This document shows positions 1 to 59,649 of a stretch of 59,649 nucleotides of DNA, one piece after another. The stretch comes from a virus. The position numbers and the translations under genes are program-made. Below the pieces are notes generated by a model. It was not told where the DNA came from. It did no database searches and saw nothing but the letters and a program-made list of their open reading frames with translations. The stretch covers positions 1 to 59,649 of the IMG/VR virus record IMGVR_UViG_3300034280_000211; one strand, written 5' to 3'. Positions within the stretch are counted from its first letter, which is position 1, and every line of letters begins with the position of its first letter.

Positions 1-127
1 CAATAGCCCATAGGCTATGCCCCCACCCATGACTCCTCCTGCGCCCATCAGCCCTCCGGCGATCTCGGGGTTCTCTTGGAGTGCCTTGCGGAGAACGACT
101 TGCGGGGATTCTGCGGCGAGGCGGGCG
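1..127. repeat. Terminal direct repeat, left copy
   Basis: Bases 1-127 are identical to bases 59523-59649. A single exact repeat of 127 bases at both ends is the usual sign of a circular or circularly permuted molecule assembled with a k-mer of 127. It lies inside a coding sequence, so I do not read it as a biological terminal repeat. The unique genome length is then 59,522 bp. Confidence 0.95.
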
Positions 128-612
128 AGGAGGTCGTCGTTCAGCGGGAGTTTGAATACGGCCGGGAGTTGGTCGTAGACCTCCGGGTTCTGTCGGCCGC
201 TCTCCAGGATCGCTCGGGCATTGGCCAGTCGGCGTTCCTGGCGGGCGGCTGATGCGTCATGGGGATACGGACGCGGAGGATCATTCGGGACGCGAACTGA
301 TACTCGCTTCACCCCGCCGCGTGGAGGGACGGAAAGATACTCTCCAGGAATGTCACCGTAGATGTTGGGGACTGGGTTTCTCACTCCGCGTTGGCGGGTG
401 ACGTAGCGATAGCCCTTCCCGTAACGCTCTGCCTCTGATCGGGCCCATTCGCTGGGAAGTGGGGTGGTGTCTACATCCGCACCACGGCGGGCCATCATCA
501 TGGCTTCCGTAGCAGACTCAGGGGCTGCACGGGGCAGGCCGGCGAGGATGTCGTCGGCTACCCACGGAACGAGACCAGAGACATCTGCGACGTAGCGGGT
601 TGGGTTGGGCAT
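1..612 (-). CDS. Hypothetical virion-region protein, crossing the contig join
   Basis: The ATG at 612 overlaps the stop of the upstream gene (TAATG arrangement). The frame is open to base 1 and, across the circular join, stops at 59511, giving about 207 residues ending LLSDE. The N-terminal part is polar and proline- and arginine-rich. The last 30 residues include a Gly- and Met-rich stretch, GGLMGAGGVMGGG, which could be a membrane-active helix. No catalytic motif was found. Its position between other small late genes and the scaffold and capsid genes suggests a minor virion or internal protein. I do not recognise the family. Confidence 0.8.
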   Translation of the reverse strand, partial: MPNPTRYVADVSGLVPWVADDILAGLPRAAPESATEAMMMARRGADVDTTPLPSEWARSEAERYGKGYRYVTRQRGVRNPVPNIYGDIPGEYLSVPPRGGVKRVSVRVPNDPPRPYPHDASAARQERRLANARAILESGRQNPEVYDQLPAVFKLPLNDDLLARLAAESPQVVLRKALQENPEIAGGLMGAGGVMGGGIAYGLL

Positions 613-1319
613 TAGCGCACCGGAAGGGGAGTGTTACGGAGACGGCGAATCACTTCGCCCGCATCATCGACAAGATGCGTTGCAGCGCCTTGGCCGTAGC
701 GGGCGCGGTCCATAAGGCGGATGGCGTCATCGACACTCCGCACCAGGGCGCCGCCCTGTCGCATCGCAAGGCCGGGATAGACGAACGCTTTCAATCCGGA
801 CACAGGGGCGGTGATGTAGAACTCCGGGTCGGTCAGATATTCCGTTGCTAGGATCGAACCAGCACCGACACCATTCTCTTGGGCGGCGGCACGCCAGTCT
901 CGCTCTTGCCCACGGCCGCCGGCTGACATCGGGGGAATGGCGCCAGCGAACGGAGCTTGCAGGGCGAGACGGGCGGCATCCAAGTATTCGCCATCGCTCG
1001 CCGCAGCAGAGGACGCAAAGGCCGTATCTCGCATTCGCCCGCCGTAATCGAACACGTAGTTCGCGGCCTGCTCTTCCGCGTCAAATGCATCAGAAGACCG
1101 TCTAGGATACAGCGTGTCAGCCACTGCGTTCATGCGAACGGCACGGGGATCTACGGACACTCGCATGCTGCGGTCGTAGATTGGCTCGTCCCGCTTGGCC
1201 TTTAGCCACTGGTAGTCGGGGGACGAGGTGATCTTGTCGTACTCGCGGCGCTGGGTTTCCAGATCCGCAGCGCGGCGTTCAGGAGAGCCTTGCAGCCAGT
1301 CCATCCAGTTGTCGGCCAT
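612..1319 (-). CDS. Hypothetical virion-region protein (235 aa)
   Basis: This 235-residue soluble-looking protein is rich in Ala, Arg and Asp, with no signal peptide or clear catalytic motif. The N-terminal third is charged and probably helical. A small hydrophobic Ala- and Gly-rich segment lies near residues 120-165. Its stop overlaps the start of the next gene and its own start follows an HNH-type gene directly. The size, composition and late-operon position fit an internal or minor head protein, but the family is not recognised. Confidence 0.8.
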   Translation of the reverse strand: MADNWMDWLQGSPERRAADLETQRREYDKITSSPDYQWLKAKRDEPIYDRSMRVSVDPRAVRMNAVADTLYPRRSSDAFDAEEQAANYVFDYGGRMRDTAFASSAAASDGEYLDAARLALQAPFAGAIPPMSAGGRGQERDWRAAAQENGVGAGSILATEYLTDPEFYITAPVSGLKAFVYPGLAMRQGGALVRSVDDAIRLMDRARYGQGAATHLVDDAGEVIRRLRNTPLPVR

Positions 1320-1811
1320 CTACCACTTCACCCGATCTGCCACGGCTTGGCACAAATGAATAAAGTATTCTTGTGAAAACGACTGCTTCATCATGTTGAT
1401 GTCCTTGTGGACTAGCTGGCAGTTGTCCTGCGTGTAGCCAAGGCTGCTGTCAATGCGATCAATGGATGCCGTGTGGCCGCTTCCGACTTCTTGCCACCCT
1501 ATCTCCAGACCGGATACGGCACAGCGGCCGTCTTGCTCCGCATGCCATCTCGCCACATCCTCTGCGGCAATCTCAAACGGGATGCCCCTTAGTTCTGCGC
1601 TAACGCGAAACTTGTGGAACCAAGAAAGCCGCACGGGGCCACAGAGACCGCGATGGCAGTTGTCCGTTTTCCTGTTTGAGCATTTCTTGCACACCTTTCC
1701 GTCGCGAAGCGAAGCAATCGCATACCACCGTCTCAGGTAGTCCTGCTGCTCTCCGCATTCTGGGCACGGCTTGGTCCACCGGCCGTCCTCGCGTTTAGTT
1801 ACTGCAACCAC
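1320..1811 (-). CDS. HNH homing-type endonuclease
   Basis: The frame carries a zinc-ribbon-like N-terminus (CPECG followed about 25 residues later by CKKCSN) and a C-terminal HNH-like core with CAVSGLEIG, then ASIDRIDSSLGYTQDNCQLV and KDINMMK. This is the pattern of free-standing phage HNH endonucleases that invade intergenic spaces. The frame is open up to an ATG at 1940, but that would overlap the upstream gene by 119 bases. I prefer the GTG at 1811, which lies just after the upstream stop at 1822 and behind a GGTGAG sequence, giving about 163 aa. The start is the uncertain part and the nuclease call is fairly safe. Confidence 0.75.
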   Translation of the reverse strand: MVAVTKREDGRWTKPCPECGEQQDYLRRWYAIASLRDGKVCKKCSNRKTDNCHRGLCGPVRLSWFHKFRVSAELRGIPFEIAAEDVARWHAEQDGRCAVSGLEIGWQEVGSGHTASIDRIDSSLGYTQDNCQLVHKDINMMKQSFSQEYFIHLCQAVADRVKW

Positions 1812-1821
1812 TGTGTAACTC

Positions 1822-2076
1822 TCACCATTTTTCGCGATTGGCCCAATACGCCGCAGACATCTTGCCCTTGGCGATGTTCTCTGCGTGGCGGGCCTTAAAG
1901 GCTTCGTTCCTTGCCGATCCGTCAGGTGAGCCTTCGACACCCTGTTGGCCGAAGCGGATCAGCTTCTCCTGGTCACCGGACTTCGCCAGGACCATGTGCG
2001 ACTTCTCCGGATGATTCGGAGTACGCACCGGACGATTCGGAATCAGCTTCCGGATCTTGTCACCCTCGCTGTCCAC
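1822..2076 (-). CDS. Conserved small phage protein, RFGQQGV...SAAYWA type
   Basis: This 84-residue basic protein has the core KSHMVLAKSG...IRFGQQGVEGSP...FKARHAENIAKGKMSAAYW, a pattern I associate with a small protein of unknown function in short-tailed phages. The start is a GTG at 2076, inside the end of the preceding 51-aa gene (17-base overlap). Its first eleven residues, MDSEGDKIRKL, are identical to the first eleven of that preceding gene, suggesting a local duplication. A structural or head-tail role is inferred from position only. Confidence 0.8.
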   Translation of the reverse strand: MDSEGDKIRKLIPNRPVRTPNHPEKSHMVLAKSGDQEKLIRFGQQGVEGSPDGSARNEAFKARHAENIAKGKMSAAYWANREKW

Positions 2077-2215
2077 TCAACTTCCTCCACTGCTTGGGGT
2101 CTGGGTAGTCCTTGTCACCCGGCTTGGCGGGCGCTTCGCCGCGTTCACGCTTGGCATGGACGTTGGCCCACAGACCCTTGCGGAGTTTGCGGATCTTGTC
2201 GCCTTCAGAGTCCAT
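2060..2215 (-). CDS. Small basic protein (51 aa), N-terminus duplicated in next gene
   Basis: The ATG at 2215 opens a 51-codon frame, MDSEGDKIRKLRKGLWANVH and onward, ending in WRKLSGQRG. It is rich in Lys, Arg, Gly and Pro. The segment RKGLWANVHAKRERGEAPAKPG resembles the short Lys-rich GLWANI-type proteins of several phages. It overlaps the next gene by 17 bases and shares its first eleven residues with it. Function is unknown. The coupling and the duplicated N-terminus support it as a real gene. Confidence 0.65.
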   Translation of the reverse strand: MDSEGDKIRKLRKGLWANVHAKRERGEAPAKPGDKDYPDPKQWRKLSGQRG

Positions 2216-2224
2216 CGTTGGGTA

Positions 2225-2551
2225 TCAGTCGATGCTGTATGCGCGGCCCTGTGGCTTCTGGCGCGGTTGCATGCGGGCCATGTTTCGGTCGCGGATGGCC
2301 TGCTTCCTGTTTGCCTCGTAGTTGCGGGCGTCGGTACTCATAAACTCATCGGGCATGCCTGGGTTGACCTGTTGCATGAGTGCGCCTCCACCGGGGACAT
2401 CGCTCCCGAACGCCGGAGCATCGGGAGAGAACATCGCTGGATCGAACTCAGGTGGACTGACCTCTGGCAGGGGACTTCCGCCCTGGTTGCGCAGTCCGTT
2501 GAGAAGCATGCGAATGCTTGCCTCTGTGTCATTTGGCATCTTGTACGGCAT
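2225..2551 (-). CDS. Hypothetical protein (108 aa)
   Basis: This is a low-complexity protein with a Pro- and Gly-rich middle and a C-terminal basic, Met-rich segment. There is no recognised domain or membrane segment. Its ATG overlaps the stop of a 13-codon open frame (TAATG), so it is probably translated by reinitiation from that upstream frame. It lies in the small-gene part of the virion operon. Confidence 0.75.
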   Translation of the reverse strand: MPYKMPNDTEASIRMLLNGLRNQGGSPLPEVSPPEFDPAMFSPDAPAFGSDVPGGGALMQQVNPGMPDEFMSTDARNYEANRKQAIRDRNMARMQPRQKPQGRAYSID

Positions 2552-2592
2552 TAATCAATCTCCCAGTCGTCGTCAAAGAGGAAGTCGAACAT
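2551..2592 (-). CDS. 13-residue acidic micro-ORF coupling two genes
   Basis: The ATG at 2592 overlaps the stop of the upstream gene (TGATG) and the frame ends at 2551 in a TAATG overlap with the next gene. The encoded peptide is MFDFLFDDDWEID. Stop-start overlaps at both ends suggest that ribosomes pass straight through it. It may be a real tiny peptide or simply a coupling device. It is too short to judge by coding statistics. Confidence 0.4.
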   Translation of the reverse strand: MFDFLFDDDWEID

Positions 2593-3077
2593 CAGTAGAT
2601 GACTCCGCCACGGAAGGCGGCTTTGGGCTGGGGGCCAGATGACTGACGGGCCTGATCCAGCCGGGCCAGGATGGCATCCAACTCCATCTGCTTCATCATG
2701 CGCTCATGCTCCATGCGGCGCATCTCACGCATCTGGGCGACACGGGAGTCGTTCTCGTCCTGGTGGGCACCCATGGTCTGGGAGATCATGTCGCCAAGGG
2801 CCTTGCCCTGTTGTGCAGAACCCATTGCAGCGTGGTAAGCGCCTGAAGCGCCGTGGTTCATCATGGAATTTCCTGTGGCGAAGGGTGATGCGCGGCGAGC
2901 GCTCTGTTGGGCCGTGACGCGGTCTTGGATCATGCCTTGGGCATTGGGGTTGCGAGTGATCTTGCGTGGAGGACGGCCCTGCATCGCGGCCAATTGCGCT
3001 TCCGCGAAAGCCTCCCGCTGAATGCGGTTCTCTTCCTCTTGCTCTTCTTCACTCAGCAGGAACGGCCCGTCTGGCAT
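2592..3077 (-). CDS. Hypothetical helical virion-region protein (161 aa)
   Basis: A charged 161-residue protein. It has an acidic Glu-rich N-terminus (residues 8-20), a Ser- and Ala-rich middle with HGASGAYHAAMGS, and a strongly helical, probably coiled-coil region near residues 105-150 rich in Met, Arg and Glu. The ATG has a good AGGAGA site. Upstream, GGACA-N9-TAGGAG resembles the leader element seen ahead of other virion genes. An internal or scaffold-like role is possible but unproven. Confidence 0.8.
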   Translation of the reverse strand: MPDGPFLLSEEEQEEENRIQREAFAEAQLAAMQGRPPRKITRNPNAQGMIQDRVTAQQSARRASPFATGNSMMNHGASGAYHAAMGSAQQGKALGDMISQTMGAHQDENDSRVAQMREMRRMEHERMMKQMELDAILARLDQARQSSGPQPKAAFRGGVIY

Positions 3078-3084
3078 AGTGATT

Positions 3085-3104
3085 CTCCTAAGAGATCACT
3101 GTCC
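3085..3104 (-). promoter_or_regulatory. GGACA-N9-TAGGAG leader element
   Basis: On the minus strand GGACA (3104-3100) is followed nine bases later by TAGGAG, which includes the ribosome-binding site of the 161-aa gene. It matches the GGACAYT-N6-TAGGAG element ahead of three other virion genes, apart from one extra base of spacing. It overlaps the end of the preceding gene. Confidence 0.35.
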
Positions 3105-3512
3105 CTTTTTGCGGGCATTGCGAATGGCTTTTCTCACCAGGATCTTTCCCGCCATGCGAAGGAAGGGAAGATTCCTCTTCGTCGCCTCTTCTTGGAGCCA
3201 GTCGCAGATGGTCTCCAAGTTACTTTCACACCAGCCGGGTTCCTTTACCTCAATCTCATCCATGAACCTCGCCCGCTGATTACATTGGCAATCGGGACTG
3301 GAGGTAATCCCGATCATGGAGAGGAGAGCTTTGAGTTCTGTGCCTGGGCCAGACTGCGGGGCTTGGTTGCGATCACTTGGGTATGCCGCGTGCTGCGGAT
3401 CAACGGTCCACAACTCGCCATCCATGAGACGAACGCACGCCATCGCTTCCTCAACGGAATACCCGCGCTCGCGGCATCGCGCCTCAAAAAAACGCTTGTG
3501 ACATGTAATCAT
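3096..3512 (-). CDS. Conserved hypothetical protein with Cys pair (GTELKALLSMIGI type)
   Basis: This 138-residue protein has a central signature, GTELKALLSMIGITSSPDC, followed by QCNQRARFMDEIE and a helical tail with WLQEEATKRNLPF. The Cys-x-Cys with nearby charged residues could bind a metal. I have the impression that the GTELK...C.C..R pattern recurs in phage-like loci of planctomycetes, usually near small Cys-rich proteins. Here it starts in an ATGA overlap with just such a gene. Function unknown. Confidence 0.75.
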   Translation of the reverse strand: MITCHKRFFEARCRERGYSVEEAMACVRLMDGELWTVDPQHAAYPSDRNQAPQSGPGTELKALLSMIGITSSPDCQCNQRARFMDEIEVKEPGWCESNLETICDWLQEEATKRNLPFLRMAGKILVRKAIRNARKKGQ

Positions 3513-3928
3513 GGAAGCGGATTGCAGGGAGTGCTGAATGTGAATTTTGACGGATCGCCTTGTATGCCGGATCCGTAGTCGGCTGCGTTCAGCGTGGCAT
3601 TGTCCGGGCAGCTACACCCGTTGTCTTCGCAAGCGAGGGTTCCAAGGCATGTCCGTCTAAGCCATGGCGTCACAAACCACGCGTCCGAAGGAGTGCCAGT
3701 GCCTTGCCCGCCGCAACTTGGATCGCCGTCAAAGGCGTTGTTGAGCCTGTAGTACTCGCAAAGGTATCGGCCACACTCTGGCGGGGGGCACGGATCTGTT
3801 CGGCACTGGCCATTGCAGCAGTACTCGTTCGCCTCGCAGCATTCGCCGTTCACTCCGCCACAGCAACATTTGCCCTGGTCGCCCTCAACGCAATCTCTTT
3901 GACCGCAGCAGCACTTACAGCAGGCCAT
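3509..3928 (-). CDS. Extremely cysteine-rich small protein (139 aa)
   Basis: This protein has 23 cysteines in 139 residues, most in the first 60 as CC and CCC clusters (MACCKCCCGQRDC, KCCCGGVNGECC, EYCCNGQC). The spacing resembles granulin- or knottin-like disulfide domains or a metal cluster. The C-terminal half has fewer Cys and ends with an aromatic, Asn-rich segment. No signal peptide is visible. It is the first gene of the leftward virion operon, has an AAAGGG site, and couples to the next gene by ATGA. It could be a virion decoration or a metal-binding accessory protein. Function unknown. Confidence 0.8.
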   Translation of the reverse strand: MACCKCCCGQRDCVEGDQGKCCCGGVNGECCEANEYCCNGQCRTDPCPPPECGRYLCEYYRLNNAFDGDPSCGGQGTGTPSDAWFVTPWLRRTCLGTLACEDNGCSCPDNATLNAADYGSGIQGDPSKFTFSTPCNPLP

Positions 3929-3957
3929 TAGACGCCCTTTCTAGTAAACAAGTGTCC
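3929..3957 (-). promoter_or_regulatory. GGACACT leader of the first virion-operon gene
   Basis: On the minus strand GGACACTTGTTTACTAG precedes the AAAGGG ribosome-binding site of the Cys-rich gene. It shares GGACAYT with the leader found exactly 25 bases upstream of three other virion genes, but here the spacing to the ATG is four bases longer. Confidence 0.4.
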
Positions 3958-4106
3958 AGCGTCACCCTGGAGGCGAAACGGGGCTTAGAGGGCGAATCTG
4001 GGCCTCTGGCGGGAGGCGACACGCGGGCGACATGGGGGGAAAGGCGAGAAGCATCGGGTTTTGAAAAAAGTCGGGTGGGGAATTGACATGATTCCGACGA
4101 CGATTT

Positions 4107-4126
4107 GGGGGGGGGATGGGGGTGGG
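4107..4126 (+). other. G-rich tract with quadruplex potential
   Basis: Nine consecutive G, then AT, five G, T, three G. Runs of this kind can fold as a G-quadruplex. It lies in the largest intergenic region, upstream of the leftward virion operon. Confidence 0.35.
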
Positions 4127-4300
4127 TGTCGCCATGTCTGCCTTGGCCGTAGGCTTGCCCTAAGTCTAGCCGTGCCATTGACTTAGGTTTCCACGCTGCA
4201 CCCTGCGGTTAAGGCGGTGGTTTTTAAACGTCGTTTAGAAATGGCGATTCCCGGCCGGACGGTTGCGCGTGCATTGCCCATCCCTCCCCTTGCTATCCCC

Positions 4301-4326
4301 CCGTACACTACTGTTGTTCCGTACAC
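4301..4326. promoter_or_regulatory. Paired CCGTACACT motifs, possible operator
   Basis: CCGTACACT occurs at 4301 and 4319, with start points 18 bases apart. Another copy is at 4406 and an inverted copy at 18181-18189, where it forms half of a palindrome in a promoter spacer. The first and third copies extend to CCGTACACTACT. The recurrence in non-coding DNA suggests a binding site for a phage regulator. Confidence 0.4.
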
Positions 4327-4344
4327 TCCCCGCCCCGGCGCATG

Positions 4345-4376
4345 AAAAACCCCTCCCCCCGTTTAGAGGGGAGGGG
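4345..4376 (-). terminator. Intrinsic terminator of gene 4413-4976
   Basis: A perfect 9-bp stem (CCCCTCCCC at 4350-4358 with GGGGAGGGG at 4368-4376) has a 9-base loop and is followed on the minus strand by five T (4349-4345). It lies about 40 bases beyond the stop of the minus-strand gene. Confidence 0.85.
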
Positions 4377-4412
4377 TCGATAGCGTACGCTGTGCCAGTG
4401 TAACGCCGTACA

Positions 4413-4976
4413 CTACTCCGGGGAGAACCCGCAAGCCTCCCGGACTAACTCCCTCACGCCGGGGAGTCCGAGACTCTTGGCGATTCGGTAGGCCTTCCCG
4501 GCATGCATGGGCGTACGGGCGATACGCTCCACGGCGATTGCCACACTCTCCGGTGTCGGGTTGTGACGCTCCCGGAGACGCTCTCCCATGGCGAGCCTCT
4601 CCCCTGTGACGGTACGGCGTGATGCCCTACGCTGGCCCGTCCTGCCCTGCCATCCACTCCGTTCCATGAAACGCCGCACGCCGCACAGGGCCGACATGTG
4701 AGCCCCTCGCGGGATACGCTTCGTGCGGTTCTCCAGCCAGAAGACGTAGGCCGTACTGGCTGCCTCCTCAATCCGCTCCTGTAGGCCTCTCCGCTGGACT
4801 GCTGTTGCAATCCGTAGTTTCCCCTTGTCCGGGGAGAGTTCGGCCGAGCGTATGGATTTGCTGGCCGCACGCCGGAAGTAGTCCAGAACCGCCGGATGGT
4901 ATTCCGCCGGGAGATCGGCCGGGTTGTAATCGTCTTGCCGGGGCCACACGCACGCCATTCCGTACATAATGAACAT
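4413..4976 (-). CDS. Monocistronic regulatory-type protein (187 aa)
   Basis: I place the start at the ATG at 4976, behind a GAGGAG site eight bases away, although the frame stays open further upstream. The protein is basic. The N-terminal half is WPRQDDYNPADLPAEYHPAVL with aromatic residues. A helical Arg-rich middle follows, then a C-terminal segment with AGKAYRIAKSLGLPGVRELV, which resembles a helix-turn-helix. It has its own promoter and terminator and sits beside the divergent early genes, the usual place for a regulator. No family is recognised, so the regulatory role is inference. Confidence 0.7.
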   Translation of the reverse strand: MFIMYGMACVWPRQDDYNPADLPAEYHPAVLDYFRRAASKSIRSAELSPDKGKLRIATAVQRRGLQERIEEAASTAYVFWLENRTKRIPRGAHMSALCGVRRFMERSGWQGRTGQRRASRRTVTGERLAMGERLRERHNPTPESVAIAVERIARTPMHAGKAYRIAKSLGLPGVRELVREACGFSPE

Positions 4977-5024
4977 TTGAACACTCCTCAGGTTTCCCCG
5001 TCCGTTGTGGGCGGGTTGTGCGAA

Positions 5025-5054
5025 AGTATAGTCGGCTGTCCAGCGGGGCGTCAA
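5025..5054 (-). promoter_or_regulatory. Sigma70-type promoter of gene 4413-4976
   Basis: On the minus strand TTGACG (5054-5049) is followed after 18 bases by TATACT (5030-5025), about 50 bases upstream of the start codon. This is a good match to the host housekeeping sigma consensus and suggests early or prophage expression. Confidence 0.7.
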
Positions 5055-5088
5055 TAAAAAAATCGTAGCGGCCGAAATTATTTTTTGG

Positions 5089-5165
5089 GCGAGCGGCCTA
5101 TATCTAATGGCGAGCATGCCACACGCGAACGTGTGCGGCGTGCGGCCGGGAAAGTAACGTCCCGG
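5089..5165 (+). pseudogene. Degenerate partial copy of the start of gene 5234-5578
   Basis: The 16-mer GCGAGCGGCCTATATC (5089-5104) and GGCGAGCATGC (5109-5119) recur at 5267-5282 and 5288-5298 in the next gene. The spacing differs by one base, so the frame is broken. Read in the frame of the second block, it gives GEHATRERVRRAAGKVT, comparable to GEHAGRQLAPCGKETYY in the intact gene. It looks like a decayed duplicate of the N-terminal coding region, although a duplicated regulatory element is the alternative. Confidence 0.5.
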
Positions 5166-5233
5166 CAACGCTGGTGCGGATTGAACTATCCGCCCAGGTG
5201 AGCCGTTACACTGAGCCGTGATATACGGTCAGC

Positions 5234-5578
5234 GTGCCCGCGAAAAATTTCAAAAGAATTTTTCCGGCGAGCGGCCTATATCAATACGGCGAGCATGCGG
5301 GGCGACAACTCGCCCCATGCGGGAAGGAAACGTATTACTTCCTGCGCATGCGGGCAGCCAATGGAGGTACGATGTACTGTGACATCAACTTCCCGACGAA
5401 GAAGGCTCTGAAAGCGGCTGTTGCCAGTGGGCAGGCTGTGACGATCTTCTCGCCGGGGCCGTTTCCCGTGGATTGTTCTACGGGCAAGCATTGCGTGGAG
5501 GGGCCGCACTATCCCAAGCCTCACTCCTGGTACGCCAGTGTGGTGGTGGCTGATGGGCGGATCGTGTCGGTGAAGTGA
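5234..5578 (+). CDS. Hypothetical protein, first early gene (114 aa)
   Basis: The frame opens with a GTG at 5234 without a clear ribosome-binding site. The protein begins KNFKRIFPASGLYQYGEHA, has GKETYYFLRMRAANGGTMYC in the middle, and ends with PVDCSTGKHCVEGPHYPKP and WYASVVVADGRIVSVK. The pattern looks like a compact beta-rich domain. Five Cys might include a Cys pair. A decayed copy of its N-terminus lies just upstream. Function unknown. It heads the rightward early genes. Confidence 0.65.
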   Translation: MPAKNFKRIFPASGLYQYGEHAGRQLAPCGKETYYFLRMRAANGGTMYCDINFPTKKALKAAVASGQAVTIFSPGPFPVDCSTGKHCVEGPHYPKPHSWYASVVVADGRIVSVK

Positions 5579-5658
5579 CGGGATTCGATCCCGGGCAGTG
5601 GCAGCCCTTATGGGTTATTCCGTGCCGCTGTCCGGGTTCGGTTGCCGTTTTTCGGTGT

Positions 5659-5833
5659 CCGAATAGCCGCAGTCCAAGATGGCTGCGAAGTGATGGACCG
5701 CTGATCACGGAATATCACGCCGCTGGCGTAGTAAACTGCCACACATCAGGGCAGGGCCAAAGTCCCTAGTGTCAAACATCTGGATCAAGCGCCCAGGTGC
5801 CAGCGGAGAAACGCAGCGACTGCGGCTATTCGG
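5659..5833. repeat. 16-bp perfect inverted repeat, 143 bp apart
   Basis: CCGAATAGCCGCAGTC at 5659-5674 is the exact reverse complement of 5818-5833. Both arms lie in the gene-free stretch 5579-5865 upstream of the 270-aa early gene. A partial third copy, CCGAATAGCCG, is at 43592-43602 in another intergenic region. It could be a recombination site, a regulator site or a replication feature. The rest of 5579-5865 shows no convincing gene or promoter. Confidence 0.55.
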
Positions 5834-5865
5834 CTGCCGTTCGGTAGCCATTCATGGAGGTGCGT

Positions 5866-6678
5866 ATGGTCACAAGATCACGCACCGCCCGTCCGCTCGG
5901 TGTCATTCTGCACCGGGGCCGGTCTGACTTTGACGGCTCCCCGTATGTGGTGATCATGCCACTCGGGAAGTCTGGCAATATCAAGACCGGCGGTATGCTC
6001 CAGACCTATATCATTAGGTCGCATGTGCATCCCGTACAGGCGGTGCGTACAGGTGGCGACATCGCCATCTGCGGTGCGGGTGATACCGCCTGCCCGCTGC
6101 AAGGGGTTTTCGTCCGCAAACGCGGCAAGCGAAAGTTCCGTGCGTGTTATGTCAACGTAGGCCAGGGCCCTGCCATGGTCTACAGTGCGTTCCGGCGTGG
6201 TCGATACGTGGAGTATTCCGCCATTGACCATGACCAGTTCATTCGGGGTCGCAAGATTCGGTTCGGCACATACGGCGAGCCGGTGCTGATCCCCCTGGAG
6301 CTAATGAACCATCTGGCCAGTATTTCCGCTGGCTGGACGGGGTATACTCACCAGTGGTCAAAGGTTCAGTATGCGGGCTATCGGCAGTATCTCATGGCAT
6401 CTGTCCATGGTCTTACTGGCCCGTGGTCGCGTGAGCATGCCAAGCATCTAGGCTGGCGTACCTTCCGCACCATGCGTGGAGGTGTGCCTGCTGACAGTGA
6501 GATTCTCTGCCCGGCCTCCCTGGAGGCTGGCAAGCGGCTCACCTGTGAGCAGTGCCGTCTATGTGACGGTGCGGGTACTCGCAAGGCGGGCCTGTCGTTA
6601 GTGGACGTTTACATTCCCGGGCATGGTGGCAAGGCGATTATGTCTGCCATTGCACATCTGCCCATCCTTCAGGCGTGA
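5866..6678 (+). CDS. Conserved early protein of GWTGYTHQW type (270 aa)
   Basis: I chose the ATG at 5866 because GGAGG lies five bases upstream; an in-frame ATG at 5854 would place that site inside the gene. Features are a beta-rich N-terminus (KTGGMLQTYIIRSHVHP), GGDIAICGAG with Cys (CPLQGV), the motif GTYGEPVLIPLELMNHLA, then SAGWTGYTHQWSK and a Cys cluster near the end (CPASLEAG...CEQCRLC). I recall the GTYGEP...GWTGYTHQW pattern as a widespread phage and plasmid family with no known activity. The terminal Cys suggest metal binding. Confidence 0.8.
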   Translation: MVTRSRTARPLGVILHRGRSDFDGSPYVVIMPLGKSGNIKTGGMLQTYIIRSHVHPVQAVRTGGDIAICGAGDTACPLQGVFVRKRGKRKFRACYVNVGQGPAMVYSAFRRGRYVEYSAIDHDQFIRGRKIRFGTYGEPVLIPLELMNHLASISAGWTGYTHQWSKVQYAGYRQYLMASVHGLTGPWSREHAKHLGWRTFRTMRGGVPADSEILCPASLEAGKRLTCEQCRLCDGAGTRKAGLSLVDVYIPGHGGKAIMSAIAHLPILQA

Positions 6679-6686
6679 GGTGTGAC

Positions 6687-6815
6687 ATGGTCGATGCGTA
6701 CTACTCCAACGAACTCAAATGCTGGGTTCGTCTGGAGCGTGAGGCGGATGGCGAGTGGTGCCATACGTCTGGATTTTCTACCCGCGAGGCTGCGATTCGC
6801 GGCCGGGAGGTGTGA
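6687..6815 (+). CDS. Small early protein (42 aa)
   Basis: The ATG follows GAGGTGTGAC, a junction sequence used at four places in this cluster. The 42 residues begin MVDAYYSNELKCWVRLERE and end GREV before the next copy of the junction. Single Trp and Cys residues and a charged C-terminal helix are visible. Function unknown. Confidence 0.6.
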   Translation: MVDAYYSNELKCWVRLEREADGEWCHTSGFSTREAAIRGREV

Positions 6816-6816
6816 C

Positions 6817-6984
6817 ATGTCTTCAGAGCCAACCTGTAGCGTGCAACTATCGGCATCCGACATCGACAGGCTGCTGGCGGCTATTGAATTTCAGTTGGCC
6901 AACGATCCCAGCCTCGCTCCCGAGTCCCGGGACAGCCTGGACTATCTCGGCCAGCACCTAGACCGTGCATATGTGGAGGAATGA
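6817..6984 (+). CDS. Small early protein (55 aa)
   Basis: The start is behind another GAGGTGTGAC junction. The sequence MSSEPTCSVQLSASDIDRLL with a following helix and an acidic C-terminus (DRAYVEE) looks like a compact two-helix protein. No known domain. The next gene begins one base after its stop. Confidence 0.65.
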   Translation: MSSEPTCSVQLSASDIDRLLAAIEFQLANDPSLAPESRDSLDYLGQHLDRAYVEE

Positions 6985-6985
6985 C

Positions 6986-7303
6986 ATGGACGTATGTCCC
7001 GACAAAATCCCCTGGGCCACTGGGCCAGATTACGTGAACGTGAGGTGTGACATGCGAAGGCTGGACGACGAGCCGCTGCAATGGCGGTACGGGATCACGC
7101 TGCGTGGCCTGTGGCTTGCCTCCAATGGGCAGTGGGTGCGAGATGGCTCACACCCCTCCGTGCAGTACTGGCCCACTATGGAGCAGGCGCGGGCGTGGCG
7201 TGAAAGACACATGCCCGGCGAGCTAGGTGCATGGGCCGAGGCCATCGGTATTTTCCAAGGCGGCGTCAATGTGACTGCCGCTGTTCATAACGAGGAGGTG
7301 TGA
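6986..7303 (+). CDS. Small early protein (105 aa or 83 aa)
   Basis: The ATG at 6986 follows GAGGAATGAC directly after the previous stop. A second in-frame ATG at 7052 sits behind an exact GAGGTGTGAC junction and would give an 83-aa protein, MRRLDDEPLQWRYG and onward. In that case an 18-codon frame at 6994-7050 would fill the gap. The body has WRYGITLRGLWLASNGQWV and WPTMEQARAWRERHMPGEL, suggesting a strand-helix fold of the kind seen in small phage accessory proteins. Function unknown and start uncertain. Confidence 0.7.
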   Translation: MDVCPDKIPWATGPDYVNVRCDMRRLDDEPLQWRYGITLRGLWLASNGQWVRDGSHPSVQYWPTMEQARAWRERHMPGELGAWAEAIGIFQGGVNVTAAVHNEEV

Positions 7304-7304
7304 C

Positions 7305-7583
7305 ATGGTGGCAATCACCAGCAAGTATCACGGGCCGACGAATACACGCGGCTCATGTGTTCGGGCTACGGCCAACGGCCGCATGGTCACTGTGCTGTGG
7401 GCCAGTGAGTTAGACAGCGAGGCCAACCACCGAGCGGCGTGCAAACTGCTCTGCGAAAAGCTGGGCTGGGATGCGGATCGCTTCTACGGCGGGTCCATGG
7501 ACGATGGGAGGTGGGCTTGGGTGCCGGTCTTCCCATACGAATGGGAGCAGCGACAGAAGGAGACAACCAATGCGACGAGTTGA
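7305..7583 (+). CDS. Conserved small phage protein, KYHGPTNTRGS type (92 aa)
   Basis: The N-terminus, AITSKYHGPTNTRGSCVRA, followed by NHRAACKLLCEKLGWDADRF, fits a family of small proteins found widely in phages and plasmids. It has a beta strand part and then a helix with the conserved LCEKLGW. No activity is known. The start is behind the fourth GAGGTGTGAC junction and the end overlaps the next gene by 14 bases. Confidence 0.8.
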   Translation: MVAITSKYHGPTNTRGSCVRATANGRMVTVLWASELDSEANHRAACKLLCEKLGWDADRFYGGSMDDGRWAWVPVFPYEWEQRQKETTNATS

Positions 7584-7908
7584 GACATACAAGGGCTCCA
7601 AGGATTTCGTCCTGGCCCTGGAACCTGATGATCTGGACAGCCTGCTGCCCACCTTCGACCGCGTGCGGTTGGAGTGGGCCAAGGAATGGCAGCGACGAGG
7701 CAGCCGGGATGAGGGCTCCTGCTGTCTGGGCGTGGGCGTGTCTGTGTACTACCTGCGACCGGGCAAGCGTAAGCCTGAACGTAGGCAGGTTATCTCTTGG
7801 ACATGGTCACAGGGTGATCTGGAGGCAGACAGGACCCGCCACCTGCCGCTTGGCATGCTCGCGGAGCATGGCGTGCTAGGTGTGTACGACTGTGGGCGTA
7901 TGGACTAG
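7570..7908 (+). CDS. Small early protein (112 aa)
   Basis: The ATG at 7570 has an AAGGAG site and overlaps the previous gene by 14 bases. The protein is mixed alpha/beta, with FVLALEPDDLDSLLPTFDRV near the start, a Cys pair (SCCLGVGVSVYYL), and a C-terminal segment VLGVYDCGRMD. No recognised domain. Confidence 0.75.
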   Translation: MRRVETYKGSKDFVLALEPDDLDSLLPTFDRVRLEWAKEWQRRGSRDEGSCCLGVGVSVYYLRPGKRKPERRQVISWTWSQGDLEADRTRHLPLGMLAEHGVLGVYDCGRMD

Positions 7909-7919
7909 GAGGACGGGCG

Positions 7920-8090
7920 ATGCAATGCCCCGTCTGTGATTGTTGCGAGGTGTCGTTTGCCGGCGTTCTAGGTGACGTAGGTCATGCGAGATGCCGGGAC
8001 TGCGGGATTGTTTACACGTTTGACCCGTCATTGGAGGACGAGTGCTATGTGGGCAGTACGGACACGGAAGAAGATTGTGGCGACGTTTGA
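7920..8090 (+). CDS. Small zinc-ribbon protein (56 aa)
   Basis: The frame begins MQCPVCDCCEV and has a second pair in ARCRDCGIVYTF, giving the CxxC...CxxC arrangement of a zinc ribbon, followed by an acidic tail with two more Cys. The ATG is behind GGAGGACGGGCG. It overlaps the next gene by 44 bases. Such small zinc proteins commonly bind nucleic acid or host proteins; the role here is unknown. Confidence 0.65.
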   Translation: MQCPVCDCCEVSFAGVLGDVGHARCRDCGIVYTFDPSLEDECYVGSTDTEEDCGDV

Positions 8091-8175
8091 TGAGCGATGG
8101 GAGGCGGAAGAGTGGATGCGGACTTGGCGTTCCATCCATGGACATAAGTGTTTCCTAGTGAGAACGGAGAATTGA
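8047..8175 (+). CDS. Small early protein (42 aa)
   Basis: The ATG at 8047 has GGAGGACG upstream and lies inside the 3' end of the zinc-ribbon gene. The sequence has MWAVRTRKKIVATFDERWEA, then EEWMRTWRSIHGHKC. This resembles a short strand-helix-strand phage protein with an AEDW..IHG pattern. Function unknown. Confidence 0.65.
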   Translation: MWAVRTRKKIVATFDERWEAEEWMRTWRSIHGHKCFLVRTEN

Positions 8176-8176
8176 G

Positions 8177-8347
8177 ATGGCTGCTCGCAAGTGGGCCAAG
8201 TGCTGCGAGTGCGGCGGCGAAGTGTGGTTCGATGCGTGGGCCGACCTGGAGGGAGACATTGCCGGCGGCCCGTTTGACAACAACCGATGTTCAGAATGCG
8301 ACGAGGAGGATGTTGACTATGACGAAGTCGAAGACGACGACGAGTGA
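8177..8347 (+). CDS. Small zinc-binding protein, WAKCCECG type (56 aa)
   Basis: WAKCCECGGEVWFDAWADLE is followed by GGPFDNNRCSECDEED and an acidic tail. The two Cys pairs suggest a zinc ribbon, and the pattern recurs in short phage and plasmid proteins. The start is close behind the previous stop. A 29-base overlap with the next gene supports tight packing. Confidence 0.75.
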   Translation: MAARKWAKCCECGGEVWFDAWADLEGDIAGGPFDNNRCSECDEEDVDYDEVEDDDE

Positions 8348-8549
8348 GCGTGTGATCGTCCATGTTTCTGGCGGCATCGCGTCTTGCGTGTCCGATCCCG
8401 GCGTGGATTGTCTGGTGCTGGACTGGGATGCAATGTGTGACGGCAATGCACCGCCGACGATGGAGGATGTCCGCGAGTGGCGTGACCAGTATCGCGGCCT
8501 GTTGGACGGCCAAGAGGTGGATCGATTGGAAATCCTTGCAGGAGAATGA
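8319..8549 (+). CDS. Small early protein (76 aa)
   Basis: The ATG at 8319 has GAGGAGGATG upstream. The protein begins MTKSKTTTSERVIVHVSGGI, contains DCLVLDWDAMCDGNAPPTMED, and ends in a charged helix. A strand-strand-helix fold is likely. No recognised family. Confidence 0.7.
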   Translation: MTKSKTTTSERVIVHVSGGIASCVSDPGVDCLVLDWDAMCDGNAPPTMEDVREWRDQYRGLLDGQEVDRLEILAGE

Positions 8550-8550
8550 C

Positions 8551-8736
8551 ATGACCGCACATGACTGCATCGCCTGCGAGCGGCTGCTGCTGCGGGCGAA
8601 AGAGTTGATTGATGAGGCTCTGTGGCAGCACATCTATGACGAGAGCAACGGCGAGCGACCGGATAAGAACTGCGAGTACTCGCAGTGGCTGAATGACTGT
8701 GATCGATTCCTATTAGGCGAGGAGGCTACGACATGA
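8551..8736 (+). CDS. Small early protein (61 aa)
   Basis: The start is behind GCAGGAGAATGAC. It begins MTAHDCIACERLLLRAKELI and is largely helical, with four Cys (DCIAC, NC, DC). It ends in an overlap with the next gene. Function unknown. Confidence 0.65.
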   Translation: MTAHDCIACERLLLRAKELIDEALWQHIYDESNGERPDKNCEYSQWLNDCDRFLLGEEATT

Positions 8737-8945
8737 GCTTTCGACCGATGGTGAAGGTGGGCAATGAGTGGGCTGGCAACGGCATTCGGTTTGCCACCCG
8801 TGAGGAGGCCGAGGCTTCGGCCCGTGATCTGTACGGACGGTGGACGCTGTGTGTGGATCACCGGGCAGATGAGTCCGATGACCCGGTAAACTGTGAGTGG
8901 GATTCGTCCCGTGGCAATGTGCATTTGGAGGTGGTTAATGCGTGA
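8733..8945 (+). CDS. Conserved small phage protein, NGIRFATREEAEASA type (70 aa)
   Basis: MSFRPMVKVGNEWAGNGIRF is followed by ATREEAEASARDLYGRWTL and ESDDPVNCEWD. This matches the general pattern of a small phage protein family in which a short strand precedes a conserved FAT.AEA...L..RW helix. The activity is unknown. The ATGA overlap with the previous gene indicates coupling. Confidence 0.75.
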   Translation: MSFRPMVKVGNEWAGNGIRFATREEAEASARDLYGRWTLCVDHRADESDDPVNCEWDSSRGNVHLEVVNA

Positions 8946-9177
8946 CATGACCAACGATGACCGTGCCGATTTGGCGCGCACTGCCTGCGAGGATTTCTCT
9001 GAGTCCACAGGGCAGTCGATGGAAAACGAGTTGGGCAACATCCTCACAGACCTCATGGCTGACCTTCTGCACTTGGCAAACCGGGACGGATTGTGTGCCG
9101 ACAGTTTAGTGCGGCGGGCAACCATGCATTACGAGGCCGAGATAACCGAAGAGGAGGAATGCGATGCCATCGATTGA
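8938..9177 (+). CDS. Small helical early protein (79 aa)
   Basis: The ATG at 8938 sits behind GGAGGTGGTTA and overlaps the previous gene by 8 bases. The helix-rich sequence has LGNILTDLMADLLHLANRDG, then LVRRATMHYEAEI, similar to the DLL.DLMHW..R.G....A...HY.AE pattern of small phage proteins of unknown function. Confidence 0.7.
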   Translation: MRDMTNDDRADLARTACEDFSESTGQSMENELGNILTDLMADLLHLANRDGLCADSLVRRATMHYEAEITEEEECDAID

Positions 9178-9382
9178 ACTGGCTGCGGCTGATTGGTCTG
9201 CGATATGGGATGCGCTGGACTACGCATCCGAGGATGTTGGCTATGACCTATACGACACCCGGCACGGCGATTTCTACGATGCCGAGGAACGGAAAGCCCG
9301 AGAAGACAAGCAGGCCAACTGGGACCGGCTTGCCAAGTTGATTGCACCGCTCGCGAAGGAGACTACCAATGCCAACGATTGA
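9164..9382 (+). CDS. Small early protein (72 aa)
   Basis: The start has a GAGGAGGAATGCG site. It begins MPSIELAAADWSAIWDALDY and carries an acidic, Tyr-rich middle. The first residues (MPxIEL) resemble those of the next gene (MPTIEL), hinting at related small proteins. It overlaps that gene by 14 bases. Confidence 0.65.
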   Translation: MPSIELAAADWSAIWDALDYASEDVGYDLYDTRHGDFYDAEERKAREDKQANWDRLAKLIAPLAKETTNAND

Positions 9383-9554
9383 ACTGACCGACGAGCAGGC
9401 CGAGGAGTTGCGGGATGTGCTGCAACGGGAGATCGATGGCGTCAGCGAATCCATCAGCGACGATCTGCTGCGCCTCATCGAACCCGACTACATCGAACGC
9501 ACGCACCGCAAGTCCGTCCTGTCCGACATCCTTCACCTACTGGAGATTGCGTGA
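9369..9554 (+). CDS. Small helical early protein (61 aa)
   Basis: The ATG has AAGGAGACTACC upstream. MPTIELTDEQAEELRDVLQR leads into a two-helix protein ending SDILHLLEIA. It is acidic. Its stop overlaps the next start (TGATG). Function unknown. Confidence 0.7.
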   Translation: MPTIELTDEQAEELRDVLQREIDGVSESISDDLLRLIEPDYIERTHRKSVLSDILHLLEIA

Positions 9555-9805
9555 TGACTGACCTAACCGTGATCGACAAGGGCAACCACTGCGAGATTCA
9601 CCAGGGAGATGCGATTGCCGCTGACTATGTGGCGAGCGTGCGTCTGGCCAAACTGTTTGCCGCTGCCCCGGAGTTGCTGTACCAACTGAAGCAAGCCGTC
9701 GCCCTAATCGTTGAGAAAGACTTGTTCGATTGGGAGGATGCCACTAGCGGCAACAGTTTCCAGGACATGGAAGACGCAATCCGAAGAGCGGAAGGTAGGG
9801 AGTAA
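9554..9805 (+). CDS. Small phage protein, LFAAAPELLYQLK type (83 aa)
   Basis: The ATG at 9554 overlaps the previous stop. The segment SVRLAKLFAAAPELLYQLKQ matches the frequent phage motif A..I..APELLEAL, found in small accessory proteins of unknown function. An acidic helix follows. Confidence 0.7.
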   Translation: MTDLTVIDKGNHCEIHQGDAIAADYVASVRLAKLFAAAPELLYQLKQAVALIVEKDLFDWEDATSGNSFQDMEDAIRRAEGRE

Positions 9806-9820
9806 CCATGGAGGGAACGA

Positions 9821-9958
9821 ATGGCAAGGAGCGATCATTGGACTGACGATCACGTAGACAAGGCCATCCGCCTGCTTGTGCTGGCGGAGGCCGCTGTGAA
9901 GGACACCGAGCCTGACCTGTACCAACAGATCAGGCTTTTTCTTTTGGAGGAAGCATGA
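9821..9958 (+). CDS. Small helical early protein (45 aa)
   Basis: GGAGGGAACGA precedes the ATG. The 45-residue frame, MARSDHWTDDHVDKAIRLLV and onward, forms an amphipathic helix and ends FLLEEA in an ATGA overlap with the next gene. Function unknown. Confidence 0.55.
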   Translation: MARSDHWTDDHVDKAIRLLVLAEAAVKDTEPDLYQQIRLFLLEEA

Positions 9959-10164
9959 TCCAAGAGTTCGACGGGACCACCGAGCAGTTCGCCCGCCTTG
10001 TGCGGGAGATGTTCCCCAACTGCCGTATCTGCGAGGACGATGAGGGGCAGCTTGTCATCTACACCGGGGCCGCTATTCAAATGGGCGGTGAGGTTGTATC
10101 ATGGTTGCCTGATGATGAGGATGTGTACCAATCTTGGTGCGATAGAAACCCGGAGGTGATGTGA
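9955..10164 (+). CDS. Small acidic early protein (69 aa)
   Basis: The start lies in an ATGA overlap with GGAGGAAGC upstream. MIQEFDGTTEQFARLVREMF is followed by NCRICEDDEGQLVIYTGAAI, then acidic strands ending EVM. It looks alpha/beta. No recognised family. Confidence 0.65.
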   Translation: MIQEFDGTTEQFARLVREMFPNCRICEDDEGQLVIYTGAAIQMGGEVVSWLPDDEDVYQSWCDRNPEVM

Positions 10165-10400
10165 TGGCTAAGAAACGCGCAAGGAAAATCACCGCAGAGG
10201 CGTTCATTGACGCCGTCATGCGGCATCGGGACGGGATGATTCAGGACATTGCCGATGAGCTGGGTGTCACCCAGCAGGCAGTGAGCAAACGACTGCGTGA
10301 GTACAAGGAACGCGGAGTCACGGGGCTCCCCGTATTCAACGGCCGGGTGGTGGATGTGGATGACGTTCAGAAGATGGTCAATAAATACAGGGGGAAGTGA
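10164..10400 (+). CDS. Helix-turn-helix DNA-binding protein (78 aa)
   Basis: The ATG at 10164 overlaps the previous stop (TGATG). Residues 20-50 read RDGMIQDIADELGVTQQAVS followed by KRLREYKERG, a standard helix-turn-helix of the winged type in which the recognition helix is TQQAVSKRLREY. A short basic C-terminus follows. It probably binds DNA as a phage transcriptional regulator; the targets are unknown, and the CCGTACACT sites are one possibility. Confidence 0.75.
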   Translation: MAKKRARKITAEAFIDAVMRHRDGMIQDIADELGVTQQAVSKRLREYKERGVTGLPVFNGRVVDVDDVQKMVNKYRGK

Positions 10401-10762
10401 TGACAGATATCGAAGTGATCCAGTGGTTCTTTGACTTGGAGAAGGTGTCGCAGGGTTTCAACTGGCCGGTCAATGCGGCGGGCCTTGCTCATACCAAGCG
10501 GTGCCTGGATTCCCTGGTTGCTGGTAAGGCTCACGCTGCCGATGTGCTTGCAGCATACAAGGAGTTCGCCGGCACTATCGGGCCTTCAGGCATGAACCTT
10601 CTCTTGCAATCCGATGATGCCTTTCCCGAGGTCAATCATTCCGGCAAGCCCACTCCGCCCGCTCCTGGTGCGGTGGTGTTGTACGTTGCGCCGGACGGTA
10701 AGTGTGTGGTGGCCACGCCGACCAACGTGTGGGGGGCGGCACCGGAGTTGTCTGTTCGATAA
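10400..10762 (+). CDS. Hypothetical early protein (120 aa)
   Basis: The ATG overlaps the upstream stop. The protein is mostly helical at the N-terminus (VIQWFFDLEKVSQGFNWPVN) with KRCLDSLVAGKAHAADVLAA. A Pro-rich linker and a short beta C-terminus (GAVVLYVAPDGKCVVATPTN) follow. No recognised family. Confidence 0.7.
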   Translation: MTDIEVIQWFFDLEKVSQGFNWPVNAAGLAHTKRCLDSLVAGKAHAADVLAAYKEFAGTIGPSGMNLLLQSDDAFPEVNHSGKPTPPAPGAVVLYVAPDGKCVVATPTNVWGAAPELSVR

Positions 10763-10771
10763 GGAGTCTAC

Positions 10772-10882
10772 ATGTACAAGGATGTACTGATTCTCATGCA
10801 TGTCATGGCGACATGCATCCTCTTGCTGCTTGCGGTGCAGCTAAAGGAGATCCTGATCCGTATACTATTGGAGGTCCGATGA
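10772..10882 (+). CDS. Small single-span membrane peptide (36 aa)
   Basis: The ATG has an AAGGAG site. The peptide MYKDVLILMHVMATCILLLL with a following charged tail is one transmembrane helix. It overlaps the next small membrane gene by four bases (ATGA). Small paired membrane peptides in phages may affect the host membrane or act as holin accessories; this is inference. Confidence 0.55.
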   Translation: MYKDVLILMHVMATCILLLLAVQLKEILIRILLEVR

Positions 10883-10953
10883 GCGAGATGGCTGACTTCT
10901 GCGTTGGTTCCCTGGTTGTCCTTGCCTTCCTCTGGTGGAGTTCCCTTGCATGA
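10879..10953 (+). CDS. Very small membrane peptide (24 aa)
   Basis: The frame MSEMADFCVGSLVVLAFLWW with a short tail SSLA starts in an ATGA overlap and ends in an ATGA overlap with the serine recombinase. It is a single hydrophobic helix. GGAGGTCC precedes the start. It may be a real membrane peptide or a coupling frame. Confidence 0.45.
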   Translation: MSEMADFCVGSLVVLAFLWWSSLA

Positions 10954-11708
10954 AACTGTATCTCTATGGCCGTGTCTCAACGGATGATCAGCAGACATCG
11001 GCTGATGCTCAGTCGGTCAGGCTGCGTGAGTTCGCTGAGAAGTCCGGCCTGGAGATTGGCGGTGTGTTCGTGGACGAGGATGTCTCTGGCAAGATCCCCC
11101 TCCAAGAGCGACCCAAGGGGAAGGAGTTGTGGAATCTCATCCAACCTGGGGATGCCATCGCATTCACCAAGGTGGATAGATGTTTCCGATCCTTGGTAGA
11201 TGCCGCCTCCACCCTGGAGAAGTGGAAGACTCTCGGCATCCGGGTCCATATCCTGGACTTGGGGATCGATGTGAACACGCCGGCTGGAGAGTTGTTCTTC
11301 TCCCAACTGGCAGCCTTCGCTCAGTTTGAGCGGGCCATGATCGGCCTGCGCGTGCGTGAGGCCCAGGCCCACAAGCGGCGCACCGGCAAGCCCTACAACA
11401 AAACCCGCCCTATCGGCTGGCGCAGGCAGGGTGACTGCTATGTGCCCCTGCATTCCGAGCGGAGGCTAGCCGAGCGTGTCATCGCTTACCGCGACCGTGG
11501 CGAGTCGCTGCCCCGGATTGCTTTGCGTCTGTGCAAGGAGAACATCCGGAGCGCTGACGGCTCTTGGCTTCGCCCTTCCCATGTCCGGCGGCTGGAGATC
11601 GCGGCGCGAGCCGGATATCCAAGGATTGCGAGACGGTCCTTGCAAGCCTCTGCGCAGACATGCTCGCCACACGGATCGGGATCTGATGTTCCTCCGACAG
11701 AGACCTGA
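10950..11708 (+). CDS. Serine recombinase of the resolvase/invertase family
   Basis: The N-terminal catalytic domain starts YLYGRVSTDDQQ, with the nucleophile Ser10, and continues with FVDEDVSGKIPLQERPKG, RCFRSLVDA and the segment FFSQLAAFAQFERAMIGLRV. A C-terminal helix-turn-helix-like part follows (RVIAYRDRGESLPRIALRL, then SHVRRLEIAARAGYP). At 252 aa it is longer than a minimal resolvase and shorter than large integrases. It breaks and rejoins DNA at short sites; its role may be inversion, resolution of multimers or regulation. Its 3' end overlaps the convergent sigma-factor gene by 230 bases, so the last 60 residues may be unconserved. Confidence 0.85.
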   Translation: MKLYLYGRVSTDDQQTSADAQSVRLREFAEKSGLEIGGVFVDEDVSGKIPLQERPKGKELWNLIQPGDAIAFTKVDRCFRSLVDAASTLEKWKTLGIRVHILDLGIDVNTPAGELFFSQLAAFAQFERAMIGLRVREAQAHKRRTGKPYNKTRPIGWRRQGDCYVPLHSERRLAERVIAYRDRGESLPRIALRLCKENIRSADGSWLRPSHVRRLEIAARAGYPRIARRSLQASAQTCSPHGSGSDVPPTET

Positions 11709-12123
11709 GCGTCATGCCGTGCATGAAGCGGTTGAACGCCATCTCCTGGTCGTCCTCTGGCAACTCTTCAATCGCCAGCCGCAGGTGATCTAGCTCGTCG
11801 TATTCCGGCATGCGGTCAGCAGCGTCAGCCAGTGAGATGCGGTTCTCTCTCGGCGTGCGGGTCGCCTTCTTAATGAATTTCAACATGCCATTGAGGATGG
11901 CCCGAGCGAAGTAGGCTTTCGGATACGGGAGTCTCTTGGGATCGTACGTCCGTGCAGCCTTCGATAGGGCGAGGAACCCCTCCCCTTCCAGGTCGTCAAC
12001 GTACAGCGACCGCTGCCATTGCGGGCGGTTCTGTACGAAGTACCTCGCCAACATGTGGACGAGGTCCAGGTAATCAGTGACCAGGCGCTGCTTTGTCTTT
12101 GAGAGTTTTGATCTCTTGCTCAT
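11479..12123 (-). CDS. Phage sigma-70-type RNA polymerase sigma factor
   Basis: The sequence has a region-2-like part (YLDLVHMLARYF, then DDLEGEGFLALSKAARTYDP and AYFARAILNGMLKFIKK) and a region-4-like C-terminal part (ELPEDDQEMAFNRFMHGMTL, then RSLSEEHQIPIRVASMSAQR). It would direct host RNA polymerase to phage promoters, most likely late ones. I take the ATG at 12123; the ATG at 12144 would lengthen the overlap with the upstream gene. The tail after about residue 165 is Arg- and Gly-rich and overlaps the serine recombinase on the other strand. It is the last gene of the 18149-11479 operon. Confidence 0.8.
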   Translation of the reverse strand: MSKRSKLSKTKQRLVTDYLDLVHMLARYFVQNRPQWQRSLYVDDLEGEGFLALSKAARTYDPKRLPYPKAYFARAILNGMLKFIKKATRTPRENRISLADAADRMPEYDELDHLRLAIEELPEDDQEMAFNRFMHGMTLRSLSEEHQIPIRVASMSAQRLARTVSQSLDIRLAPRSPAAGHGKGEAKSRQRSGCSPCTDAKQSGAATRHGRGKR

Positions 12124-12304
12124 GCATTTCCAGCCGAGCCTCATGGTCGGCCAGTGTTTCTTTCAGTTCTTCAAACATCTCAGGCATGCGTTGCACCGTG
12201 TCGGCAATCACCGCCACCTTGGCGTGGATTGAAAACGCCCACGGAATCACGGCCGCACAGGCCGAAATCACAAGCATCCAGAATTCTGCGTCAACGCTCA
12301 TCAT
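12074..12304 (-). CDS. Small membrane protein with coiled coil (76 aa)
   Basis: One transmembrane helix at residues 8-26 (FWMLVISACAAVIPWAFSI) is followed by a heptad-type charged helix (EELKETLADHEARLEMHEQE). This is the layout of phage lysis accessories such as holin- or XhlA-like proteins, though the order of segments differs from XhlA. It starts in a TGATG-like overlap and overlaps the sigma gene by 50 bases. A lysis role is inference. Confidence 0.7.
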   Translation of the reverse strand: MMSVDAEFWMLVISACAAVIPWAFSIHAKVAVIADTVQRMPEMFEELKETLADHEARLEMHEQEIKTLKDKAAPGH

Positions 12305-12438
12305 GTCATCCCCATTAGCACCATGCCCGCGTACGGATGTAGTTGGCCTTCCAGTACATGCAGTCTGATGATCTCCATCGCATCGGGGGTTTCTTCATCG
12401 GGGAACTGGTAGATGTGGGTGTGTCCGTTGTATTTCAC
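12301..12438 (-). CDS. Small protein (45 aa) starting in a GTGA overlap
   Basis: The frame is open to an ATG at 12579, but I place the start at the GTG at 12438 because it overlaps the upstream stop as GTGA and avoids a 145-base overlap. The protein MKYNGHTHIYQFPDEETPDA continues with AMEIIRLHVLEGQLHPYAGM. It appears to be a small beta hairpin followed by a helix. The RLHV.EG..HPYAG segment looks conserved. Function unknown. Confidence 0.65.
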   Translation of the reverse strand: MKYNGHTHIYQFPDEETPDAMEIIRLHVLEGQLHPYAGMVLMGMT

Positions 12439-12764
12439 GATGAGCCGAGTGAACTGGACGCCTCGCTCTTCAGCCTGCGGATCTCGCCAGCGTTTCTTTT
12501 GGATATCCACTTCAGTATCCAGTGAGAGATGAGGTTCGCGATAATGGGGAGAACGAAGAGAAGGAACACCGACCCGCATTCTGGGTTGAGCCTGCGGTAT
12601 TCGGTGCGGATGCGAGACCGATACTCTTGCAGTGATGCCTCCTCATCCCAGACGACGATAGCCACCAGAGCCACATCCGTGGCACGGCTACTGAGCCTTC
12701 TCGTCTTGGTGTATCGGACTGCTTCATCGGCTACTTCTTGGGCGCGCACTGGCCACCTTCGCAT
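12435..12764 (-). CDS. Membrane protein with C-terminal span (109 aa)
   Basis: The start at 12764 (ATG, AAGG upstream) is a choice; GTG at 12749 and GTG/ATG further up are also in frame. The N-terminal half is helical and charged (DEAVRYTKTRRLSSRATDVA), and residues near 75-100 form a membrane segment (GSVFLLFVLPIIANLISHWI) followed by a basic tail. The membrane span with Pro in the middle could be a re-entrant or lysis-type helix. It lies among small membrane genes downstream of the two proteases. Confidence 0.7.
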   Translation of the reverse strand: MRRWPVRAQEVADEAVRYTKTRRLSSRATDVALVAIVVWDEEASLQEYRSRIRTEYRRLNPECGSVFLLFVLPIIANLISHWILKWISKRNAGEIRRLKSEASSSLGSS

Positions 12765-12979
12765 CCCTTCGCCTTGCACTTGCAAGTATCTGGACATGGA
12801 CACTTCGTCTTGTGTCCATCACCGTGCGTGATCACGCCGGCCTTGCATTGGCCGCAGCATTCCTTCACCAGCACCGGCGCCTTCTGTGTGGCGATCACGT
12901 ACGCTGCCTCCGCCGCGACGGGCCCGGTGTAGTCGGGCGTTCCCCAGAACGACGCGAGAATGAGGAACAACTTACTCAT
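12731..12979 (-). CDS. Secreted Cys-rich small protein (82 aa)
   Basis: The N-terminus MSKLFLILASFWGTPDYTGP looks like a signal or membrane segment. The rest has ten Cys: KECCGQCKAGV, KTKCPCPDTCKCKAKGCEGG and QC near the end. The last two thirds resemble a metal-binding or disulfide mini-domain. It starts in an overlap with the stop of the papain-like protease gene, so a secreted partner or inhibitor of that protease is one possibility (inference). Confidence 0.7.
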   Translation of the reverse strand: MSKLFLILASFWGTPDYTGPVAAEAAYVIATQKAPVLVKECCGQCKAGVITHGDGHKTKCPCPDTCKCKAKGCEGGQCAPKK

Positions 12980-13922
12980 TGCGGAGGAGTCCTATCGCGC
13001 CGAAGTCGGGCAGCTTCTGGGGTGGGTAGCCCTGCACATCCGAATACAGCCAGCAATCCTCTGAGTCGATGCACACCTGGAAGTCTTCGTCCTTCACCAC
13101 GATCATGCCGGGAACCCAAGGCGGGTAGTCTGCCGGCCAGTCCTTGGGACGCTGGTTCCACTGTCCCCACTCCTGCATGAGGAACCAGACGCGGAAGGGC
13201 CAGAACGATTTCGTATCGTCATAGCCACCGATGGCCATGTCATGGTTCCAGCCTGGGGAGATGCGGTTGTAGTAGTGCTGGCTGTTCGGTTCGGCCGCCC
13301 ACGCTGCGTACTGACCCGAGTGTGCGGCGTACCCGTTGATCATCGCGTCCATGAGGTCGGCCTGTGACCGGACGAGCGTGATGGTGCCGACGTTCCGCTC
13401 CTTGCACTTCTCTTTCACATCGTTCGGGACACCAGTCCTGCCCCATCCGATGCCGACTGACGAGTACTTCGTCAGGTTCACCACGCCGTGATCTTCTCGC
13501 GAGAGGTAGCCGAAGTCCCTCTCAAACCTGGACGCCTTGGCTGGGCTCATGCCCTGCCCGCCATGGCCACGCGCCCCGTACGTTGGCTCCAGTGCGCCGC
13601 GCTTGTAGAAGTCGTGCGGCTCGCCATGCACCAGAATGCGGGTTGCCCTGGTCATGTCCCTCGCATTGCGAGAACCATGGGCTACGCAATCTCCAGTAAT
13701 TTGATTCTCAGTAAACGCAGTCGGGTCTAGCGTGCGGAGGTAGCCGAAGAGCAACGCACGCTTTCCCTCACCCATTCCACGGATGTTGGGCTCATTGAAG
13801 TACTGGTACTTCTGCGTCTCCAGAAACTCAATGCGGCCACGCGGGTCAGCGAAGTACCCGGGCAGCCCACCATTCTGGTAGGCATTCAGGATTTCGTACG
13901 GCGTTTCAAAGTCTTCAGCCAC
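12972..13922 (-). CDS. Papain-like cysteine protease homologue (316 aa)
   Basis: The frame has the C1-type catalytic order: Gln74 and Cys79 in QITGDCVAHGSRN, His227 in GWNHDMAIGGYDD, and a QEWGQW segment at 250-255 in place of the usual NSWG. The Asn position is therefore Gln250, an unusual substitution that could reduce or alter activity. There is no signal peptide and no propeptide. The GTG start overlaps the upstream gene by 8 bases. It sits two genes from a subtilase in an operon with small membrane proteins, and a role in virion processing or cell-envelope breakdown is inferred. Confidence 0.75.
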   Translation of the reverse strand: MAEDFETPYEILNAYQNGGLPGYFADPRGRIEFLETQKYQYFNEPNIRGMGEGKRALLFGYLRTLDPTAFTENQITGDCVAHGSRNARDMTRATRILVHGEPHDFYKRGALEPTYGARGHGGQGMSPAKASRFERDFGYLSREDHGVVNLTKYSSVGIGWGRTGVPNDVKEKCKERNVGTITLVRSQADLMDAMINGYAAHSGQYAAWAAEPNSQHYYNRISPGWNHDMAIGGYDDTKSFWPFRVWFLMQEWGQWNQRPKDWPADYPPWVPGMIVVKDEDFQVCIDSEDCWLYSDVQGYPPQKLPDFGAIGLLRNE

Positions 13923-14334
13923 CGGCTTGCCTCGCGATCTCTAGGCAAGCCTTCTCCAGGTTCCTCCACACTGGCTGGCCTTGCGACTCTGCCGTGAGGG
14001 ACAGGTTGTCCAGGGAGTTCGACTTGGCGAGGACTTCCTCTACCGCCTTGTCTAGTCCTTCGTACTTCCCGACGAAGGGGGATCCGCCCACGGCCAGTCG
14101 GAGTTCGCTACTGTGGATAGCGCGCCACATCGCTGTGGAAACGATCTGGCTACCCCGGTCCCTTGCGGTCACATCGGCTAACGCGCGGTAGATGCCGGCG
14201 ACCCTGGCCCTGTCGGAGGAGGAGGCCGACGCAAGGGCTTTAGTGACGGGACCGGACTCAACGACCGGCCGTGGGGGTAAAAACGTATACGCAACGAATA
14301 GCGCAGCAAAAACAAGCGGGAGGTGTTTCATCAT
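13915..14334 (-). CDS. Membrane-anchored or secreted protein (139 aa)
   Basis: The start at 14334 is an ATG pair overlapping the upstream stop. The N-terminus MMKHLPLVFAALFVAYTFLP is a signal anchor, and the rest is a soluble helical domain (RARVAGIYRALADVTARDRG, then SPFVGKYEGLDKAVEEVLAK). The predicted topology, one N-terminal membrane helix and a periplasmic helical domain, matches inner-membrane spanins, but the family is not recognised. Confidence 0.7.
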   Translation of the reverse strand: MMKHLPLVFAALFVAYTFLPPRPVVESGPVTKALASASSSDRARVAGIYRALADVTARDRGSQIVSTAMWRAIHSSELRLAVGGSPFVGKYEGLDKAVEEVLAKSNSLDNLSLTAESQGQPVWRNLEKACLEIARQAGG

Positions 14335-14537
14335 TCCACCCCCAGCAGAACACGCAGGAGAGCATTGCACGCCTGCGTGACTTTCGGATCGGTGTACGCA
14401 TCCCGGATCCTGACCACCTGTTCAATCGGATCCAGGAGTTGCGGCTTCGCAGGGATGATCGCTTTGAATGAGGGGAGGTAGTACCACGCCGTCACTCCCA
14501 GGAATGCGACGATGGCAAGGATCTGATAGGTGGTCAC
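14331..14537 (-). CDS. Small membrane protein (68 aa)
   Basis: I place the start at the GTG at 14537, where GTGA overlaps the stop of the subtilase. The first 25 residues (MTTYQILAIVAFLGVTAWYY) form a transmembrane helix, and a charged C-terminal region with one Cys follows. It is the first of two single-span proteins between the subtilase and the papain-like protease. A holin- or spanin-like role is possible. Confidence 0.7.
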   Translation of the reverse strand: MTTYQILAIVAFLGVTAWYYLPSFKAIIPAKPQLLDPIEQVVRIRDAYTDPKVTQACNALLRVLLGVE

Positions 14538-15463
14538 AGGATTTTGGCTCCGGGGATCCAGATGGTCACGCCATCCTTCGATGAGCGGACTTCGTAGTTC
14601 AGCAGTTTGTGTGGGTCCAACAGACCCCAACCGTAGATGTCGTCACGCCCCTGCTCACCAACATCACGGCATGAGTAGGACAGTGCGGAGGTGGCGGAGT
14701 GGAAGTCCACCTTCATGCCTTCTCTCTTACAGGAGGAGACGTACAGAGCGAGGACGCCAGCGACGAAGGGCGCGGCCATGCTCGTCCCGGAGATCGTGGC
14801 GTAGCCATCAGCCAGCCAAGTGGAGGTGATGTCCTGGCCCGGCGCAGCGACCGTGATCTCTTTCCCACGGGAGGAGAACTCGCAGGCATTCCCATTGCGA
14901 TCCACAGCACCGACTGCAATGGTCTCTTGGAACGCGGCCGGGTAATCCACTGCGCCGCCGTCGTTCCCAGCAGCACAGACGACGACGATCCCATTGGCGT
15001 GCGCCGCCTTTATCGCAGCATGCAACTGGGCGTCCGGTCTCGCAGACCCGAGCGACATGCAGATGATGTCGACCTTGGCTTCCGTGGCGTAGGTCACGGC
15101 TTGGGCTACGGACTCATTCGATCCCATGCCAGAGTGGCCAAGGACTTTCAATGAGAGAAGCGTACAGCCAGGAGCAATCCCCTTGGCTGGGCCCTTCTTC
15201 GCACCGATGATGCCAGCGACATGCGTTCCATGTCCCACCGTATCGTGCTGGTCTGAATCACTGGAGAAGTTCCGGTGATCCTTCACATCCAGCGCGTAGT
15301 GCGGGGCGATGCCCGTGTCTACGACCGCAACCGTGACGCCGTCTCCGCAAGTGCCCTTCCACAGGGAGGGAATGCCGTAGGCGTGGAGACCCCAGTCTAC
15401 TCCTTCGGAGAGCGGCGTCGGTGAAAAGGTAACTCTGTACGGCGGAAGGTGGACGTAGCTCAC
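14534..15463 (-). CDS. Subtilisin-like serine protease (S8 family)
   Basis: The complete catalytic triad is visible: Asp49 in VAVVDTGI, His78 in VGHGTHVAG, Ser228 in SGTSMAAP, with the oxyanion Asn167 in CAAGND. At 309 aa it equals a mature subtilase without a propeptide or signal peptide, so it would act in the cytoplasm unless released at lysis or packed in the virion. The GTG start overlaps the previous stop as GTGA. It cleaves proteins with broad specificity. In a phage without a recognised lysozyme, it may act on a protein-rich cell envelope or on virion proteins. Both are inference. Confidence 0.9.
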   Translation of the reverse strand: MSYVHLPPYRVTFSPTPLSEGVDWGLHAYGIPSLWKGTCGDGVTVAVVDTGIAPHYALDVKDHRNFSSDSDQHDTVGHGTHVAGIIGAKKGPAKGIAPGCTLLSLKVLGHSGMGSNESVAQAVTYATEAKVDIICMSLGSARPDAQLHAAIKAAHANGIVVVCAAGNDGGAVDYPAAFQETIAVGAVDRNGNACEFSSRGKEITVAAPGQDITSTWLADGYATISGTSMAAPFVAGVLALYVSSCKREGMKVDFHSATSALSYSCRDVGEQGRDDIYGWGLLDPHKLLNYEVRSSKDGVTIWIPGAKIL

Positions 15464-15798
15464 TTCCGCACAAGGGCTTCCAGGATGGCGATGATGATCG
15501 GCAGGATCGTGTCGATCAACAATTTGTAGTCAATGCCCAGTGCCTGGACTTCCGCACCGCAAGCGAGAACTGATACGTCATGGTCTCCGTAATCATGGAG
15601 CGTGTCCCACTCCACGGTCAGGAGCTTGGGGGTCACGGCATCAGCTTCCAGGATGGGGATCACCAGTCGGGCGATCTTGTCCACGATCTCCCACTGGTCG
15701 GAGTACTTGGCATCCTTCCGGAAACCCTTGGAGACATCCACAATCTGAAGCAACACGTTCTTATGCTTCAGCAACCACTGCAAAACTTTGAGATTCAT
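15460..15798 (-). CDS. Hypothetical protein (112 aa)
   Basis: Two amphipathic to hydrophobic stretches (LVIPILEADAV and a C-terminal LLIDTILPIIIAILEALVRK) flank a polar centre. The C-terminal segment could be a membrane helix. The ATG has AGGAGCGGAA upstream and sits in an ATGA overlap. It directly precedes the subtilase, so it may be an inhibitor, chaperone or membrane anchor for it. No family recognised. Confidence 0.7.
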   Translation of the reverse strand: MNLKVLQWLLKHKNVLLQIVDVSKGFRKDAKYSDQWEIVDKIARLVIPILEADAVTPKLLTVEWDTLHDYGDHDVSVLACGAEVQALGIDYKLLIDTILPIIIAILEALVRK

Positions 15799-16154
15799 TT
15801 CCGCTCCTGGTGGTTAAGGCACGCCAATGCCACCACGGCATGGCCGGCGATATCGATCAGAGTCTCTTTAAGTAAGTGTCCATCGTGCTGGGCCTCGCCC
15901 CGCAGACGCCGGCACTTTTCCCCGATCCTGGCAAGCTGGTAACGCCAGGGTTCGATGCCGTCCCGGGCCACCCCAAGGGCGTTGGAAAGTGGGCCATCGT
16001 CGGGGTTTCCGTAGTACCCGGACTTCCGGAGCATGAGCCGGTGGATGGTGTCGGTGACTTCCTTGTATGGATCGTCACCACTCCATTCCCCGGCTGGCTT
16101 TGACGATCCTCCCGTACTCTGCCCAGAAGGTTTGGTGGTGGTCCGTGTCTTCAT
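15795..16154 (-). CDS. Hypothetical protein, possible nucleotide-metabolism type (119 aa)
   Basis: The N-terminus is Ser- and Thr-rich. The C-terminal part carries SGYYGNPDDGPLSNALGVAR, WRYQLARIGEKCRRLRG and KETLIDIAGHAVVALACL. The helical E.L.DIAGH...AL pattern resembles small MazG-like or related phage proteins, but key metal-binding Glu clusters are not obvious. It overlaps the next gene upstream by about 80 bases, so the start is uncertain. Confidence 0.6.
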   Translation of the reverse strand: MKTRTTTKPSGQSTGGSSKPAGEWSGDDPYKEVTDTIHRLMLRKSGYYGNPDDGPLSNALGVARDGIEPWRYQLARIGEKCRRLRGEAQHDGHLLKETLIDIAGHAVVALACLNHQERK

Positions 16155-16431
16155 CGTTGTCCTCCGTGTCCAGGAGGTGGGCACACCGCGCGTGGGCCCA
16201 CTCCTCGCAAAACGTATCGATCATTTCGCCGTGGTTCAGGGTGTCCACAACCCCGATGCAACCACGTTCGCAGTCATCATCCATCGTGAAATACCCGAGC
16301 ATTCCGCCATCATCCGTCACCATCTGGTCCCGTCTCCGCATGTACACCCTCACCGGGAACAGGACTGGGAAGCGATCTTCCGCCCAACGTTTGAGCTTTC
16401 GCAGCAATTTCCTTCGCCAGTCCTGGGACAT
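16075..16431 (-). CDS. Metallopeptidase-like protein (118 aa)
   Basis: The core DTFCEEWAHARCAHLLDTED is followed by DTDHHQTFWAEYGRI. This is the arrangement of small phage zincin-like proteins (HExxH then H..FW), but the first His is replaced by Glu76, giving EEWAH. It may be a metal-binding protein rather than an active protease. Its start overlaps the Holliday-junction-type nuclease by 122 bases and its end overlaps the next gene by about 80. Confidence 0.65.
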   Translation of the reverse strand: MSQDWRRKLLRKLKRWAEDRFPVLFPVRVYMRRRDQMVTDDGGMLGYFTMDDDCERGCIGVVDTLNHGEMIDTFCEEWAHARCAHLLDTEDNDEDTDHHQTFWAEYGRIVKASRGMEW

Positions 16432-16717
16432 CGTCCAACCTCACAATCGCCAGCCAGGGGCGGTTATTCCTGCGGTGGAGGACAAGTGGGATTTTCCCAC
16501 CGGCATCACGCACCGCCTGATCCATCCAGTCATAGGGGTTACCGCGTTCAACACGCTTCACCTCTAAGTGGATTGCCCCGCAATCGTGAACGACATCCGG
16601 GGAATCCGTTCCGCCCGCAAATTGCTGGCCTCTCCGAGCCTGACAGCCGGTGACCCGAGCCCACTCCTGGGCCCCTTCCCTCTCCCCGCGACAGCCCTTG
16701 GCCCGTCCGTTGGTCAT
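16310..16717 (-). CDS. PD-(D/E)XK Holliday-junction-resolvase-type nuclease (135 aa)
   Basis: The motif order is KGCRGEREGAQEWARVTGCQ, ARRGQQFAGGTDSPDVVHDC with Asp41, then IHLEVKRVERGN with Glu52 and Lys54, and a later MDQAVRDAGGKIPLVLHRRN. This is the pattern of small phage PD-(D/E)XK resolvases. It should cleave branched DNA and so complements the ERF, exonuclease and SSB set in 23685-25497. The last 35 residues are low complexity and overlap the next gene in another frame. Confidence 0.8.
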   Translation of the reverse strand: MTNGRAKGCRGEREGAQEWARVTGCQARRGQQFAGGTDSPDVVHDCGAIHLEVKRVERGNPYDWMDQAVRDAGGKIPLVLHRRNNRPWLAIVRLDDVPGLAKEIAAKAQTLGGRSLPSPVPGEGVHAETGPDGDG

Positions 16718-16959
16718 GCGCCTACCCTTGCGAGCCGGCCATGGTCATCCCGGGAGGTGACGAGCTTCAGGGTGGGGAACTGTTCCTGGACTAGCTGGAC
16801 GACCTCAGTCTCCCGCCTCTTGTCTAAGACCTTCTCGTTCCTCGCGACCCACAGGCCGATCTCCCCGGCGTACTTAAAGTCCCGGGCGTCACCCAGCGTG
16901 TCCCAGTAGCAGTCGATTCGGTGGACCATAGTCCTGACGTTGCATCCTGCCTGCATCAT
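16714..16959 (-). CDS. Hypothetical protein (81 aa)
   Basis: The start at 16959 is one of two adjacent ATGs overlapping the upstream stop. The protein begins MMQAGCNVRTMVHRIDCYWD and contains YAGEIGLWVARNEKVLDKRR, then a helix. A link to the SNase-like gene upstream and the nuclease downstream is suggested only by location. No family recognised. Confidence 0.65.
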   Translation of the reverse strand: MMQAGCNVRTMVHRIDCYWDTLGDARDFKYAGEIGLWVARNEKVLDKRRETEVVQLVQEQFPTLKLVTSRDDHGRLARVGA

Positions 16960-17321
16960 TCGGGCTCCACAGAACGAAGGAGACTCTCCAACAATTCGGC
17001 GTAGTGGTTCGGGCGTTCGGATGCGAACCCGCTCTCCAGGAGGAACCCGGTCAGTGTTTCCCCGGAGGAAATATCTTGGAGATCGCCAAGCAGCCGGCCG
17101 TACGGATCCCGGAACCAGTCGGAGGTGATGAGCCGGAACCGCCCGCCCTCCTGGTGGACCTCGCACCAGTCAACGATGGCCTGCTTGGCATCGTCATTGC
17201 AGTACACACCTTCCAGCACCATGTACTGGGTGAGCATGGACTGCACCTGTGGTACTGCGGAGCGAATCATCACTGTGTCTGGCCTAGTAACTCTGACCAC
17301 TATGGCTTCCGTGCCGACCAT
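16956..17321 (-). CDS. Staphylococcal-nuclease-like protein (121 aa)
   Basis: The strand-rich N-terminus (EAIVVRVTRPDTVMI) is followed by WFRDPYGRLLGDLQDISSGE and TLTGFLLESGFASERPNHY, which match the RD.YGR.L.D...G..L...LLE.G.A core of SNase-fold proteins. The catalytic Arg/Glu set of the true nuclease is only partly visible, so activity is uncertain. It overlaps the HNH gene upstream by 22 bases. Confidence 0.6.
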   Translation of the reverse strand: MVGTEAIVVRVTRPDTVMIRSAVPQVQSMLTQYMVLEGVYCNDDAKQAIVDWCEVHQEGGRFRLITSDWFRDPYGRLLGDLQDISSGETLTGFLLESGFASERPNHYAELLESLLRSVEPE

Positions 17322-17698
17322 CCCTGGACGTTCCTTAGTCTTTCTTCCTTGTAAGCATCGGGTAGTTCTTTTGGTTCGTAACCGAGATGCTTTTTGTGCT
17401 TTAGTGATGCGAGGAACTTGGGGTCGTAGTTAGAAGGGTCGCACTCTCGCTTCACGCCCAAGAGTATACTCTTGTCCAGGTCGTGAAGTCCAGTGATGAA
17501 TGACCCCGAGTGCAAGACGGTGTGGCAGTTGTTACAGAGCCTGACATATTGCCTGATGTCATGCTTGCGTCCGGCTCCGCCAACGAGGTGATGCACCTCC
17601 AGCCAGCGACGGCCGTCGCTCTCCGGCCACCAGCAGACGGCGCAAGATCGATGCTCCTCCAGCCAGCTTTGGAGATCAATGCGTTCTTGCTTGTTCAT
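17300..17698 (-). CDS. HNH endonuclease (132 aa)
   Basis: CAVCWWPESDGRRWLEVHHL is followed by RQYVRLCNNCHTVLHSG. This is the CxxC...HH...CxxCH core of an HNH nuclease that binds zinc and cuts DNA. The C-terminal 45 residues are basic. It may be a homing nuclease or a packaging or recombination nuclease. It overlaps another HNH gene upstream by 23 bases. Confidence 0.75.
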   Translation of the reverse strand: MNKQERIDLQSWLEEHRSCAVCWWPESDGRRWLEVHHLVGGAGRKHDIRQYVRLCNNCHTVLHSGSFITGLHDLDKSILLGVKRECDPSNYDPKFLASLKHKKHLGYEPKELPDAYKEERLRNVQGWSARKP

Positions 17699-18149
17699 TT
17701 ATTGCAGCAGAAACATCTGAAAGAAACTTGCAAAACTCTTCGTCGGAATGATGGCCCTTGGCAGCATTCAAACCCCACAAAATCATTCTTGTGTTCTCTT
17801 GCAGGTATCCGAGTGAACTGTCAATCCTGTCTGGAGATGGCCTGCGTAATGACATGTGCCCGTAATCAAACGGAATCCCTGTGATCTCGCACACTCCAGC
17901 GGAAAGTTTTTGCGAAAACCAGTCCACGGTCAGGTCAAACGTCAGCGTGCGATCCAACGCGCGAGTTCTAGCCGACCGATATAAAGCCATAGCCGGATTC
18001 GCTAAACGCCATTCCCGAGTTTTCTGGCGGTTGCATTCACGGCAAATGTTATGTAGGCCGTCAGGGCGACGACTGTCTGCCGAAAAGCACGATCTCGGCA
18101 ACGACCTGCCGCAAGCACCTCCGCACAACTTCTCAGCCTCCGCGATCAT
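17676..18149 (-). CDS. HNH homing-type endonuclease (157 aa)
   Basis: An N-terminal zinc-finger-like part (LCGGACGRSLPRSCFSADSR, then DGLHNICRECNRQKTREW) precedes CEITGIPFDYG and SPDRIDSSLGYLQENTRMIL with GLNAAKG. This is the architecture of free-standing phage HNH proteins related to endonuclease VII and homing enzymes. The core DRIDSSLGY is shared with the HNH gene at 1320-1811, suggesting related elements. GGAGG directly abuts the ATG, so a TTG seven codons in is an alternative start. Confidence 0.75.
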   Translation of the reverse strand: MIAEAEKLCGGACGRSLPRSCFSADSRRPDGLHNICRECNRQKTREWRLANPAMALYRSARTRALDRTLTFDLTVDWFSQKLSAGVCEITGIPFDYGHMSLRRPSPDRIDSSLGYLQENTRMILWGLNAAKGHHSDEEFCKFLSDVSAAINEQARTH

Positions 18150-18538
18150 CCTCCACGCCTAACTACCCGTCGTGCCGAATAGTGTACGGCGGTACACAAC
18201 GCAAGTAAATCACACAGTTAAACGGTGGAGAGAGGCAGGCAGGCGACTCCGGCCGGAACCGGAGACGGCTGCGTTAAACGGCGGAGCCGAGTGAGGCAGA
18301 CGGGCGTGCGTAGTTGATTACGGAGTCCACGGCCTTCTCATCCTTCTCTCCGTGCGGCGGGTCCGAGACCTTGCATCCAGGGCTGGAGTCGTCAGCATGC
18401 CCTGCTTTCCGCAAAACCAATGGTTGACCTGTATCCCAGGCCGGGCCATTGGTGGTGCCAATCACTCGCCTACCCCATGGGGCGGCTTCGGCTGATGGCG
18501 TTTGGCCGGAACTCCGGCGCCGGTCGACAATCGGGGTC
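18150..18538. other. Gene-free regulatory region upstream of the 18149-11479 operon
   Basis: There is a promoter-like segment near 18176-18204 with an inverted repeat. Two related 30-base blocks start with GTTAAACGG at about 18217 and 18273. A 6-bp stem CTCCGG/CCGGAG lies near 18248, and a 7-bp inverted repeat CCAATGG/CCATTGG at 18418-18453. A 63-codon frame at 18274-18465 on the minus strand has no ribosome-binding site and is not convincing. Confidence 0.5.
18176..18204 (-). promoter_or_regulatory. Candidate promoter with palindromic operator
   Basis: On the minus strand TTGCGT (18204-18199) and a weak TATTCG (18181-18176) are 17 bases apart. The spacer contains GTGTAC-CGCC-GTACAC, a 6-bp inverted repeat made of the CCGTACACT motif seen near 4301-4413. 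A repressor binding there would block this operon. The -10 match is poor. Confidence 0.45.
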
Positions 18539-19162
18539 TTACTTAAACTCGCGGGTGAACATCGTTCTCCAGCCTGGAATGCGGAGCCTGCATCGCTCCT
18601 CGTTCCAGCGGCAGAACTCTGTCAGATCCCGTGATTCGTATTGAGGAAGCGCCTTCGCCATCGACCAGAGATGCCACGCATAGGTGGCCATCTCGGCGCA
18701 GTAGCGGTCGCTTTCCTGGCGTGTCGCCAGCTTCAGTTCGCCCCGGGTAATGGACCCGGAGGTGTACGCTGCCCACTCGTCCAGGAGCATGAGCGGCTGG
18801 ACGGACCAGTACTCCGTCGCTCCCTGCTTGCGGTAGGTTTCGTAGATCGATCCCCGTTCTTCCTTGGGGATCGCGGCGAAGACCTCGGCCGTCAGAAGCG
18901 GAGGCGTGGGGATGAAGACCCGTATACCGTTTCCGATATACACGCCGTGGAACCCGGTCTTCCCACGGCACAGGAAGTGATTGCCTTCATGGGCGTAGGT
19001 GACAAGATCGGCGTCCTTGGCGTCCGTGTTTACCGGGAGCCGGGCCGCAATGTCGGTCAGCGTCCAGGGGAATGCTGCCGGCGGAGACGAGACAACCGGG
19101 GCGTACTCCACCTCGGCTGCACCAGCCGCAAGCTCCCCGAATAACACGATCAAACTGATCAT
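18539..19162 (-). CDS. Secreted zinc metallopeptidase-like protein (207 aa)
   Basis: A signal-type N-terminus (MISLIVLFGELAAGAAEV) is followed by DADLVTYAHEGNHFLCRGKT. HEGNH at residues 58-62 is the HExxH zinc site of gluzincin or metzincin peptidases. The region SIYETYRKQGATEYWSVQPL and a later LLDEWAAYTSGS may provide the third zinc ligand. It would act outside the cytoplasm, possibly in host lysis. The ATG has AAGGAAG upstream, and the gene ends the 25497-18539 operon. Confidence 0.7.
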   Translation of the reverse strand: MISLIVLFGELAAGAAEVEYAPVVSSPPAAFPWTLTDIAARLPVNTDAKDADLVTYAHEGNHFLCRGKTGFHGVYIGNGIRVFIPTPPLLTAEVFAAIPKEERGSIYETYRKQGATEYWSVQPLMLLDEWAAYTSGSITRGELKLATRQESDRYCAEMATYAWHLWSMAKALPQYESRDLTEFCRWNEERCRLRIPGWRTMFTREFK

Positions 19163-19190
19163 GGCACTTCCTTGTGCGGCGTCATCTTAG

Positions 19191-19802
19191 CTACTCGTCT
19201 TCTGAAATGCCATCATAGAAATACGCTTCGTCCTTGCTCACATCGAACGAGCAAGACTCCGAATGGTAAGTGTCCTCCTGGACCGAATAGCCAACCGACC
19301 CCGGATCTGGATGGGCACCGATAAAATACCCGTCCGTCCATGCAATGCGGTTTGTCGGGAGTGCCAGGAGGTTTCCGTCCCAGGTCTCCATGACATGGGC
19401 ACACTTGTTCTGTTCCGGCCGCAGCGTAAACCCTGGGCGTTCCGGGGAATCCGGTAGCCAGTCCACGGTGAACAGGTATGAAGCGCTGACGTTCCCGGTG
19501 CGTGTCCGGCAGATAGCCTCATGTTCATGGAGGTAGGAGAACACAGTGATGATCGGCCGGCTGGAGAAGCAGTCCCACAACTGGCATGTACTCAGGGCAA
19601 TCGTCGGGGCGTCTGGCTCCGTGCAGATCGCATGGATCGGCACGTTCCGGTAGTGGGCCCCGGACTTCAACATCACATGGAACCCAAGGGCCCTGCCGGC
19701 CACGGACTGGACGGCAAAGGCATAGCCCTCCTCCAGTCCCTCCTTCTTGGAGATGAAGGGGAGCCTGACCCACACACGCTGAAAGGGAATGTCGGCGTTC
19801 AT
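19191..19802 (-). CDS. Conserved hypothetical protein (203 aa)
   Basis: The ATG at 19802 overlaps the previous stop as ATGA. The beta-rich sequence includes AFAVQSVAGRALGFHVMLKS and GAHYRNVPIHAICT, and a C-terminal acidic Tyr-rich part (DEAYFYDGISEDE). I have seen the LGFHV.L.SGAHYRNVPIHA pattern in phage proteins of unknown function. No catalytic motif is visible. Confidence 0.75.
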   Translation of the reverse strand: MNADIPFQRVWVRLPFISKKEGLEEGYAFAVQSVAGRALGFHVMLKSGAHYRNVPIHAICTEPDAPTIALSTCQLWDCFSSRPIITVFSYLHEHEAICRTRTGNVSASYLFTVDWLPDSPERPGFTLRPEQNKCAHVMETWDGNLLALPTNRIAWTDGYFIGAHPDPGSVGYSVQEDTYHSESCSFDVSKDEAYFYDGISEDE

Positions 19803-19942
19803 TTGGCAAGCATCCAGAGCCCGATGTTTGAAAATGCGTAGCCGGCGTAGGCCAACGACATCCCGGTATTGCCGCGCGCAAACTGATCCACGGCAACGTA
19901 CAGATAGATAACGCCTGTAATGGCAATCAGCGTTCCACTCAT
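19799..19942 (-). CDS. Small two-span membrane protein (47 aa)
   Basis: The ATG at 19942 has GGGGGAG upstream. MSGTLIAITGVIYLYVAVDQ is one helix and AYAGYAFSNIGLWML a second. I recognise the general pattern T..IYLYVA.DQ...R......Y.GYAFSN.G as a small phage membrane protein. Holin-like activity is possible. Confidence 0.65.
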   Translation of the reverse strand: MSGTLIAITGVIYLYVAVDQFARGNTGMSLAYAGYAFSNIGLWMLAK

Positions 19943-20022
19943 GGCTCCCCCATGGATAGGTTGTAAAGCAGCATGGCACACGCAAAGATCAGGGCAATGA
20001 ACCACTGCATAGGGTCGATCAT
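19939..20022 (-). CDS. Small membrane peptide (27 aa)
   Basis: The frame starts and ends in four-base overlaps (ATGA) with its neighbours. MIDPMQWFIALIFACAMLLY with a short tail is a single transmembrane helix. Together with the adjacent two-span protein it may form a small membrane pair. Confidence 0.5.
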   Translation of the reverse strand: MIDPMQWFIALIFACAMLLYNLSMGEP

Positions 20023-20294
20023 CGGTAGACAACCCCGGCGGTCATGGAGCCAGTGTGAACTTCCACGCAGCACGCACGCGGAAACTCCTGGCTAATCCTT
20101 TCCGCAGAAGCGACGAGATCCTCCGCATCAAGCTGCGCCTTGTGAGCATGAACCCAGTTGCCCACCACGGCGTAGTCAGACTCCGCAGATGGACCATCCT
20201 TAGTCCGCTCCATCCATACCCGGATGTTCCTGTTGAGCGTCCGGAACCGCAGAACGTTCTCAGGTGTCTTTCGCTTGGTTGTGAACCACATCAT
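20019..20294 (-). CDS. Hypothetical protein (91 aa)
   Basis: The ATG at 20294 has GGAGG seven bases upstream. The protein is basic and helical (ENVLRFRTLNRNIRVWMERT) with VVGNWVHAHKAQLDAEDLVA and ends CCVEVHTGSMTAGVVYR. No recognised family. Its start overlaps the upstream gene by 35 bases. Confidence 0.65.
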   Translation of the reverse strand: MMWFTTKRKTPENVLRFRTLNRNIRVWMERTKDGPSAESDYAVVGNWVHAHKAQLDAEDLVASAERISQEFPRACCVEVHTGSMTAGVVYR

Positions 20295-20496
20295 CGCGTT
20301 GCCTCCTTGCAATAGCTGGGCCGTTGGGCCCGTAATGAAACTCCAGTCCCGCATCATCCAGTGCCTTCAGCATGTCGGCGTTCTTCACCGAGTGCTGATG
20401 ATTCCGCTCGCGGAGATCAGTGATATGTCCGATGGCCTCCCGTGCGAGACCGTCCCCCTCGGTAGCCATCCACTCCAGCTTTCCAAGCAGGCTCAT
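20260..20496 (-). CDS. Hypothetical protein (78 aa)
   Basis: It starts in an ATGA overlap. MSLLGKLEWMATEGDGLARE continues with a helix-rich segment NADMLKALDDAGLEFHYGPN and a short basic tail. No recognised domain. Confidence 0.65.
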   Translation of the reverse strand: MSLLGKLEWMATEGDGLAREAIGHITDLRERNHQHSVKNADMLKALDDAGLEFHYGPNGPAIARRQRDDVVHNQAKDT

Positions 20497-20921
20497 GCCT
20501 CACCCCCATCGTCAAAGATGTCCGGGTGGTTCCCCATCATGTACGCGACGACTGGAGTGCCTGTTTTATAGACAGACTTGTACATGCGCCAGAACCTCTC
20601 TTGTCCGCCGCAGAGTTCGACCATCGTCTTCCAATCGTGCGGCGTCTTGCTGATGTCATTACCGTCCGCATTGCAATACTCAATCTCTAAATCGGTTGCG
20701 GGGATCTGCTCAACGAGACCAGAGTTTCCCCACCACTCAGAGTCAAACTCTGGTAATCCCTGCATAAAAACGCATGTGCCCGATACTCGCAAGTATTCAA
20801 AAGCCGATGGATTCCCGTACTCGTCCATGGTGTCAAATAGGTCTGCAATGCTGCTGACAACAGCAACTCCAAGCAAGTTGCCGCTGTTGTCGCCGCGCTC
20901 ACGAATCAAATAAGTTCTCAT
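20493..20921 (-). CDS. Hypothetical protein (142 aa)
   Basis: A mixed alpha/beta protein beginning MRTYLIRERGDNSGNLLGVA, with LRVSGTCVFMQGLPEFDSEW and a C-terminal acidic end. It overlaps the downstream gene by four bases and follows the PD-(D/E)XK candidate gene by a few bases. No family recognised. Confidence 0.7.
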   Translation of the reverse strand: MRTYLIRERGDNSGNLLGVAVVSSIADLFDTMDEYGNPSAFEYLRVSGTCVFMQGLPEFDSEWWGNSGLVEQIPATDLEIEYCNADGNDISKTPHDWKTMVELCGGQERFWRMYKSVYKTGTPVVAYMMGNHPDIFDDGGEA

Positions 20922-20924
20922 GCT

Positions 20925-21542
20925 TCACCCCATGTGCTTTCTAGTTTTCTTCTGAGTCTTTCCATCTCGGCCTCCAGCATCCGGATGCGTTTTCGCAACG
21001 TATCGTTCTCTTTCCTCAACCTCTCCTCCTCCTCGGACGAAGAGACTGGTGTCTCCATCTACGAACTCCAGGAAATCTTGCGGGTACAGGTACTGTTCCA
21101 ACTCATCTGCGTGGCGTAGGTGCTCCTTCGGTGCTACGAGCATCCCCATGTCATGACCGCGAGTGCGGTCCTTCACCGTCTTCTCTTCCCATGAATCATC
21201 CCTGTCTAGAGGCGTGATCCACACCCACTTGCCTGTCACCGAAGACAGGAACACATAGGCAAATGGATGAATGAACTCCCGGCCCAGGCCGCGTGTGTCG
21301 TCTACGAACACGGTCGGGTACGGAAAGTCGTCCGGACACGTAAACTTCAGACTCCGTTCTTTAATCTCCACGGACATGAGGACTGCTGCGTCTGGCGTGC
21401 CGCAGTGATCCAATGTCTTGCTGTGATTAGTCAGCAAGAGCTTCTTGCCGTGAGCCGCCGACCGGCCGGAGTCGCGCTGGGAATCAACCCAAGCGCGCTC
21501 CGCACGGTGGCCGCTGTTAAGAGCCGCTCGGAATTGCCGCAT
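20925..21542 (-). CDS. PD-(D/E)XK-type nuclease candidate (205 aa)
   Basis: I place the start at 21542, overlapping the previous gene by 26 bases; the frame is open further upstream. The segment CGTPDAAVLMSVEIKERSLK has the PD...ExK arrangement (Asp of TPD, Glu and Lys of VEIK), and RLSGREFIHP-like residues (RGLGREFIHPFAYVFLSSVT) follow. Its N-terminal RAERAWVDSQRDSGRSA resembles the opening helix of restriction-endonuclease-like folds. A Lys/Arg-rich coiled tail closes it. The nuclease call is moderate. Confidence 0.6.
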   Translation of the reverse strand: MRQFRAALNSGHRAERAWVDSQRDSGRSAAHGKKLLLTNHSKTLDHCGTPDAAVLMSVEIKERSLKFTCPDDFPYPTVFVDDTRGLGREFIHPFAYVFLSSVTGKWVWITPLDRDDSWEEKTVKDRTRGHDMGMLVAPKEHLRHADELEQYLYPQDFLEFVDGDTSLFVRGGGEVEERERYVAKTHPDAGGRDGKTQKKTRKHMG

Positions 21543-22044
21543 AGTTCCAACCAGTCCATTGGTAGGATTGAATCTCCACCCGATCAGGAGAAACGCTCTC
21601 CCAACGGTCCTCACGCTGCCGTATCTCCTTGGCCATCGCGAGGATTTCTTCGGGACTTGGGTCACCCGGCTGGTAACCGTCGTCCAGATACTCCATCCAG
21701 TCCGGGATAAACTCAGCCGTGCGAAGTGCGTCGGCGTCGTCACGCACGCCGTGCGCCCACCACAGCGGCTTGCCAAACCATTCCGCGATGTCCTCGTCGG
21801 TAATGTCAGGCACCCTCATGGCCACCAGAGCCAGACGTTCCTGAGACGGAACCTTCCCGCAGTGACGCAGGATTCGGAGGACGCCAACAGTTGCGGCCTT
21901 TCCCAATCCCAGGCTCTTGCCCACCGTCATCGGCGGCTCGCCGTTGACGATCACGCGATGGTACAACTGCCCAGCGAAAAGGAGCGGACAGTAGACTGCA
22001 TACTCTTCGCCAAAAATTGGGGCGTACATGTCCCGCTTTCTCAT
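21517..22044 (-). CDS. Hypothetical protein (175 aa)
   Basis: The ATG at 22044 has an excellent AAGGAGGAG site. The protein includes GEEYAVYCPLLFAGQLYHRV, MTVGKSLGLGKAATVGVLRI and WWAHGVRDDADALRTAEFIP. A Gly- and Lys-rich loop (GKSLGLGKA) looks P-loop-like but is not a proper Walker A. It lies between the helicase and a nuclease candidate, so a role in DNA metabolism is plausible. Family not recognised. Confidence 0.7.
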   Translation of the reverse strand: MRKRDMYAPIFGEEYAVYCPLLFAGQLYHRVIVNGEPPMTVGKSLGLGKAATVGVLRILRHCGKVPSQERLALVAMRVPDITDEDIAEWFGKPLWWAHGVRDDADALRTAEFIPDWMEYLDDGYQPGDPSPEEILAMAKEIRQREDRWESVSPDRVEIQSYQWTGWNYAAIPSGS

Positions 22045-22135
22045 AACTCTCCTCCTTGGTAAACGTCTCCGGAAACACATGCGGGATTTCAAACACCTCC
22101 CGCACCACAGCATCAATTAAGTCTGGCTCGCTCAC
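21806..22135 (-). CDS. Possible small protein overlapping the helicase end (GTG start)
   Basis: A GTG at 22135 opens MSEPDLIDAVVREVFEIPHV with FPETFTKEES, good protein-like sequence for about 30 codons in the gap before the 22044 start. The frame then continues inside the 175-aa gene for about 80 low-complexity codons. It may be a real overlapping gene, a short gene with a late frameshift, or chance. Confidence 0.3.
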   Translation of the reverse strand: MSEPDLIDAVVREVFEIPHVFPETFTKEESYEKAGHVRPNFWRRVCSLLSAPFRWAVVPSRDRQRRAADDGGQEPGIGKGRNCWRPPNPASLREGSVSGTSGSGGHEGA

Positions 22136-23144
22136 GGCGATCCCTTTCCTTTCTGAACAGGTTCTTCACCCAGCCCTCACGTAGGTCACGGCAGGCCCAA
22201 TGGATGTAGCCATTCGTTAACTCCGACATCTTCATGCCGGCGTACTTGCCCTTCAGCGGGTTGAAGTAAGTGCCGACGCACCGCGACCCGGCGCCAATGT
22301 CAAACTCGCGGCGGCGAATACTTCCAGATGCCTGCCCCCTGGTAGCGGCGCGGCGGGCTTCGATCTCCAACGCCAACTTCCGCTTGGCCTCTTCCTCCGC
22401 ACGCAGGGCAGCAAGCTCCGCTTCCGTCAGTGGAGCCTTGGCCTCCGCCGCACGGCGCTTCACCTCCTTCACAACCTCTGGCCCGGCCTGGACAAACATG
22501 TCCACGGCCGTGACGAGACGGTGATCCAGGCTGGCGTCGGTGCAGTCAACAATTTTGAAGTGCGGCTTGGCGCTCTCGGCTATGCGTTGCCGGCGGAGGT
22601 CGGGAGTGGAGCCCTGGAAATCGACCACTCCCGGCAATGGACGAGTAGCGCGGCCAACACACTGGAGCCAAAAGCTCCGAGAGCGAGTTGGTCTTCCGAG
22701 TATGAGTGTTGCAGTTGGAGGGAAGTCGAAGCCAACGGCCACAACTTGGCAATTAACCAGCACCTGAACATCTCGCGTCTTAAAACGTCGCAGATTCTCT
22801 CGGCGTTCATCCTCGTCCTGTTTGCCATGCACATAAACTGACGGAATTCCGTAGTTATTGTTGAGGTAATGGCACACCCCGGCAGCCGCAGCCACGCCCG
22901 CAGTGAACACCACGGTCTGGCCTTCCATCTCTTCCTGAGTGATCAGGCAGATTCGCTGAAGGGTTGCTTCTTTGACCATCTCGTCAGCCAGTGCGGATTG
23001 TTTAAAGTCGTCGCCTACGATTGCTATTCCGCTGAGATCCAAGGAGGCAACCTTGGAGATGCGACAGACGGGGGGCACGGACCAGCCGTTGTCGATTGCC
23101 CATCGGAGGTCGTAGTTACACAAGGATTGTTCGTAGAACTGCAT
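22113..23144 (-). CDS. DEAH helicase, C-terminal half (RecA-like domain 2)
   Basis: The 343-aa frame holds SLCNYDLRWAIDNGWSVPPV, EMEGQTVVFTAGVAAAAGVC, VLVNCQVVAVGFDFPPTATL and SRSFWLQCVGRATRPLPG, the motifs of the second helicase lobe including the QxxGRxxR arginine finger, then a charged coiled coil and a C-terminal region. It lacks Walker A and B, which are in the next frame upstream. ATG 23144 has an ideal site (GGAGG, 8-base spacer), so it can be made alone. Alternatively it is joined to the upstream half by a -1 shift at 23147-23153. Confidence 0.85.
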   Translation of the reverse strand: MQFYEQSLCNYDLRWAIDNGWSVPPVCRISKVASLDLSGIAIVGDDFKQSALADEMVKEATLQRICLITQEEMEGQTVVFTAGVAAAAGVCHYLNNNYGIPSVYVHGKQDEDERRENLRRFKTRDVQVLVNCQVVAVGFDFPPTATLILGRPTRSRSFWLQCVGRATRPLPGVVDFQGSTPDLRRQRIAESAKPHFKIVDCTDASLDHRLVTAVDMFVQAGPEVVKEVKRRAAEAKAPLTEAELAALRAEEEAKRKLALEIEARRAATRGQASGSIRRREFDIGAGSRCVGTYFNPLKGKYAGMKMSELTNGYIHWACRDLREGWVKNLFRKERDRRERARLN

Positions 23145-23629
23145 AGTAAACCCCTCCCGTCCATCCGAAATGGAGTCGCCGTAAACCCAGCAATCATCGC
23201 CCCGTCGTTTTGAAAGTAACGCAACATCTCAACCACTGGCTCACTGCACATCAGGTGAGCCTCGTCCACAATCACCAACTGAAAATCACGGAACCGCTTG
23301 TAGCGCGGCTCCCCGCCCCGCCGGCTGAGTAGCGTCTGCTTCGATGCCACAATCACCTTGCTGGGGTAATCCTCTTCCGCACGGAAGTCGGCCATCTCAA
23401 CATCAGGATCCTGCTCTGTGATGTCCCGCACCTTTTCAATCGCCTGCCAGACCAGCTCACGCATCGGGCAGATGATCAACGTCCGACCAAGAATCCGTGC
23501 AGCCAATGTCACAAAGATCACGGTCTTGCCAGCACCCGTAAACAAGCCGTTGAGCGTGGAGGTAACACCACGATCCATAGCCTGGAGGTTGGCGGTAACA
23601 ATCTCTTCTTGGTAGTCACGGAGTTCCAT
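23024..23629 (-). CDS. DEAH helicase, N-terminal half (RecA-like domain 1)
   Basis: Motifs are FTGAGKTVIF (Walker A, residues 31-40), LIICPMRELV (Ia), VIVDEAHLM (DEAH at 122-125) and GFTATPFRMDGRG (motif III). After Gly160 the zero frame continues 41 low-complexity residues to a stop at 23024, while the rest of the helicase lies in the -1 frame. The sequence at the switch is G GGT TTA, a canonical slippery heptamer, so a full UvsW- or superfamily-2-like helicase of about 500 residues could be made by frameshifting. A terminator ends just before the start codon and no ribosome-binding site is visible. Confidence 0.85.
   Translation of the reverse strand: MELRDYQEEIVTANLQAMDRGVTSTLNGLFTGAGKTVIFVTLAARILGRTLIICPMRELVWQAIEKVRDITEQDPDVEMADFRAEEDYPSKVIVASKQTLLSRRGGEPRYKRFRDFQLVIVDEAHLMCSEPVVEMLRYFQNDGAMIAGFTATPFRMDGRGLLCSSTNNPCVTTTSDGQSTTAGPCPPSVASPRLPPWISAE
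23147..23153 (-). promoter_or_regulatory. Candidate -1 ribosomal frameshift heptamer (G GGT TTA)
   Basis: Read in the zero frame of the N-terminal half, GGGTTTA is placed as G GGT TTA (GGT is codon 160). A -1 slip gives GGG TTT and the next codon, ACT, is in the frame of the C-terminal half, with ATG following it. The Shine-Dalgarno-like GGGAGGGG at 23158-23151 overlaps the site and could stimulate slipping or start the second frame. An indel in the assembly or an ordinary mutation is the alternative. Confidence 0.5.
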
Positions 23630-23631
23630 AA

Positions 23632-23678
23632 GAAAAAACCCGGGGGCGAGGAGGGACGGGGGTTGCCTCGCCCCCGGG
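23632..23678 (-). terminator. Intrinsic terminator abutting the helicase start
   Basis: A 13-bp perfect stem (23639-23651 with 23666-23678, GGGGGCGAG core) has a 14-base loop and is followed on the minus strand by six T and CTT, leading straight into the helicase ATG at 23629. It lies just beyond the ssb stop at 23685. It should reduce transcription from exonuclease, erf and ssb into the helicase, or act as an attenuator. Confidence 0.85.
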
Positions 23679-23684
23679 GAGCCA

Positions 23685-24014
23685 TCAGAAGGTGGCGAAC
23701 TCCTCCTGGGGCTCAGGGCGCTTCCCTGCGCCCAACAACGTGAGGGAGCGGACGGCCAAAACCATCTTGCTCTTCTTCTGTCCGTCCTTCTCCCAGGACT
23801 GCTGATCCAGTTCCCCGGTCACGCAGACCTGACAGCCTTTGACGAGGTACTCCAGTACGCCGCCGATACGCCAGTGATCGCAGTCCAAGAACATGACCTT
23901 GTCCTTGCGGCCATTGACCGCGATGGAGTAGCGACCGACCTCGGTCTCGCCGACCATCTTGGACTCAGCGTCCTTAGTGATCCGCCCAGTAAACGTGCAG
24001 ACATTCGTATCCAT
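23685..24014 (-). CDS. ssb: Single-stranded DNA-binding protein
   Basis: The OB-fold pattern is clear: TNVCTFTGRITKDAESKMVG, RYSIAVNGRKDKVMFLDCDH, GGVLEYLVKGCQVCVTGELD and QQSWEKDGQKKSKMVLAVRS. At 109 residues it has the OB domain and only a short acidic-aromatic tail (EEFATF), the usual tip that binds partner proteins. It coats single strands during replication and recombination and works with the ERF protein encoded directly upstream. Confidence 0.9.
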   Translation of the reverse strand: MDTNVCTFTGRITKDAESKMVGETEVGRYSIAVNGRKDKVMFLDCDHWRIGGVLEYLVKGCQVCVTGELDQQSWEKDGQKKSKMVLAVRSLTLLGAGKRPEPQEEFATF

Positions 24015-24016
24015 GA

Positions 24017-24652
24017 TTACGCCTCAACTTTCTGATAGGTGTCATCAAACTTCTTCTGGATCCGTTCCAGAACCGCCTTCGGGCATGCCTTCTCCAACAC
24101 ACGCTGCTTCACCAACGAGACAACCTTCTTTGCCTCGTCCACGCTCTTGGCTTCCGCGAGCGCCTTGGTCGCCTTGCTCTCAATCTCCATCCCCTTGGTG
24201 ACGGCATCCGCCTCCGACGAGCGGGCCGTGTGCTGCACGGAGTTGCCGTCGTCGTCAGCCTCACCGGAGAAACCTCCGGTGAGCGCCATGAGGAGCGTCC
24301 GCTTGGCATACGTCATCGCCGCGCCGAAGCCCTGCATGTCACCCTTCGGATTGACAAGCGGAGCTACGCCTGAGATGTACTGACCGCTGCTGTGCCGGAG
24401 CGTGCCGACCAGCACCCACTGCGAGCCTGCGAGACCCGGACGAAAATCGGGAAGCGCAATCCCGTTCTTTGTCAGCGGGCCACGCAGGGACTCGCAGCAT
24501 TGAGCAAACGAACTGAACTTGCTGCGGAAGTGCGGGTTCGCACTATCCAGAGCAACGGCCTGGTACTCCGATTGAGCCTTGGCCAAAGCCTTCGTCAGTT
24601 CAGCCGTCTCCGGCGAACTACTGGGCCCGAGAATGAATTGATTGTCCATCAT
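24017..24652 (-). CDS. erf: ERF-family single-strand annealing protein
   Basis: The start at 24652 is the first of two ATGs overlapping the exonuclease stop, with GGAGGAGG upstream. AQSEYQAVALDSANPHFRSK, FSSFAQCCESLRGPLTKNGI, SGQYISGVAPLVNPKGDMQG and FGAAMTYAKRTLLMALTGGF are the diagnostic segments of ERF recombinases. The C-terminal 70 residues are helical and charged. It anneals complementary single strands, pairs with the exonuclease upstream and the SSB downstream, and is likely to drive phage recombination and genome circularisation. Confidence 0.9.
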   Translation of the reverse strand: MMDNQFILGPSSSPETAELTKALAKAQSEYQAVALDSANPHFRSKFSSFAQCCESLRGPLTKNGIALPDFRPGLAGSQWVLVGTLRHSSGQYISGVAPLVNPKGDMQGFGAAMTYAKRTLLMALTGGFSGEADDDGNSVQHTARSSEADAVTKGMEIESKATKALAEAKSVDEAKKVVSLVKQRVLEKACPKAVLERIQKKFDDTYQKVEA

Positions 24653-25497
24653 ATAAGCACCTCCTCCTTCTTCTGTGCCCACGGCGGAATCACTAACTCC
24701 GTGATCTCGCCAAACGTCGCGGGCGTGTAGATCCCCGTCTCTCTCCGCAAACGAACTTCCTCCATGACTCGCTCCATACGCCGGCCGGCTTCCTCCACAA
24801 CTTCCTGTGGGAGGTAGAACACTTGGCAATCAAACGGCGGCACCGAATGAACAAACACAAACGGCATGCGGAAGTGATCCATGCCCATCGCCATCGCGGC
24901 ACGGACATAAAGCCACTCTTGTTCCGAGTAGCCGTATGAAAACACGCTGCGGTACAACTCGTCCCACGGCGCGGAGGTGGACTTCAGGTCCCACCAGTAG
25001 TCGATGGCACAACCGTCAGGCCGGACCTTCACGCGGTGGCCGTTGATCTCGCAGAAGACAGAGACCTGAGTCTCCACCGTCTCCTTCACACACCTCAGTG
25101 CAGCAGGGTTCGCAAGCAGGGACTCCGCCATCGTGCGGAGTTTGAATGCGTACTCCTCGTTGCAGGCAATCTTGCCCGTGGCGACCGTCTCGGCTTCCCA
25201 CTCCTTGTACGCCTTCGTCCCACGCCGGCCGTCAACGCCTAGCACATCAGCCGGGGCAATGGCCAGGAGCTTGTCCATCTCCTTGCCGTCGCAAATCTCC
25301 ATGACGAGCGTGTCGAAGTCGGATCCCAGGCTTGTGGCGCTGTTGCCTTCAAAGATTCTGTGGCCCAGGTCCAGCCACCTTTGAGCGAATCCACCACCCT
25401 TCAGTACGGCGACAAAAAAAGACCGCGAATCGAAATCGTTCTGTGCGAAGTAGTCGGCGTTCGCCATGCCGACAACCTTCCTTGGCAACGTGTCCAT
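24649..25497 (-). CDS. RecE/Cas4-like PD-(D/E)XK exonuclease (282 aa)
   Basis: The start at 25497 has AGGAGTGAACGT upstream. The segments GHRVKVRPDGCAIDYWWDLK and STSAPWDELYRSVFSYGYSE give the Asp and DxK of the PD-(D/E)XK fold and a Q-like helix motif (YSEQEWLYVRAAMAMGMDHF). An N-terminal GHRIFEG and EGNSATSLGSDFDTLVMEIC supply the first helix. It should resect double-stranded ends to give ERF and SSB their substrate. The next gene starts in its stop codon. Confidence 0.8.
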   Translation of the reverse strand: MDTLPRKVVGMANADYFAQNDFDSRSFFVAVLKGGGFAQRWLDLGHRIFEGNSATSLGSDFDTLVMEICDGKEMDKLLAIAPADVLGVDGRRGTKAYKEWEAETVATGKIACNEEYAFKLRTMAESLLANPAALRCVKETVETQVSVFCEINGHRVKVRPDGCAIDYWWDLKSTSAPWDELYRSVFSYGYSEQEWLYVRAAMAMGMDHFRMPFVFVHSVPPFDCQVFYLPQEVVEEAGRRMERVMEEVRLRRETGIYTPATFGEITELVIPPWAQKKEEVLI

Positions 25498-25507
25498 ACG
25501 TTCACTC

Positions 25508-25699
25508 CTAGTTCTTAGACCGAATCCTCTGAAGACGGCGGTAGGCGGCGATGAAATCGCCAAGCTGTCCCAAGGCCAGCAGGGTCAGTGCAAAGCCGGA
25601 CCAGCGAAGAAAAATGAAGGTGGTCAGCGCGGCCAGATAGGCGGCGCTAAGAATGGGGTAGTCCCGGGAGAAAACCCCTGCCAGCCATGCGTAGACAAC
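25508..25699 (-). pseudogene. Possible truncated membrane-protein ORF
   Basis: The last 60 codons of a minus-strand frame ending at 25508 read like a real membrane protein (PILSAAYLAALTTFIFLRWS, then GFALTLLALGQLGDFIAAYR and a basic end), and the stop lies just before the exonuclease ribosome-binding site. No ATG, GTG or TTG start is visible in a sensible place; upstream the frame runs into the tRNA-like sequence and the antisense of the integrase. It may have lost its start at the attachment site, or use a rare start. Confidence 0.4.
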
Positions 25700-25713
25700 T
25701 GAGCTACGCGCGC
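25689..25713 (-). other. tRNA-like sequence, candidate attachment-site core
   Basis: On the minus strand GCGCGCGTAGCTCAGTTGT matches the start of many tRNA genes (acceptor strand, TA, D-stem GCTCAGTTG). The following bases do not complete a tRNA. It also forms a 6-bp hairpin (GCGTAG/CTACGC, 9-base loop). It lies 62 bases from the integrase start, where phage attP sites are expected. Integration into a host tRNA gene is the obvious hypothesis. Confidence 0.45.
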
Positions 25714-25725
25714 GATTGTGGGGGC

Positions 25726-25753
25726 TTGACCCCTCTCCTGGGACGGATATCTT
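25726..25753 (+). promoter_or_regulatory. Sigma70-type promoter of the integrase
   Basis: TTGACC (25726-25731) and TATCTT (25748-25753) are 16 bases apart, about 20 bases upstream of the integrase ATG. The spacing is slightly short but both boxes are good. Confidence 0.6.
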
Positions 25754-25774
25754 CTCCCCCCCGAGAGCTACACC

Positions 25775-26599
25775 ATGAGCCTGCTGAACCTCGTTGACCT
25801 GTACTGCAATCACGTTGGGGCCTCGCTGGGCTACCGATGGCAACTGATCGTTTTGGTCAGGCGTCTGGCAGAGTGGACGGTCACCGATTTGACCGTGCCC
25901 CAGATTGACGCATACCTCACCACCGCACTCGCCAAACTCTCGCCGTCCACTGTCCAGAACCATCGGAGAATGTTGGGGACACTCCGCCGATTCGCCCTCC
26001 GGGAGGGCCTTGCGGTGGATCAATGTACACGCACGCTGCGGCGAGTCAAGACGATCTGCCCGAACCCGATTGCGTGGACCCAGGCGGAAATTTCTCACTT
26101 GGTGGAGGTCGCCCGCGAGATGCCTGGACGCACGGCCTACTGCAACCTGTGCGAGGTGCTGCCGGCTTACGTGATCGTGGCCTACACCACTGGGCTTCGT
26201 GCCGGTGACATGCTGTCTATTCGCCATGACCAGATCCGTGGTGATCGCCTGTCCCTGGTGATCCACAAAACCAATCAGCCGCATGTTGCCGTGCTGACTG
26301 ATCAGTGCCTCGCTGCAATCCGTGAATTGCCCCGGCGAGGTGGGCGTATATTTGGCGACCTCATCCCTTGCCGTCAACTCTCACGGCATTTTCGCCGCCT
26401 AGTCCTGCGGGCTGGGATGGCAGGAAGTAGCAAGTTTCTGCGGAGATCCAGCGCAACTTTCGCTGAATTAAACGGGATAGACGCCACTGGACACCTGGGT
26501 CACAGGACGGCCCAGATGAAGAGGCACTACGTCGATATGGCGATCATGTCGCAAAATCGACGGGCCGTGCCCCCGCTAGAACTGGTTCACCACTCCTAG
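25775..26599 (+). CDS. int: Tyrosine recombinase (phage integrase)
   Basis: The 274-aa protein has a short N-terminal core-binding domain (PSTVQNHRRMLGTLRRFALR) and a catalytic domain with Arg142 (TTGLRAGDML), Lys165 (HKTNQPH), Arg223/224 (FLRRSSATFAELNG), His243 (HLGHRTAQ) and Tyr252 (KRHYVD). The usual His of the H-x-L-R box is replaced by Lys/Phe, seen in some diverged integrases. It should integrate the phage at the adjacent tRNA-like site. It has its own promoter and converges with the 26576 gene, overlapping it by 24 bases. Confidence 0.9.
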   Translation: MSLLNLVDLYCNHVGASLGYRWQLIVLVRRLAEWTVTDLTVPQIDAYLTTALAKLSPSTVQNHRRMLGTLRRFALREGLAVDQCTRTLRRVKTICPNPIAWTQAEISHLVEVAREMPGRTAYCNLCEVLPAYVIVAYTTGLRAGDMLSIRHDQIRGDRLSLVIHKTNQPHVAVLTDQCLAAIRELPRRGGRIFGDLIPCRQLSRHFRRLVLRAGMAGSSKFLRRSSATFAELNGIDATGHLGHRTAQMKRHYVDMAIMSQNRRAVPPLELVHHS

Positions 26600-29500
26600 C
26601 ATCTGGAGCGGATCCAGGTTGGCCTTCTTCTTCTCGCGAGCCCGCTTGGCGGCTTCGCTCTGGATGACCTTGTACAGCAAGTACATCTGCTGCTGTTCCC
26701 GGGGCATCGCACGGAGAACGTCTTCTGGCACGGTCACGTTTTCGTAGGTCCGCACGCCGGGGGTGGTTTGCAGCATCTCGTTGAGCATCTGCCGGGCTGC
26801 GAGTTGCTTGCTCCGCTCTTGGTCGATGTCCGTCAGCTTGGTCCCGGCCAGGAGATTCCAGGCTGCCTTCATGTAGCGGTCGGATGGGTCTAGCCGCTGG
26901 TCGGTCAACTGGCGGTACAGGCCAATGCCGCGTGACCCGAACGGCAGGAAGTTGACAGCCAACTGTTCCAGCGGCCTGCCCACCTCGCCCAGGTCTCGCT
27001 CTAGCACAGAGTAGAGGTCTGTCAGATCGCGGCCGGTGTATAGCTGCCGGTTCGTCACGTACTCCAGCGGGGCTTTGATGAGCGGATTCGTCATTCCCAA
27101 AACGTTGCTGCCGGTCTTCTTAATGGTGTCGGCCAAGGCGGAGGATGCCGTTGCCCCAACGCCGGGAGTGAAAAGCTGGAACGTGCTTTCCCACGGGAGA
27201 TCGACGTTGGTGAGGTAACGACGCAGCCCCTCCTTGCCAGAGCCACCCAGGATGAACGGGAGGTTTTCTGGAAGCGGGATCGCTGCGGATTGCCGCATGT
27301 ACTCCGGGAGGAAGCTGTCTTCCGTGGGCTGCGTGCCCCGCGTAACGGCCCGCACCGACTGGCCCATCAATCCCCCTGGGCGATACAGGAGGTTGTTGGC
27401 GATGCTGGGGATGATGCCTTTCTGGAAGCTATAGAAGGGCATCGCCCGCTTCAGGACGTTTCTCTCAAAGTCGGTAAAGGCAGAGGGCGAGTAGTCCACC
27501 TGACTCAGGCGAACCAGATCCGCTGCCTCCCCCGGGTCAACTCCCTTACGCAACTGGTTCAGGAACGTGCCGCCACGAAGCGCATCTTCGACTCGCGAGC
27601 CAAGGGCATCGTTCGCCACAAGCAGCGGGTTGGTGTTCCGTGGGTTTGGATTCTGTGTAATTCCAACTCCACGCATGCTGAAGAAGTCGTTGAGGAAGTC
27701 GCCCCACGATCTTCCCTGCCGGTAGAACGCATCGGCTACAGATGGCTCGTTGCCAGCGCCAAGCCATGTCCCTCGGATCTCTTGCTCCGGGAGGTTAGTG
27801 ACATCATCGAAGATCGTTCCGCCGCCAATGCGATTTGCCCCGGTGAGATCCTGGAAGCGATCAATGCGTTGCTGCGGCGTCAGGTCCTGGAAGCCGGGGG
27901 CGTTTCGCAGGCGCCTCTCCAGGGCGTTGTAGTTCCCGCCTGATGCACGAAATGCCGCCCACCAGTCCAGCGGATTGAAGGCCCCGAAAGTCGCCGCATT
28001 CAACGCGCCGGAATAGGTGTTGCGAACATGGAACGCCGGGGCTGCGAGGGCACCGACCTTAAACGCATTCGTGAACTGGTCGATAGTCCCAACGATCCCG
28101 CGCTCCACATCGCCCAATCGGGTTGGCTGCGAGAGAGTTTTGAGGGACGCAACCAAGTTTTCCGGGACGGCAAGGTTTGTCGAATCCTGGCGGAATCGGC
28201 TTTGCCACATTCGGCGAAAGTTCTGCGCGTCATACCCAAGTCGGGATGCGGCGTCTGAAAGCTGGACCATTCCGTCCGCGAGGCCATTGGGGCCGATGGG
28301 CTGGATGGAGGCCTCTAGGCGGGCCGTCACACGATCCGTGTTCGCCAAGGCACGGTTCTGTCCACGCTCATAGCGGCGGAGGTTCGTCCATCCAGGGGTG
28401 TCGAAGATGCCGGTGTTGTTCTGTGCGAACTGGAGGTCTGCGCCGCGCAGGAGATTAATCAAATCATCCTGCCGGGTGTTCATGCGTTCCCGCACGGGAG
28501 CGAGCATTGCAGCGCGCTCCTGCGACGACGCTGCCTGGAACTCCGGTGAGCGGATGACCTGCCGATACTCCTCCTGGAACGGCCGTTGCACGCCGATGGT
28601 GTCGAAGGCGCGGTTCATTATTCCACGCGCCGGATCAGCGTCAGCGTTGATCAACGCCTGCTGAAGTGCGGCAGAGTCCAAGTTGGCATTGGTGTTGCCG
28701 GTCAGCATTCGGAACGTACGCTGCCCGCCAGCGATGTCCGTGTAATCCTTTCGACCACGCCCAAAATTGTCAGTTGTGTTGAGGACGGTTTCTCCCTGCG
28801 TCCACGGGCGCTCAACGCGGCCCACCGCATTCGGGCGGTCGGGATTCAGGATGCGCTGCCACCACTTAGTTTGGCGTGGGAAGAACTCTGTTCCGTACTG
28901 GCTCTGCCACGATTGCGTGGGCAACCCAGCGGCTTCCGCGAGCCCGCGTGCCCGCCGTGTCGAAGATTGATACAGGTCGCGAATCTCGCGGAACTCAGGG
29001 ACGTTCTCCAAAACCCAGTCTGAAACACTGTCGCCGCTAGTTTTGAGTACGGGGCCGTATACACCAGGCGCCGTGGGAACAGACGAGGACTCCGCAAAAT
29101 CAACCAACGCCCGCTGGAGGTCTGTGCTGTTGAAAGATCGGAGGCGATCTGGGATGGGGACGTTAGCGCCATTGATGTTGGCCACATCCGGTACGTCCGC
29201 ACTCATTGCCTCTCGCAACTGCCGTGAGCGGAGAAGCTCCTGGGCCTCGTCGGCGCGATCTGACGCTGCCCTAGCGAGACGGGAATCCCACTGAACATCG
29301 TAATCCAGGCTTTTTACGGGGGCTTTGAATCCAGCGTACAAAGCCCTAACCGCAGGGCCGGTGTATGGGTTGGTCTTGGATGCCTCTCCGAGATAGTCCA
29401 ACCCCTGCGCTACCCGGTCACCAAACGCGCCGCCCAGCAAGTCGGTGCTGAGGCCGATGTTGGTTCCCGGAATGCGGACATCCATCAACCGTGCGGCTGG

Positions 29501-30193
29501 CGCATCTAGGTTGTTGGGATCAACCCCGAACCGCTCCGCCTGCTGCCGCCACCGGGCCATGGCATCGACTGGGTCCGGAGATTCAGCGATAGCCTGACGC
29601 GGCGTTAAGCCACGGAGATACTCGCGTACGCCCGTGCCGGCTTCGCGAGCCTGGGCACCGCGCGCCACTGCCGCAGCAGGATCCAGCCCCTCGTAGGCTG
29701 CCTCTGCCGCGTTGCGGAGTCTCCCGGCCCCTTGCAGCGCCTTTCCGGTGGGCGTCAGAGCCCCGCGCCCAAGGATCGCCAATGGGTTCGCGTAGGTCAG
29801 GGGGTCCAAAAGGATCTCGCCCGCCAGCCCGAGCCCGAAGTTGCTCCACGTATCTTCGTCGCCAACCATGCCGTACTGACGAAGAAGCTCTCGGCCGGTC
29901 ACGCGCTCGTCGGAGGTTCCGAAGACACTAAGCGGCTTCCCAGCAAGAACGCCACGCACAAGCGCCCCGGGGCTATCCAACAAATAGCCAACAGCCGACA
30001 GGCCGCTAGAGCCCATCTCCGCAAGCGAGCGGAGCATGCCACGCCTCCCCTGCTCTGGCATGAGGTCGGAGATTGTGGCCCGGCCAGGAGTCAGCATCCC
30101 CGTGTCGGGGTCATAATCCGGCGTCAGCCGGGCTTGTTCGCCAATGATCCCGTACGGATCGTAGATGTCGAACAGTGGGGAGCGAATGGCCAT
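26576..30193 (-). CDS. Very large internal virion-type protein (1205 aa)
   Basis: This is the longest gene of the window. The N-terminal part has SDLMPEQGRRGMLRSLAEMG, LDSPGALVRGVLAGKPLSVF, GLGLAGEILLDPLTYANPLA and Ala-rich helices. The centre carries FGRGRKDYTDIAGGQ. The C-terminal half has helical and amphipathic segments (FKVGALAAPAFHVRNTYSGA, FERNVLKRAMPFYSFQKGII). Large, helix-rich, Ala- and Gln-rich proteins at the end of podovirus late operons are usually ejection (internal core) proteins that pass into the cell with the DNA. No lytic transglycosylase motif was recognised. The last gene of the operon. Confidence 0.8.
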   Translation of the reverse strand: MAIRSPLFDIYDPYGIIGEQARLTPDYDPDTGMLTPGRATISDLMPEQGRRGMLRSLAEMGSSGLSAVGYLLDSPGALVRGVLAGKPLSVFGTSDERVTGRELLRQYGMVGDEDTWSNFGLGLAGEILLDPLTYANPLAILGRGALTPTGKALQGAGRLRNAAEAAYEGLDPAAAVARGAQAREAGTGVREYLRGLTPRQAIAESPDPVDAMARWRQQAERFGVDPNNLDAPAARLMDVRIPGTNIGLSTDLLGGAFGDRVAQGLDYLGEASKTNPYTGPAVRALYAGFKAPVKSLDYDVQWDSRLARAASDRADEAQELLRSRQLREAMSADVPDVANINGANVPIPDRLRSFNSTDLQRALVDFAESSSVPTAPGVYGPVLKTSGDSVSDWVLENVPEFREIRDLYQSSTRRARGLAEAAGLPTQSWQSQYGTEFFPRQTKWWQRILNPDRPNAVGRVERPWTQGETVLNTTDNFGRGRKDYTDIAGGQRTFRMLTGNTNANLDSAALQQALINADADPARGIMNRAFDTIGVQRPFQEEYRQVIRSPEFQAASSQERAAMLAPVRERMNTRQDDLINLLRGADLQFAQNNTGIFDTPGWTNLRRYERGQNRALANTDRVTARLEASIQPIGPNGLADGMVQLSDAASRLGYDAQNFRRMWQSRFRQDSTNLAVPENLVASLKTLSQPTRLGDVERGIVGTIDQFTNAFKVGALAAPAFHVRNTYSGALNAATFGAFNPLDWWAAFRASGGNYNALERRLRNAPGFQDLTPQQRIDRFQDLTGANRIGGGTIFDDVTNLPEQEIRGTWLGAGNEPSVADAFYRQGRSWGDFLNDFFSMRGVGITQNPNPRNTNPLLVANDALGSRVEDALRGGTFLNQLRKGVDPGEAADLVRLSQVDYSPSAFTDFERNVLKRAMPFYSFQKGIIPSIANNLLYRPGGLMGQSVRAVTRGTQPTEDSFLPEYMRQSAAIPLPENLPFILGGSGKEGLRRYLTNVDLPWESTFQLFTPGVGATASSALADTIKKTGSNVLGMTNPLIKAPLEYVTNRQLYTGRDLTDLYSVLERDLGEVGRPLEQLAVNFLPFGSRGIGLYRQLTDQRLDPSDRYMKAAWNLLAGTKLTDIDQERSKQLAARQMLNEMLQTTPGVRTYENVTVPEDVLRAMPREQQQMYLLYKVIQSEAAKRAREKKKANLDPLQMLGVVNQF

Positions 30194-32145
30194 TACTGCG
30201 GTGCGGTGGCGTAGTCAGGGTGTGCGACACGCCAAGCAGACAGGAGTGATCCACGCCCCTGCTGGCCAGGGATGTCGCTGTTTATGCCGTACTCCTGAAC
30301 TATCGACCGGCGCGTTTCGGGGTCTGTGATTCCAAGGCTCACCAACATGGCGTCCAGTCTTGCGGCGTCCTCGGTGAAGAAGCCATTCCAAGTCTGATCG
30401 GCCTTGGCTGCCATATTGCGGAACGCGGCCTGCGCGGACGGGTGCTGGAGGTTGCCTCGCAAAATCTGCACGGCTCCAGGCCCGTACATTGAAGATGCCT
30501 CCTGCTCCTTGCGAGCTTGTTCCGCCAGCCCCTGCGCCTTCGCTGCGGCAGCCATTGCGGCGTCCTGCCTTTCGCGGGCGAGGCCAAGTTCAGCGCGGGA
30601 CACATCGCCTTGGTTCTGAATCTGCGCCAGTTGCGCTGCAAGTGCCGTGCCTTGCTGATCGCCCCGGCGCCGGCCTTCTTCCTGCTGAAGGTCAAACTGC
30701 TTGGAACGCTCCTGCCACTCCAACTCGCGAGCGGCACGCTCTTCGGCAAATCGACGCTCATCTGCCTCGCGTGCGGCCTGCCGTTCCTCGCGAGTCAGTG
30801 TGCGATCCTTCTCACGCTCTTCCCGAGCTTCGGCGCGAGCGGCATCTGCCTCTTTGAATCTCGCATCGTTCTCAACGCGAAGCAGATCCAGGCGGCGATC
30901 CCACTCATCTCCACGCGGGCCAGTGCGCTCGCCGTATCGCATACGGTTTTGGATTACGTCCTGCTGCTGCTCTGGCGTCAGGCGGTCGAAGGCAACAGTC
31001 GCTGCGCGTGTCCCCATGGGGCCGCTAGTGGGACGGCCTCCAGCCAGCATGGTCTGGGACTTCCACGCATTGCGGCGAGCGATAGCGTCATCGTCCGTCG
31101 CGCCCTGCGCAGCAAGGCGGAGTTCTTCGATGGACATCTCCTGAGCCTTGTCAGAAGTAATGCCTGCACGGCGGGCAAGGCGGCGCTTGTCCACGTTTTC
31201 AATCTGTGCGGCCTGCCGTTCGCCGGGGCGATAGACGTTCTGCTGGCCGAGCGGCGATGCTACCGTTTCTGTAGTCCAGCCGGCGTCCGTCAGGTCTCGG
31301 CGTTCCCCGGATCGCCCCGCCGCCCCGGGGAAGCGGTTGGGGTTTTCGCCGGTAATCGAACCCGGGGGATACCCAACTGAGTATCCGACAGAGCCATCGG
31401 GATTCAGGACGGGGACCATTCCGCGTGCAGCCATTGCCCTGTCTTTGGGCGATGGCTTGTATTCGTTGCGACGGCCGTCCCACTCGCGAGTCGTGTAGTC
31501 CTCAATGGCTTCGGGGTCGTTAATCATTCCCGGCTCTGGGACGGGGCCACCAAACGGCATGCGTGGTGCCGGGACGCGCTGGTATCCAGGGCCAGCCTCG
31601 GACTCACCGGGCCGCATGTTGGCGGTGGATCCGCCGGCAGCGGCGGGCTCCTGGAGTCCCGTGGCCCGGTCGTATGACGCCTTCCTGCGGTCAACGCCTG
31701 CCGCCCACTGGTCGGATGCTGCCAGCCTCTGTTCGCGATTCATGCCGGTTTCAGCTTCGGCCATGCCGGCAGAGAATGCGTTGTAGTCTCCCGGTGCTGC
31801 CTGCGGCTCCATGGCGTCGTAGAAGATGCCCGGATCTCCGGAAAGGCTCTGATGCTGTGCGGCCCTCGCAGCCGCTGCCTGCATGGCTCGCTGCGGTTCA
31901 ATTCCGCTGGCAGACAGTTCAGCGGCGTAGGCGCGAACGGCCGTCGCAACGTCGCCGCCAGAGTCCTCCAACACTGCGGCAAATGCATCCGTCCCAACGC
32001 GCCTGCGGAGCGGCGGGTCTGGGGTGATTGGCGAGGATGCCGCTTCTACTGGGTCTAGGTCTGACGGAGCCAGCGGTGGGGCCATACCCCAGGCGCGGAC
32101 ATTAGGGAACCCGAGAGGCCCATAGGGGAGAGTTTTCCTGGCCAT
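30193..32145 (-). CDS. Large coiled-coil virion protein (650 aa)
   Basis: The first 320 residues are Pro-, Gly- and Ala-rich and probably disordered. Residues about 390-540 form a very long charged helix (EARFKEADAARAEAREEREK, then RTLTREERQAAREADERRFA and EERAARELEWQERSKQFDLQ), a classic coiled coil, followed by a helical C-terminal domain. It is probably an internal or ejection protein that acts with the 1205-aa neighbour, joined to it by a stop-start overlap. Confidence 0.8.
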   Translation of the reverse strand: MARKTLPYGPLGFPNVRAWGMAPPLAPSDLDPVEAASSPITPDPPLRRRVGTDAFAAVLEDSGGDVATAVRAYAAELSASGIEPQRAMQAAAARAAQHQSLSGDPGIFYDAMEPQAAPGDYNAFSAGMAEAETGMNREQRLAASDQWAAGVDRRKASYDRATGLQEPAAAGGSTANMRPGESEAGPGYQRVPAPRMPFGGPVPEPGMINDPEAIEDYTTREWDGRRNEYKPSPKDRAMAARGMVPVLNPDGSVGYSVGYPPGSITGENPNRFPGAAGRSGERRDLTDAGWTTETVASPLGQQNVYRPGERQAAQIENVDKRRLARRAGITSDKAQEMSIEELRLAAQGATDDDAIARRNAWKSQTMLAGGRPTSGPMGTRAATVAFDRLTPEQQQDVIQNRMRYGERTGPRGDEWDRRLDLLRVENDARFKEADAARAEAREEREKDRTLTREERQAAREADERRFAEERAARELEWQERSKQFDLQQEEGRRRGDQQGTALAAQLAQIQNQGDVSRAELGLARERQDAAMAAAAKAQGLAEQARKEQEASSMYGPGAVQILRGNLQHPSAQAAFRNMAAKADQTWNGFFTEDAARLDAMLVSLGITDPETRRSIVQEYGINSDIPGQQGRGSLLSAWRVAHPDYATAPQ

Positions 32146-33134
32146 TAGCGCCTCTGGTAATTGAGTGGGGAGGCCGACCGGCGAGCTTCGTTTGCGAGAC
32201 GATGGAGATGTTCGATCTCTTGCATCATCTTGCGGTCGGTTGACGGGTCCAGCCCTTGGCGGCGATAGGAGTTGAGTCTGTCAATCTGCTGCTTCGCCTC
32301 GCTGGAATACATGATCGCTGCCTGCTCCGCTGTCATTGGCGGCTTCTTGGGGGCAGGCAATTCCATAGCGACGGCAGGCGTCGAAGCCGGGATCGGCCGG
32401 GACTCAGCTACCAGATCGGCCGTGTCCATCGGGGAGAAGTCCGTCAGGCCCATCTCCGCATCAGACAGAGTGACAGGAGCAATCCGCTCTTGCGGACTTG
32501 GCATGTCATCGACCGGCAGCATGTCTACGTCAGGAGCAACGAAGTCCATGAGGGGATCGCTCTCCGGCATCTCAGGAGCGGGAGCATTGGCTACGCTAGG
32601 CCCATCGCCAGGAAGCCGGCCCGTAGTCTCGGCAATCATTCCGCCCAGGCCAGCAGCACCGAGAATCGCAGCGGCCGTCGCCATACGCTCTGCTTGCGTG
32701 GCGGCAGCGGCGCGGTCGATGCCCTCTTGTGCGGCAGTCAGAATGTCATCGCGGCGGATGCGGTTGAGGTCGGTGTTCTGGTTGCGGAGGTTCAACGTCC
32801 GGCCGGAGGCCAGTTGGTTGAACGACGAATTCGACTTGTCGTAGTCCAGGCCACGGGTGTAGCCGGGGAACGATGTCGGCTCCATGGCCGGGATGTCCTG
32901 GGTGGACAGGCCACGCAACGACATGCCGATATCGGGATCCCGGGAGACGGGCGGATCAAAGCCACGCAACGCCTGAACGACGCCCATGCTCTCAGGGTCA
33001 AACGACACGGAACGAAGAGCGGATTCCACAGCATCGGCAGAATCCATCCGGCCGGCGGCACGAAGGGCAGCGGCAGCGTCCTGCATCTGGAGCATTTCCA
33101 CAACAGTGCGCGGAGCGCGAAACGGCATAGCCAT
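32145..33134 (-). CDS. Hypothetical virion protein (329 aa)
   Basis: Low-complexity protein: an N-terminal helix (VVEMLQMQDAAAALRAAGRM), an Ala-rich hydrophobic segment (ATAAAILGAAGLGGMIAETT) that may be membrane-active, a Pro/Asp-rich acidic centre and a basic helical end. The amphipathic segment fits an ejection or minor internal protein. Neighbours overlap at both ends. Confidence 0.75.
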   Translation of the reverse strand: MAMPFRAPRTVVEMLQMQDAAAALRAAGRMDSADAVESALRSVSFDPESMGVVQALRGFDPPVSRDPDIGMSLRGLSTQDIPAMEPTSFPGYTRGLDYDKSNSSFNQLASGRTLNLRNQNTDLNRIRRDDILTAAQEGIDRAAAATQAERMATAAAILGAAGLGGMIAETTGRLPGDGPSVANAPAPEMPESDPLMDFVAPDVDMLPVDDMPSPQERIAPVTLSDAEMGLTDFSPMDTADLVAESRPIPASTPAVAMELPAPKKPPMTAEQAAIMYSSEAKQQIDRLNSYRRQGLDPSTDRKMMQEIEHLHRLANEARRSASPLNYQRR

Positions 33135-33394
33135 TATTTCTTTCCCTTCTTGGGCAGATCGGCCAACTCGCCGTCGCTGCGAAGATCGTCGTCTTCAACC
33201 ATGGGCGTATTCGGCTTGCCGTGCATCTCTTCGTCCAGGTCGGCAAGATCGTTCTTGGGCGGAGCCTTGGACTTCTTATCCAGCGAGGAGAGGATTTCCT
33301 TCTCCTCGGAGTCAGAGGCGATAAGCAGCTTTTTCACCATGCGCCGCAGGGCAGCGTTGGTGAGGTCGTCTAGGTCGAAGTCAATCTTGGTCAC
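33134..33394 (-). CDS. Small charged virion-region protein (86 aa)
   Basis: Acidic and Lys-rich, with a helical N-terminus (MTKIDFDLDDLTNAALRRMV) and a low-complexity tail ending in KKGKK. The stop overlaps the next start. No recognised family. Confidence 0.7.
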   Translation of the reverse strand: MTKIDFDLDDLTNAALRRMVKKLLIASDSEEKEILSSLDKKSKAPPKNDLADLDEEMHGKPNTPMVEDDDLRSDGELADLPKKGKK

Positions 33395-33804
33395 GAGAGT
33401 AGCCCGCCAAGGAGTGAGGAAAATAGGTTCATGCCGGCCTGCTGTCTTTGGAGTGAGGCCAACTGTTGTGCGTATGCGTTCTGCTGATTGAGAGCACCAA
33501 GCGCCTGAGCGTTCTGTTCTTGCGAAACCTGGGATTGCAGCGAGAACTGCGAGTCTGCTTGGCGGTTGCGCAAGTCTTGTTCGTAAGCCTGGGCCATCCG
33601 CTCCGACATCCGCTGGGCTGAAGCAATGCCGGCTTGGTTGACGGCCGCACGCCCGCGCGACATGCCGGGGCGGTCGTAGGTCTTCATGTTCATACGCGGG
33701 TCGCCGGCCGCGATGGCGTTCGCCACGTTGTTGTTCATCTGCGCACGGGTCGCGGAAGCCGGCACGCCGAGCGGGAGAGGCTTGGTGATGTTGACCTTAT
33801 TCAT
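33391..33804 (-). CDS. Gln- and Ala-rich virion-region protein (137 aa)
   Basis: A helical protein with Gln- and Asn-rich stretches (QSQVSQEQNAQALGALNQQN) and an N-terminal Ala- and Asn-rich part. It probably forms an oligomer within the virion or its assembly. It ends in an FSSLLGGLLS motif very similar to the FGGLLGGLF end of its upstream neighbour. Confidence 0.7.
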   Translation of the reverse strand: MNKVNITKPLPLGVPASATRAQMNNNVANAIAAGDPRMNMKTYDRPGMSRGRAAVNQAGIASAQRMSERMAQAYEQDLRNRQADSQFSLQSQVSQEQNAQALGALNQQNAYAQQLASLQRQQAGMNLFSSLLGGLLS

Positions 33805-34126
33805 TGAACAAGCCCCCCAATAAACCGCCGAACATGCCAGTCAACGCACTGAAGCGGCGAGTCCCCAGATCCGTGGCGTTTTGCTGCGCCTGCGACATCT
33901 GTTGAAGTCCTTGCAAGACGAGTTGGTTTTCGGCGGTGCGCTTGGCGAGATCGTGGTTGGCATTGATGGTCCCCTGCGCGACTGCATAGTCGGCGTCCGA
34001 CTTGCCCATCAGGCCATCCAAGACATCCTGATGGTTGGCGCCATACGCCTTGTAGGGGCTCTGCGAGCTAGGTCGCGGAGCCGATCCAGGGGCGTCGGGC
34101 TTAAAGGATGTGCGGTAAGTGAGCAT
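33797..34126 (-). CDS. Virion-region protein with GLLGGLF end (109 aa)
   Basis: Pro- and Ser-rich at the start, a long Gln- and Ala-rich helix in the middle, and a C-terminal FSALTGMFGGLLGGLFNE. Both this and the next gene end in a short hydrophobic Gly-Leu motif, a possible membrane-interaction peptide. It overlaps both neighbours. Confidence 0.7.
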   Translation of the reverse strand: MLTYRTSFKPDAPGSAPRPSSQSPYKAYGANHQDVLDGLMGKSDADYAVAQGTINANHDLAKRTAENQLVLQGLQQMSQAQQNATDLGTRRFSALTGMFGGLLGGLFNE

Positions 34127-35340
34127 TAGCGGTCAAGCACAGGGTAGTAATTGGCAAGCCCGTAACGGTCCCCGACAAGCTGCTCGCGTTTTGGCACGCC
34201 ACCGTACGTGCGAGCAAAGTTCTTCAGGCGCTCTGCGGCTTCGTCCTTGCGACGGTCTTCGCCGCGTTCAAACTGCGACTTAAACACGCCTGTCTTCCCG
34301 AGCGAGGAGTCGAACAGATCGCGCAAGGCCCCGCCTCCGCCCTGCATAGCCGTACTGTACAGGTTGGAAAGCTGCGACGAGACGTTGTTGAAACCGCTGG
34401 CCAAGCTGCCCGGTAGGCCAGAGTAATCAGCGCGGTTGGCGGGATTGTTTTGGGTGTCATAGTACTGGTTCATTCCGCCACGGCTCTCGCCGTATCCACG
34501 GTCGCTGAGTTGCATCAGTCCACTCAGCGTCTGACCAAGCATCTGTGACGGCATGTTGCGGGATGTGTAGTGCTGAAGGTCCAGGCGGTTGTAGCCGTCC
34601 TGGAGGTTGTTGTTCATGCCGCCAGTGATGTCGCCTGCCATGAGGTTGCCCTGCAACGAACCAAGGCCGGCGTAAGCCGGATCGGCATAGCGGCTAAAGT
34701 CGTTGTTGCCGAACTGCGCTCCGCCACCCCAGCTTCCGCCCCCGCCGCCGCCGTAGCCACCGGATGCGATCTGGCCATCGGGACCGGATGCAGAGAAGGT
34801 GTTGTTGCCACCCCCGCCGTCGCTGCCGCCAAAATTAAAGTTCAGGCCCTGGAGAGCCCCGGCGGCGGCGAGCTTGCCGCCCAGGCCAGAGTACGCGGAC
34901 CCGAGTTGCCCGAGCGCGTTGTTTCGACTGGCGCCGTAGCCCGCGAGCCCCTGCTGATTGGCAACGCCCAACTTCGACATGGCGTCGTTGTAGGCCGCTT
35001 GGTTCTGGGCCCAGGCACCCATTGCCGAATTAGCCGCACCGCCATACGCGGACAGGCCGGCAGTCGCGATGTTGCCCAGCGCTCCCTGGCGAGCCGCCTC
35101 GGCCATGGCATTAGCGCCATAGAAGTTAGACCGCTCGTTCGCCATGGCGGTCCCAATGTTGCCGAGACCGCCAGCCAGCGAGCCGTACGCGGACGCCAAG
35201 CCCTGGCCGCTGTTGGAATAGATTTGGCCGTAGGCATCTGCGAACTTGCCGAGCGCCCCCATGGTGGCAGCGATGGAAGCGCCTGCCGCGTCACTGCCGC
35301 CGGGCGCGTATTGATCTAATCCAAACGGAAGTGTGGCCAT
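34126..35340 (-). CDS. Gly- and Ala-rich structural protein (404 aa)
   Basis: The first 180 residues are Ala-rich (ATMGALGKFADAYGQIYSNS and similar), the centre carries long Gly runs (GGGGGSWGGGAQFGN), and the C-terminus is charged (FKSQFERGEDRRKDEAAERL). Such Ala/Gly low-complexity proteins at this place are usually internal or tail-associated virion components. The ATG has a TAGGAG site within a copy of the GGACAYT leader. Confidence 0.75.
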   Translation of the reverse strand: MATLPFGLDQYAPGGSDAAGASIAATMGALGKFADAYGQIYSNSGQGLASAYGSLAGGLGNIGTAMANERSNFYGANAMAEAARQGALGNIATAGLSAYGGAANSAMGAWAQNQAAYNDAMSKLGVANQQGLAGYGASRNNALGQLGSAYSGLGGKLAAAGALQGLNFNFGGSDGGGGNNTFSASGPDGQIASGGYGGGGGGSWGGGAQFGNNDFSRYADPAYAGLGSLQGNLMAGDITGGMNNNLQDGYNRLDLQHYTSRNMPSQMLGQTLSGLMQLSDRGYGESRGGMNQYYDTQNNPANRADYSGLPGSLASGFNNVSSQLSNLYSTAMQGGGGALRDLFDSSLGKTGVFKSQFERGEDRRKDEAAERLKNFARTYGGVPKREQLVGDRYGLANYYPVLDR

Positions 35341-35365
35341 GAGTATCTCCTACCTACAAATGTCC
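35341..35365 (-). promoter_or_regulatory. GGACATT leader element before gene 34126-35340
   Basis: On the minus strand GGACATTTGTAGGTAGGAG begins 25 bases upstream of the ATG. The same GGACAYT-N6-TAGGAG spacing is found ahead of the genes starting at 43559 and 49917. Confidence 0.45.
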
Positions 35366-36832
35366 TTATGGGGCGTAGAAGGTTTTTCGGATGGGGTTTT
35401 GATCGGCCAAAGAGGTCACTACGGCCCGCTGGTCCACGGTGGCAAGTTTCCCGGTAATTTCCGCTGTTACGTCGGAGTACTTGGCCTCTTCCACGATCAC
35501 GTATGCGGATTCCCCGGTCAGGGTGAAATTCTGGTTAGTGGGCGTGGCGTAGGTGGGCGAGGTGTCGATGTCATACTTTCCGCCAGTAAACCCGCCGGTC
35601 ACGGATGCCTTGGTCGATGTGTGCGTCAACGAAAGCCCCGATAGCGACAGGCTCGTCGGAGTGGTCGTAATCGACAATCCTGCAAGGCTGATCGGCGTGG
35701 ATGCCGTAGTAAGCGATAGGCCGGACGCAGAGGCGGTTACGGCGCTTGGTGCTTTGCCTACGAACGTCGCACTGAAGCCTGAATAGTTGACAATCGTTGC
35801 GTACGTCGGAGTAATCTTCACAGTGCAGGTGGTTGAATCGAAGGACGCCGAGACGCCGGTTACGACTTGCACGGATGTGGAAGTGGGCGTGATCGCCACC
35901 GTCCCGGATGGGGTGGGAAGCGAAACAGAAATGCTCCCAGAAATCCCGGTGGCCTTGTCGTACGACGCGCTGCCGCCGGACACCCCTGTCGCCTTGTCGT
36001 ATGTCGCCGTGCCGCCCGAAACTGCGGTCGCCTTGTCATATGTCGCGGCGATTGCTGTTGGCGCCGGGATCTCAACCGTACCCGTAAGCGACGAGATGAC
36101 CTGACCCAAGACCGGCACGGATACGGAGCCGCCCTTAATGGCGTTGGTCAGTGCCGTAGTTGAACCAGCGCCTTGCGGGACGCTGATCTTTACGCTGCCG
36201 CCTTGGATGGCGTCCGTGGGAATCGGCAGGGTGCCAATCACGGCGCGATACTGCGGCACTGTGATCGTGTCTGTGCGGAGGCGTATCGGCCCGCCACCGC
36301 CGCCGCCACCGCCAACTCCATCACGGCCATCTCGTCCGTCGCGCCCGGCGGTGCCAGTGGCCCCGGGCTCGCCTGGAGCGCCAGCAAACCCAACGCCGGC
36401 ACTGCCTGCCGCGCCCGTCGCCCCGGCGGCACCAGTGGCACCATCGCGGCCATCGCGCCCACCGCCGGGATTGTTAACCGTATCGCCGCCATAGAACTGG
36501 TTGATATTGAACTGCTGGCGGTTACTAAAGTCGTACTGATTGCCTTGGTAGTTGTTGTAGCTGTTGCCGCCGTAAGTGCTGGTGTAGATGCGAGTCTCGC
36601 CAGGAACGGGAAATAGCTCCCGGTAGTCTCCGGGATTCCATGGCGCCCTGCCACCGCTTCCATAGACGCCACGTTCGTTGCCGAGCGCGTAGTTGGGCTG
36701 AAAGTTTACGTCGCCGCGATGCGTCAGCGGCTGATTGCAGTTGCCAAGCGCTTGGGTCAGTTGTTTTAGGGCATTGGGCGGCAGAACGCCTTGCAGAGCT
36801 TTTACGATTGCGGGCGTTGCTTGTGTAAGCAT
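35366..36832 (-). CDS. Collagen-like tail or appendage protein (488 aa)
   Basis: Residues about 120-185 are Gly-Xaa-Yaa repeats with GRDGRDG and GATGAAG steps, a collagen-like triple helix, followed by a Gly-only run. The C-terminal 290 residues are beta-rich with three tandem copies of TYDKAT(A/G)VSGG and later Ser/Thr-rich repeats. Collagen-like triplets in phages typically form trimeric fibre stems. The protein probably trimerises as a tail or head fibre. Confidence 0.8.
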   Translation of the reverse strand: MLTQATPAIVKALQGVLPPNALKQLTQALGNCNQPLTHRGDVNFQPNYALGNERGVYGSGGRAPWNPGDYRELFPVPGETRIYTSTYGGNSYNNYQGNQYDFSNRQQFNINQFYGGDTVNNPGGGRDGRDGATGAAGATGAAGSAGVGFAGAPGEPGATGTAGRDGRDGRDGVGGGGGGGGPIRLRTDTITVPQYRAVIGTLPIPTDAIQGGSVKISVPQGAGSTTALTNAIKGGSVSVPVLGQVISSLTGTVEIPAPTAIAATYDKATAVSGGTATYDKATGVSGGSASYDKATGISGSISVSLPTPSGTVAITPTSTSVQVVTGVSASFDSTTCTVKITPTYATIVNYSGFSATFVGKAPSAVTASASGLSLTTASTPISLAGLSITTTPTSLSLSGLSLTHTSTKASVTGGFTGGKYDIDTSPTYATPTNQNFTLTGESAYVIVEEAKYSDVTAEITGKLATVDQRAVVTSLADQNPIRKTFYAP

Positions 36833-39432
36833 CAGTCTGCGCCGCTCATCCGGATGGCGTAAATTGCAATCTGATCGGCGCTCTGTTCGCCCGAGATGCG
36901 AACGGCCACATGCCGGTCGCCGCCTGAAGAGCGATCATCCAGACGGCCGGTGTACCGCGCCTGCGCAAAACCATTGGCCTCGCCCAGCGCGGACCTGTTG
37001 AGGTTCATATTGAGCGTTGCTGCTGTGGAGCCGTGCGTTGTCGTAAAGCCATCGCCCCGGTCGGCTGCAATGGCATTGGGTCGGGCGTCCGAAGAATTGT
37101 TGTAGTGCAATGACAGGGCAAGCGATGCGTCCGCATCTGTCGGCCGGTAAAGCAAGGATACGGAGCGATTTTGTTCCGCCGAAAGCGCGGCGTTGCCAGT
37201 CTGGAACACGTACGGGATGGCCGTTCCGCTATCGGAAAGACCGGCAGCCTTCAGGAATGAGCCGCTGGACGTAGCGCACAAGACCTCTTGTTTCGACGCA
37301 ATGCCCGCTTGGCACGCTGCGGTGATGGCCTGCGGATACGTTTCTTCCCACCACGCCTTGGTTGCGAAGCAATAGCACAGCGCCCGCACCGGAGCGGAAT
37401 CCGTGCTGCGGCAGTAGAAAAAGCGCACGGTTTTCGTAGAGATGTCGGCCTTTATGTGAAACTGCGACGACTTGGAGAAGTCGATGATGTTGTCGCGCCA
37501 GTAGTTGTCGATTGGCACAGACAAAGCCTCTTCTTTGTTTCCGTCGAACGCATACATTCCGTAGCTGTCCACCAGCACCGCTGCGCCAGCGACTACGTCC
37601 CAGCACTGCGCGTTCAGGATTCCCCTATAAGCAACAAGCAGGATAGACGCATCCAGGACAGGCTGCGCAACGTAATTCAGGGCGTATAAGTGCGATGTTT
37701 GAGCGACCAGCAACTGGCCCCCCAAGGGAATGAGCGCAACGACAGCGTCCGGCGTGGAGGTATTTTCCTGAACGACAAGTTCGTTTTCGTCGGGAACACT
37801 TTCGGGCTCATCGACCTCCGAGTACAGAAGTGAATTCGGACGTTCGCCAGTAGTATCAACCGCATACCACGCCCGGTCTTGGAACATGCACGCAATGGCA
37901 AAGTTCCCCGGAGGAACCCCGAACCTTCGGGCGTTAAGCTGCCCCGAAGGAAGAGTCACTGGCATGACCCCGTACTCCGCGCGCTCCGTATCCTGGAGGT
38001 TCAGGTCGCTCAACGTGTCAACGTAGGATGTGTTGAAGGCCGCGTCCGTGCGCTGAATTGTCGCCACGCGGAACAGCAGGACTGACTGGTCACCTGTCGT
38101 GCGCCATAGCTCCATCGCAGCCACGCGGTCGTCCAGTGGGCCATGCGAAAATGTCCATGTCATAGTGGACGCAGAGTCGCCAACATCAACCTCCTGCAAG
38201 TGCGAGATGGACGACGGCACGGGGCCGTTATTCAACTCAGGCGTACCGTCCAAATAGCGAATCGCGCACTTGTACGTCCCGGCCATGCTCTGGGAGATAG
38301 TTGCCTGTGCGGTGGCCTGCGTATTCAGAATGATCGCCGTGGGCGGGGCGTAGTACGCTCCGCCGAAATATACGGTAGCCCCCGTGACGCTTCCAGAAGC
38401 ATTGACCGTCGCGGTCGCAGCGGCGCCGTTGCCTGACACATCTGTCGATGCAGCGCGGAACGTGAGGACTGGCGCCGTGAAGTACCCTGTGCCTCCGGAA
38501 ACAACGGTCACAGAAGACACGGTGTACTTCATGTCAACTGCAACGACGGCCCCAGTTCCGCCGCCGCCGATGACGGTTGCGGTGACTCCGCTGGTTGTGG
38601 CGCCCGTTCCTGAACTCAGGATATTGACTCCAAAGATTCGCCCCTGCGCGTCCACCGACGCGGCGGCAGTGACGCCGGTCAGCCCCTGGGCCGTGGAGAA
38701 TTGGAGCGTGGGAGTCGTCGTAGCGTTGGATGTGTATCCAGAGCCGTATGACAGGACGCGAACGGCATCGACCTGTCCTGAAACACCAACGCTCAGTGTC
38801 GCACCGGACCCAATGCCGCCAGAGAACGCCACGGTTGGGGTGGACTGATAGCCCGCCCCGCGTTCCGAGATGGTGACGCCAATCACTTGTCCGTTGACAA
38901 GGATGGCCCGCGCAGTCGCCTGGGTGGTGGGGCTTCCGCCAGTGATCGTGACTGCGGGAGGGGCGAAATAACCCGCGCCGGGAGTCACGATTTGAATGTC
39001 ACTCAGGTGCCCGCCGGAGGTAGCTGCGGTTGCGGCGACTCCTGGGGCCGTGGCTGGGCGATTGATGCCGATGGGCTGGACGGCAGTCGCAGCGCCGTCC
39101 CAGCGAATCCCGCGACCCATGCCATCCACGCCATAGAGATCGTTATATCGCCCCTTATAGAAGCTCATCGGTCGCAGCGGCCCAGTGTAGGCATAGGCCA
39201 CCGCAGATGCCCCCGTCCCACTGCCGCCTGAAAAGGACACAGCCGGTGCCGTGAATCCTGTGCCGGAGGCGGTGATGACAACAGAGTCCACCGCCGTTCC
39301 GGCCATCACAGCGTACGCGGTCGCACCGTTACCGCCTGAAATGGTGACAGTTGGGCGAGAGGTGTACCCAGATCCTCCGGTCGTCACGCGGACCCCAACG
39401 AGTCCGCCAGTAGTCCTGGCTCCGATCTGCAT
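36832..39432 (-). CDS. Tail-tube or nozzle protein with inserted GSGYT repeats (866 aa)
   Basis: Residues about 1-85 and 125-390 contain eight or so repeats of the form VxxVxVxxxGxGYxxPPxVxxSGGxGxGAxA (GSGYTSRPTVTISGG, GAGYFAPPAVTITGG, GAGYQSTPTVAFSGG, GTGYFTAPVLTF), a beta-solenoid-like insert. The remaining 450 residues hold FYKGRYNDLYGVDGMGRGIR, GTYKCAIRYLDGTPELNNGP, FGVPPGNFAIACMFQDRAWY and VLVDSYGMYAFDG, similar to the propeller-like nozzle proteins of podoviruses (T7 gp12-type, P22 gp10-type). The nozzle call is moderate. Confidence 0.65.
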   Translation of the reverse strand: MQIGARTTGGLVGVRVTTGGSGYTSRPTVTISGGNGATAYAVMAGTAVDSVVITASGTGFTAPAVSFSGGSGTGASAVAYAYTGPLRPMSFYKGRYNDLYGVDGMGRGIRWDGAATAVQPIGINRPATAPGVAATAATSGGHLSDIQIVTPGAGYFAPPAVTITGGSPTTQATARAILVNGQVIGVTISERGAGYQSTPTVAFSGGIGSGATLSVGVSGQVDAVRVLSYGSGYTSNATTTPTLQFSTAQGLTGVTAAASVDAQGRIFGVNILSSGTGATTSGVTATVIGGGGTGAVVAVDMKYTVSSVTVVSGGTGYFTAPVLTFRAASTDVSGNGAAATATVNASGSVTGATVYFGGAYYAPPTAIILNTQATAQATISQSMAGTYKCAIRYLDGTPELNNGPVPSSISHLQEVDVGDSASTMTWTFSHGPLDDRVAAMELWRTTGDQSVLLFRVATIQRTDAAFNTSYVDTLSDLNLQDTERAEYGVMPVTLPSGQLNARRFGVPPGNFAIACMFQDRAWYAVDTTGERPNSLLYSEVDEPESVPDENELVVQENTSTPDAVVALIPLGGQLLVAQTSHLYALNYVAQPVLDASILLVAYRGILNAQCWDVVAGAAVLVDSYGMYAFDGNKEEALSVPIDNYWRDNIIDFSKSSQFHIKADISTKTVRFFYCRSTDSAPVRALCYCFATKAWWEETYPQAITAACQAGIASKQEVLCATSSGSFLKAAGLSDSGTAIPYVFQTGNAALSAEQNRSVSLLYRPTDADASLALSLHYNNSSDARPNAIAADRGDGFTTTHGSTAATLNMNLNRSALGEANGFAQARYTGRLDDRSSGGDRHVAVRISGEQSADQIAIYAIRMSGAD

Positions 39433-39698
39433 CAGGATGGCCCTCTGGCAACGAAGATTTGCCCTGCGGAATTCTGGTAGACGATGTTTTCCGTAGCTCG
39501 CGGATACCTAAACGCTTTGACGATAGGGGCCGTTGATCCAGTGTGCGACGTAAAAGACACGGCGGCCGTACCTGGACGAACGGTCAGTTGCCCAGGAGAT
39601 AAGACCTGGAGATTGACCTGCGTAACCCCGGCTCCTGGCGGGAGCGCGTAAGGGCTGGCATTTGCCACAAGGCCAGCCCACTTCTCAACAACAATCAC
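39432..39698 (-). CDS. Small virion protein (88 aa)
   Basis: A beta-rich protein (TQVNLQVLSPGQLTVRPGTA, then AAVSFTSHTGSTAPIVKAFR) with no catalytic motif. It overlaps the nozzle gene stop-to-start. It may be a connector or a cap between the tube proteins. Confidence 0.7.
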   Translation of the reverse strand: MIVVEKWAGLVANASPYALPPGAGVTQVNLQVLSPGQLTVRPGTAAVSFTSHTGSTAPIVKAFRYPRATENIVYQNSAGQIFVARGPS

Positions 39699-40837
39699 GG
39701 CGAGCCTCCGTCGTAGTCATCGGCCTGAAGTGGCGTTCTCCATCCATAGGCATCCCAGACGATCCTGAGAGACCCAGACATTGGAGCGACTTGGTCGTTC
39801 TCCATGGCAAGACGCAAGTCACGCTGGTACAGCGAGAATGCATTGTCCGGCTTGGCGTTTCGTGTACGGGCCAGCCAGTACTCGCACGCACTCAGCAGGC
39901 AGTTGTGCATTCCGGGCGGCATGTCCACGGGATCGGTGATCACGTACTTCACGCCACTGGCGGTCATTGACTTATCAACCACCAAGGAGGTTGCGCTGGC
40001 TACGGACACAACGCGGGCTTGGTCGGCATACGGATTCATGGACCCAAGCGTGTCTGGCACGGCTGTGGAAGTACCCAGACGCAGCACGGAGCCCACCATG
40101 GTGGAGGCGAACGATGTCCCCGTCCCCGTTACCGTAGTCCCGGACACGGACACCGTTCCAGCCCGGGATGTCGCTTCGTGCCCTGACAGCCGCATCTGTC
40201 GCGGCGTGCGGCGATACGTGAAGTCCAGCGTCTCCACGTTAATGGGATAGCCGTCCATCAGAATCTTAATGGCGTACCCGAACGAATTCGGGTCTTTGAC
40301 GACCGTCCAGTAGTAGGGCGGGCCAAGTGCGTTGTTGGATGACTCTATCTTCATGGCAACGTCTTGGCTGACGTACATGAAGTTTGTCCACCCTGTCTCA
40401 TCGACAGGGGCGTCAATGTTGCGGAAGTCGGATGGCAGCGGATAGATGGAGCGATACATCCGCGCTTCAGCGGAGATCGGAATGTCGCTTGGGAGTGTCA
40501 GCGTGGAATCCAAGACAAGCTGCGTTCCGCTGACTCGCGTAGCAATGCCGCACACGTAATCGCCAACGCGAATCCGGTGCGACACCGCGTCAGTCGGAAA
40601 TGGATCCCCAGACTGTTTGGTGATCGTGCGGGTGGAAGCGACGTATGTCACAGACCCGATCCAAGAAGGCGACAGGTAGATGCGGCCCTGCTGGTTGAAG
40701 TACTCCCAGTCACGGATCGTGGAGACTTCCGCGTACGCCCGCTGGATGGCGGTGCGGATGTCCTTCTGCTCCGCATCCTGCGGCCCGCCGAAGGACGAAG
40801 TGATCAGATGCTCAACGCAGTCTTGGTAGGTCAGCAT
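39695..40837 (-). CDS. Head-tail adaptor / tubular protein A-like (380 aa)
   Basis: The N-terminus (DIRTAIQRAYAEVSTIRDWE) is the helix pair typical of podovirus tail-tube A or adaptor proteins, followed by a beta domain with an inserted sandwich (VSVSGTTVTGTGTSFASTMV). The C-terminal part includes GMHNCLLSACEYWLARTRNA. It lies next to the nozzle candidate in the same order as T7 gp11-gp12. Assignment by organisation and pattern, not by a definite signature. Confidence 0.65.
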   Translation of the reverse strand: MLTYQDCVEHLITSSFGGPQDAEQKDIRTAIQRAYAEVSTIRDWEYFNQQGRIYLSPSWIGSVTYVASTRTITKQSGDPFPTDAVSHRIRVGDYVCGIATRVSGTQLVLDSTLTLPSDIPISAEARMYRSIYPLPSDFRNIDAPVDETGWTNFMYVSQDVAMKIESSNNALGPPYYWTVVKDPNSFGYAIKILMDGYPINVETLDFTYRRTPRQMRLSGHEATSRAGTVSVSGTTVTGTGTSFASTMVGSVLRLGTSTAVPDTLGSMNPYADQARVVSVASATSLVVDKSMTASGVKYVITDPVDMPPGMHNCLLSACEYWLARTRNAKPDNAFSLYQRDLRLAMENDQVAPMSGSLRIVWDAYGWRTPLQADDYDGGSP

Positions 40838-41139
40838 TAGGAGATCACTCCTCGTTCAATCCCCAGTTTCGCCACATATGCCATGAGCGCCCCAACTGCG
40901 ACAGCAAGATCCTGGTCCTGTTCCGCAGCAGTCAGGATGTCTTCCACTTGCAACCACACGCCGCCGTCCGGCGCTACGCTCACGCCATCCTCACCAGAAG
41001 AAAAGTGTCGCAGTCGCACGCGAGCCGTCGCTGCGCCGCCGACTTCTGGGGCAGAAATGACGATTTCGTCCACCCAAATCTTGTCGTAGGTGGCCGAGAT
41101 TTCGATAGGAGTGGCGGCGTACAGAATCGGGATATCCAT
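40837..41139 (-). CDS. Small virion protein (100 aa)
   Basis: I place the start at 41139, with GAGG upstream; the frame is open further up. A beta-rich protein (PIEISATYDKIWVDEIVISA) with a short helix at the end. Its place between fibre and adaptor genes suggests a tail-completion role. No family recognised. Confidence 0.7.
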   Translation of the reverse strand: MDIPILYAATPIEISATYDKIWVDEIVISAPEVGGAATARVRLRHFSSGEDGVSVAPDGGVWLQVEDILTAAEQDQDLAVAVGALMAYVAKLGIERGVIS

Positions 41140-41147
41140 CAAAGACC

Positions 41148-43559
41148 TCAGAAGGGTGAAAGCGAGATGCGTTTCCAGGAATTCGTGGCTATGCAGATGT
41201 AGATGTATAAAGTGTCCCAGCAAATTTCTCCCTCATTCCCAGTCGCCGTGGAACTGGCCGGCGTGCGCTTTGTCGCGAGCCGCAAGGTGGAGCCTGCAAT
41301 GTGCAGGCCCACGCCGCTGGAGATCGTCGGGTTTGATGTGCCAATACCCACCTGACCTCCGGACGAAATCCGCAGGCGCTCAGAGGAATTGGTAAAGATC
41401 GAAAATGTGCCGGCCCCCTCTTGGACGAATGACAGGCTTCCGCCGGATCCGTAGTTTGTGAAGAAGAACGAAGTGCCAGACTGCGTTAACTGGGAGGAGT
41501 TAGAGCCGCTACTGAGTGTAAGCTGCGCCGCATTTCCATCCGTGCTAGTTACGCCGATGCCGCGTGCGCCGGAGCCGGACACATGCAGGGCGTGGCCTGG
41601 AGTCGCGGTTCCTATCCCAACGGAGCCGGTAGCCGTCACCCGCAGCCGCTCCGCACCCGCCGACGACACCGCCACCACATCGGCTCCAGGGAACCAAATG
41701 CCCGTATCGTCGCCACCAACAGCGGAACAGATCAGCGGTGCAAACGATGAACCGCCAGTCCCTAGTCGCAGCCGCAGGGAATCCGTGACCTCCAGCGCGG
41801 GAGTTGAGGAAACGGGGTCGTAGATCACAAACGAACCCACTGACACGCCCGCAGGCGGCGAGAGCCCGGCGGTCATTACGTGCCACTCGCTGGGGACCGA
41901 AGAATTGGCAATCACCACTCGCGTTTGGGCAAGGTCCGCTCCAGAAAATGTCCCGGCCGTACCAGAGACAGCAGTGAACGTTGGCGAAGCGCTGCCGGCG
42001 GCGCCAATGGTGGCGAGAACCTCTGCCGCACTGGTACCTTCTAAGATCGTGCGAGCAAACGCCGTGCAGACAATCTCCTCCACCACCCCGGCGCCTGCCG
42101 ATGAGCGTCCGAGAATCCTGCCGGTAGCCGAGACGTTCTGCATCCTGGCGTACGTGACTGCCGATGATGCGAGCTTGGCAGTAGTTACTGAGCCGTCCGT
42201 AGGCGTGCGTGGGTCAGAAAGCCGTGAATCGTCCCCTTTGCAAAACGTGCCCGATGTCGTACCAAAACTTCCGGCAGACAGGACGCCGCTAGTTGTGGTG
42301 ATAATCGGCAGGCCGGCGGTGGATCCAATCGCCCCCGAGTTGTCAATGCTTCCGTGCTTGTGCGAGAGCGGATTGCGGGAATCAAATAGCCTGGGGTCGT
42401 TGCCCTGGCAAAAGGTATTTGCCCCGCTGCCAAAACTGCCCGCTGACAGGGCTCCGCTCGCGGCGGTGATAATCGGGCGGTTGGCATCACTGCCAATGGC
42501 GCCGGCCGAAGTGATCGAACCGTGCGAGTGGGAGGCGCTTGCCGCGCCGAGCGTGGTCAGCATGGCCCCCGTGGTGGTGTCAGCCAGCAGGGTGCGTGCT
42601 GTAGATGTGCAGACAATCTCCTGCACTACCCCAGCGCCTGCGGAAGAACGGCCCAAGATGCGGTCGGTAGCGGTGACGTTTTGGATCTTGTCGTACGTGA
42701 CCGCACTGCCGGCGATCTTTGCGGTCGTTACAGATCCGTCTGTCGGCGTGCGCGGGTCGGATAAGCGGGAGTCGTTTCCCTGACAGGCAGTCCCAGAAGA
42801 AGACCCGTAACTTACAGAAACACTGCCGCTAGAGACCGACAGCCCCGTGCTGACGATGATTCCACCCAGGTTGGAGGTTGTCGCTGCCGGCAGCGTGTAC
42901 GAAGTGCCGGAGGCCGAGACAATTCCAGAGCCGTCGATGGCTAGCCCAGATCCGATGCGGATCAGACCCAGAGTGGAGGACGATGCTGTGGGGATACTGG
43001 GCGTGTTGGAGAGGTCGTTGTAGCTGCCCGTTGTCGCGACGGTCGCCAAGCCAGAGACAGCCGACGACGAGATCGTCGCCACCGCCGTCAGGGCCCCGCC
43101 AGTTGTCGTAACGACAATCTGGCCGCTGGTATTCCCCAGCGTCCCCGTGGAGCTAATGCTGCCATGGGAGTGCGTGGACGAAGCCTTGCCGTCCAGGGCC
43201 GATTGCGTGGCCGTGCTGACTGGCAGATCGGCTGGGGCGGTATTGGCGACGTTCCCCAGGCCGACATCCGACTTGGTCAGGGACTGGTCTCGCCATGCGG
43301 AGCCGTCGTACCGCAGCACCTCGCCGGCCGCAGGGGACGTTAGTTCTACGTCTGACAGACCGTTGAGATTTGACGCCCCAAATCCGCCAGTGTACGGGAG
43401 GGCGGTCCACTGGCTGACGCCGTCCCCGAACTTCAGTTGAGCGGTATCGGTTTCGTAACCCAGCTCTCCGGCCCGAAGAATTGGATTCGTGGCCGTCCAC
43501 TCCGCAGCGGTGCCACGGCGGTGCTGTATACGGTTGGAATTGCCGCGAGCCGTAGCCAT
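41148..43559 (-). CDS. Tail fibre with Mtd-like N-terminal domain (803 aa)
   Basis: The N-terminus RIQHRRGTAAEWTATNPILR and AGELGYETDTAQLKFGDGVS matches the RRGT..W...NP.L..GE.G.ETDT...K.GDG pattern of tail-fibre (major tropism determinant-like) attachment domains. The middle contains an internal duplication of about 75 residues (TDGSVTTAKIAGSAVTYDKI and TDGSVTTAKLASSAVTYARM) and Gly/Ser/Thr beta-repeats. The C-terminal 150 residues include GIGTATPGHALHVSG and SSSERLRISSGGQVGIGTSN, tip repeats found in many fibres. It is likely to bind the host receptor. Confidence 0.85.
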   Translation of the reverse strand: MATARGNSNRIQHRRGTAAEWTATNPILRAGELGYETDTAQLKFGDGVSQWTALPYTGGFGASNLNGLSDVELTSPAAGEVLRYDGSAWRDQSLTKSDVGLGNVANTAPADLPVSTATQSALDGKASSTHSHGSISSTGTLGNTSGQIVVTTTGGALTAVATISSSAVSGLATVATTGSYNDLSNTPSIPTASSSTLGLIRIGSGLAIDGSGIVSASGTSYTLPAATTSNLGGIIVSTGLSVSSGSVSVSYGSSSGTACQGNDSRLSDPRTPTDGSVTTAKIAGSAVTYDKIQNVTATDRILGRSSAGAGVVQEIVCTSTARTLLADTTTGAMLTTLGAASASHSHGSITSAGAIGSDANRPIITAASGALSAGSFGSGANTFCQGNDPRLFDSRNPLSHKHGSIDNSGAIGSTAGLPIITTTSGVLSAGSFGTTSGTFCKGDDSRLSDPRTPTDGSVTTAKLASSAVTYARMQNVSATGRILGRSSAGAGVVEEIVCTAFARTILEGTSAAEVLATIGAAGSASPTFTAVSGTAGTFSGADLAQTRVVIANSSVPSEWHVMTAGLSPPAGVSVGSFVIYDPVSSTPALEVTDSLRLRLGTGGSSFAPLICSAVGGDDTGIWFPGADVVAVSSAGAERLRVTATGSVGIGTATPGHALHVSGSGARGIGVTSTDGNAAQLTLSSGSNSSQLTQSGTSFFFTNYGSGGSLSFVQEGAGTFSIFTNSSERLRISSGGQVGIGTSNPTISSGVGLHIAGSTLRLATKRTPASSTATGNEGEICWDTLYIYICIATNSWKRISLSPF

Positions 43560-43584
43560 CCTGGACTCCTATCAATAAGTGTCC
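43560..43584 (-). promoter_or_regulatory. GGACACT leader element before the tail-fibre gene
   Basis: On the minus strand GGACACTTATTGATAGGAG starts 25 bases upstream of the fibre ATG, the same spacing as at 35341-35365 and 49918-49942. Confidence 0.5.
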
Positions 43585-43705
43585 GGAATGGCCGAATAGC
43601 CGACTTTGGCCGGGAAACCGCAGTTCTCTCCCCTCGCTCAGTAGCGCCATGCCTTGCATATGGCCCGGCTACTACGCTGTGCCTTCACTATGGCTCTCTC
43701 TGATT

Positions 43706-43939
43706 TCAAGAGCGTCGTTCCGGCTTCCGGTAGCCAACGTGCTGGAACCACTCGGCCACGCGGCTACCAATCGCGTAATACTTCCGCTCGTATCGGTGTT
43801 CCCCAAACAGGGTGCCGACCGTGCCATCCTCTCGGACGTAGTGGGCAACGTCCTGCGAGTCAGGGACGAGGTAGACGCTGGCCGCACTGACCTCGCGCTC
43901 CTCGCCGTCAAACGGGCCTCCGACGAATGGCAGTTTCAT
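43706..43939 (-). CDS. Conserved small phage protein, LPFVGGPFDGE type (77 aa)
   Basis: The start at 43939 has GAGAG upstream. KLPFVGGPFDGEEREVSAAS and VYLVPDSQDVAHYVREDGTV are followed by GEHRYERKYYAIGS. The GGP.DGE and Y.R motifs recur in small phage proteins of unknown function, with an OB- or SH3-like beta fold. The gap 43585-43705 holds no convincing gene, only the CCGAATAGCCG partial repeat. Confidence 0.75.
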   Translation of the reverse strand: MKLPFVGGPFDGEEREVSAASVYLVPDSQDVAHYVREDGTVGTLFGEHRYERKYYAIGSRVAEWFQHVGYRKPERRS

Positions 43940-44059
43940 GGCTCTCTCTGCGGCGTGTAGTGCGGTCCTACCTAATTTACTACCTAGTTCCGGCGACACT
44001 ACGCAGTTTCGTCCCTCTCGCGGCGTGTACGGTAACTGTCACTTTTCGCCAGTTTCTGT

Positions 44060-44275
44060 CTAGTGCAACAGGCTCGTCAGTTCGTGAGGCACCATCGCCC
44101 GCACCGCCTGTAGGTCGTGGGTGGCGTCGACAGACGGCGTGCCGTGTTTCAGCCGCCCGCGACAATGCTCGTCGATCTGCTCCAGAGCGATGAGCGCGTC
44201 ACGCCCGGCGAGAGCGTAGCGGTGGGCTCGCTCATCGTCTGGCTCGCTGAGATCGAACTTTAGGATGGCGATCAC
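44060..44275 (-). CDS. Small phage protein, ILKFDL type (71 aa)
   Basis: The GTG start at 44275 overlaps the stop of the upstream gene as GTGA. AILKFDLSEPDDERAHRYAL with ALIALEQIDEHCRGRLKHG matches the I.KF.L....E...A..G...L..LD...R..IK pattern of a small phage protein seen in many genomes. No activity is known. Confidence 0.65.
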   Translation of the reverse strand: MIAILKFDLSEPDDERAHRYALAGRDALIALEQIDEHCRGRLKHGTPSVDATHDLQAVRAMVPHELTSLLH

Positions 44276-44466
44276 GGATATACCGGCGGTGTATTCCTGG
44301 CGTTCAAATCGAAGAACATTCTACCCGTGCGGCCCAGCGGCGCAATGCCATCTCGGCATCCTATTTCGGGATAAGTGGCTGACAGCCAGTCCGCCCGAAA
44401 TACCGTACCGTACTCTGGTGCAAGAGCGTCGTGAACTACCGAGCATTGCTCGGCAGTTCGCAACAT
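44272..44466 (-). CDS. Hypothetical small protein (64 aa)
   Basis: The ATG at 44466 opens MLRTAEQCSVVHDALAPEYG with a C-terminal GRMFFDLNARNTPPVYP. There is no clear ribosome-binding site, but its stop overlaps the next gene's GTG as GTGA. No family recognised. Confidence 0.5.
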   Translation of the reverse strand: MLRTAEQCSVVHDALAPEYGTVFRADWLSATYPEIGCRDGIAPLGRTGRMFFDLNARNTPPVYP

Positions 44467-44482
44467 AAGGTGAAGAGCGCAA

Positions 44483-44800
44483 CTAGCCGACCGGCGGATC
44501 GGGCGGCAGCAGCGCCACCGCGTCGCCCCACGGGATCACTTCCACGGCCTGCCCTAGCACGGTCTTGTCAGCCGCTTCCCACATGGCATGAAGCAGGCCG
44601 CCGGGTTCGATCTCAGTGAGGATGTCGCCGCAGAGCATGAGCCGCCCATCGGTCAGAACGCGAGGCATCGGCACGCAGTTGGTGCTGCCGTGTTTGCCGT
44701 GCAACTCCGCGAGCCTGGCTGCAAGCTGCGGCGTGAACACAAGCGCAAGGCCACGAGCGTCGGCGTAGGTGATCGGCAGCGTGAGATCGGCTAGCGTCAT
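44483..44800 (-). CDS. Small phage protein, HGKHGSTNCVPMPR type (105 aa)
   Basis: I place the start at the ATG at 44800 in an ATGA overlap. The middle, LAELHGKHGSTNCVPMPRVL followed by TDGRLMLCGDILTEIEPGGL, looks conserved in phage proteins of unknown function, and the C-terminus is Pro-rich. It follows the receptor-binding-type gene. Confidence 0.65.
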   Translation of the reverse strand: MTLADLTLPITYADARGLALVFTPQLAARLAELHGKHGSTNCVPMPRVLTDGRLMLCGDILTEIEPGGLLHAMWEAADKTVLGQAVEVIPWGDAVALLPPDPPVG

Positions 44801-46392
44801 CCCTGCCTCCCGAGTGCCGTCTGAAATGCCAGCATGGCGTTGTAGTAGGCGGTTGCTTGCGTGGCGTCCATTGAAGCGCCGACTGAGTGCGATTTGAGCC
44901 GCAGCGGCCACCAAGACGAGCCAACGCCGTTGTTGTTTTGGTTGTCCGAGAAGACATAAAACCGGATTGCTGACGAATCTGGCGCAACAGACGTAGATGA
45001 TGACGCTACTGAATTTCCGTTCCAGTAGAGATCCAGTTGCGTAGAACTGCTCCGGTTCGCCATCTGGAACCCGGCGGCATCGTATGCGGCATTACTTGCG
45101 GCGGCGGCCGCTGTTTTCCCCCAGTACGCCTGCACTGAACCAGCGGAAAACGGTTGTTTAAAGCAGGCGTAAATGCTGGTGCTAGAAGCGTCGGAACGGC
45201 AGCCAATCAAAAACCGACCTGAACTGGTCGTACCGCTCTCCTTCCATGCCGACAAGTGGCCGGTTGCAACCGTTGGAAGCGCATTAAGTGCTACCCCAGT
45301 GTCTAGTAATTTGCTCGTTCCATTTCCTAAAAGCCCACCTGTGCTTCCAGTTTCAACGTAATCGCCTGAGACAAAGTTGACATTAGTGTCTGTCGTGTTG
45401 CCGTACTGCGTTCCCGTGCGGCTCTGCCCGCGATAGAGCGGCACAAGTGCGGCCGAAAGCCCTGTGCCGCAGAACAGGTTGAGCCGGTAGAAACGGTCGC
45501 GGATGCCAGCCGCGTCGATGTCATTGCAGAACGTGTTGACCGCAGCCGCAGTGCTGGTGCTGACGGTGCCGCCGTTGGCGTAGACGCGGTCGATCCAGTC
45601 TTGGGCGTCTAGGTTGGCGACTTGCTGGGCGAGGGTGATTCCCCACTTGCGGCCAAGGTAACGCTCCACCGCCGTGCGCTGCTCAGTGGAAAGGGCCGAC
45701 GTGTAGATCAGCATCTCGGCCACCTGGCCCGTAAGGAGCAATGAGGACGATGCGCCAATCGACCCTACCGCAAAGTTTCCGGCGTTCGACCCAGTGTTTC
45801 CGCTTGTTGTGGAAAGTGACTGTGAAGTTCCGTTGACCCATGCCGATGCACTAATTCCATCCTGCCTGACGGTTACGACGCTGTAACTGCTACCGCTGTC
45901 TCCAGCCGCAAAGGCAGAGCTGTAGACGGTGCGGGAGCCGGTGGTGCCGGATGAATAGTAAAAGACGTACCCGCCGGTTGATTTGATCGTGAGGGCAAAC
46001 GAATCGGCACGGTCGAAAATGCACTGCTCGCCGCTGCCGCCCGTGCGGCGGTACACCACGAAGCCTGTCTTGGTGTTTGGATTCAGCACCGACGCGGACG
46101 TAGTAAAGATGCGGTCGCCGCCGTCGAAGGCCAATGCAGACTTGCCGTTTTGTGCAGACGCCGCGAACGATGGGGCTACGCTGTCGGCACCCGAGTTTGT
46201 CAGGTTCATGCCGCTGGTGGACTTGTCACCCCAGTATTTCACCGGCCCGTTGGCCGATACCGCGCCTGGGCCGCTGCTCGTCGGCCCCAGGATTGCACTG
46301 TCGGCGGGGTCCAGCCACAGCGCAAGGCTGGAGATCGAACGCGGGTTGAAGCCCGTCGCACGGGGCCGAAGCAAACGGGTCGACATTGGCAT
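44797..46392 (-). CDS. Receptor-binding-type protein with LamG-like domain (531 aa)
   Basis: SISSLALWLDPADSAILGPT, WGDKSTSGMNLTN, NGKSALAFDGGDRIFTTSAS and ISASAWVNGTSQSLSTTSGN with VAEMLIYTSALSTEQRTAVE are the strands of a concanavalin/LamG-like jelly roll of the kind used for glycan binding (the pattern W.D.SG....F.G.D and AEMLIY...L...ER). A second region about residue 340-500 is also beta-rich. It is probably a tail spike or fibre that binds host polysaccharide. Confidence 0.7.
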   Translation of the reverse strand: MPMSTRLLRPRATGFNPRSISSLALWLDPADSAILGPTSSGPGAVSANGPVKYWGDKSTSGMNLTNSGADSVAPSFAASAQNGKSALAFDGGDRIFTTSASVLNPNTKTGFVVYRRTGGSGEQCIFDRADSFALTIKSTGGYVFYYSSGTTGSRTVYSSAFAAGDSGSSYSVVTVRQDGISASAWVNGTSQSLSTTSGNTGSNAGNFAVGSIGASSSLLLTGQVAEMLIYTSALSTEQRTAVERYLGRKWGITLAQQVANLDAQDWIDRVYANGGTVSTSTAAAVNTFCNDIDAAGIRDRFYRLNLFCGTGLSAALVPLYRGQSRTGTQYGNTTDTNVNFVSGDYVETGSTGGLLGNGTSKLLDTGVALNALPTVATGHLSAWKESGTTSSGRFLIGCRSDASSTSIYACFKQPFSAGSVQAYWGKTAAAAASNAAYDAAGFQMANRSSSTQLDLYWNGNSVASSSTSVAPDSSAIRFYVFSDNQNNNGVGSSWWPLRLKSHSVGASMDATQATAYYNAMLAFQTALGRQG

Positions 46393-46426
46393 GGCAGGTG
46401 CGCTCTTGTAGGTTGATGGAGAGACG

Positions 46427-46753
46427 TTAGCCCTTCACCGACACCGTCATGGCGCAGGTGGTGGCACCGACGACGACAGGGGCGACGTAGGCAAAGCCGA
46501 AACAGGCGTCCGGAATGGGGTGCGCGCCTACGGTCACGGCGGTCGTCAGGGCGGAGCCGTCAGCGTAGATGCGGATCGGCGCGTCTTCGGAGCCAACCGA
46601 AACGTGCCAGTTGATCTGCGTGGCTCCGTTGGTGTTGCCGATGAGGACGCCGCCGCCGGCATACCGACCAAACGGGAATCGCGGCGTGGTGGTAGCGGCA
46701 GAAGACCCGGCCGTGATCACGGCCCCTGTGTGGAAACGCTCAATCTCGCTCAT
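46427..46753 (-). CDS. Small beta-rich virion protein (108 aa)
   Basis: RFPFGRYAGGGVLIGNTNGA and TQINWHVSVGSEDAPIRIYA show repeated strands and Gly turns. It ends ATTCAMTVSVKG. It may be a fibre adaptor, collar or decoration protein. Its start overlaps the upstream gene. Confidence 0.7.
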   Translation of the reverse strand: MSEIERFHTGAVITAGSSAATTTPRFPFGRYAGGGVLIGNTNGATQINWHVSVGSEDAPIRIYADGSALTTAVTVGAHPIPDACFGFAYVAPVVVGATTCAMTVSVKG

Positions 46754-47280
46754 GTTCGCCCTTTCGCTTTGTAGGCATGTTTGTCGATGAATCGCTCCCG
46801 CACTTCCCCGGCCTTGGCTCCCGGGTTCTTGCGGAGTTCCTTCCTGACCTCTTCGGCCACTATCCGTTCGTTGATCAGCTTCCGTTTCGGGGCGGCGGGG
46901 CCGGGGTCATAATTCACTGTCCCCGCTACGGACATGCGGCGCTTCTTGGCCACTCGCAGGACATCGTCGTTGGACGAGACCCACGCCTCCGGGTCTTGCC
47001 ACCGTCGCTTGTCGGCCAGACCGCCGCAGTAGTATTTGCCGGAGATATTGATCCCGGCTGCCTTGGCCTCTTTGATCATCCACTTCGCGGATTCGGCTGG
47101 CATGTCGTCCAACTGCTGGTTGTTCATGCGGCCCTGCATGAATGCCCGGTCGGAGCCTTTGGTCCCGGGAGCGATCTGAAGTGCGACCATTTCCGCGAAC
47201 CGCTCTCCATACTGAAGGGCGTTCTTGTAGACCTCCACAGCCTCTCGGCCGCGATCACTGATTTGCTGGGGGATTTGCAT
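46750..47280 (-). CDS. Conserved hypothetical protein after the portal (176 aa)
   Basis: The segments QIAPGTKGSDRAFMQGRMNN, KAAGINISGKYYCGGLADKR and RWQDPEAWVSSNDDVLRVAK look conserved, and the C-terminus is Lys/Arg-rich and helical. It overlaps the portal gene by 26 bases. I cannot assign a domain; position suggests a head or packaging role. Confidence 0.7.
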   Translation of the reverse strand: MQIPQQISDRGREAVEVYKNALQYGERFAEMVALQIAPGTKGSDRAFMQGRMNNQQLDDMPAESAKWMIKEAKAAGINISGKYYCGGLADKRRWQDPEAWVSSNDDVLRVAKKRRMSVAGTVNYDPGPAAPKRKLINERIVAEEVRKELRKNPGAKAGEVRERFIDKHAYKAKGRT

Positions 47281-49249
47281 TGGGTTGTTCTTGTGGCGGC
47301 TGACCAGGGGGCGGACCCGGGGGAGGAGGTGGCGGAGGCGGAATCATGTAGCGAGCGACATCGACTTGCATGGCCTTGCCCCAGTCTTCCAAGAGGGCAT
47401 TGAAGAGTTCCGGCCTGCCGGCCTGGAGCAACCCCTGGGAAATGGGCGCAAGGATCTGCATGGCGTTGGTGATGTTTTCGATGCGGGTCGCGATGTTGGG
47501 CTTTCTCGCGGATCCGGCTTCGACGCGGTATGAGTACTCGCGGACGATGCTGTCAGGGTTCTCTCCCTGAACGTGCATGCCCCATGCCTGTGCGGCCATC
47601 GGGCCCAGGAGCGGTTCGACATCCTGGGGATAGATCAACCATCTCGCACACAGGGCTTCCTTGCGTGCGACCTCCGAGAGAGCGTCTTCCAAGATCGAAG
47701 CGTAGTCGTCCGGCCGTACCGAAATCTGTTCCGCCTTCACCTGGGCCTCTGCGGCTGACCGGAACTGGTTCCTGGTCATCCCGTACACCAGCTCAGTCAG
47801 ACCCACTCTGCGGTCAAAGAGTGCCGTGACCTCTGCGATGATCTGGTACATGTCCTGGGTCACCCCGGGCATGTTGAAGACCGAGATCACATCGTTGACC
47901 GACCGGCCGACCGCTTCGGAGATTTCGACAATGTTGAAGCCTTTCTCCGACTTCTCCAGGATCTTCGACTTCAGGTCTTGGTCCGCAGCCTTTGATACTC
48001 CGATCAACGTCTGCGATGAGGTCGCCACGCGGGTCGCGAGGAAGCTCATCGCCCAATTAATGAATCTCAATTCCCCGATACCAGGACGGATCAAAGAGAT
48101 CGGCCATGAGTATCCAGGTTTGCCGTGCCACGCGAGCAAGGTGAACGGCCAGCCGCCCGGTTCTGCCCAGAATGGAATCGGCCATTGGCAGGCCATGAAC
48201 ATCTGCTGAGACACGCCTGTTTCGTCTACCGGCTCCTGGAGCATGGGGAGCGGCATGTTCAGTGGAAATTCGACCCCTTCCGCCACAACTAGGTAGCAAT
48301 TTGGGCCCATGGCGTCGAACTTGCCACGGAGGTCCTTGTCTGCGTCCTTCAGCCGGTCACCGAAGCCGGTCTTAGAATAGATTTCCCAGTAGCAGATGAT
48401 GTCGTTCGTCTGGCCGTTGCGGCGCTTGGTCTCATAGCCGCGTTCCTTCTCGTCCGACCTGGAGGCATACGATTCCAAGTGGCCCTTCAGATCGTCGCGG
48501 GACAGACCGAACTTCGCTGCCACTTCATCGATGGGCTGAATACGCTTGCGGGCACACCAGCGGATGTCCTCAAACTCATCGGCATCCGGATCCCAGACGA
48601 GGTTGTCCACTGAGTCGTAGAACGATCCGGCGAACTTCACTGCACTTCCAGGAGGGGAGTACAGTTCGTGCCACCACACGCCAGCGCCTTTGATGAACGC
48701 CTCTTCTACAACCTTGCGGGAGTGCTGCTTCAGGTTCAGTTCGTTAGGCGTGTAGTTCAGGTACTGTTCCAGGAGCGCGGCGATGATCTTGCGGCGTTCG
48801 TAGTTAAACTGCTGCTGTTCCATGCCCTGCCGGTAAGCCATCATGCCCTGGTCAGGCATCATCACCGGCTGGCCATCCGGACCCATGACGGGACCGTTGG
48901 GCCCCATCTGCGGAACCGGCGGCTGCGGGAAGATCCCCAGGAGTGGCGCCGGGACGACGGGGTAGTCCTTCGGCGTCACTGCCCGGGTGGGATTCCGGTG
49001 ATGGATGACCGACGTAAAGAGGCGAACGGCCTCCCAAACGCGGTTCACGCAGATTCGCACGGCAGGAAGATCAATCCCCTTGGCATAGGCGCGGGCCTGT
49101 TCAGGACCCCACATGGCATCCGGATCGGAGGCGTAGAACCCCAGGGCTTCTTTTGCATCGTCACTGAAAGGTCGCTTATGGGTCTGCGCCAACTTTATCA
49201 GCTTTAACCAGCCGGCAGTGATTGGCGCAAGTGGATTATCAGTACTCAT
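47255..49249 (-). CDS. Portal protein
   Basis: I place the start at 49249 (ATGA overlap with the HNH stop, GGAAGGTGG site). The protein is 664 aa, typical for podovirus portals: an N-terminal helical wing (DLPAVRICVNRVWEAVRLFT), LEQYLNYTPNELNLKQHSRK, VWDPDADEFEDIRWCARKRI, ISEAVGRSVNDVISVFNMPG, GLTELVYGMTRNQFRSAAEA and a Pro-rich tail. These segments and the gene order terminase, portal and capsid support the call. It forms the dodecameric ring at one capsid vertex. Confidence 0.85.
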   Translation of the reverse strand: MSTDNPLAPITAGWLKLIKLAQTHKRPFSDDAKEALGFYASDPDAMWGPEQARAYAKGIDLPAVRICVNRVWEAVRLFTSVIHHRNPTRAVTPKDYPVVPAPLLGIFPQPPVPQMGPNGPVMGPDGQPVMMPDQGMMAYRQGMEQQQFNYERRKIIAALLEQYLNYTPNELNLKQHSRKVVEEAFIKGAGVWWHELYSPPGSAVKFAGSFYDSVDNLVWDPDADEFEDIRWCARKRIQPIDEVAAKFGLSRDDLKGHLESYASRSDEKERGYETKRRNGQTNDIICYWEIYSKTGFGDRLKDADKDLRGKFDAMGPNCYLVVAEGVEFPLNMPLPMLQEPVDETGVSQQMFMACQWPIPFWAEPGGWPFTLLAWHGKPGYSWPISLIRPGIGELRFINWAMSFLATRVATSSQTLIGVSKAADQDLKSKILEKSEKGFNIVEISEAVGRSVNDVISVFNMPGVTQDMYQIIAEVTALFDRRVGLTELVYGMTRNQFRSAAEAQVKAEQISVRPDDYASILEDALSEVARKEALCARWLIYPQDVEPLLGPMAAQAWGMHVQGENPDSIVREYSYRVEAGSARKPNIATRIENITNAMQILAPISQGLLQAGRPELFNALLEDWGKAMQVDVARYMIPPPPPPPPGPPPGQPPQEQPNANPPANQ

Positions 49250-49917
49250 CCGACCACCTTCCAGGACTCGCCGCGATGCAGCATCGCCTCTAGTAGCTCT
49301 ACGCGCTTTTGCAAGGCCCACACCTTGCGGTTGTAGTCAGCGTGCAGTTTCTGGTGTTTGCCACTTTGGACAACAACGAGGTTTTCCCATCGATTGTCGT
49401 CCTTAATGCCGTTCAAATGATGCACTTCTTCCTTGCGGCCAAGCATGCGGCGAAGATGCTCTGAGGCCACAAGGCGATGCTCCAATACGTAGCCGGCCTT
49501 GCTTGCCATTGGATGACTTGGGGCATGCACCATCACGTACCCCTGGACGGTGCGAGGACGGCCACCGCTCCACCTGGGGGCACATTCCCCCTTCCGATTC
49601 TTTGTAGAAGAGCCGCGAGATCGCAGCCCAACCCGTGCCGCCAGCCTGCGGCGGACTGTTGTTTGGCTGCACCTAAACTGCGAGGCTACTTCTGCGGTGG
49701 ACTTTTCGTCGCGCCAATATGCCAAAGCCATCTCATCTGCTGGCAGGCGGATTCGCTCGCCGCCTATCCGGAGAGCGAATCCCGCCTTGCGCAAATGCTG
49801 CCCAACCGTCTTTCCTGTGCCGAGCCCAAGGCTTTTTGCGATGCCTTCACACGTACGACCTTCGTCAAAATACATGCGGCGCAGGTCTTCGGTGCGGTAA
49901 TTCAGTCGGCTGGGCAT
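49246..49917 (-). CDS. HNH homing-type endonuclease inserted before the portal (223 aa)
   Basis: An N-terminal part with two HTH-like units (SLGLGTGKTVGQHLRKAGFA and VASQFRCSQTTVRRRLAARV) is followed by the HNH core (EHRLVASEHLRRMLGRKEEV, HHLNGIKDDNRWENLVVVQS). This domain order is typical of phage HNH endonucleases. It sits between the terminase-linked gene and portal and joins the portal by an ATGA overlap, indicating a homing insertion. Confidence 0.8.
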   Translation of the reverse strand: MPSRLNYRTEDLRRMYFDEGRTCEGIAKSLGLGTGKTVGQHLRKAGFALRIGGERIRLPADEMALAYWRDEKSTAEVASQFRCSQTTVRRRLAARVGLRSRGSSTKNRKGECAPRWSGGRPRTVQGYVMVHAPSHPMASKAGYVLEHRLVASEHLRRMLGRKEEVHHLNGIKDDNRWENLVVVQSGKHQKLHADYNRKVWALQKRVELLEAMLHRGESWKVVG

Positions 49918-49942
49918 TGAACGCTCCTACTTCTTAGTGTCC
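49918..49942 (-). promoter_or_regulatory. GGACACT leader element before the HNH/portal genes
   Basis: On the minus strand GGACACTAAGAAGTAGGAG starts exactly 25 bases upstream of the HNH ATG, the same arrangement as at 35341 and 43560. It overlaps the 3' end of the upstream gene. Confidence 0.45.
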
Positions 49943-50238
49943 TTTTCCGCCCGCTTCTCCAGCAGGGCGACACGTTCCGAGAGGATGGCAAGCTGCCCGG
50001 CCGGCTTGTGCTGCCAAAAACCGTAGGACTTCCACGCCGGGAACTCATTCACGCCCGGGTCATCGACATGGTGGACGGACGCTTTCTCCGTCCCGCCGTA
50101 GCCCGGAGAGATAGCCCACAACGTGAGGGTTCTGGCAGATACATCCGTGACCAGGGCCGGAACCGGCTTGGCCCCCTCATGGGCATGGAAGAACACAAAC
50201 TCGCCCAATTCGGCCTTGGGCATGATGAAATCGCTCAT
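49927..50238 (-). CDS. Small phage protein with SH3-like pattern (103 aa)
   Basis: The start at 50238 overlaps the terminase stop as ATGA. EFVFFHAHEGAKPVPALVTD followed by SARTLTLWAISPGYGGTEKA is a beta-barrel pattern shared with many small phage proteins encoded near terminase or portal genes, and a helix ends it (QLAILSERVALLEKRAEKDT). Function unknown. Confidence 0.7.
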   Translation of the reverse strand: MSDFIMPKAELGEFVFFHAHEGAKPVPALVTDVSARTLTLWAISPGYGGTEKASVHHVDDPGVNEFPAWKSYGFWQHKPAGQLAILSERVALLEKRAEKDTKK

Positions 50239-51914
50239 TGGTATTTCCCTTTCGGAGAGAGGTACAAGACGCCGTCGTCGTCTTTCTGTTGGCGGCGGCG
50301 CTTGTCGGCCAGATACTTCACCCACCACGGCTCTGGCCCGGTGACCTTGGGGGGCTTGTGATACTTGGGTTCGTAGGCACACATGTACTCTGCGGCCTGA
50401 CAGGCGTGGACTTCGCCCCGCGTCTGTGGTTCGTCGGTCACGTAGACCTGACCGTTCACCGTAGTGGTCTTTTTGCGGTAGCGCTTAATCTCCCGCAGGA
50501 AGTTGGGGCATCCGCCCTCCAAGACTTTGAACCGCGTCGTCCCGTCTCCTTGGATGTGGAGGAGCTTCCGCATCAGCGCCGTGCGGGCCGGGATGTCGTC
50601 TGAGCCTGGAGTGAATCCAAAACCCGATATCTGCGAGCGGATGTTCCGCTTCTTCAGTTCCTCGCTGTATAGCTCATGCGGGAGCCTTCCTGACCCAAGA
50701 TCACGGAGCATGCCGCCGTGCATGTCCATGATCCAGTTGTAGAAGTGCTGGTTCTGTGCCTTTGCTGCGAACTGTTCTCCGAAAATCAGGGCGTTGCACT
50801 GCCGGATGTACAGTTCGTCATAGAACAGAATGAATCGTTCGTCAGGCGGGATGGCTGCGAAGAGGCACGCCATGACCGTATGCCCAGGGTCAATGGCAAC
50901 GTAGCGTGTCCAGTCGATGGGGACTTGCCCGTCAGGGAGGTGAGATCGGGGCATAACATGAACCGCCGTATTGAACGTCGGATACATGAGCGTGGATTCG
51001 GTGGTGAACTCACCCTCCGCACGCATGCGAAGTTCGTCTATGCCGAGAGCCGACCAGCGTTCGATGTTCTTCTTCTTCTCCTCGTCATCAATCGCGGAGT
51101 TGTCCAAGAAGCGCAGCGTGAACTTGCGGATGATTGCGTTAGGGTCGTTCTCAGACTTCTCGGCGCGTTCGCACAGTCCAAGGAGCGCATCGTTCTTGGA
51201 ATGTGGCATGGCCGACCAAATAAAGCGGCCTTTGCGATCCGCGAGGCGGGCTTGCATTTCCCCCACCCAAGCCTCATTCGACAAATCTTCGTCACACCAG
51301 ACCAAGTCGGCGGCGAAACCTTGGGGCGGTTCACCTTCTGATGAGAAGCAATAGATCGTCCATCCCGTGATGAGTTCAGCCTTCTGGAGATAGCCGGCGT
51401 TCTTCTGCACCCAGGCGATTTCTCGGATCATTCTTGGAGGGATAAGAGGAGGTGCTGGCTTGGCCTCTCCCCGTCTTGCATCGTCCTTGCCGGGAATGAA
51501 TGCCCGCCACTTGTTCGTCTCCTCATCCCGGATCATCCGGAACGCACCGGGGCGAAACAGGATCCTGTGGATGACCATGCCGATGTGGGTCCACCCCTTG
51601 CCCACGATCACAAGGTTGCCGCCCTCTTTGGGGTATTTGTTGTGCGGGTCTTGGCCTGTCGCAGCCCTGGCAATTTCCGCCGCAACACACAGCGTCTTCC
51701 CAGCACGGTTTCCGCCGATCACGATCCGCTCGCTCGCCATGCACTGGTGGATCTCGTCCTGCTTGGGCATGGGCGTGTATAGCCGCAACGCCTCAATACG
51801 ACGTTCCGCGATCTCCTGCTGCAACTCCTTCATGGAGTCCAGCGCGTGCTTCGTCATGCCCGCAATCGGGGCACTAGCGGTCGGAGGTGGGGGGATCTTG
51901 GGGTGCTTGCGCAT
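50235..51914 (-). CDS. terL: Terminase large subunit
   Basis: Walker A is IVIGGNRAGKT (residues 64-74) and the Walker B-like acidic motif is LVWCDEDLSN near residues 203-212. A nuclease-domain Asp is in YVAIDPGHTVMACLFA (Asp341). At 559 aa it has the normal ATPase plus RNase H-like nuclease length. It cuts concatemers and pumps DNA into the prohead through the portal. It follows the putative small subunit and precedes the portal, and couples to both neighbours by overlap. Confidence 0.9.
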   Translation of the reverse strand: MRKHPKIPPPPTASAPIAGMTKHALDSMKELQQEIAERRIEALRLYTPMPKQDEIHQCMASERIVIGGNRAGKTLCVAAEIARAATGQDPHNKYPKEGGNLVIVGKGWTHIGMVIHRILFRPGAFRMIRDEETNKWRAFIPGKDDARRGEAKPAPPLIPPRMIREIAWVQKNAGYLQKAELITGWTIYCFSSEGEPPQGFAADLVWCDEDLSNEAWVGEMQARLADRKGRFIWSAMPHSKNDALLGLCERAEKSENDPNAIIRKFTLRFLDNSAIDDEEKKKNIERWSALGIDELRMRAEGEFTTESTLMYPTFNTAVHVMPRSHLPDGQVPIDWTRYVAIDPGHTVMACLFAAIPPDERFILFYDELYIRQCNALIFGEQFAAKAQNQHFYNWIMDMHGGMLRDLGSGRLPHELYSEELKKRNIRSQISGFGFTPGSDDIPARTALMRKLLHIQGDGTTRFKVLEGGCPNFLREIKRYRKKTTTVNGQVYVTDEPQTRGEVHACQAAEYMCAYEPKYHKPPKVTGPEPWWVKYLADKRRRQQKDDDGVLYLSPKGKYQ

Positions 51915-52068
51915 TGAGTTCAGAAAGGACGATGTCTATGGCTTCCACTATCGACTTGTCGGACGGTCTTGTCCCGGTGAGAAACTCTGAGCAATACCGT
52001 CTCAGGTTCTTCAGGACGACGACCGCATCACCCAGCCGCTGGAGTTCCGTCTGCGTTTTCATGCTCAC
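51874..52068 (-). CDS. Small helical protein overlapping terL (64 aa)
   Basis: A GTG at 52068 overlaps the upstream stop as GTGA, with an ATG two codons in. MKTQTELQRLGDAVVVLKNL followed by a long helix SIVEAIDIVLSELNAQAPQD. It overlaps the terL start by 41 bases, consistent with coupling. A helical accessory of the terminase is possible. Confidence 0.6.
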   Translation of the reverse strand: MSMKTQTELQRLGDAVVVLKNLRRYCSEFLTGTRPSDKSIVEAIDIVLSELNAQAPQDPPTSDR

Positions 52069-52207
52069 CGCACTTTGTTTCCGGAGTTGTCATGGGGAAG
52101 CGACTGTCCCCGCTCTCCATCGGTGTCGGGGGATACCGGAGGCACAACCCAATCCGTGGATCCTTGTTGACTTCGATCCACCACTTGCAAGTTTCGCACT
52201 GCGTCAT
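52028..52207 (-). CDS. Overprinted small Cys protein (59 aa)
   Basis: The ATG at 52207 opens MTQCETCKWWIEVNKDPRIG with LCLRYPPTP and TTPETKCGEHENA. Four Cys with aromatic residues match the C..C.W......G.C...PP pattern of small phage zinc-binding proteins. It lies in another frame for 143 bases inside the 3' end of the terminase small-subunit candidate and overlaps the next gene, so it is an overprinted gene. Confidence 0.55.
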   Translation of the reverse strand: MTQCETCKWWIEVNKDPRIGLCLRYPPTPMESGDSRFPMTTPETKCGEHENADGTPAAG

Positions 52208-52709
52208 TGAGGTCTTTCTGTGGTAAGGCGTTGATGACCGTCGCCGCTTCCAGAACACGTTTCTGTAGCTCCGTTTCCAATTCGTCTTCGGACCAGAGGG
52301 TGAGCGGTTTCTTCGCACCACCATCTGCGGAATTTTGTGCAGTGAGCCGGACCATCGTCTCCAGCATCTTGGTCCTAAACGCACCGCCGGCAGGGGCGTC
52401 GTAGAACTGCTTCATCCAGGCGTTGCCGAACCCGGCCACGCCACCGAAGTAGGTGTAGAGGATCTCCACCAACTCAGACGAATGGGGGATGTTCGATCCA
52501 CCCAGGCGGGCGGCGGCGATGAAGAGATCGACCGCACCCTTCTCAATCTCTTCTAGCTTCTTGTCGGTCTTACGCTTGCGCTTCTTCTTCGCAATCGTAT
52601 TGCGGCAGTGACGGCACTTGGAGTGATAGCCGTCCTTCGACTTGTGGAAGTGTTTGGGGTCTAGCGGGTAGGTCTTGCCGCACTCGGCGCAGGTCCGTTC
52701 GCTAGACAC
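52065..52709 (-). CDS. Terminase small-subunit candidate (214 aa)
   Basis: The N-terminus is a zinc finger, CAECGKTYPLDPKHFHKSKD with SKCRHC. A basic helix follows (KKKRKRKTDKKLEEIEKGAV), then FGNAWMKQFYDAPAGGAFRT and KMLETMVRLTAQNSA, the kind of helical core found in small terminases of many phages. It precedes terL by two short genes. The call rests on position plus pattern. The last 45 residues are shared with an overprinted frame. Confidence 0.6.
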   Translation of the reverse strand: MSSERTCAECGKTYPLDPKHFHKSKDGYHSKCRHCRNTIAKKKRKRKTDKKLEEIEKGAVDLFIAAARLGGSNIPHSSELVEILYTYFGGVAGFGNAWMKQFYDAPAGGAFRTKMLETMVRLTAQNSADGGAKKPLTLWSEDELETELQKRVLEAATVINALPQKDLNDAVRNLQVVDRSQQGSTDWVVPPVSPDTDGERGQSLPHDNSGNKVR

Positions 52710-53559
52710 TCACTTTGAACTTGGGCTTCAGGTCCACGATCTTCACGGTCGAATCGAAGTTGGCTTCCCAAGACTGCTTCAGCTTCTCGGAGATGTGCTT
52801 GGCTTCAATGAACTGCGGCTTGCCGACGCACTTCGGCTTCCAGTGGCCCGCCCAAGCATCCCAGTTACAGAACAGCGGATTGTATCCCAGCTTCTGCGTG
52901 CCAACCAAAGAAAGATCGCGTGTCTGTGTAACATCTTCCGTGGACGCCTTCTCGGCCTGATACTTGTCGGGGTATTCGTAATAGAACCAGGGCTTGTCCG
53001 CTTCGGTATTGGGCTCCGTGAGTTCAAAGGCCCGCATGTCGTACATGATCAGACCCGTGGGGAGGGCGGCGCATTCCTGGATACCTGACATCTTCACGGC
53101 CTGAGACCGTTCGTACATCTTCAACTGGAAGTCCGGATTCGCATTCCCGGTCTGCATGTTCCGCCATTCAAAGACGTACACGCACTCCATCGGAGGCGGG
53201 CCGCAGTACGGGGCACCGATGACACACGGGCCCTTTTCGTAGTGGTCGTACAGGAAGTCGAAGGACGATGTGAAGAACGGTTTGCCGCACGGTTCGCAGT
53301 CGGGCTTCATGTCCGAATCGATCATCACCAACACATCCACCCCGTACTCGCGGGCCTGGAGAACGGCCCGGTTGCGGGTCATGGTGATCGGCGTGTCTGC
53401 GAGGTTCCAGATGCGGATGTTCTCAATCCGCGGATCCCGGGACGCCTCGGCAACGAGGGGTGTCATCCACTCACGGATGTCCGGGACTTCAGAGGAAATC
53501 CCGCCGTTGCCGCCGTAGGAGAAAGTAACCAGACCGACGTTCAGCTTGCGTTGTTGCAT
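52702..53559 (-). CDS. GT-A-type glycosyltransferase (285 aa)
   Basis: The fold is shown by VGLVTFSYGGNGG, RNRAVLQAREYGVDVLVMID, SDMKPDCEPC (the DSD is the DxD metal-binding motif), GPCVIGAPYCGPPPMECVYV and AALPTGLIMYDMRAFELTEP, with WFYYEYPDKYQAEKASTEDV near the end. It should transfer a sugar from a nucleotide sugar. Being first in the block that includes terminase and portal, it may glycosylate virion or host surface components. The ATG follows GAGGTGATAC and a strong promoter. Confidence 0.75.
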   Translation of the reverse strand: MQQRKLNVGLVTFSYGGNGGISSEVPDIREWMTPLVAEASRDPRIENIRIWNLADTPITMTRNRAVLQAREYGVDVLVMIDSDMKPDCEPCGKPFFTSSFDFLYDHYEKGPCVIGAPYCGPPPMECVYVFEWRNMQTGNANPDFQLKMYERSQAVKMSGIQECAALPTGLIMYDMRAFELTEPNTEADKPWFYYEYPDKYQAEKASTEDVTQTRDLSLVGTQKLGYNPLFCNWDAWAGHWKPKCVGKPQFIEAKHISEKLKQSWEANFDSTVKIVDLKPKFKVSV

Positions 53560-53580
53560 GTATCACCTCGGGGGAGAGTG

Positions 53581-53609
53581 AGTGTATCAGATTAGTGGAC
53601 GGATGTCAA
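53581..53609 (-). promoter_or_regulatory. Consensus sigma70 promoter for the 53559-26576 block
   Basis: On the minus strand TTGACA (53609-53604) is followed by exactly 17 bases and TACACT (53586-53581), then 22 bases to the glycosyltransferase ATG. It overlaps the end of the previous gene. This is the best promoter in the window. Confidence 0.8.
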
Positions 53610-55564
53610 GTCCACGGGCCTGTAAAGCTGCCGTCCACAGGCCCCTTCCAGCCAGATTCGCGAAGCATCTCCTGAAACGCCGCGCGTGATGGACTGTCGG
53701 CACCAAGGGTTGCAATCTGACTGAGCATCGCGGCTTGCGATGCGTTCGGGGGCCGTACGACCTGACTCATGCGTTTGTCCATGCGCCGGCGTGTGTCTCT
53801 TTCGCGGGCAAGGCGAGCCATCACATCCTTTACTCGCTGGGCGGTCTTTTGTGCATGTGCTACATCGTCAAAAGGCTCTGGGGCCGATGTGATCGGGCGA
53901 CCATACCAATCAGAAAAATATGCGTCCGATGCTTGCTGCGCCTGACGCGACGCAATCATGGCTTGTAATTTCTCACGGGCTGCGGCGTGCCGCTCCTGAC
54001 CCGGCGCAATTGTGTTGATATGCAGATCAGAATGCGCAAATCCGTTCTGACTGTACGCCGACCCTACGTCCTGTCTGTGCAAATCACCTGAGATGGTTTG
54101 GATGTACTCATTGATTGCTCTCTCTAGCTGCGGATCAAAGCTCATCCCGGCATTGCGCAGCAAATTAACACGCTCCCGCGCAAGGGCCGCCCTTTCGTCA
54201 ACACGTAGGTTCCTTCCAGTCCGAGTAGCCGCCTCCCCGCCCACTACTAGCGCGGTGCCCAGGTTAACGTCAGCTAGCGACTTGTATGGGGAGGTGGGGC
54301 CAAGGCTTTGAGATAGTGCAGCTAGCGCGCTGCGATTGTCGTCGGCGCGTTTCTTTGCTTGCATCGCCTCTTGCGGGCTGCCGTACTGCTGGCGGTCGTC
54401 AATTCCGTCCTTGTCGATATCAACGGGGCTCCCGCCATACGGCATCCCCTGGCTTCGTGGCGGGATAGGCTGGGCTTGGCCGGGGCGCGTCATCCAGTCC
54501 GGCGCGTACTCCGGAATCGGCGGATCGTTGTTGACGTAGTGAGCGTCTGACCAGAGCTTGCCGTCACGGTATTCAGCCGGGACGTAGGTCATGCCTGGGC
54601 GGTCGTTGGGGCTCTTGCTGACTGGGGCCTGCTGTGAAGGAGGCGGCGAAGCCTGCGACTGCCGCGTCATCCACTGATCACGCGGCTGATAGCCCGGGAG
54701 GGTGGAGAGCCACTGTTGATAGGGATCGGCCTGCATTGATGGCGCGGTGGGCGGCATCCTGGGCCCACCAGACATCGGGCCGTATGGATTACCGAACGGC
54801 TGCATGGACGGCGCGCCTGTTGGATTTCCATACAGGCTGGGCGGGGCGTACTGGCCAAGCTGCTGCATGGGGTCTTGCTGCAACCGTTGCAGGAACGGGT
54901 TGTAGAACCCGTCGTCCACCATCTGGTTGGCGTTACCCAACAGGGTCGGAACATCCAGCGTCTGTGGGCCCATGTTTTGATTCAGGGCATTGCCGAAGAC
55001 GAACGGCAGTTCCGCCCGGCGCACTTGCTGCACCATGGCGGCGCGCTGGGCCTGCTGCTGCTCAAACGACACCGGGTTGCCAGAGTAGTCAAAGTACTGC
55101 GATGTGAAGCTCTGCGGACGAGCGTTAGGCGTGTTGCCGTAGTTGCCAAACGGACTTTGCTGATGCTGCTGCACGGAAAACGTCGGGCCTTGCGGAGCCC
55201 CGAATGACTGGCTTGTGGGCCTGGGGCTGTACCAGTTCTGCTGGCCGTAGGCAGTCCCCAGAGACGGCGTCTGCGTCGGCTGCGCTTTGCCGGGGGCGTA
55301 GGCGGAGAAGTCCATCGATCCGGACTGTTTGGTCTGCGGCGCGGCGGGCTGCTGCGAGTTCGTGCGGAAGATTGCGTCACTTGGGATGCCGCCCTGCCCA
55401 GGCCGCGGCGCGGCGTAGGGGGACGATGAGTTAATCCTGCCGGACGGCTGCGAACTCCAATTACCCCAATCGGCAAACGCCTTCTGTGCCTGCTTCCCCT
55501 CCGCAGTCTGCATGTACTGGTCATGCGGCATATCCTGATACTGCGGCGATTTCTGCCAACGCAT
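53606..55564 (-). CDS. Large low-complexity virion protein (652 aa)
   Basis: The first 400 residues are Pro-, Gln-, Ser- and Gly-rich with NQNMGPQTLDVPTLLGNANQ and short Tyr-rich motifs. The C-terminal part is helical, with RNLRVDERAALARERVNLLR, GFAHSDLHINTIAPGQERHA and DVMARLARERDTRRRMDKRM. The Q/P-rich composition and position after the decoration gene suggest an internal head or minor capsid protein. No recognised domain. Confidence 0.75.
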   Translation of the reverse strand: MRWQKSPQYQDMPHDQYMQTAEGKQAQKAFADWGNWSSQPSGRINSSSPYAAPRPGQGGIPSDAIFRTNSQQPAAPQTKQSGSMDFSAYAPGKAQPTQTPSLGTAYGQQNWYSPRPTSQSFGAPQGPTFSVQQHQQSPFGNYGNTPNARPQSFTSQYFDYSGNPVSFEQQQAQRAAMVQQVRRAELPFVFGNALNQNMGPQTLDVPTLLGNANQMVDDGFYNPFLQRLQQDPMQQLGQYAPPSLYGNPTGAPSMQPFGNPYGPMSGGPRMPPTAPSMQADPYQQWLSTLPGYQPRDQWMTRQSQASPPPSQQAPVSKSPNDRPGMTYVPAEYRDGKLWSDAHYVNNDPPIPEYAPDWMTRPGQAQPIPPRSQGMPYGGSPVDIDKDGIDDRQQYGSPQEAMQAKKRADDNRSALAALSQSLGPTSPYKSLADVNLGTALVVGGEAATRTGRNLRVDERAALARERVNLLRNAGMSFDPQLERAINEYIQTISGDLHRQDVGSAYSQNGFAHSDLHINTIAPGQERHAAAREKLQAMIASRQAQQASDAYFSDWYGRPITSAPEPFDDVAHAQKTAQRVKDVMARLARERDTRRRMDKRMSQVVRPPNASQAAMLSQIATLGADSPSRAAFQEMLRESGWKGPVDGSFTGPWT

Positions 55565-55713
55565 TATTCGTCACCCTTCTTCGTTGGGATGCTGTCCATG
55601 CCCATGCCGGTTCCCTGGAGCATGCGCAGTTTGATGATGTCCACGGACTCTGGCTTCCGCGTCTCGGCAATGAGTTGCCGGAGGTAGTCCAGGTTCTGGA
55701 TTGCTGGTTCCAT
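55564..55713 (-). CDS. Small protein starting at a terminator U-tract (49 aa)
   Basis: The ATG at 55713 starts MEPAIQNLDYLRQLIAETRK with a helix, and the stop overlaps the start of the 652-aa gene. There is no Shine-Dalgarno sequence: the bases before the ATG are the T-rich tail of a terminator. A helical peptide of unknown function. It may be translated as a leaderless or reinitiated gene. Confidence 0.55.
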   Translation of the reverse strand: MEPAIQNLDYLRQLIAETRKPESVDIIKLRMLQGTGMGMDSIPTKKGDE

Positions 55714-55751
55714 AAAGAAAACGCCGCTGGCCAGTTGCCCAGCCAGCGGCG
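55713..55751 (-). terminator. Intrinsic terminator after the capsid and decoration genes
   Basis: A perfect 10-bp stem (CGCCGCTGGC at 55722-55731 with GCCAGCGGCG at 55742-55751) has a 10-base loop and is followed on the minus strand by TTTTCTTTA, which runs directly into the ATG at 55713. It lies 28 bases past the decoration gene stop. Confidence 0.85.
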
Positions 55752-55779
55752 CCCCCGATTGCCCTGTGACGGGCAGTTC

Positions 55780-56370
55780 TTAGTAGCGGGTCTTCACGAT
55801 GGCCAGGACGTTCGCCCCGGTGGTCGCACCCGTGCTGCACGCACGGCCGAGAACACCAAGACCGTTGTCGCCGGCACCAGTCGTCGCAGCACCCACTCCG
55901 CTCTTCGTCACGCGACCAGCCGTGGTGCCCGTCGAAGCCGCAGCGGTGATCGCCGCGAGACGGTCGCCCACAACCAGATCCGAGCCGCTGAGAGCAACAG
56001 CCACCTCAGTCGGACCTTCCACCGTGACCCAGAACACATCGTTCACCGCAACGCCCGTCGCCGGGAGATGCTCATCCACCACGCCAACGCGCTCTTCGTT
56101 GGTCGCCGTGGTGTAGCCCTTCGTCACCGTGAAGCCAGCCAGACCAGCCGTGGCCGTGTCGAACGACACAACCCGCTTGGGGGCCAGGGCGATGGACGAC
56201 GAGTTCCGCACGGCAACGCAGGTCTTCACCCGGTTGCTGCGGACGCGGCCCGTGCTGGGATCAACGTCAGGGAAGTTCTTCACCACCCCAACCCAATTTG
56301 CACCGTCCGTGGCGTTGGTGACCCCAAGGGTCTGGCCAAGCGAGAACGGCGGATCAACAAAAAGACTCAT
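55780..56370 (-). CDS. Head decoration-type protein (196 aa)
   Basis: A beta-rich Ala/Gly/Val/Thr protein (VDEHLPATGVAVNDVFWVTV, SGSDLVVGDRLAAITAAAST) with GVLGRACSTGATTGANVLAI near the end, the composition and arrangement of small capsid decoration or cement proteins encoded after the major capsid gene. Direct proof is lacking. A terminator follows, so this and the capsid gene are probably expressed strongly together. Confidence 0.65.
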   Translation of the reverse strand: MSLFVDPPFSLGQTLGVTNATDGANWVGVVKNFPDVDPSTGRVRSNRVKTCVAVRNSSSIALAPKRVVSFDTATAGLAGFTVTKGYTTATNEERVGVVDEHLPATGVAVNDVFWVTVEGPTEVAVALSGSDLVVGDRLAAITAAASTGTTAGRVTKSGVGAATTGAGDNGLGVLGRACSTGATTGANVLAIVKTRY

Positions 56371-56388
56371 TTCAGATTACCTCTTTCT

Positions 56389-57516
56389 TTAGGCAAGGGC
56401 AAAGAGTTTGAAGAAGTTGCGCGGGCTCTTAAACTTAAGGTTGCCCAACGTTGACACAACGTAGCGATACTGTTGCGTAATTTCGTCGTAAAACGGACCC
56501 TCCGAGTTTAGAAGCTGTCCTTCCATGCAGAGCAACTCCATGTTGCCCATGGCGAGACCGTAGCCCGTGTTCGCCGGAATGGAATTTTCCGACGACACCT
56601 CAACTCCGTCGAACTCAAACACATCCGTGAAGCCGTAGCTCCGCAGACCGTTGGTCCGACCGATGATGACCCGCTCGTTCTCGTCCAGCTTGTTGAGCAT
56701 GTCGATGTACCACCGACGGTTCAGCAAGCACATGTCAATCTGATCTTCCTTCGTGTCGTTGCGACGAGCCTGATGAAGCGCCTCGCGGAGAGCCTTGCGG
56801 CAGTTGGCTGCCCAAGTCGAACCGCCGAAGTAGGTGCTGTTCACGTTGCAGATAACCGGCGAGAAGAAATCGAACTCCGGATCGGCTTCGCCGTTGGGCC
56901 AAACGCCCGACTTCTGCGATCCGCCGTACGCACCCAGGACGGTCGAAACACCGGCATAGTTGTCGTTCGGCCAGAAAAACGGATCGTCAGGGCTGGCCGC
57001 ACGCGCCTGGCCGGCGGTGGCACCACTAATAGTGATCGTCTGCGGCGTGAGGCCAAGCCCCAGGAACGACTCCAGGCCGTGGAAGCGAAGTTCGTTGCCT
57101 GGCGCGTAGCCGTCAACCACCCACTCCTTGGCAAGGTACTGCTCCATGCTGGTAAGGAGACGCGAAGCCATCTTGCCAGCAACGTTGACAAGAGCTTGTG
57201 CGCTACGATTTTCCAACATCTCTTTCTTGTAGATCGCGTCAGTCACTTGCGCGCCACGATACTCCAGCTCGGCGTTCTTCCAGAGGTTCTGGCGAGCGAA
57301 CGAGCGAGGAGTTTCGCCGTTGTTACCGCTGGGGGTATGGTTGCGATACTGGATTTCCCAGTCGAAACCTCGTCCCGACATGTTGGTGCGAATGTTGCCG
57401 CTGCCTTCCAAAGCAGCGAACACCTTGTACTTCCGCAACGAGGCGACCTCTTCCTCCCGAAGGTGGTTGACAATCGTCGTTGCGATGGAACGTGCCCAGT
57501 CAGTCGAACTAGCCAT
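56389..57516 (-). CDS. Major capsid protein, HK97-like fold
   Basis: A 375-aa protein with helices and strands in the HK97 order: the N-terminal EEEVASLRKYKVFAALEGSG, then DWEIQYRNHTPSGNN, MASRLLTSMEQYLAKEWVVD, NRRWYIDMLNKLDENERVII, YGFTDVFEFDGVEVSSENSI and a C-terminal NLKFKSPRNFFKLFALA. It follows the scaffold-like gene and precedes the decoration candidate, the canonical order. It assembles into the icosahedral shell. Confidence 0.85.
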   Translation of the reverse strand: MASSTDWARSIATTIVNHLREEEVASLRKYKVFAALEGSGNIRTNMSGRGFDWEIQYRNHTPSGNNGETPRSFARQNLWKNAELEYRGAQVTDAIYKKEMLENRSAQALVNVAGKMASRLLTSMEQYLAKEWVVDGYAPGNELRFHGLESFLGLGLTPQTITISGATAGQARAASPDDPFFWPNDNYAGVSTVLGAYGGSQKSGVWPNGEADPEFDFFSPVICNVNSTYFGGSTWAANCRKALREALHQARRNDTKEDQIDMCLLNRRWYIDMLNKLDENERVIIGRTNGLRSYGFTDVFEFDGVEVSSENSIPANTGYGLAMGNMELLCMEGQLLNSEGPFYDEITQQYRYVVSTLGNLKFKSPRNFFKLFALA

Positions 57517-58535
57517 TAAAGGACTCCATCGTTAACGAGTTGGCCTTTCAGCCGCTCTTCAAAACTCATCCGAGAACGCGGTGCCCTCGGCTCTGTGGTG
57601 CCTGCACTTCGATTCGGAGCGCGGGTTGCACGCTCGCGAAGGAACTGCATGTTCTGTTGTGCAACGGGGTCAACGGGGGCTTGGGGCTGCATGGGGGGCT
57701 GCTGCGGCATGGCCTGCGGCGGAGCCTGCTGCATCTGCTGGTAGCGGAGGTTCAGGAGATCCCGCTGGAGCATGCCGGTGGCGTACTGCCAACGGGCCTT
57801 GGGATCCTGGATGCCGATCTGCTGGGCCTGCCCGATGTACGCCTGGATGGCCTGACCTTCCCGGCTCACCGATCCGTCCTGGTTGTAGAGCCAGTCGGAG
57901 TTCTGACGTTCCAGATCGGAGACGAAGTTCTGAGCCTGATACTGACCCAGGTGCTGTTGCACAAGCTCCTGGGCCTTCTGCATCGCGACCTGTTCAACGA
58001 AAGGCTTCAGCGTTGTCTCGGGATCCGTGACCAGCTTCCGCGCGAAGTTCGCGGTGTAGTCCTGGTACTTCCTGAGAGCCTGCTGGGCCTCAAACGGAGC
58101 GTTGGGGTCGATGACCTCTTTGCCCGTCTGCGGGTCGCGGACGATGTACGACTTGTAGGTGTCTTCGATGGACGGGGGGTTCCACCACTTCGGCTGCTCG
58201 GGAGCCTTGGGGCGGCTGGCTTCCTGCTGGGCGGCAAGCCACTGCTGATACTTCTCAGCGTTCGCCATGTATTCCGTCGTCTTCGGGATCAACGACTGGA
58301 ACTGCTGAAGCTGACGCTGGGTCTCACCGTAACCGTTGAACGCACGGTACAGGTTCTGGGCGATGGCGAGATCGTCCTGGCCCGCAAATTCGGGAAGATG
58401 TTTGAAGGCAGAAAACGGGGAATCGAAGCCCTGCGATGCGTCTTGTGCAGGCGCCGACTGCGGAGGAGCGGAATCAACGGGAGCCGAAACGGGGGCTTCG
58501 GAAACGGATTCGGTCTGGAGAATTTCGTCGGACAT
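57516..58535 (-). CDS. Scaffold-like protein (339 aa)
   Basis: An acidic, Pro/Ser/Ala-rich N-terminus, a helical Gln-rich centre (NLYRAFNGYGETQRQLQQFQ, AMQKAQELVQQHLGQYQAQN) and a Gln/Pro/Met-rich region before a basic, Arg-rich C-terminal tail (SRMSFEERLKGQLVNDGVL). A charged helical protein encoded immediately before the major capsid gene is the usual scaffold. Stop and start overlap. No protease domain is visible. Confidence 0.7.
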   Translation of the reverse strand: MSDEILQTESVSEAPVSAPVDSAPPQSAPAQDASQGFDSPFSAFKHLPEFAGQDDLAIAQNLYRAFNGYGETQRQLQQFQSLIPKTTEYMANAEKYQQWLAAQQEASRPKAPEQPKWWNPPSIEDTYKSYIVRDPQTGKEVIDPNAPFEAQQALRKYQDYTANFARKLVTDPETTLKPFVEQVAMQKAQELVQQHLGQYQAQNFVSDLERQNSDWLYNQDGSVSREGQAIQAYIGQAQQIGIQDPKARWQYATGMLQRDLLNLRYQQMQQAPPQAMPQQPPMQPQAPVDPVAQQNMQFLRERATRAPNRSAGTTEPRAPRSRMSFEERLKGQLVNDGVL

Positions 58536-58614
58536 TTATTTCACCTTCGGGGGGAGGAGGTTCCTCTGGTGAACTAATGTCTAGGTCGGCCAAAAATGAA
58601 AACCGATTTGTGGC

Positions 58615-58902
58615 TTACGGGTCAAACTTCTCCCGCTCGGAGGCCCGCCGGAGCCGGCCGACCATGTAGTCCAAATACGCCATGTCCATGTCGGCGTATC
58701 GGTTGGCGGCAGCGGCATGCGGCGCACTGCGATATCCGGCCGGGCGGTTGCTGTACGGAACTTGCCTGCGGTGAATCAATGCATTCGGTTCGCCGTACCC
58801 GGATGGCTCGTCTATGAATGGGTTCCTGTAGTCGGGCGGCGGCAGCGGCTCCATCTCCGTCATCCCAACATTGCCGATCATCATCTTGGCGCGCGGATCC
58901 AT
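58615..58902 (-). CDS. Small virion-region protein (95 aa)
   Basis: The start at 58902 has AGGAGATCGCA upstream. MDPRAKMMIGNVGMTEMEPL is followed by a Pro-rich linker and a C-terminal basic helix. The 80 bases between this gene and the scaffold gene hold a weak copy of the GGACAYT leader (TAGACATTA) on the minus strand. Function unknown. Confidence 0.65.
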   Translation of the reverse strand: MDPRAKMMIGNVGMTEMEPLPPPDYRNPFIDEPSGYGEPNALIHRRQVPYSNRPAGYRSAPHAAAANRYADMDMAYLDYMVGRLRRASEREKFDP

Positions 58903-58944
58903 TGCGATCTCCTGTGGACGGACGTTCACAGGATTAATGTCCCG

Positions 58945-59511
58945 CTATTGCGTCCGAAGTCTGCGAATGACTGAGATGGGCTGCGAGTAATCGTCTAGCG
59001 AGTACGCGCGCGCTGGTGGCTGGGGATGGAGCGGCGATGGAAATCGATACGACCGATTAATTGGCAACTCAAACACCCGGCGGATACTCACGGCTTCTGG
59101 CGATATCGCCTGCAACTCATCTGCTAGACCAATGCCGTTCCAATTGTTCACCCACGAAACACCGGCATCTCGCATTGCCGGCACTAATCCGGCCGTGTTT
59201 CCGGATTGCGCAATCATTTGCTCTGCGGCGTTGTCTATCAGACTTGCGACTGAGGCATCGGAGTAATCGACGCCCGGGCCGGCAACTGTCGCGTAGACTA
59301 TTCCTCTCCGCCCAATTGGCTCGTCCGGAAGAGGGCTTGGGACGCGCTCGTGCGGCAATCGCGCAAACGACATCCCGTAATCACGCGCCTGCATACCAGA
59401 CAGGATACTGTCTAAGTTGCTGGATTCATGCGACACCATATGCTGTCGCGGTTTCGCGGCTGCGGCCACCCTTTGGATAAGGTCGTCTATTGACCGCAGT
59501 GGGTTAGCCAT
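58945..59511 (-). CDS. Hypothetical protein (188 aa)
   Basis: The ATG overlaps the previous stop (TAATG). Segments: RSIDDLIQRVAAAAKPRQHM, MSFARLPHERVPSPLPDEPI, GIGLADELQAISPEAVSIRR and an Arg-rich end. It is Pro- and Ser-rich with two helical parts. A virion role is suggested by the operon only. No family recognised. Confidence 0.7.
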   Translation of the reverse strand: MANPLRSIDDLIQRVAAAAKPRQHMVSHESSNLDSILSGMQARDYGMSFARLPHERVPSPLPDEPIGRRGIVYATVAGPGVDYSDASVASLIDNAAEQMIAQSGNTAGLVPAMRDAGVSWVNNWNGIGLADELQAISPEAVSIRRVFELPINRSYRFPSPLHPQPPARAYSLDDYSQPISVIRRLRTQ

Positions 59512-59649
59512 TACTCGTCACTCAATAGCCCATAGGCTATGCCCCCACCCATGACTCCTCCTGCGCCCATCAGCCCTCCGGCGATCTCGGGGTTCTCTTG
59601 GAGTGCCTTGCGGAGAACGACTTGCGGGGATTCTGCGGCGAGGCGGGCG
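59511..59649 (-). CDS. End of the join-crossing gene (right copy)
   Basis: This is the last part of the gene annotated at 1-612. The frame ends LLSDE with TAA at 59513-59511. Bases 59523-59649 are the repeated copy of 1-127, so this piece must not be counted as a separate gene. Confidence 0.9.
   Translation of the reverse strand, partial: ARLAAESPQVVLRKALQENPEIAGGLMGAGGVMGGGIAYGLLSDE
59523..59649. repeat. Terminal direct repeat, right copy
   Basis: Exact copy of bases 1-127. It supports a circular map of 59,522 bp. Confidence 0.95.

Follow-up and report, generated by a model that had tools for sequence, protein, structure and literature searches.

The helicase locus and its neighbours

The window analysed here is the whole of a 59,649-nucleotide stretch of viral DNA (IMG/VR record IMGVR_UViG_3300034280_000211). 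On its minus strand, an operon-like run of genes leads from an exonuclease through an Erf-type annealase and SSB to two helicase ORFs. The features of this region are as follows.

25563-24649, minus strand: PD-(D/E)XK exonuclease (PHROG 'exonuclease VIII', Pfam DUF3799)
ending at 24017, minus strand: Erf-type single-strand annealing protein
24014-23685, minus strand: SSB, directly upstream of the helicase ORFs
23678-23639, minus strand: terminator-like hairpin between ssb and ORF1 (13-bp stem, TTTTTT tail)
23629-23024, minus strand: ORF1, lobe 1 (RecA1) of an SF2 helicase, 201 aa, with Walker A (GAGKT), DEAH and TAT
23158-23151, minus strand: Shine-Dalgarno sequence GGGAGGGG of ORF2, 6 nt before ATG 23144, pairing with the anti-SD at -10.8 kcal/mol
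23153-23147, minus strand: GGGTTTA heptamer in the register of a -1 slip (X XXY YYZ)
23144-23024, minus strand: overlap of ORF1 and ORF2, 121 nt (+121 to -463 nt in relatives)
23144-22113, minus strand: ORF2, lobe 2 (RecA2, Helicase_C, motif VI QCVGRATR) and a C-terminal extension, 343 aa, starting at ATG 23144

SF2 helicases close two RecA lobes on ATP, and these lobes are normally tied together in one chain. The motifs expected of such an enzyme are all found by Pfam searches and alignments, with Walker A, DEAH and TAT in RecA1 and motifs IV-VI in RecA2. The two lobes are, however, not contained in one polypeptide in the window, as they are in a sister clade, but lie in two ORFs, the second being in the -1 frame relative to the first. 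ORF1 matches the Pfam families ResIII and DEAD (2e-21 and 2e-13) and ORF2 matches Helicase_C (4e-16), while the C-terminal third of ORF2 gave no match in the Pfam search. Consecutive stretches of phrog_16 ('DNA helicase') are matched by the two ORFs, at positions 271-424 and 428-641. The conserved portion of ORF1 stops near 23158, and its last ~40 codons form a non-conserved read-on tail. A preliminary description, made from the letters of this DNA, had proposed a helicase split over two frames in just this way, and the ORFs, the Pfam matches and the relatives described below confirm it.

The best profile match of each half is RadD (YejH), a DNA repair protein of E. coli that resembles SF2 helicases (PDB 7r7j, 8h5y, 6jde; E = 4e-17 and 5e-15). 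RadD is also the best PDB fold match of a modelled fused relative, L002, and is the closest solved relative over both lobes, but at only ~25% identity. In the L002 model (mean pLDDT 75.6), the break maps to the linker between the RecA lobes, which corresponds to low-confidence residues 151-160. Unlike the window helicase, RadD is a single chain, and the profile match leaves the phage C-terminal region beyond RecA2 uncovered. RadD binds SSB and speeds up RecA strand exchange (PMC10238739, PMC8887467); in the window, ssb is the gene directly upstream of the helicase. Given these neighbours and its relation to RadD, the helicase may act in phage recombination or in restarting replication, where it would serve the adjacent exonuclease, annealase and SSB module. 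Also on the minus strand, two large ORFs (26576-30193 and 30193-32145; 1205 and 650 aa) had no PHROG or Pfam match at the thresholds used.

A break shared among relatives

One rival explanation is that the helicase gene is intact and only appears split through an indel from assembly or sequencing, or that it was broken recently. Fused relatives do exist at ~63% identity (L002 and others), and a run of G sits at the junction. Relatives were collected by scanning IMG/VR with ORF2 as the query. Among the 46 obtained, the RadD/XPB-like helicase is broken at the same point, directly after TATPFRMDG, in 32, and is fused in the remaining 14, so that alignment with homologues, which the preliminary description had proposed as a check, bears out the conservation of the split. 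The closest relative, L001, is a separate contig with 96% protein identity to the window and the same overlap and frame relation. Its DNA identity to the window is ~93% in ORF1, 93-95% around the junction and 89% in the rest of ORF2, and the differences fall mostly at third codon positions in both ORFs. The key motif residues are invariant on both halves in alignments of 18 sequences, which indicates that both halves are under selection. With L001 and 31 further split relatives from the first scan, all with motifs conserved on both halves, an indel or a freshly broken gene is extremely improbable. The comparisons confirm the split as genuine and not an assembly error, and annotated pairs of lobe-1 and lobe-2 ORFs in this family are not to be taken for frameshift errors.

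More distant IMG/VR relatives are fused, with one apparent exception. L091, a viral contig of 188 kb, carries a related helicase with a TAA a little beyond the lobe-1 TATP motif (past the match at 4001-4456), but was rejected as a further split because the gene is otherwise continuous with this single in-frame stop; stop recoding, mutation or error are possible causes. A collection of isolated phages contained no relative at 60% identity or above. Tunturi_3, in which a match overlapped two features, was likewise rejected, since this isolate, the only one whose gene was examined, has one continuous helicase gene. L182 is a fused family member found on a contig of 55 kb that was binned as a Pirellulaceae (Planctomycetota) MAG, which points tentatively to the hosts that these phages may have.

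In two lineages, one represented by L011, L015 and L045 (a single sequence type) and the other by L019, a separate gene of ~150 codons stands between the halves. It encodes a small, probably coiled-coil protein (L015:4534-4998; L019:1634-2086), for which no PHROG or Pfam match was found, and a scan of viral contigs found no occurrence of the gene elsewhere. Such an arrangement raises the question of whether a mobile element (homing endonuclease, intron or intein) once broke the gene, leaving halves that are rejoined by splicing, for which genes split by insertion in T4-like phages provide a precedent (PMC2988022). Against this, the window has no Rfam match, the intervening protein resembles no PHROG or Pfam family, and most relatives have no DNA between the halves at all. 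Splicing of the halves today is thus very unlikely; an old element could conceivably have stood at the origin of the split.

Translation of the second half

Two routes to lobe 2 had been put forward in the preliminary description, namely programmed -1 frameshifting at GGGTTTA and an independent start at ATG 23144, alone or together. The sequence details behind both hold up. The heptamer occupies 23153-23147 in zero-frame register, exactly at the junction, a -1 slip there would yield a continuous helicase computed at ~504 residues (about 500 had been proposed), and a Shine-Dalgarno site overlaps the heptamer with a spacer of 8 nt to ATG 23144 when counted from the GGAGG core of GGGAGGGG. The window also keeps an open -1 path, and the heptamer is present in L001. 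Of the 8781 codon positions that the large ORFs of the window contain, 20 have an in-frame XXXYYYZ heptamer (4 when YYY is AAA or TTT), which predicts 0.03-0.15 chance occurrences in the 68 codons available for a productive slip. GGGTTTA is therefore mildly unusual by itself, but the G run of the Shine-Dalgarno site makes up half of it.

If frameshifting were the means of making this helicase, the slippery site, the open path and the frame relation would be expected to persist among split relatives, but none of them is consistently kept. The heptamer is carried only by the window and L001 (L172 has a G run only), and since the DNA of these two is 93-95% identical around the junction, its conservation in L001 is of little weight. 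A large clade has a stop codon in the lobe-2 frame shortly before the ATG (GGAG TAA CGC ATG or GGAG TGA AGC ATG), leaving that frame open only from -3, so that ribosomes slipping upstream would terminate; no XXXYYYZ was found in the possible slip zone of the relatives with such a stop. In others, lobe 1 ends where lobe 2 starts, as TGATG (L039), ATGA (L050, L054), TAGTATG (L023) or ATGTATGA (L017). One clade has the opposite frame relation (L010, L017, L023 and L046), and the overlap from ORF2 start to ORF1 stop takes values of 121, 97, 88, 52, 23, 8, 4, 1, -1, -448 and -463 nt, the inserted genes also arguing against a slip. Within the window, the Shine-Dalgarno G run overlaps the heptamer rather than lying upstream of it, and the sequence 3' of the heptamer folds only weakly (108 nt, z = -1.57; 63 nt, z = +1.30). 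The comparison of relatives leads us to reject programmed frameshifting as the mechanism of the family and strongly supports the two-polypeptide alternative. For the window phage itself, a ~504-residue frameshift product, alone or beside free lobe 2, is unlikely, and the heptamer is probably incidental; low-level frameshifting confined to the window and L001 is conceivable from their sequences.

A second cistron is expected to carry its own start signals, and a ribosome-binding site and start codon can be recognized for the second half. Pairing with the anti-SD has a median of -8.6 kcal/mol at split ORF2 starts and of -3.4 kcal/mol at internal ATG or GTG codons of fused genes (p = 3e-16, which overstates certainty since the relatives are not independent). 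GGAG, GAGG or AGGA precedes 28 of the 32 split ORF2 starts, whereas in fused genes the Met codons at the equivalent position reach -6.0 kcal/mol at best. In L001, the ATG of the window is replaced by GTG, so that a start codon is retained. The constant element among split relatives is a start codon, accompanied in nearly all cases by a ribosome-binding site. Across diverse split relatives, synonymous variation in ORF2 amounts to 0.16 in the first 10 codons and to an ordinary 0.60-0.70 thereafter, even though the tail of ORF1 extends into these later codons, a comparison that involves few sites and whose certainty is likewise overstated by the non-independence of the relatives; as supporting evidence, scarce synonymous change in the first ten codons only fits a translation start better than dual coding.

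The overlap itself is less easily accommodated, as a read-on tail of 121 nt is long for a simple coupled pair and counts against two cistrons. The ORF1 tail was considered as a selected protein segment, and this was rejected because overlap codons 11-29 show no clear loss of synonymous variation. CTA occurs at +88 in 7 sequences, which at first suggested that rare codons at this position had been selected to bring about an early stop of ORF1; the idea was dropped because synonymous-codon resampling showed no significantly earlier stop (lowest P 0.098). In the window, the ORF2 Shine-Dalgarno sequence can pair with upstream sequence (fold of 23200-23139, z = -1.94), and translation of ORF1 may free or open it, which we offer as a suggestion only.

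A probable two-part motor and its history

The split and its conservation, the independence from frame, the ribosome-binding sites and the integrity of the motifs on both halves can all be read from the sequences. On this basis, we consider it probable (roughly 0.87) that this is a two-subunit SF2 (RadD/XPB-like) helicase whose lobes are separate polypeptides from two cistrons that overlap on a single mRNA. Translation of lobe 2 would begin from its own strong Shine-Dalgarno sequence and ATG inside the 3' part of the lobe-1 frame. In SF2 enzymes, the arginine finger of motif VI works on the same ATP as Walker A/B. Here, Walker A/B are on lobe 1 and the arginine finger is on lobe 2, so that hydrolysis should require assembly of the halves, the shared ATP site presumably forming as they associate.

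The history of the break was followed in a tree of 55 sequences rooted on distant fused helicases. The split gene of L050 is basal, followed by one clade of 27 split genes, including the window, and another of 6 split and 15 fused genes, so that fused genes nest inside the split family. One fission and one re-fusion suffice to explain this pattern, the alternative being three separate fissions. A single clade of split genes, as expected from a single origin without reversal, was rejected by the AU test (p = 0.004). Trees of single lobes are weaker and need three changes. At the base of the fused clade, L129 has two extra residues at the junction, encoded by a G-rich stretch, GCAGAGGGCGGG, which resembles a leftover Shine-Dalgarno site. 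Re-fusion is likely, although not proven by these sequences.

Enzymes divided over adjacent genes have been described in other systems. The chains of Aeh1 nrdA and of the DNA polymerase of Aeromonas phages (gene 43A/43B) are each encoded by two adjacent genes, and the halves reassemble; these splits are associated with homing endonucleases or intercistronic sequence (PMC2988022). In contrast, the cistrons of most helicase relatives overlap, with no endonuclease present, and the helicase is cut between two RecA lobes with a common ATP site. Reverse gyrase, an SF2-containing enzyme, naturally consists of two polypeptides in Nanoarchaeum equitans and Methanopyrus kandleri (PMC8185306), divided at the helicase/topoisomerase boundary in the former and elsewhere in the latter, with no break described between RecA lobes. 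The DISARM proteins DrmA and DrmB spread an SF2 helicase system over adjacent genes (PMC12458937), but the separate gene encodes the accessory OB-DUF1998 part and the helicase core stays in DrmA. Our search of the open-access literature turned up no report of a natural SF2 helicase whose RecA lobes are separated by such a cut. Thus, reassembling split phage enzymes are already known, and the cut between RecA lobes appears to be new.

The evidence leaves about even odds for a broader reading, a naturally heterodimeric SF2 motor with its ATP site at the subunit interface, its activity set by assembly and by the translation ratio of the two cistrons, kept through deep divergence and reversed by re-fusion at least once. 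A phage family with separate lobes would offer a natural system for asking how tight the tie between lobes must be and whether assembly regulates the motor, and its split and fused members also allow gene fission and fusion to be followed.

In nearly all of the split relatives examined, lobe 1 is closely preceded by a strong terminator-like hairpin whose stem is long and GC-rich. Besides the window, it was seen in the split L001, L008, L010, L015, L019, L020, L024, L028, L030, L034, L038 and L039 and in the fused L018. CTCC, which is complementary to Shine-Dalgarno sequences, recurs in its loop or at the loop edge. In the window, the ATG of ORF1 comes directly after the U-rich tail of the hairpin, without a Shine-Dalgarno sequence. 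Elsewhere on the minus strand, the window has long GC-rich hairpins followed by T-rich tails only at 55756-55717 and 4378-4348, and the first of these is followed by TTTATGGAACCA, with a start codon directly after the tail, as at ORF1.
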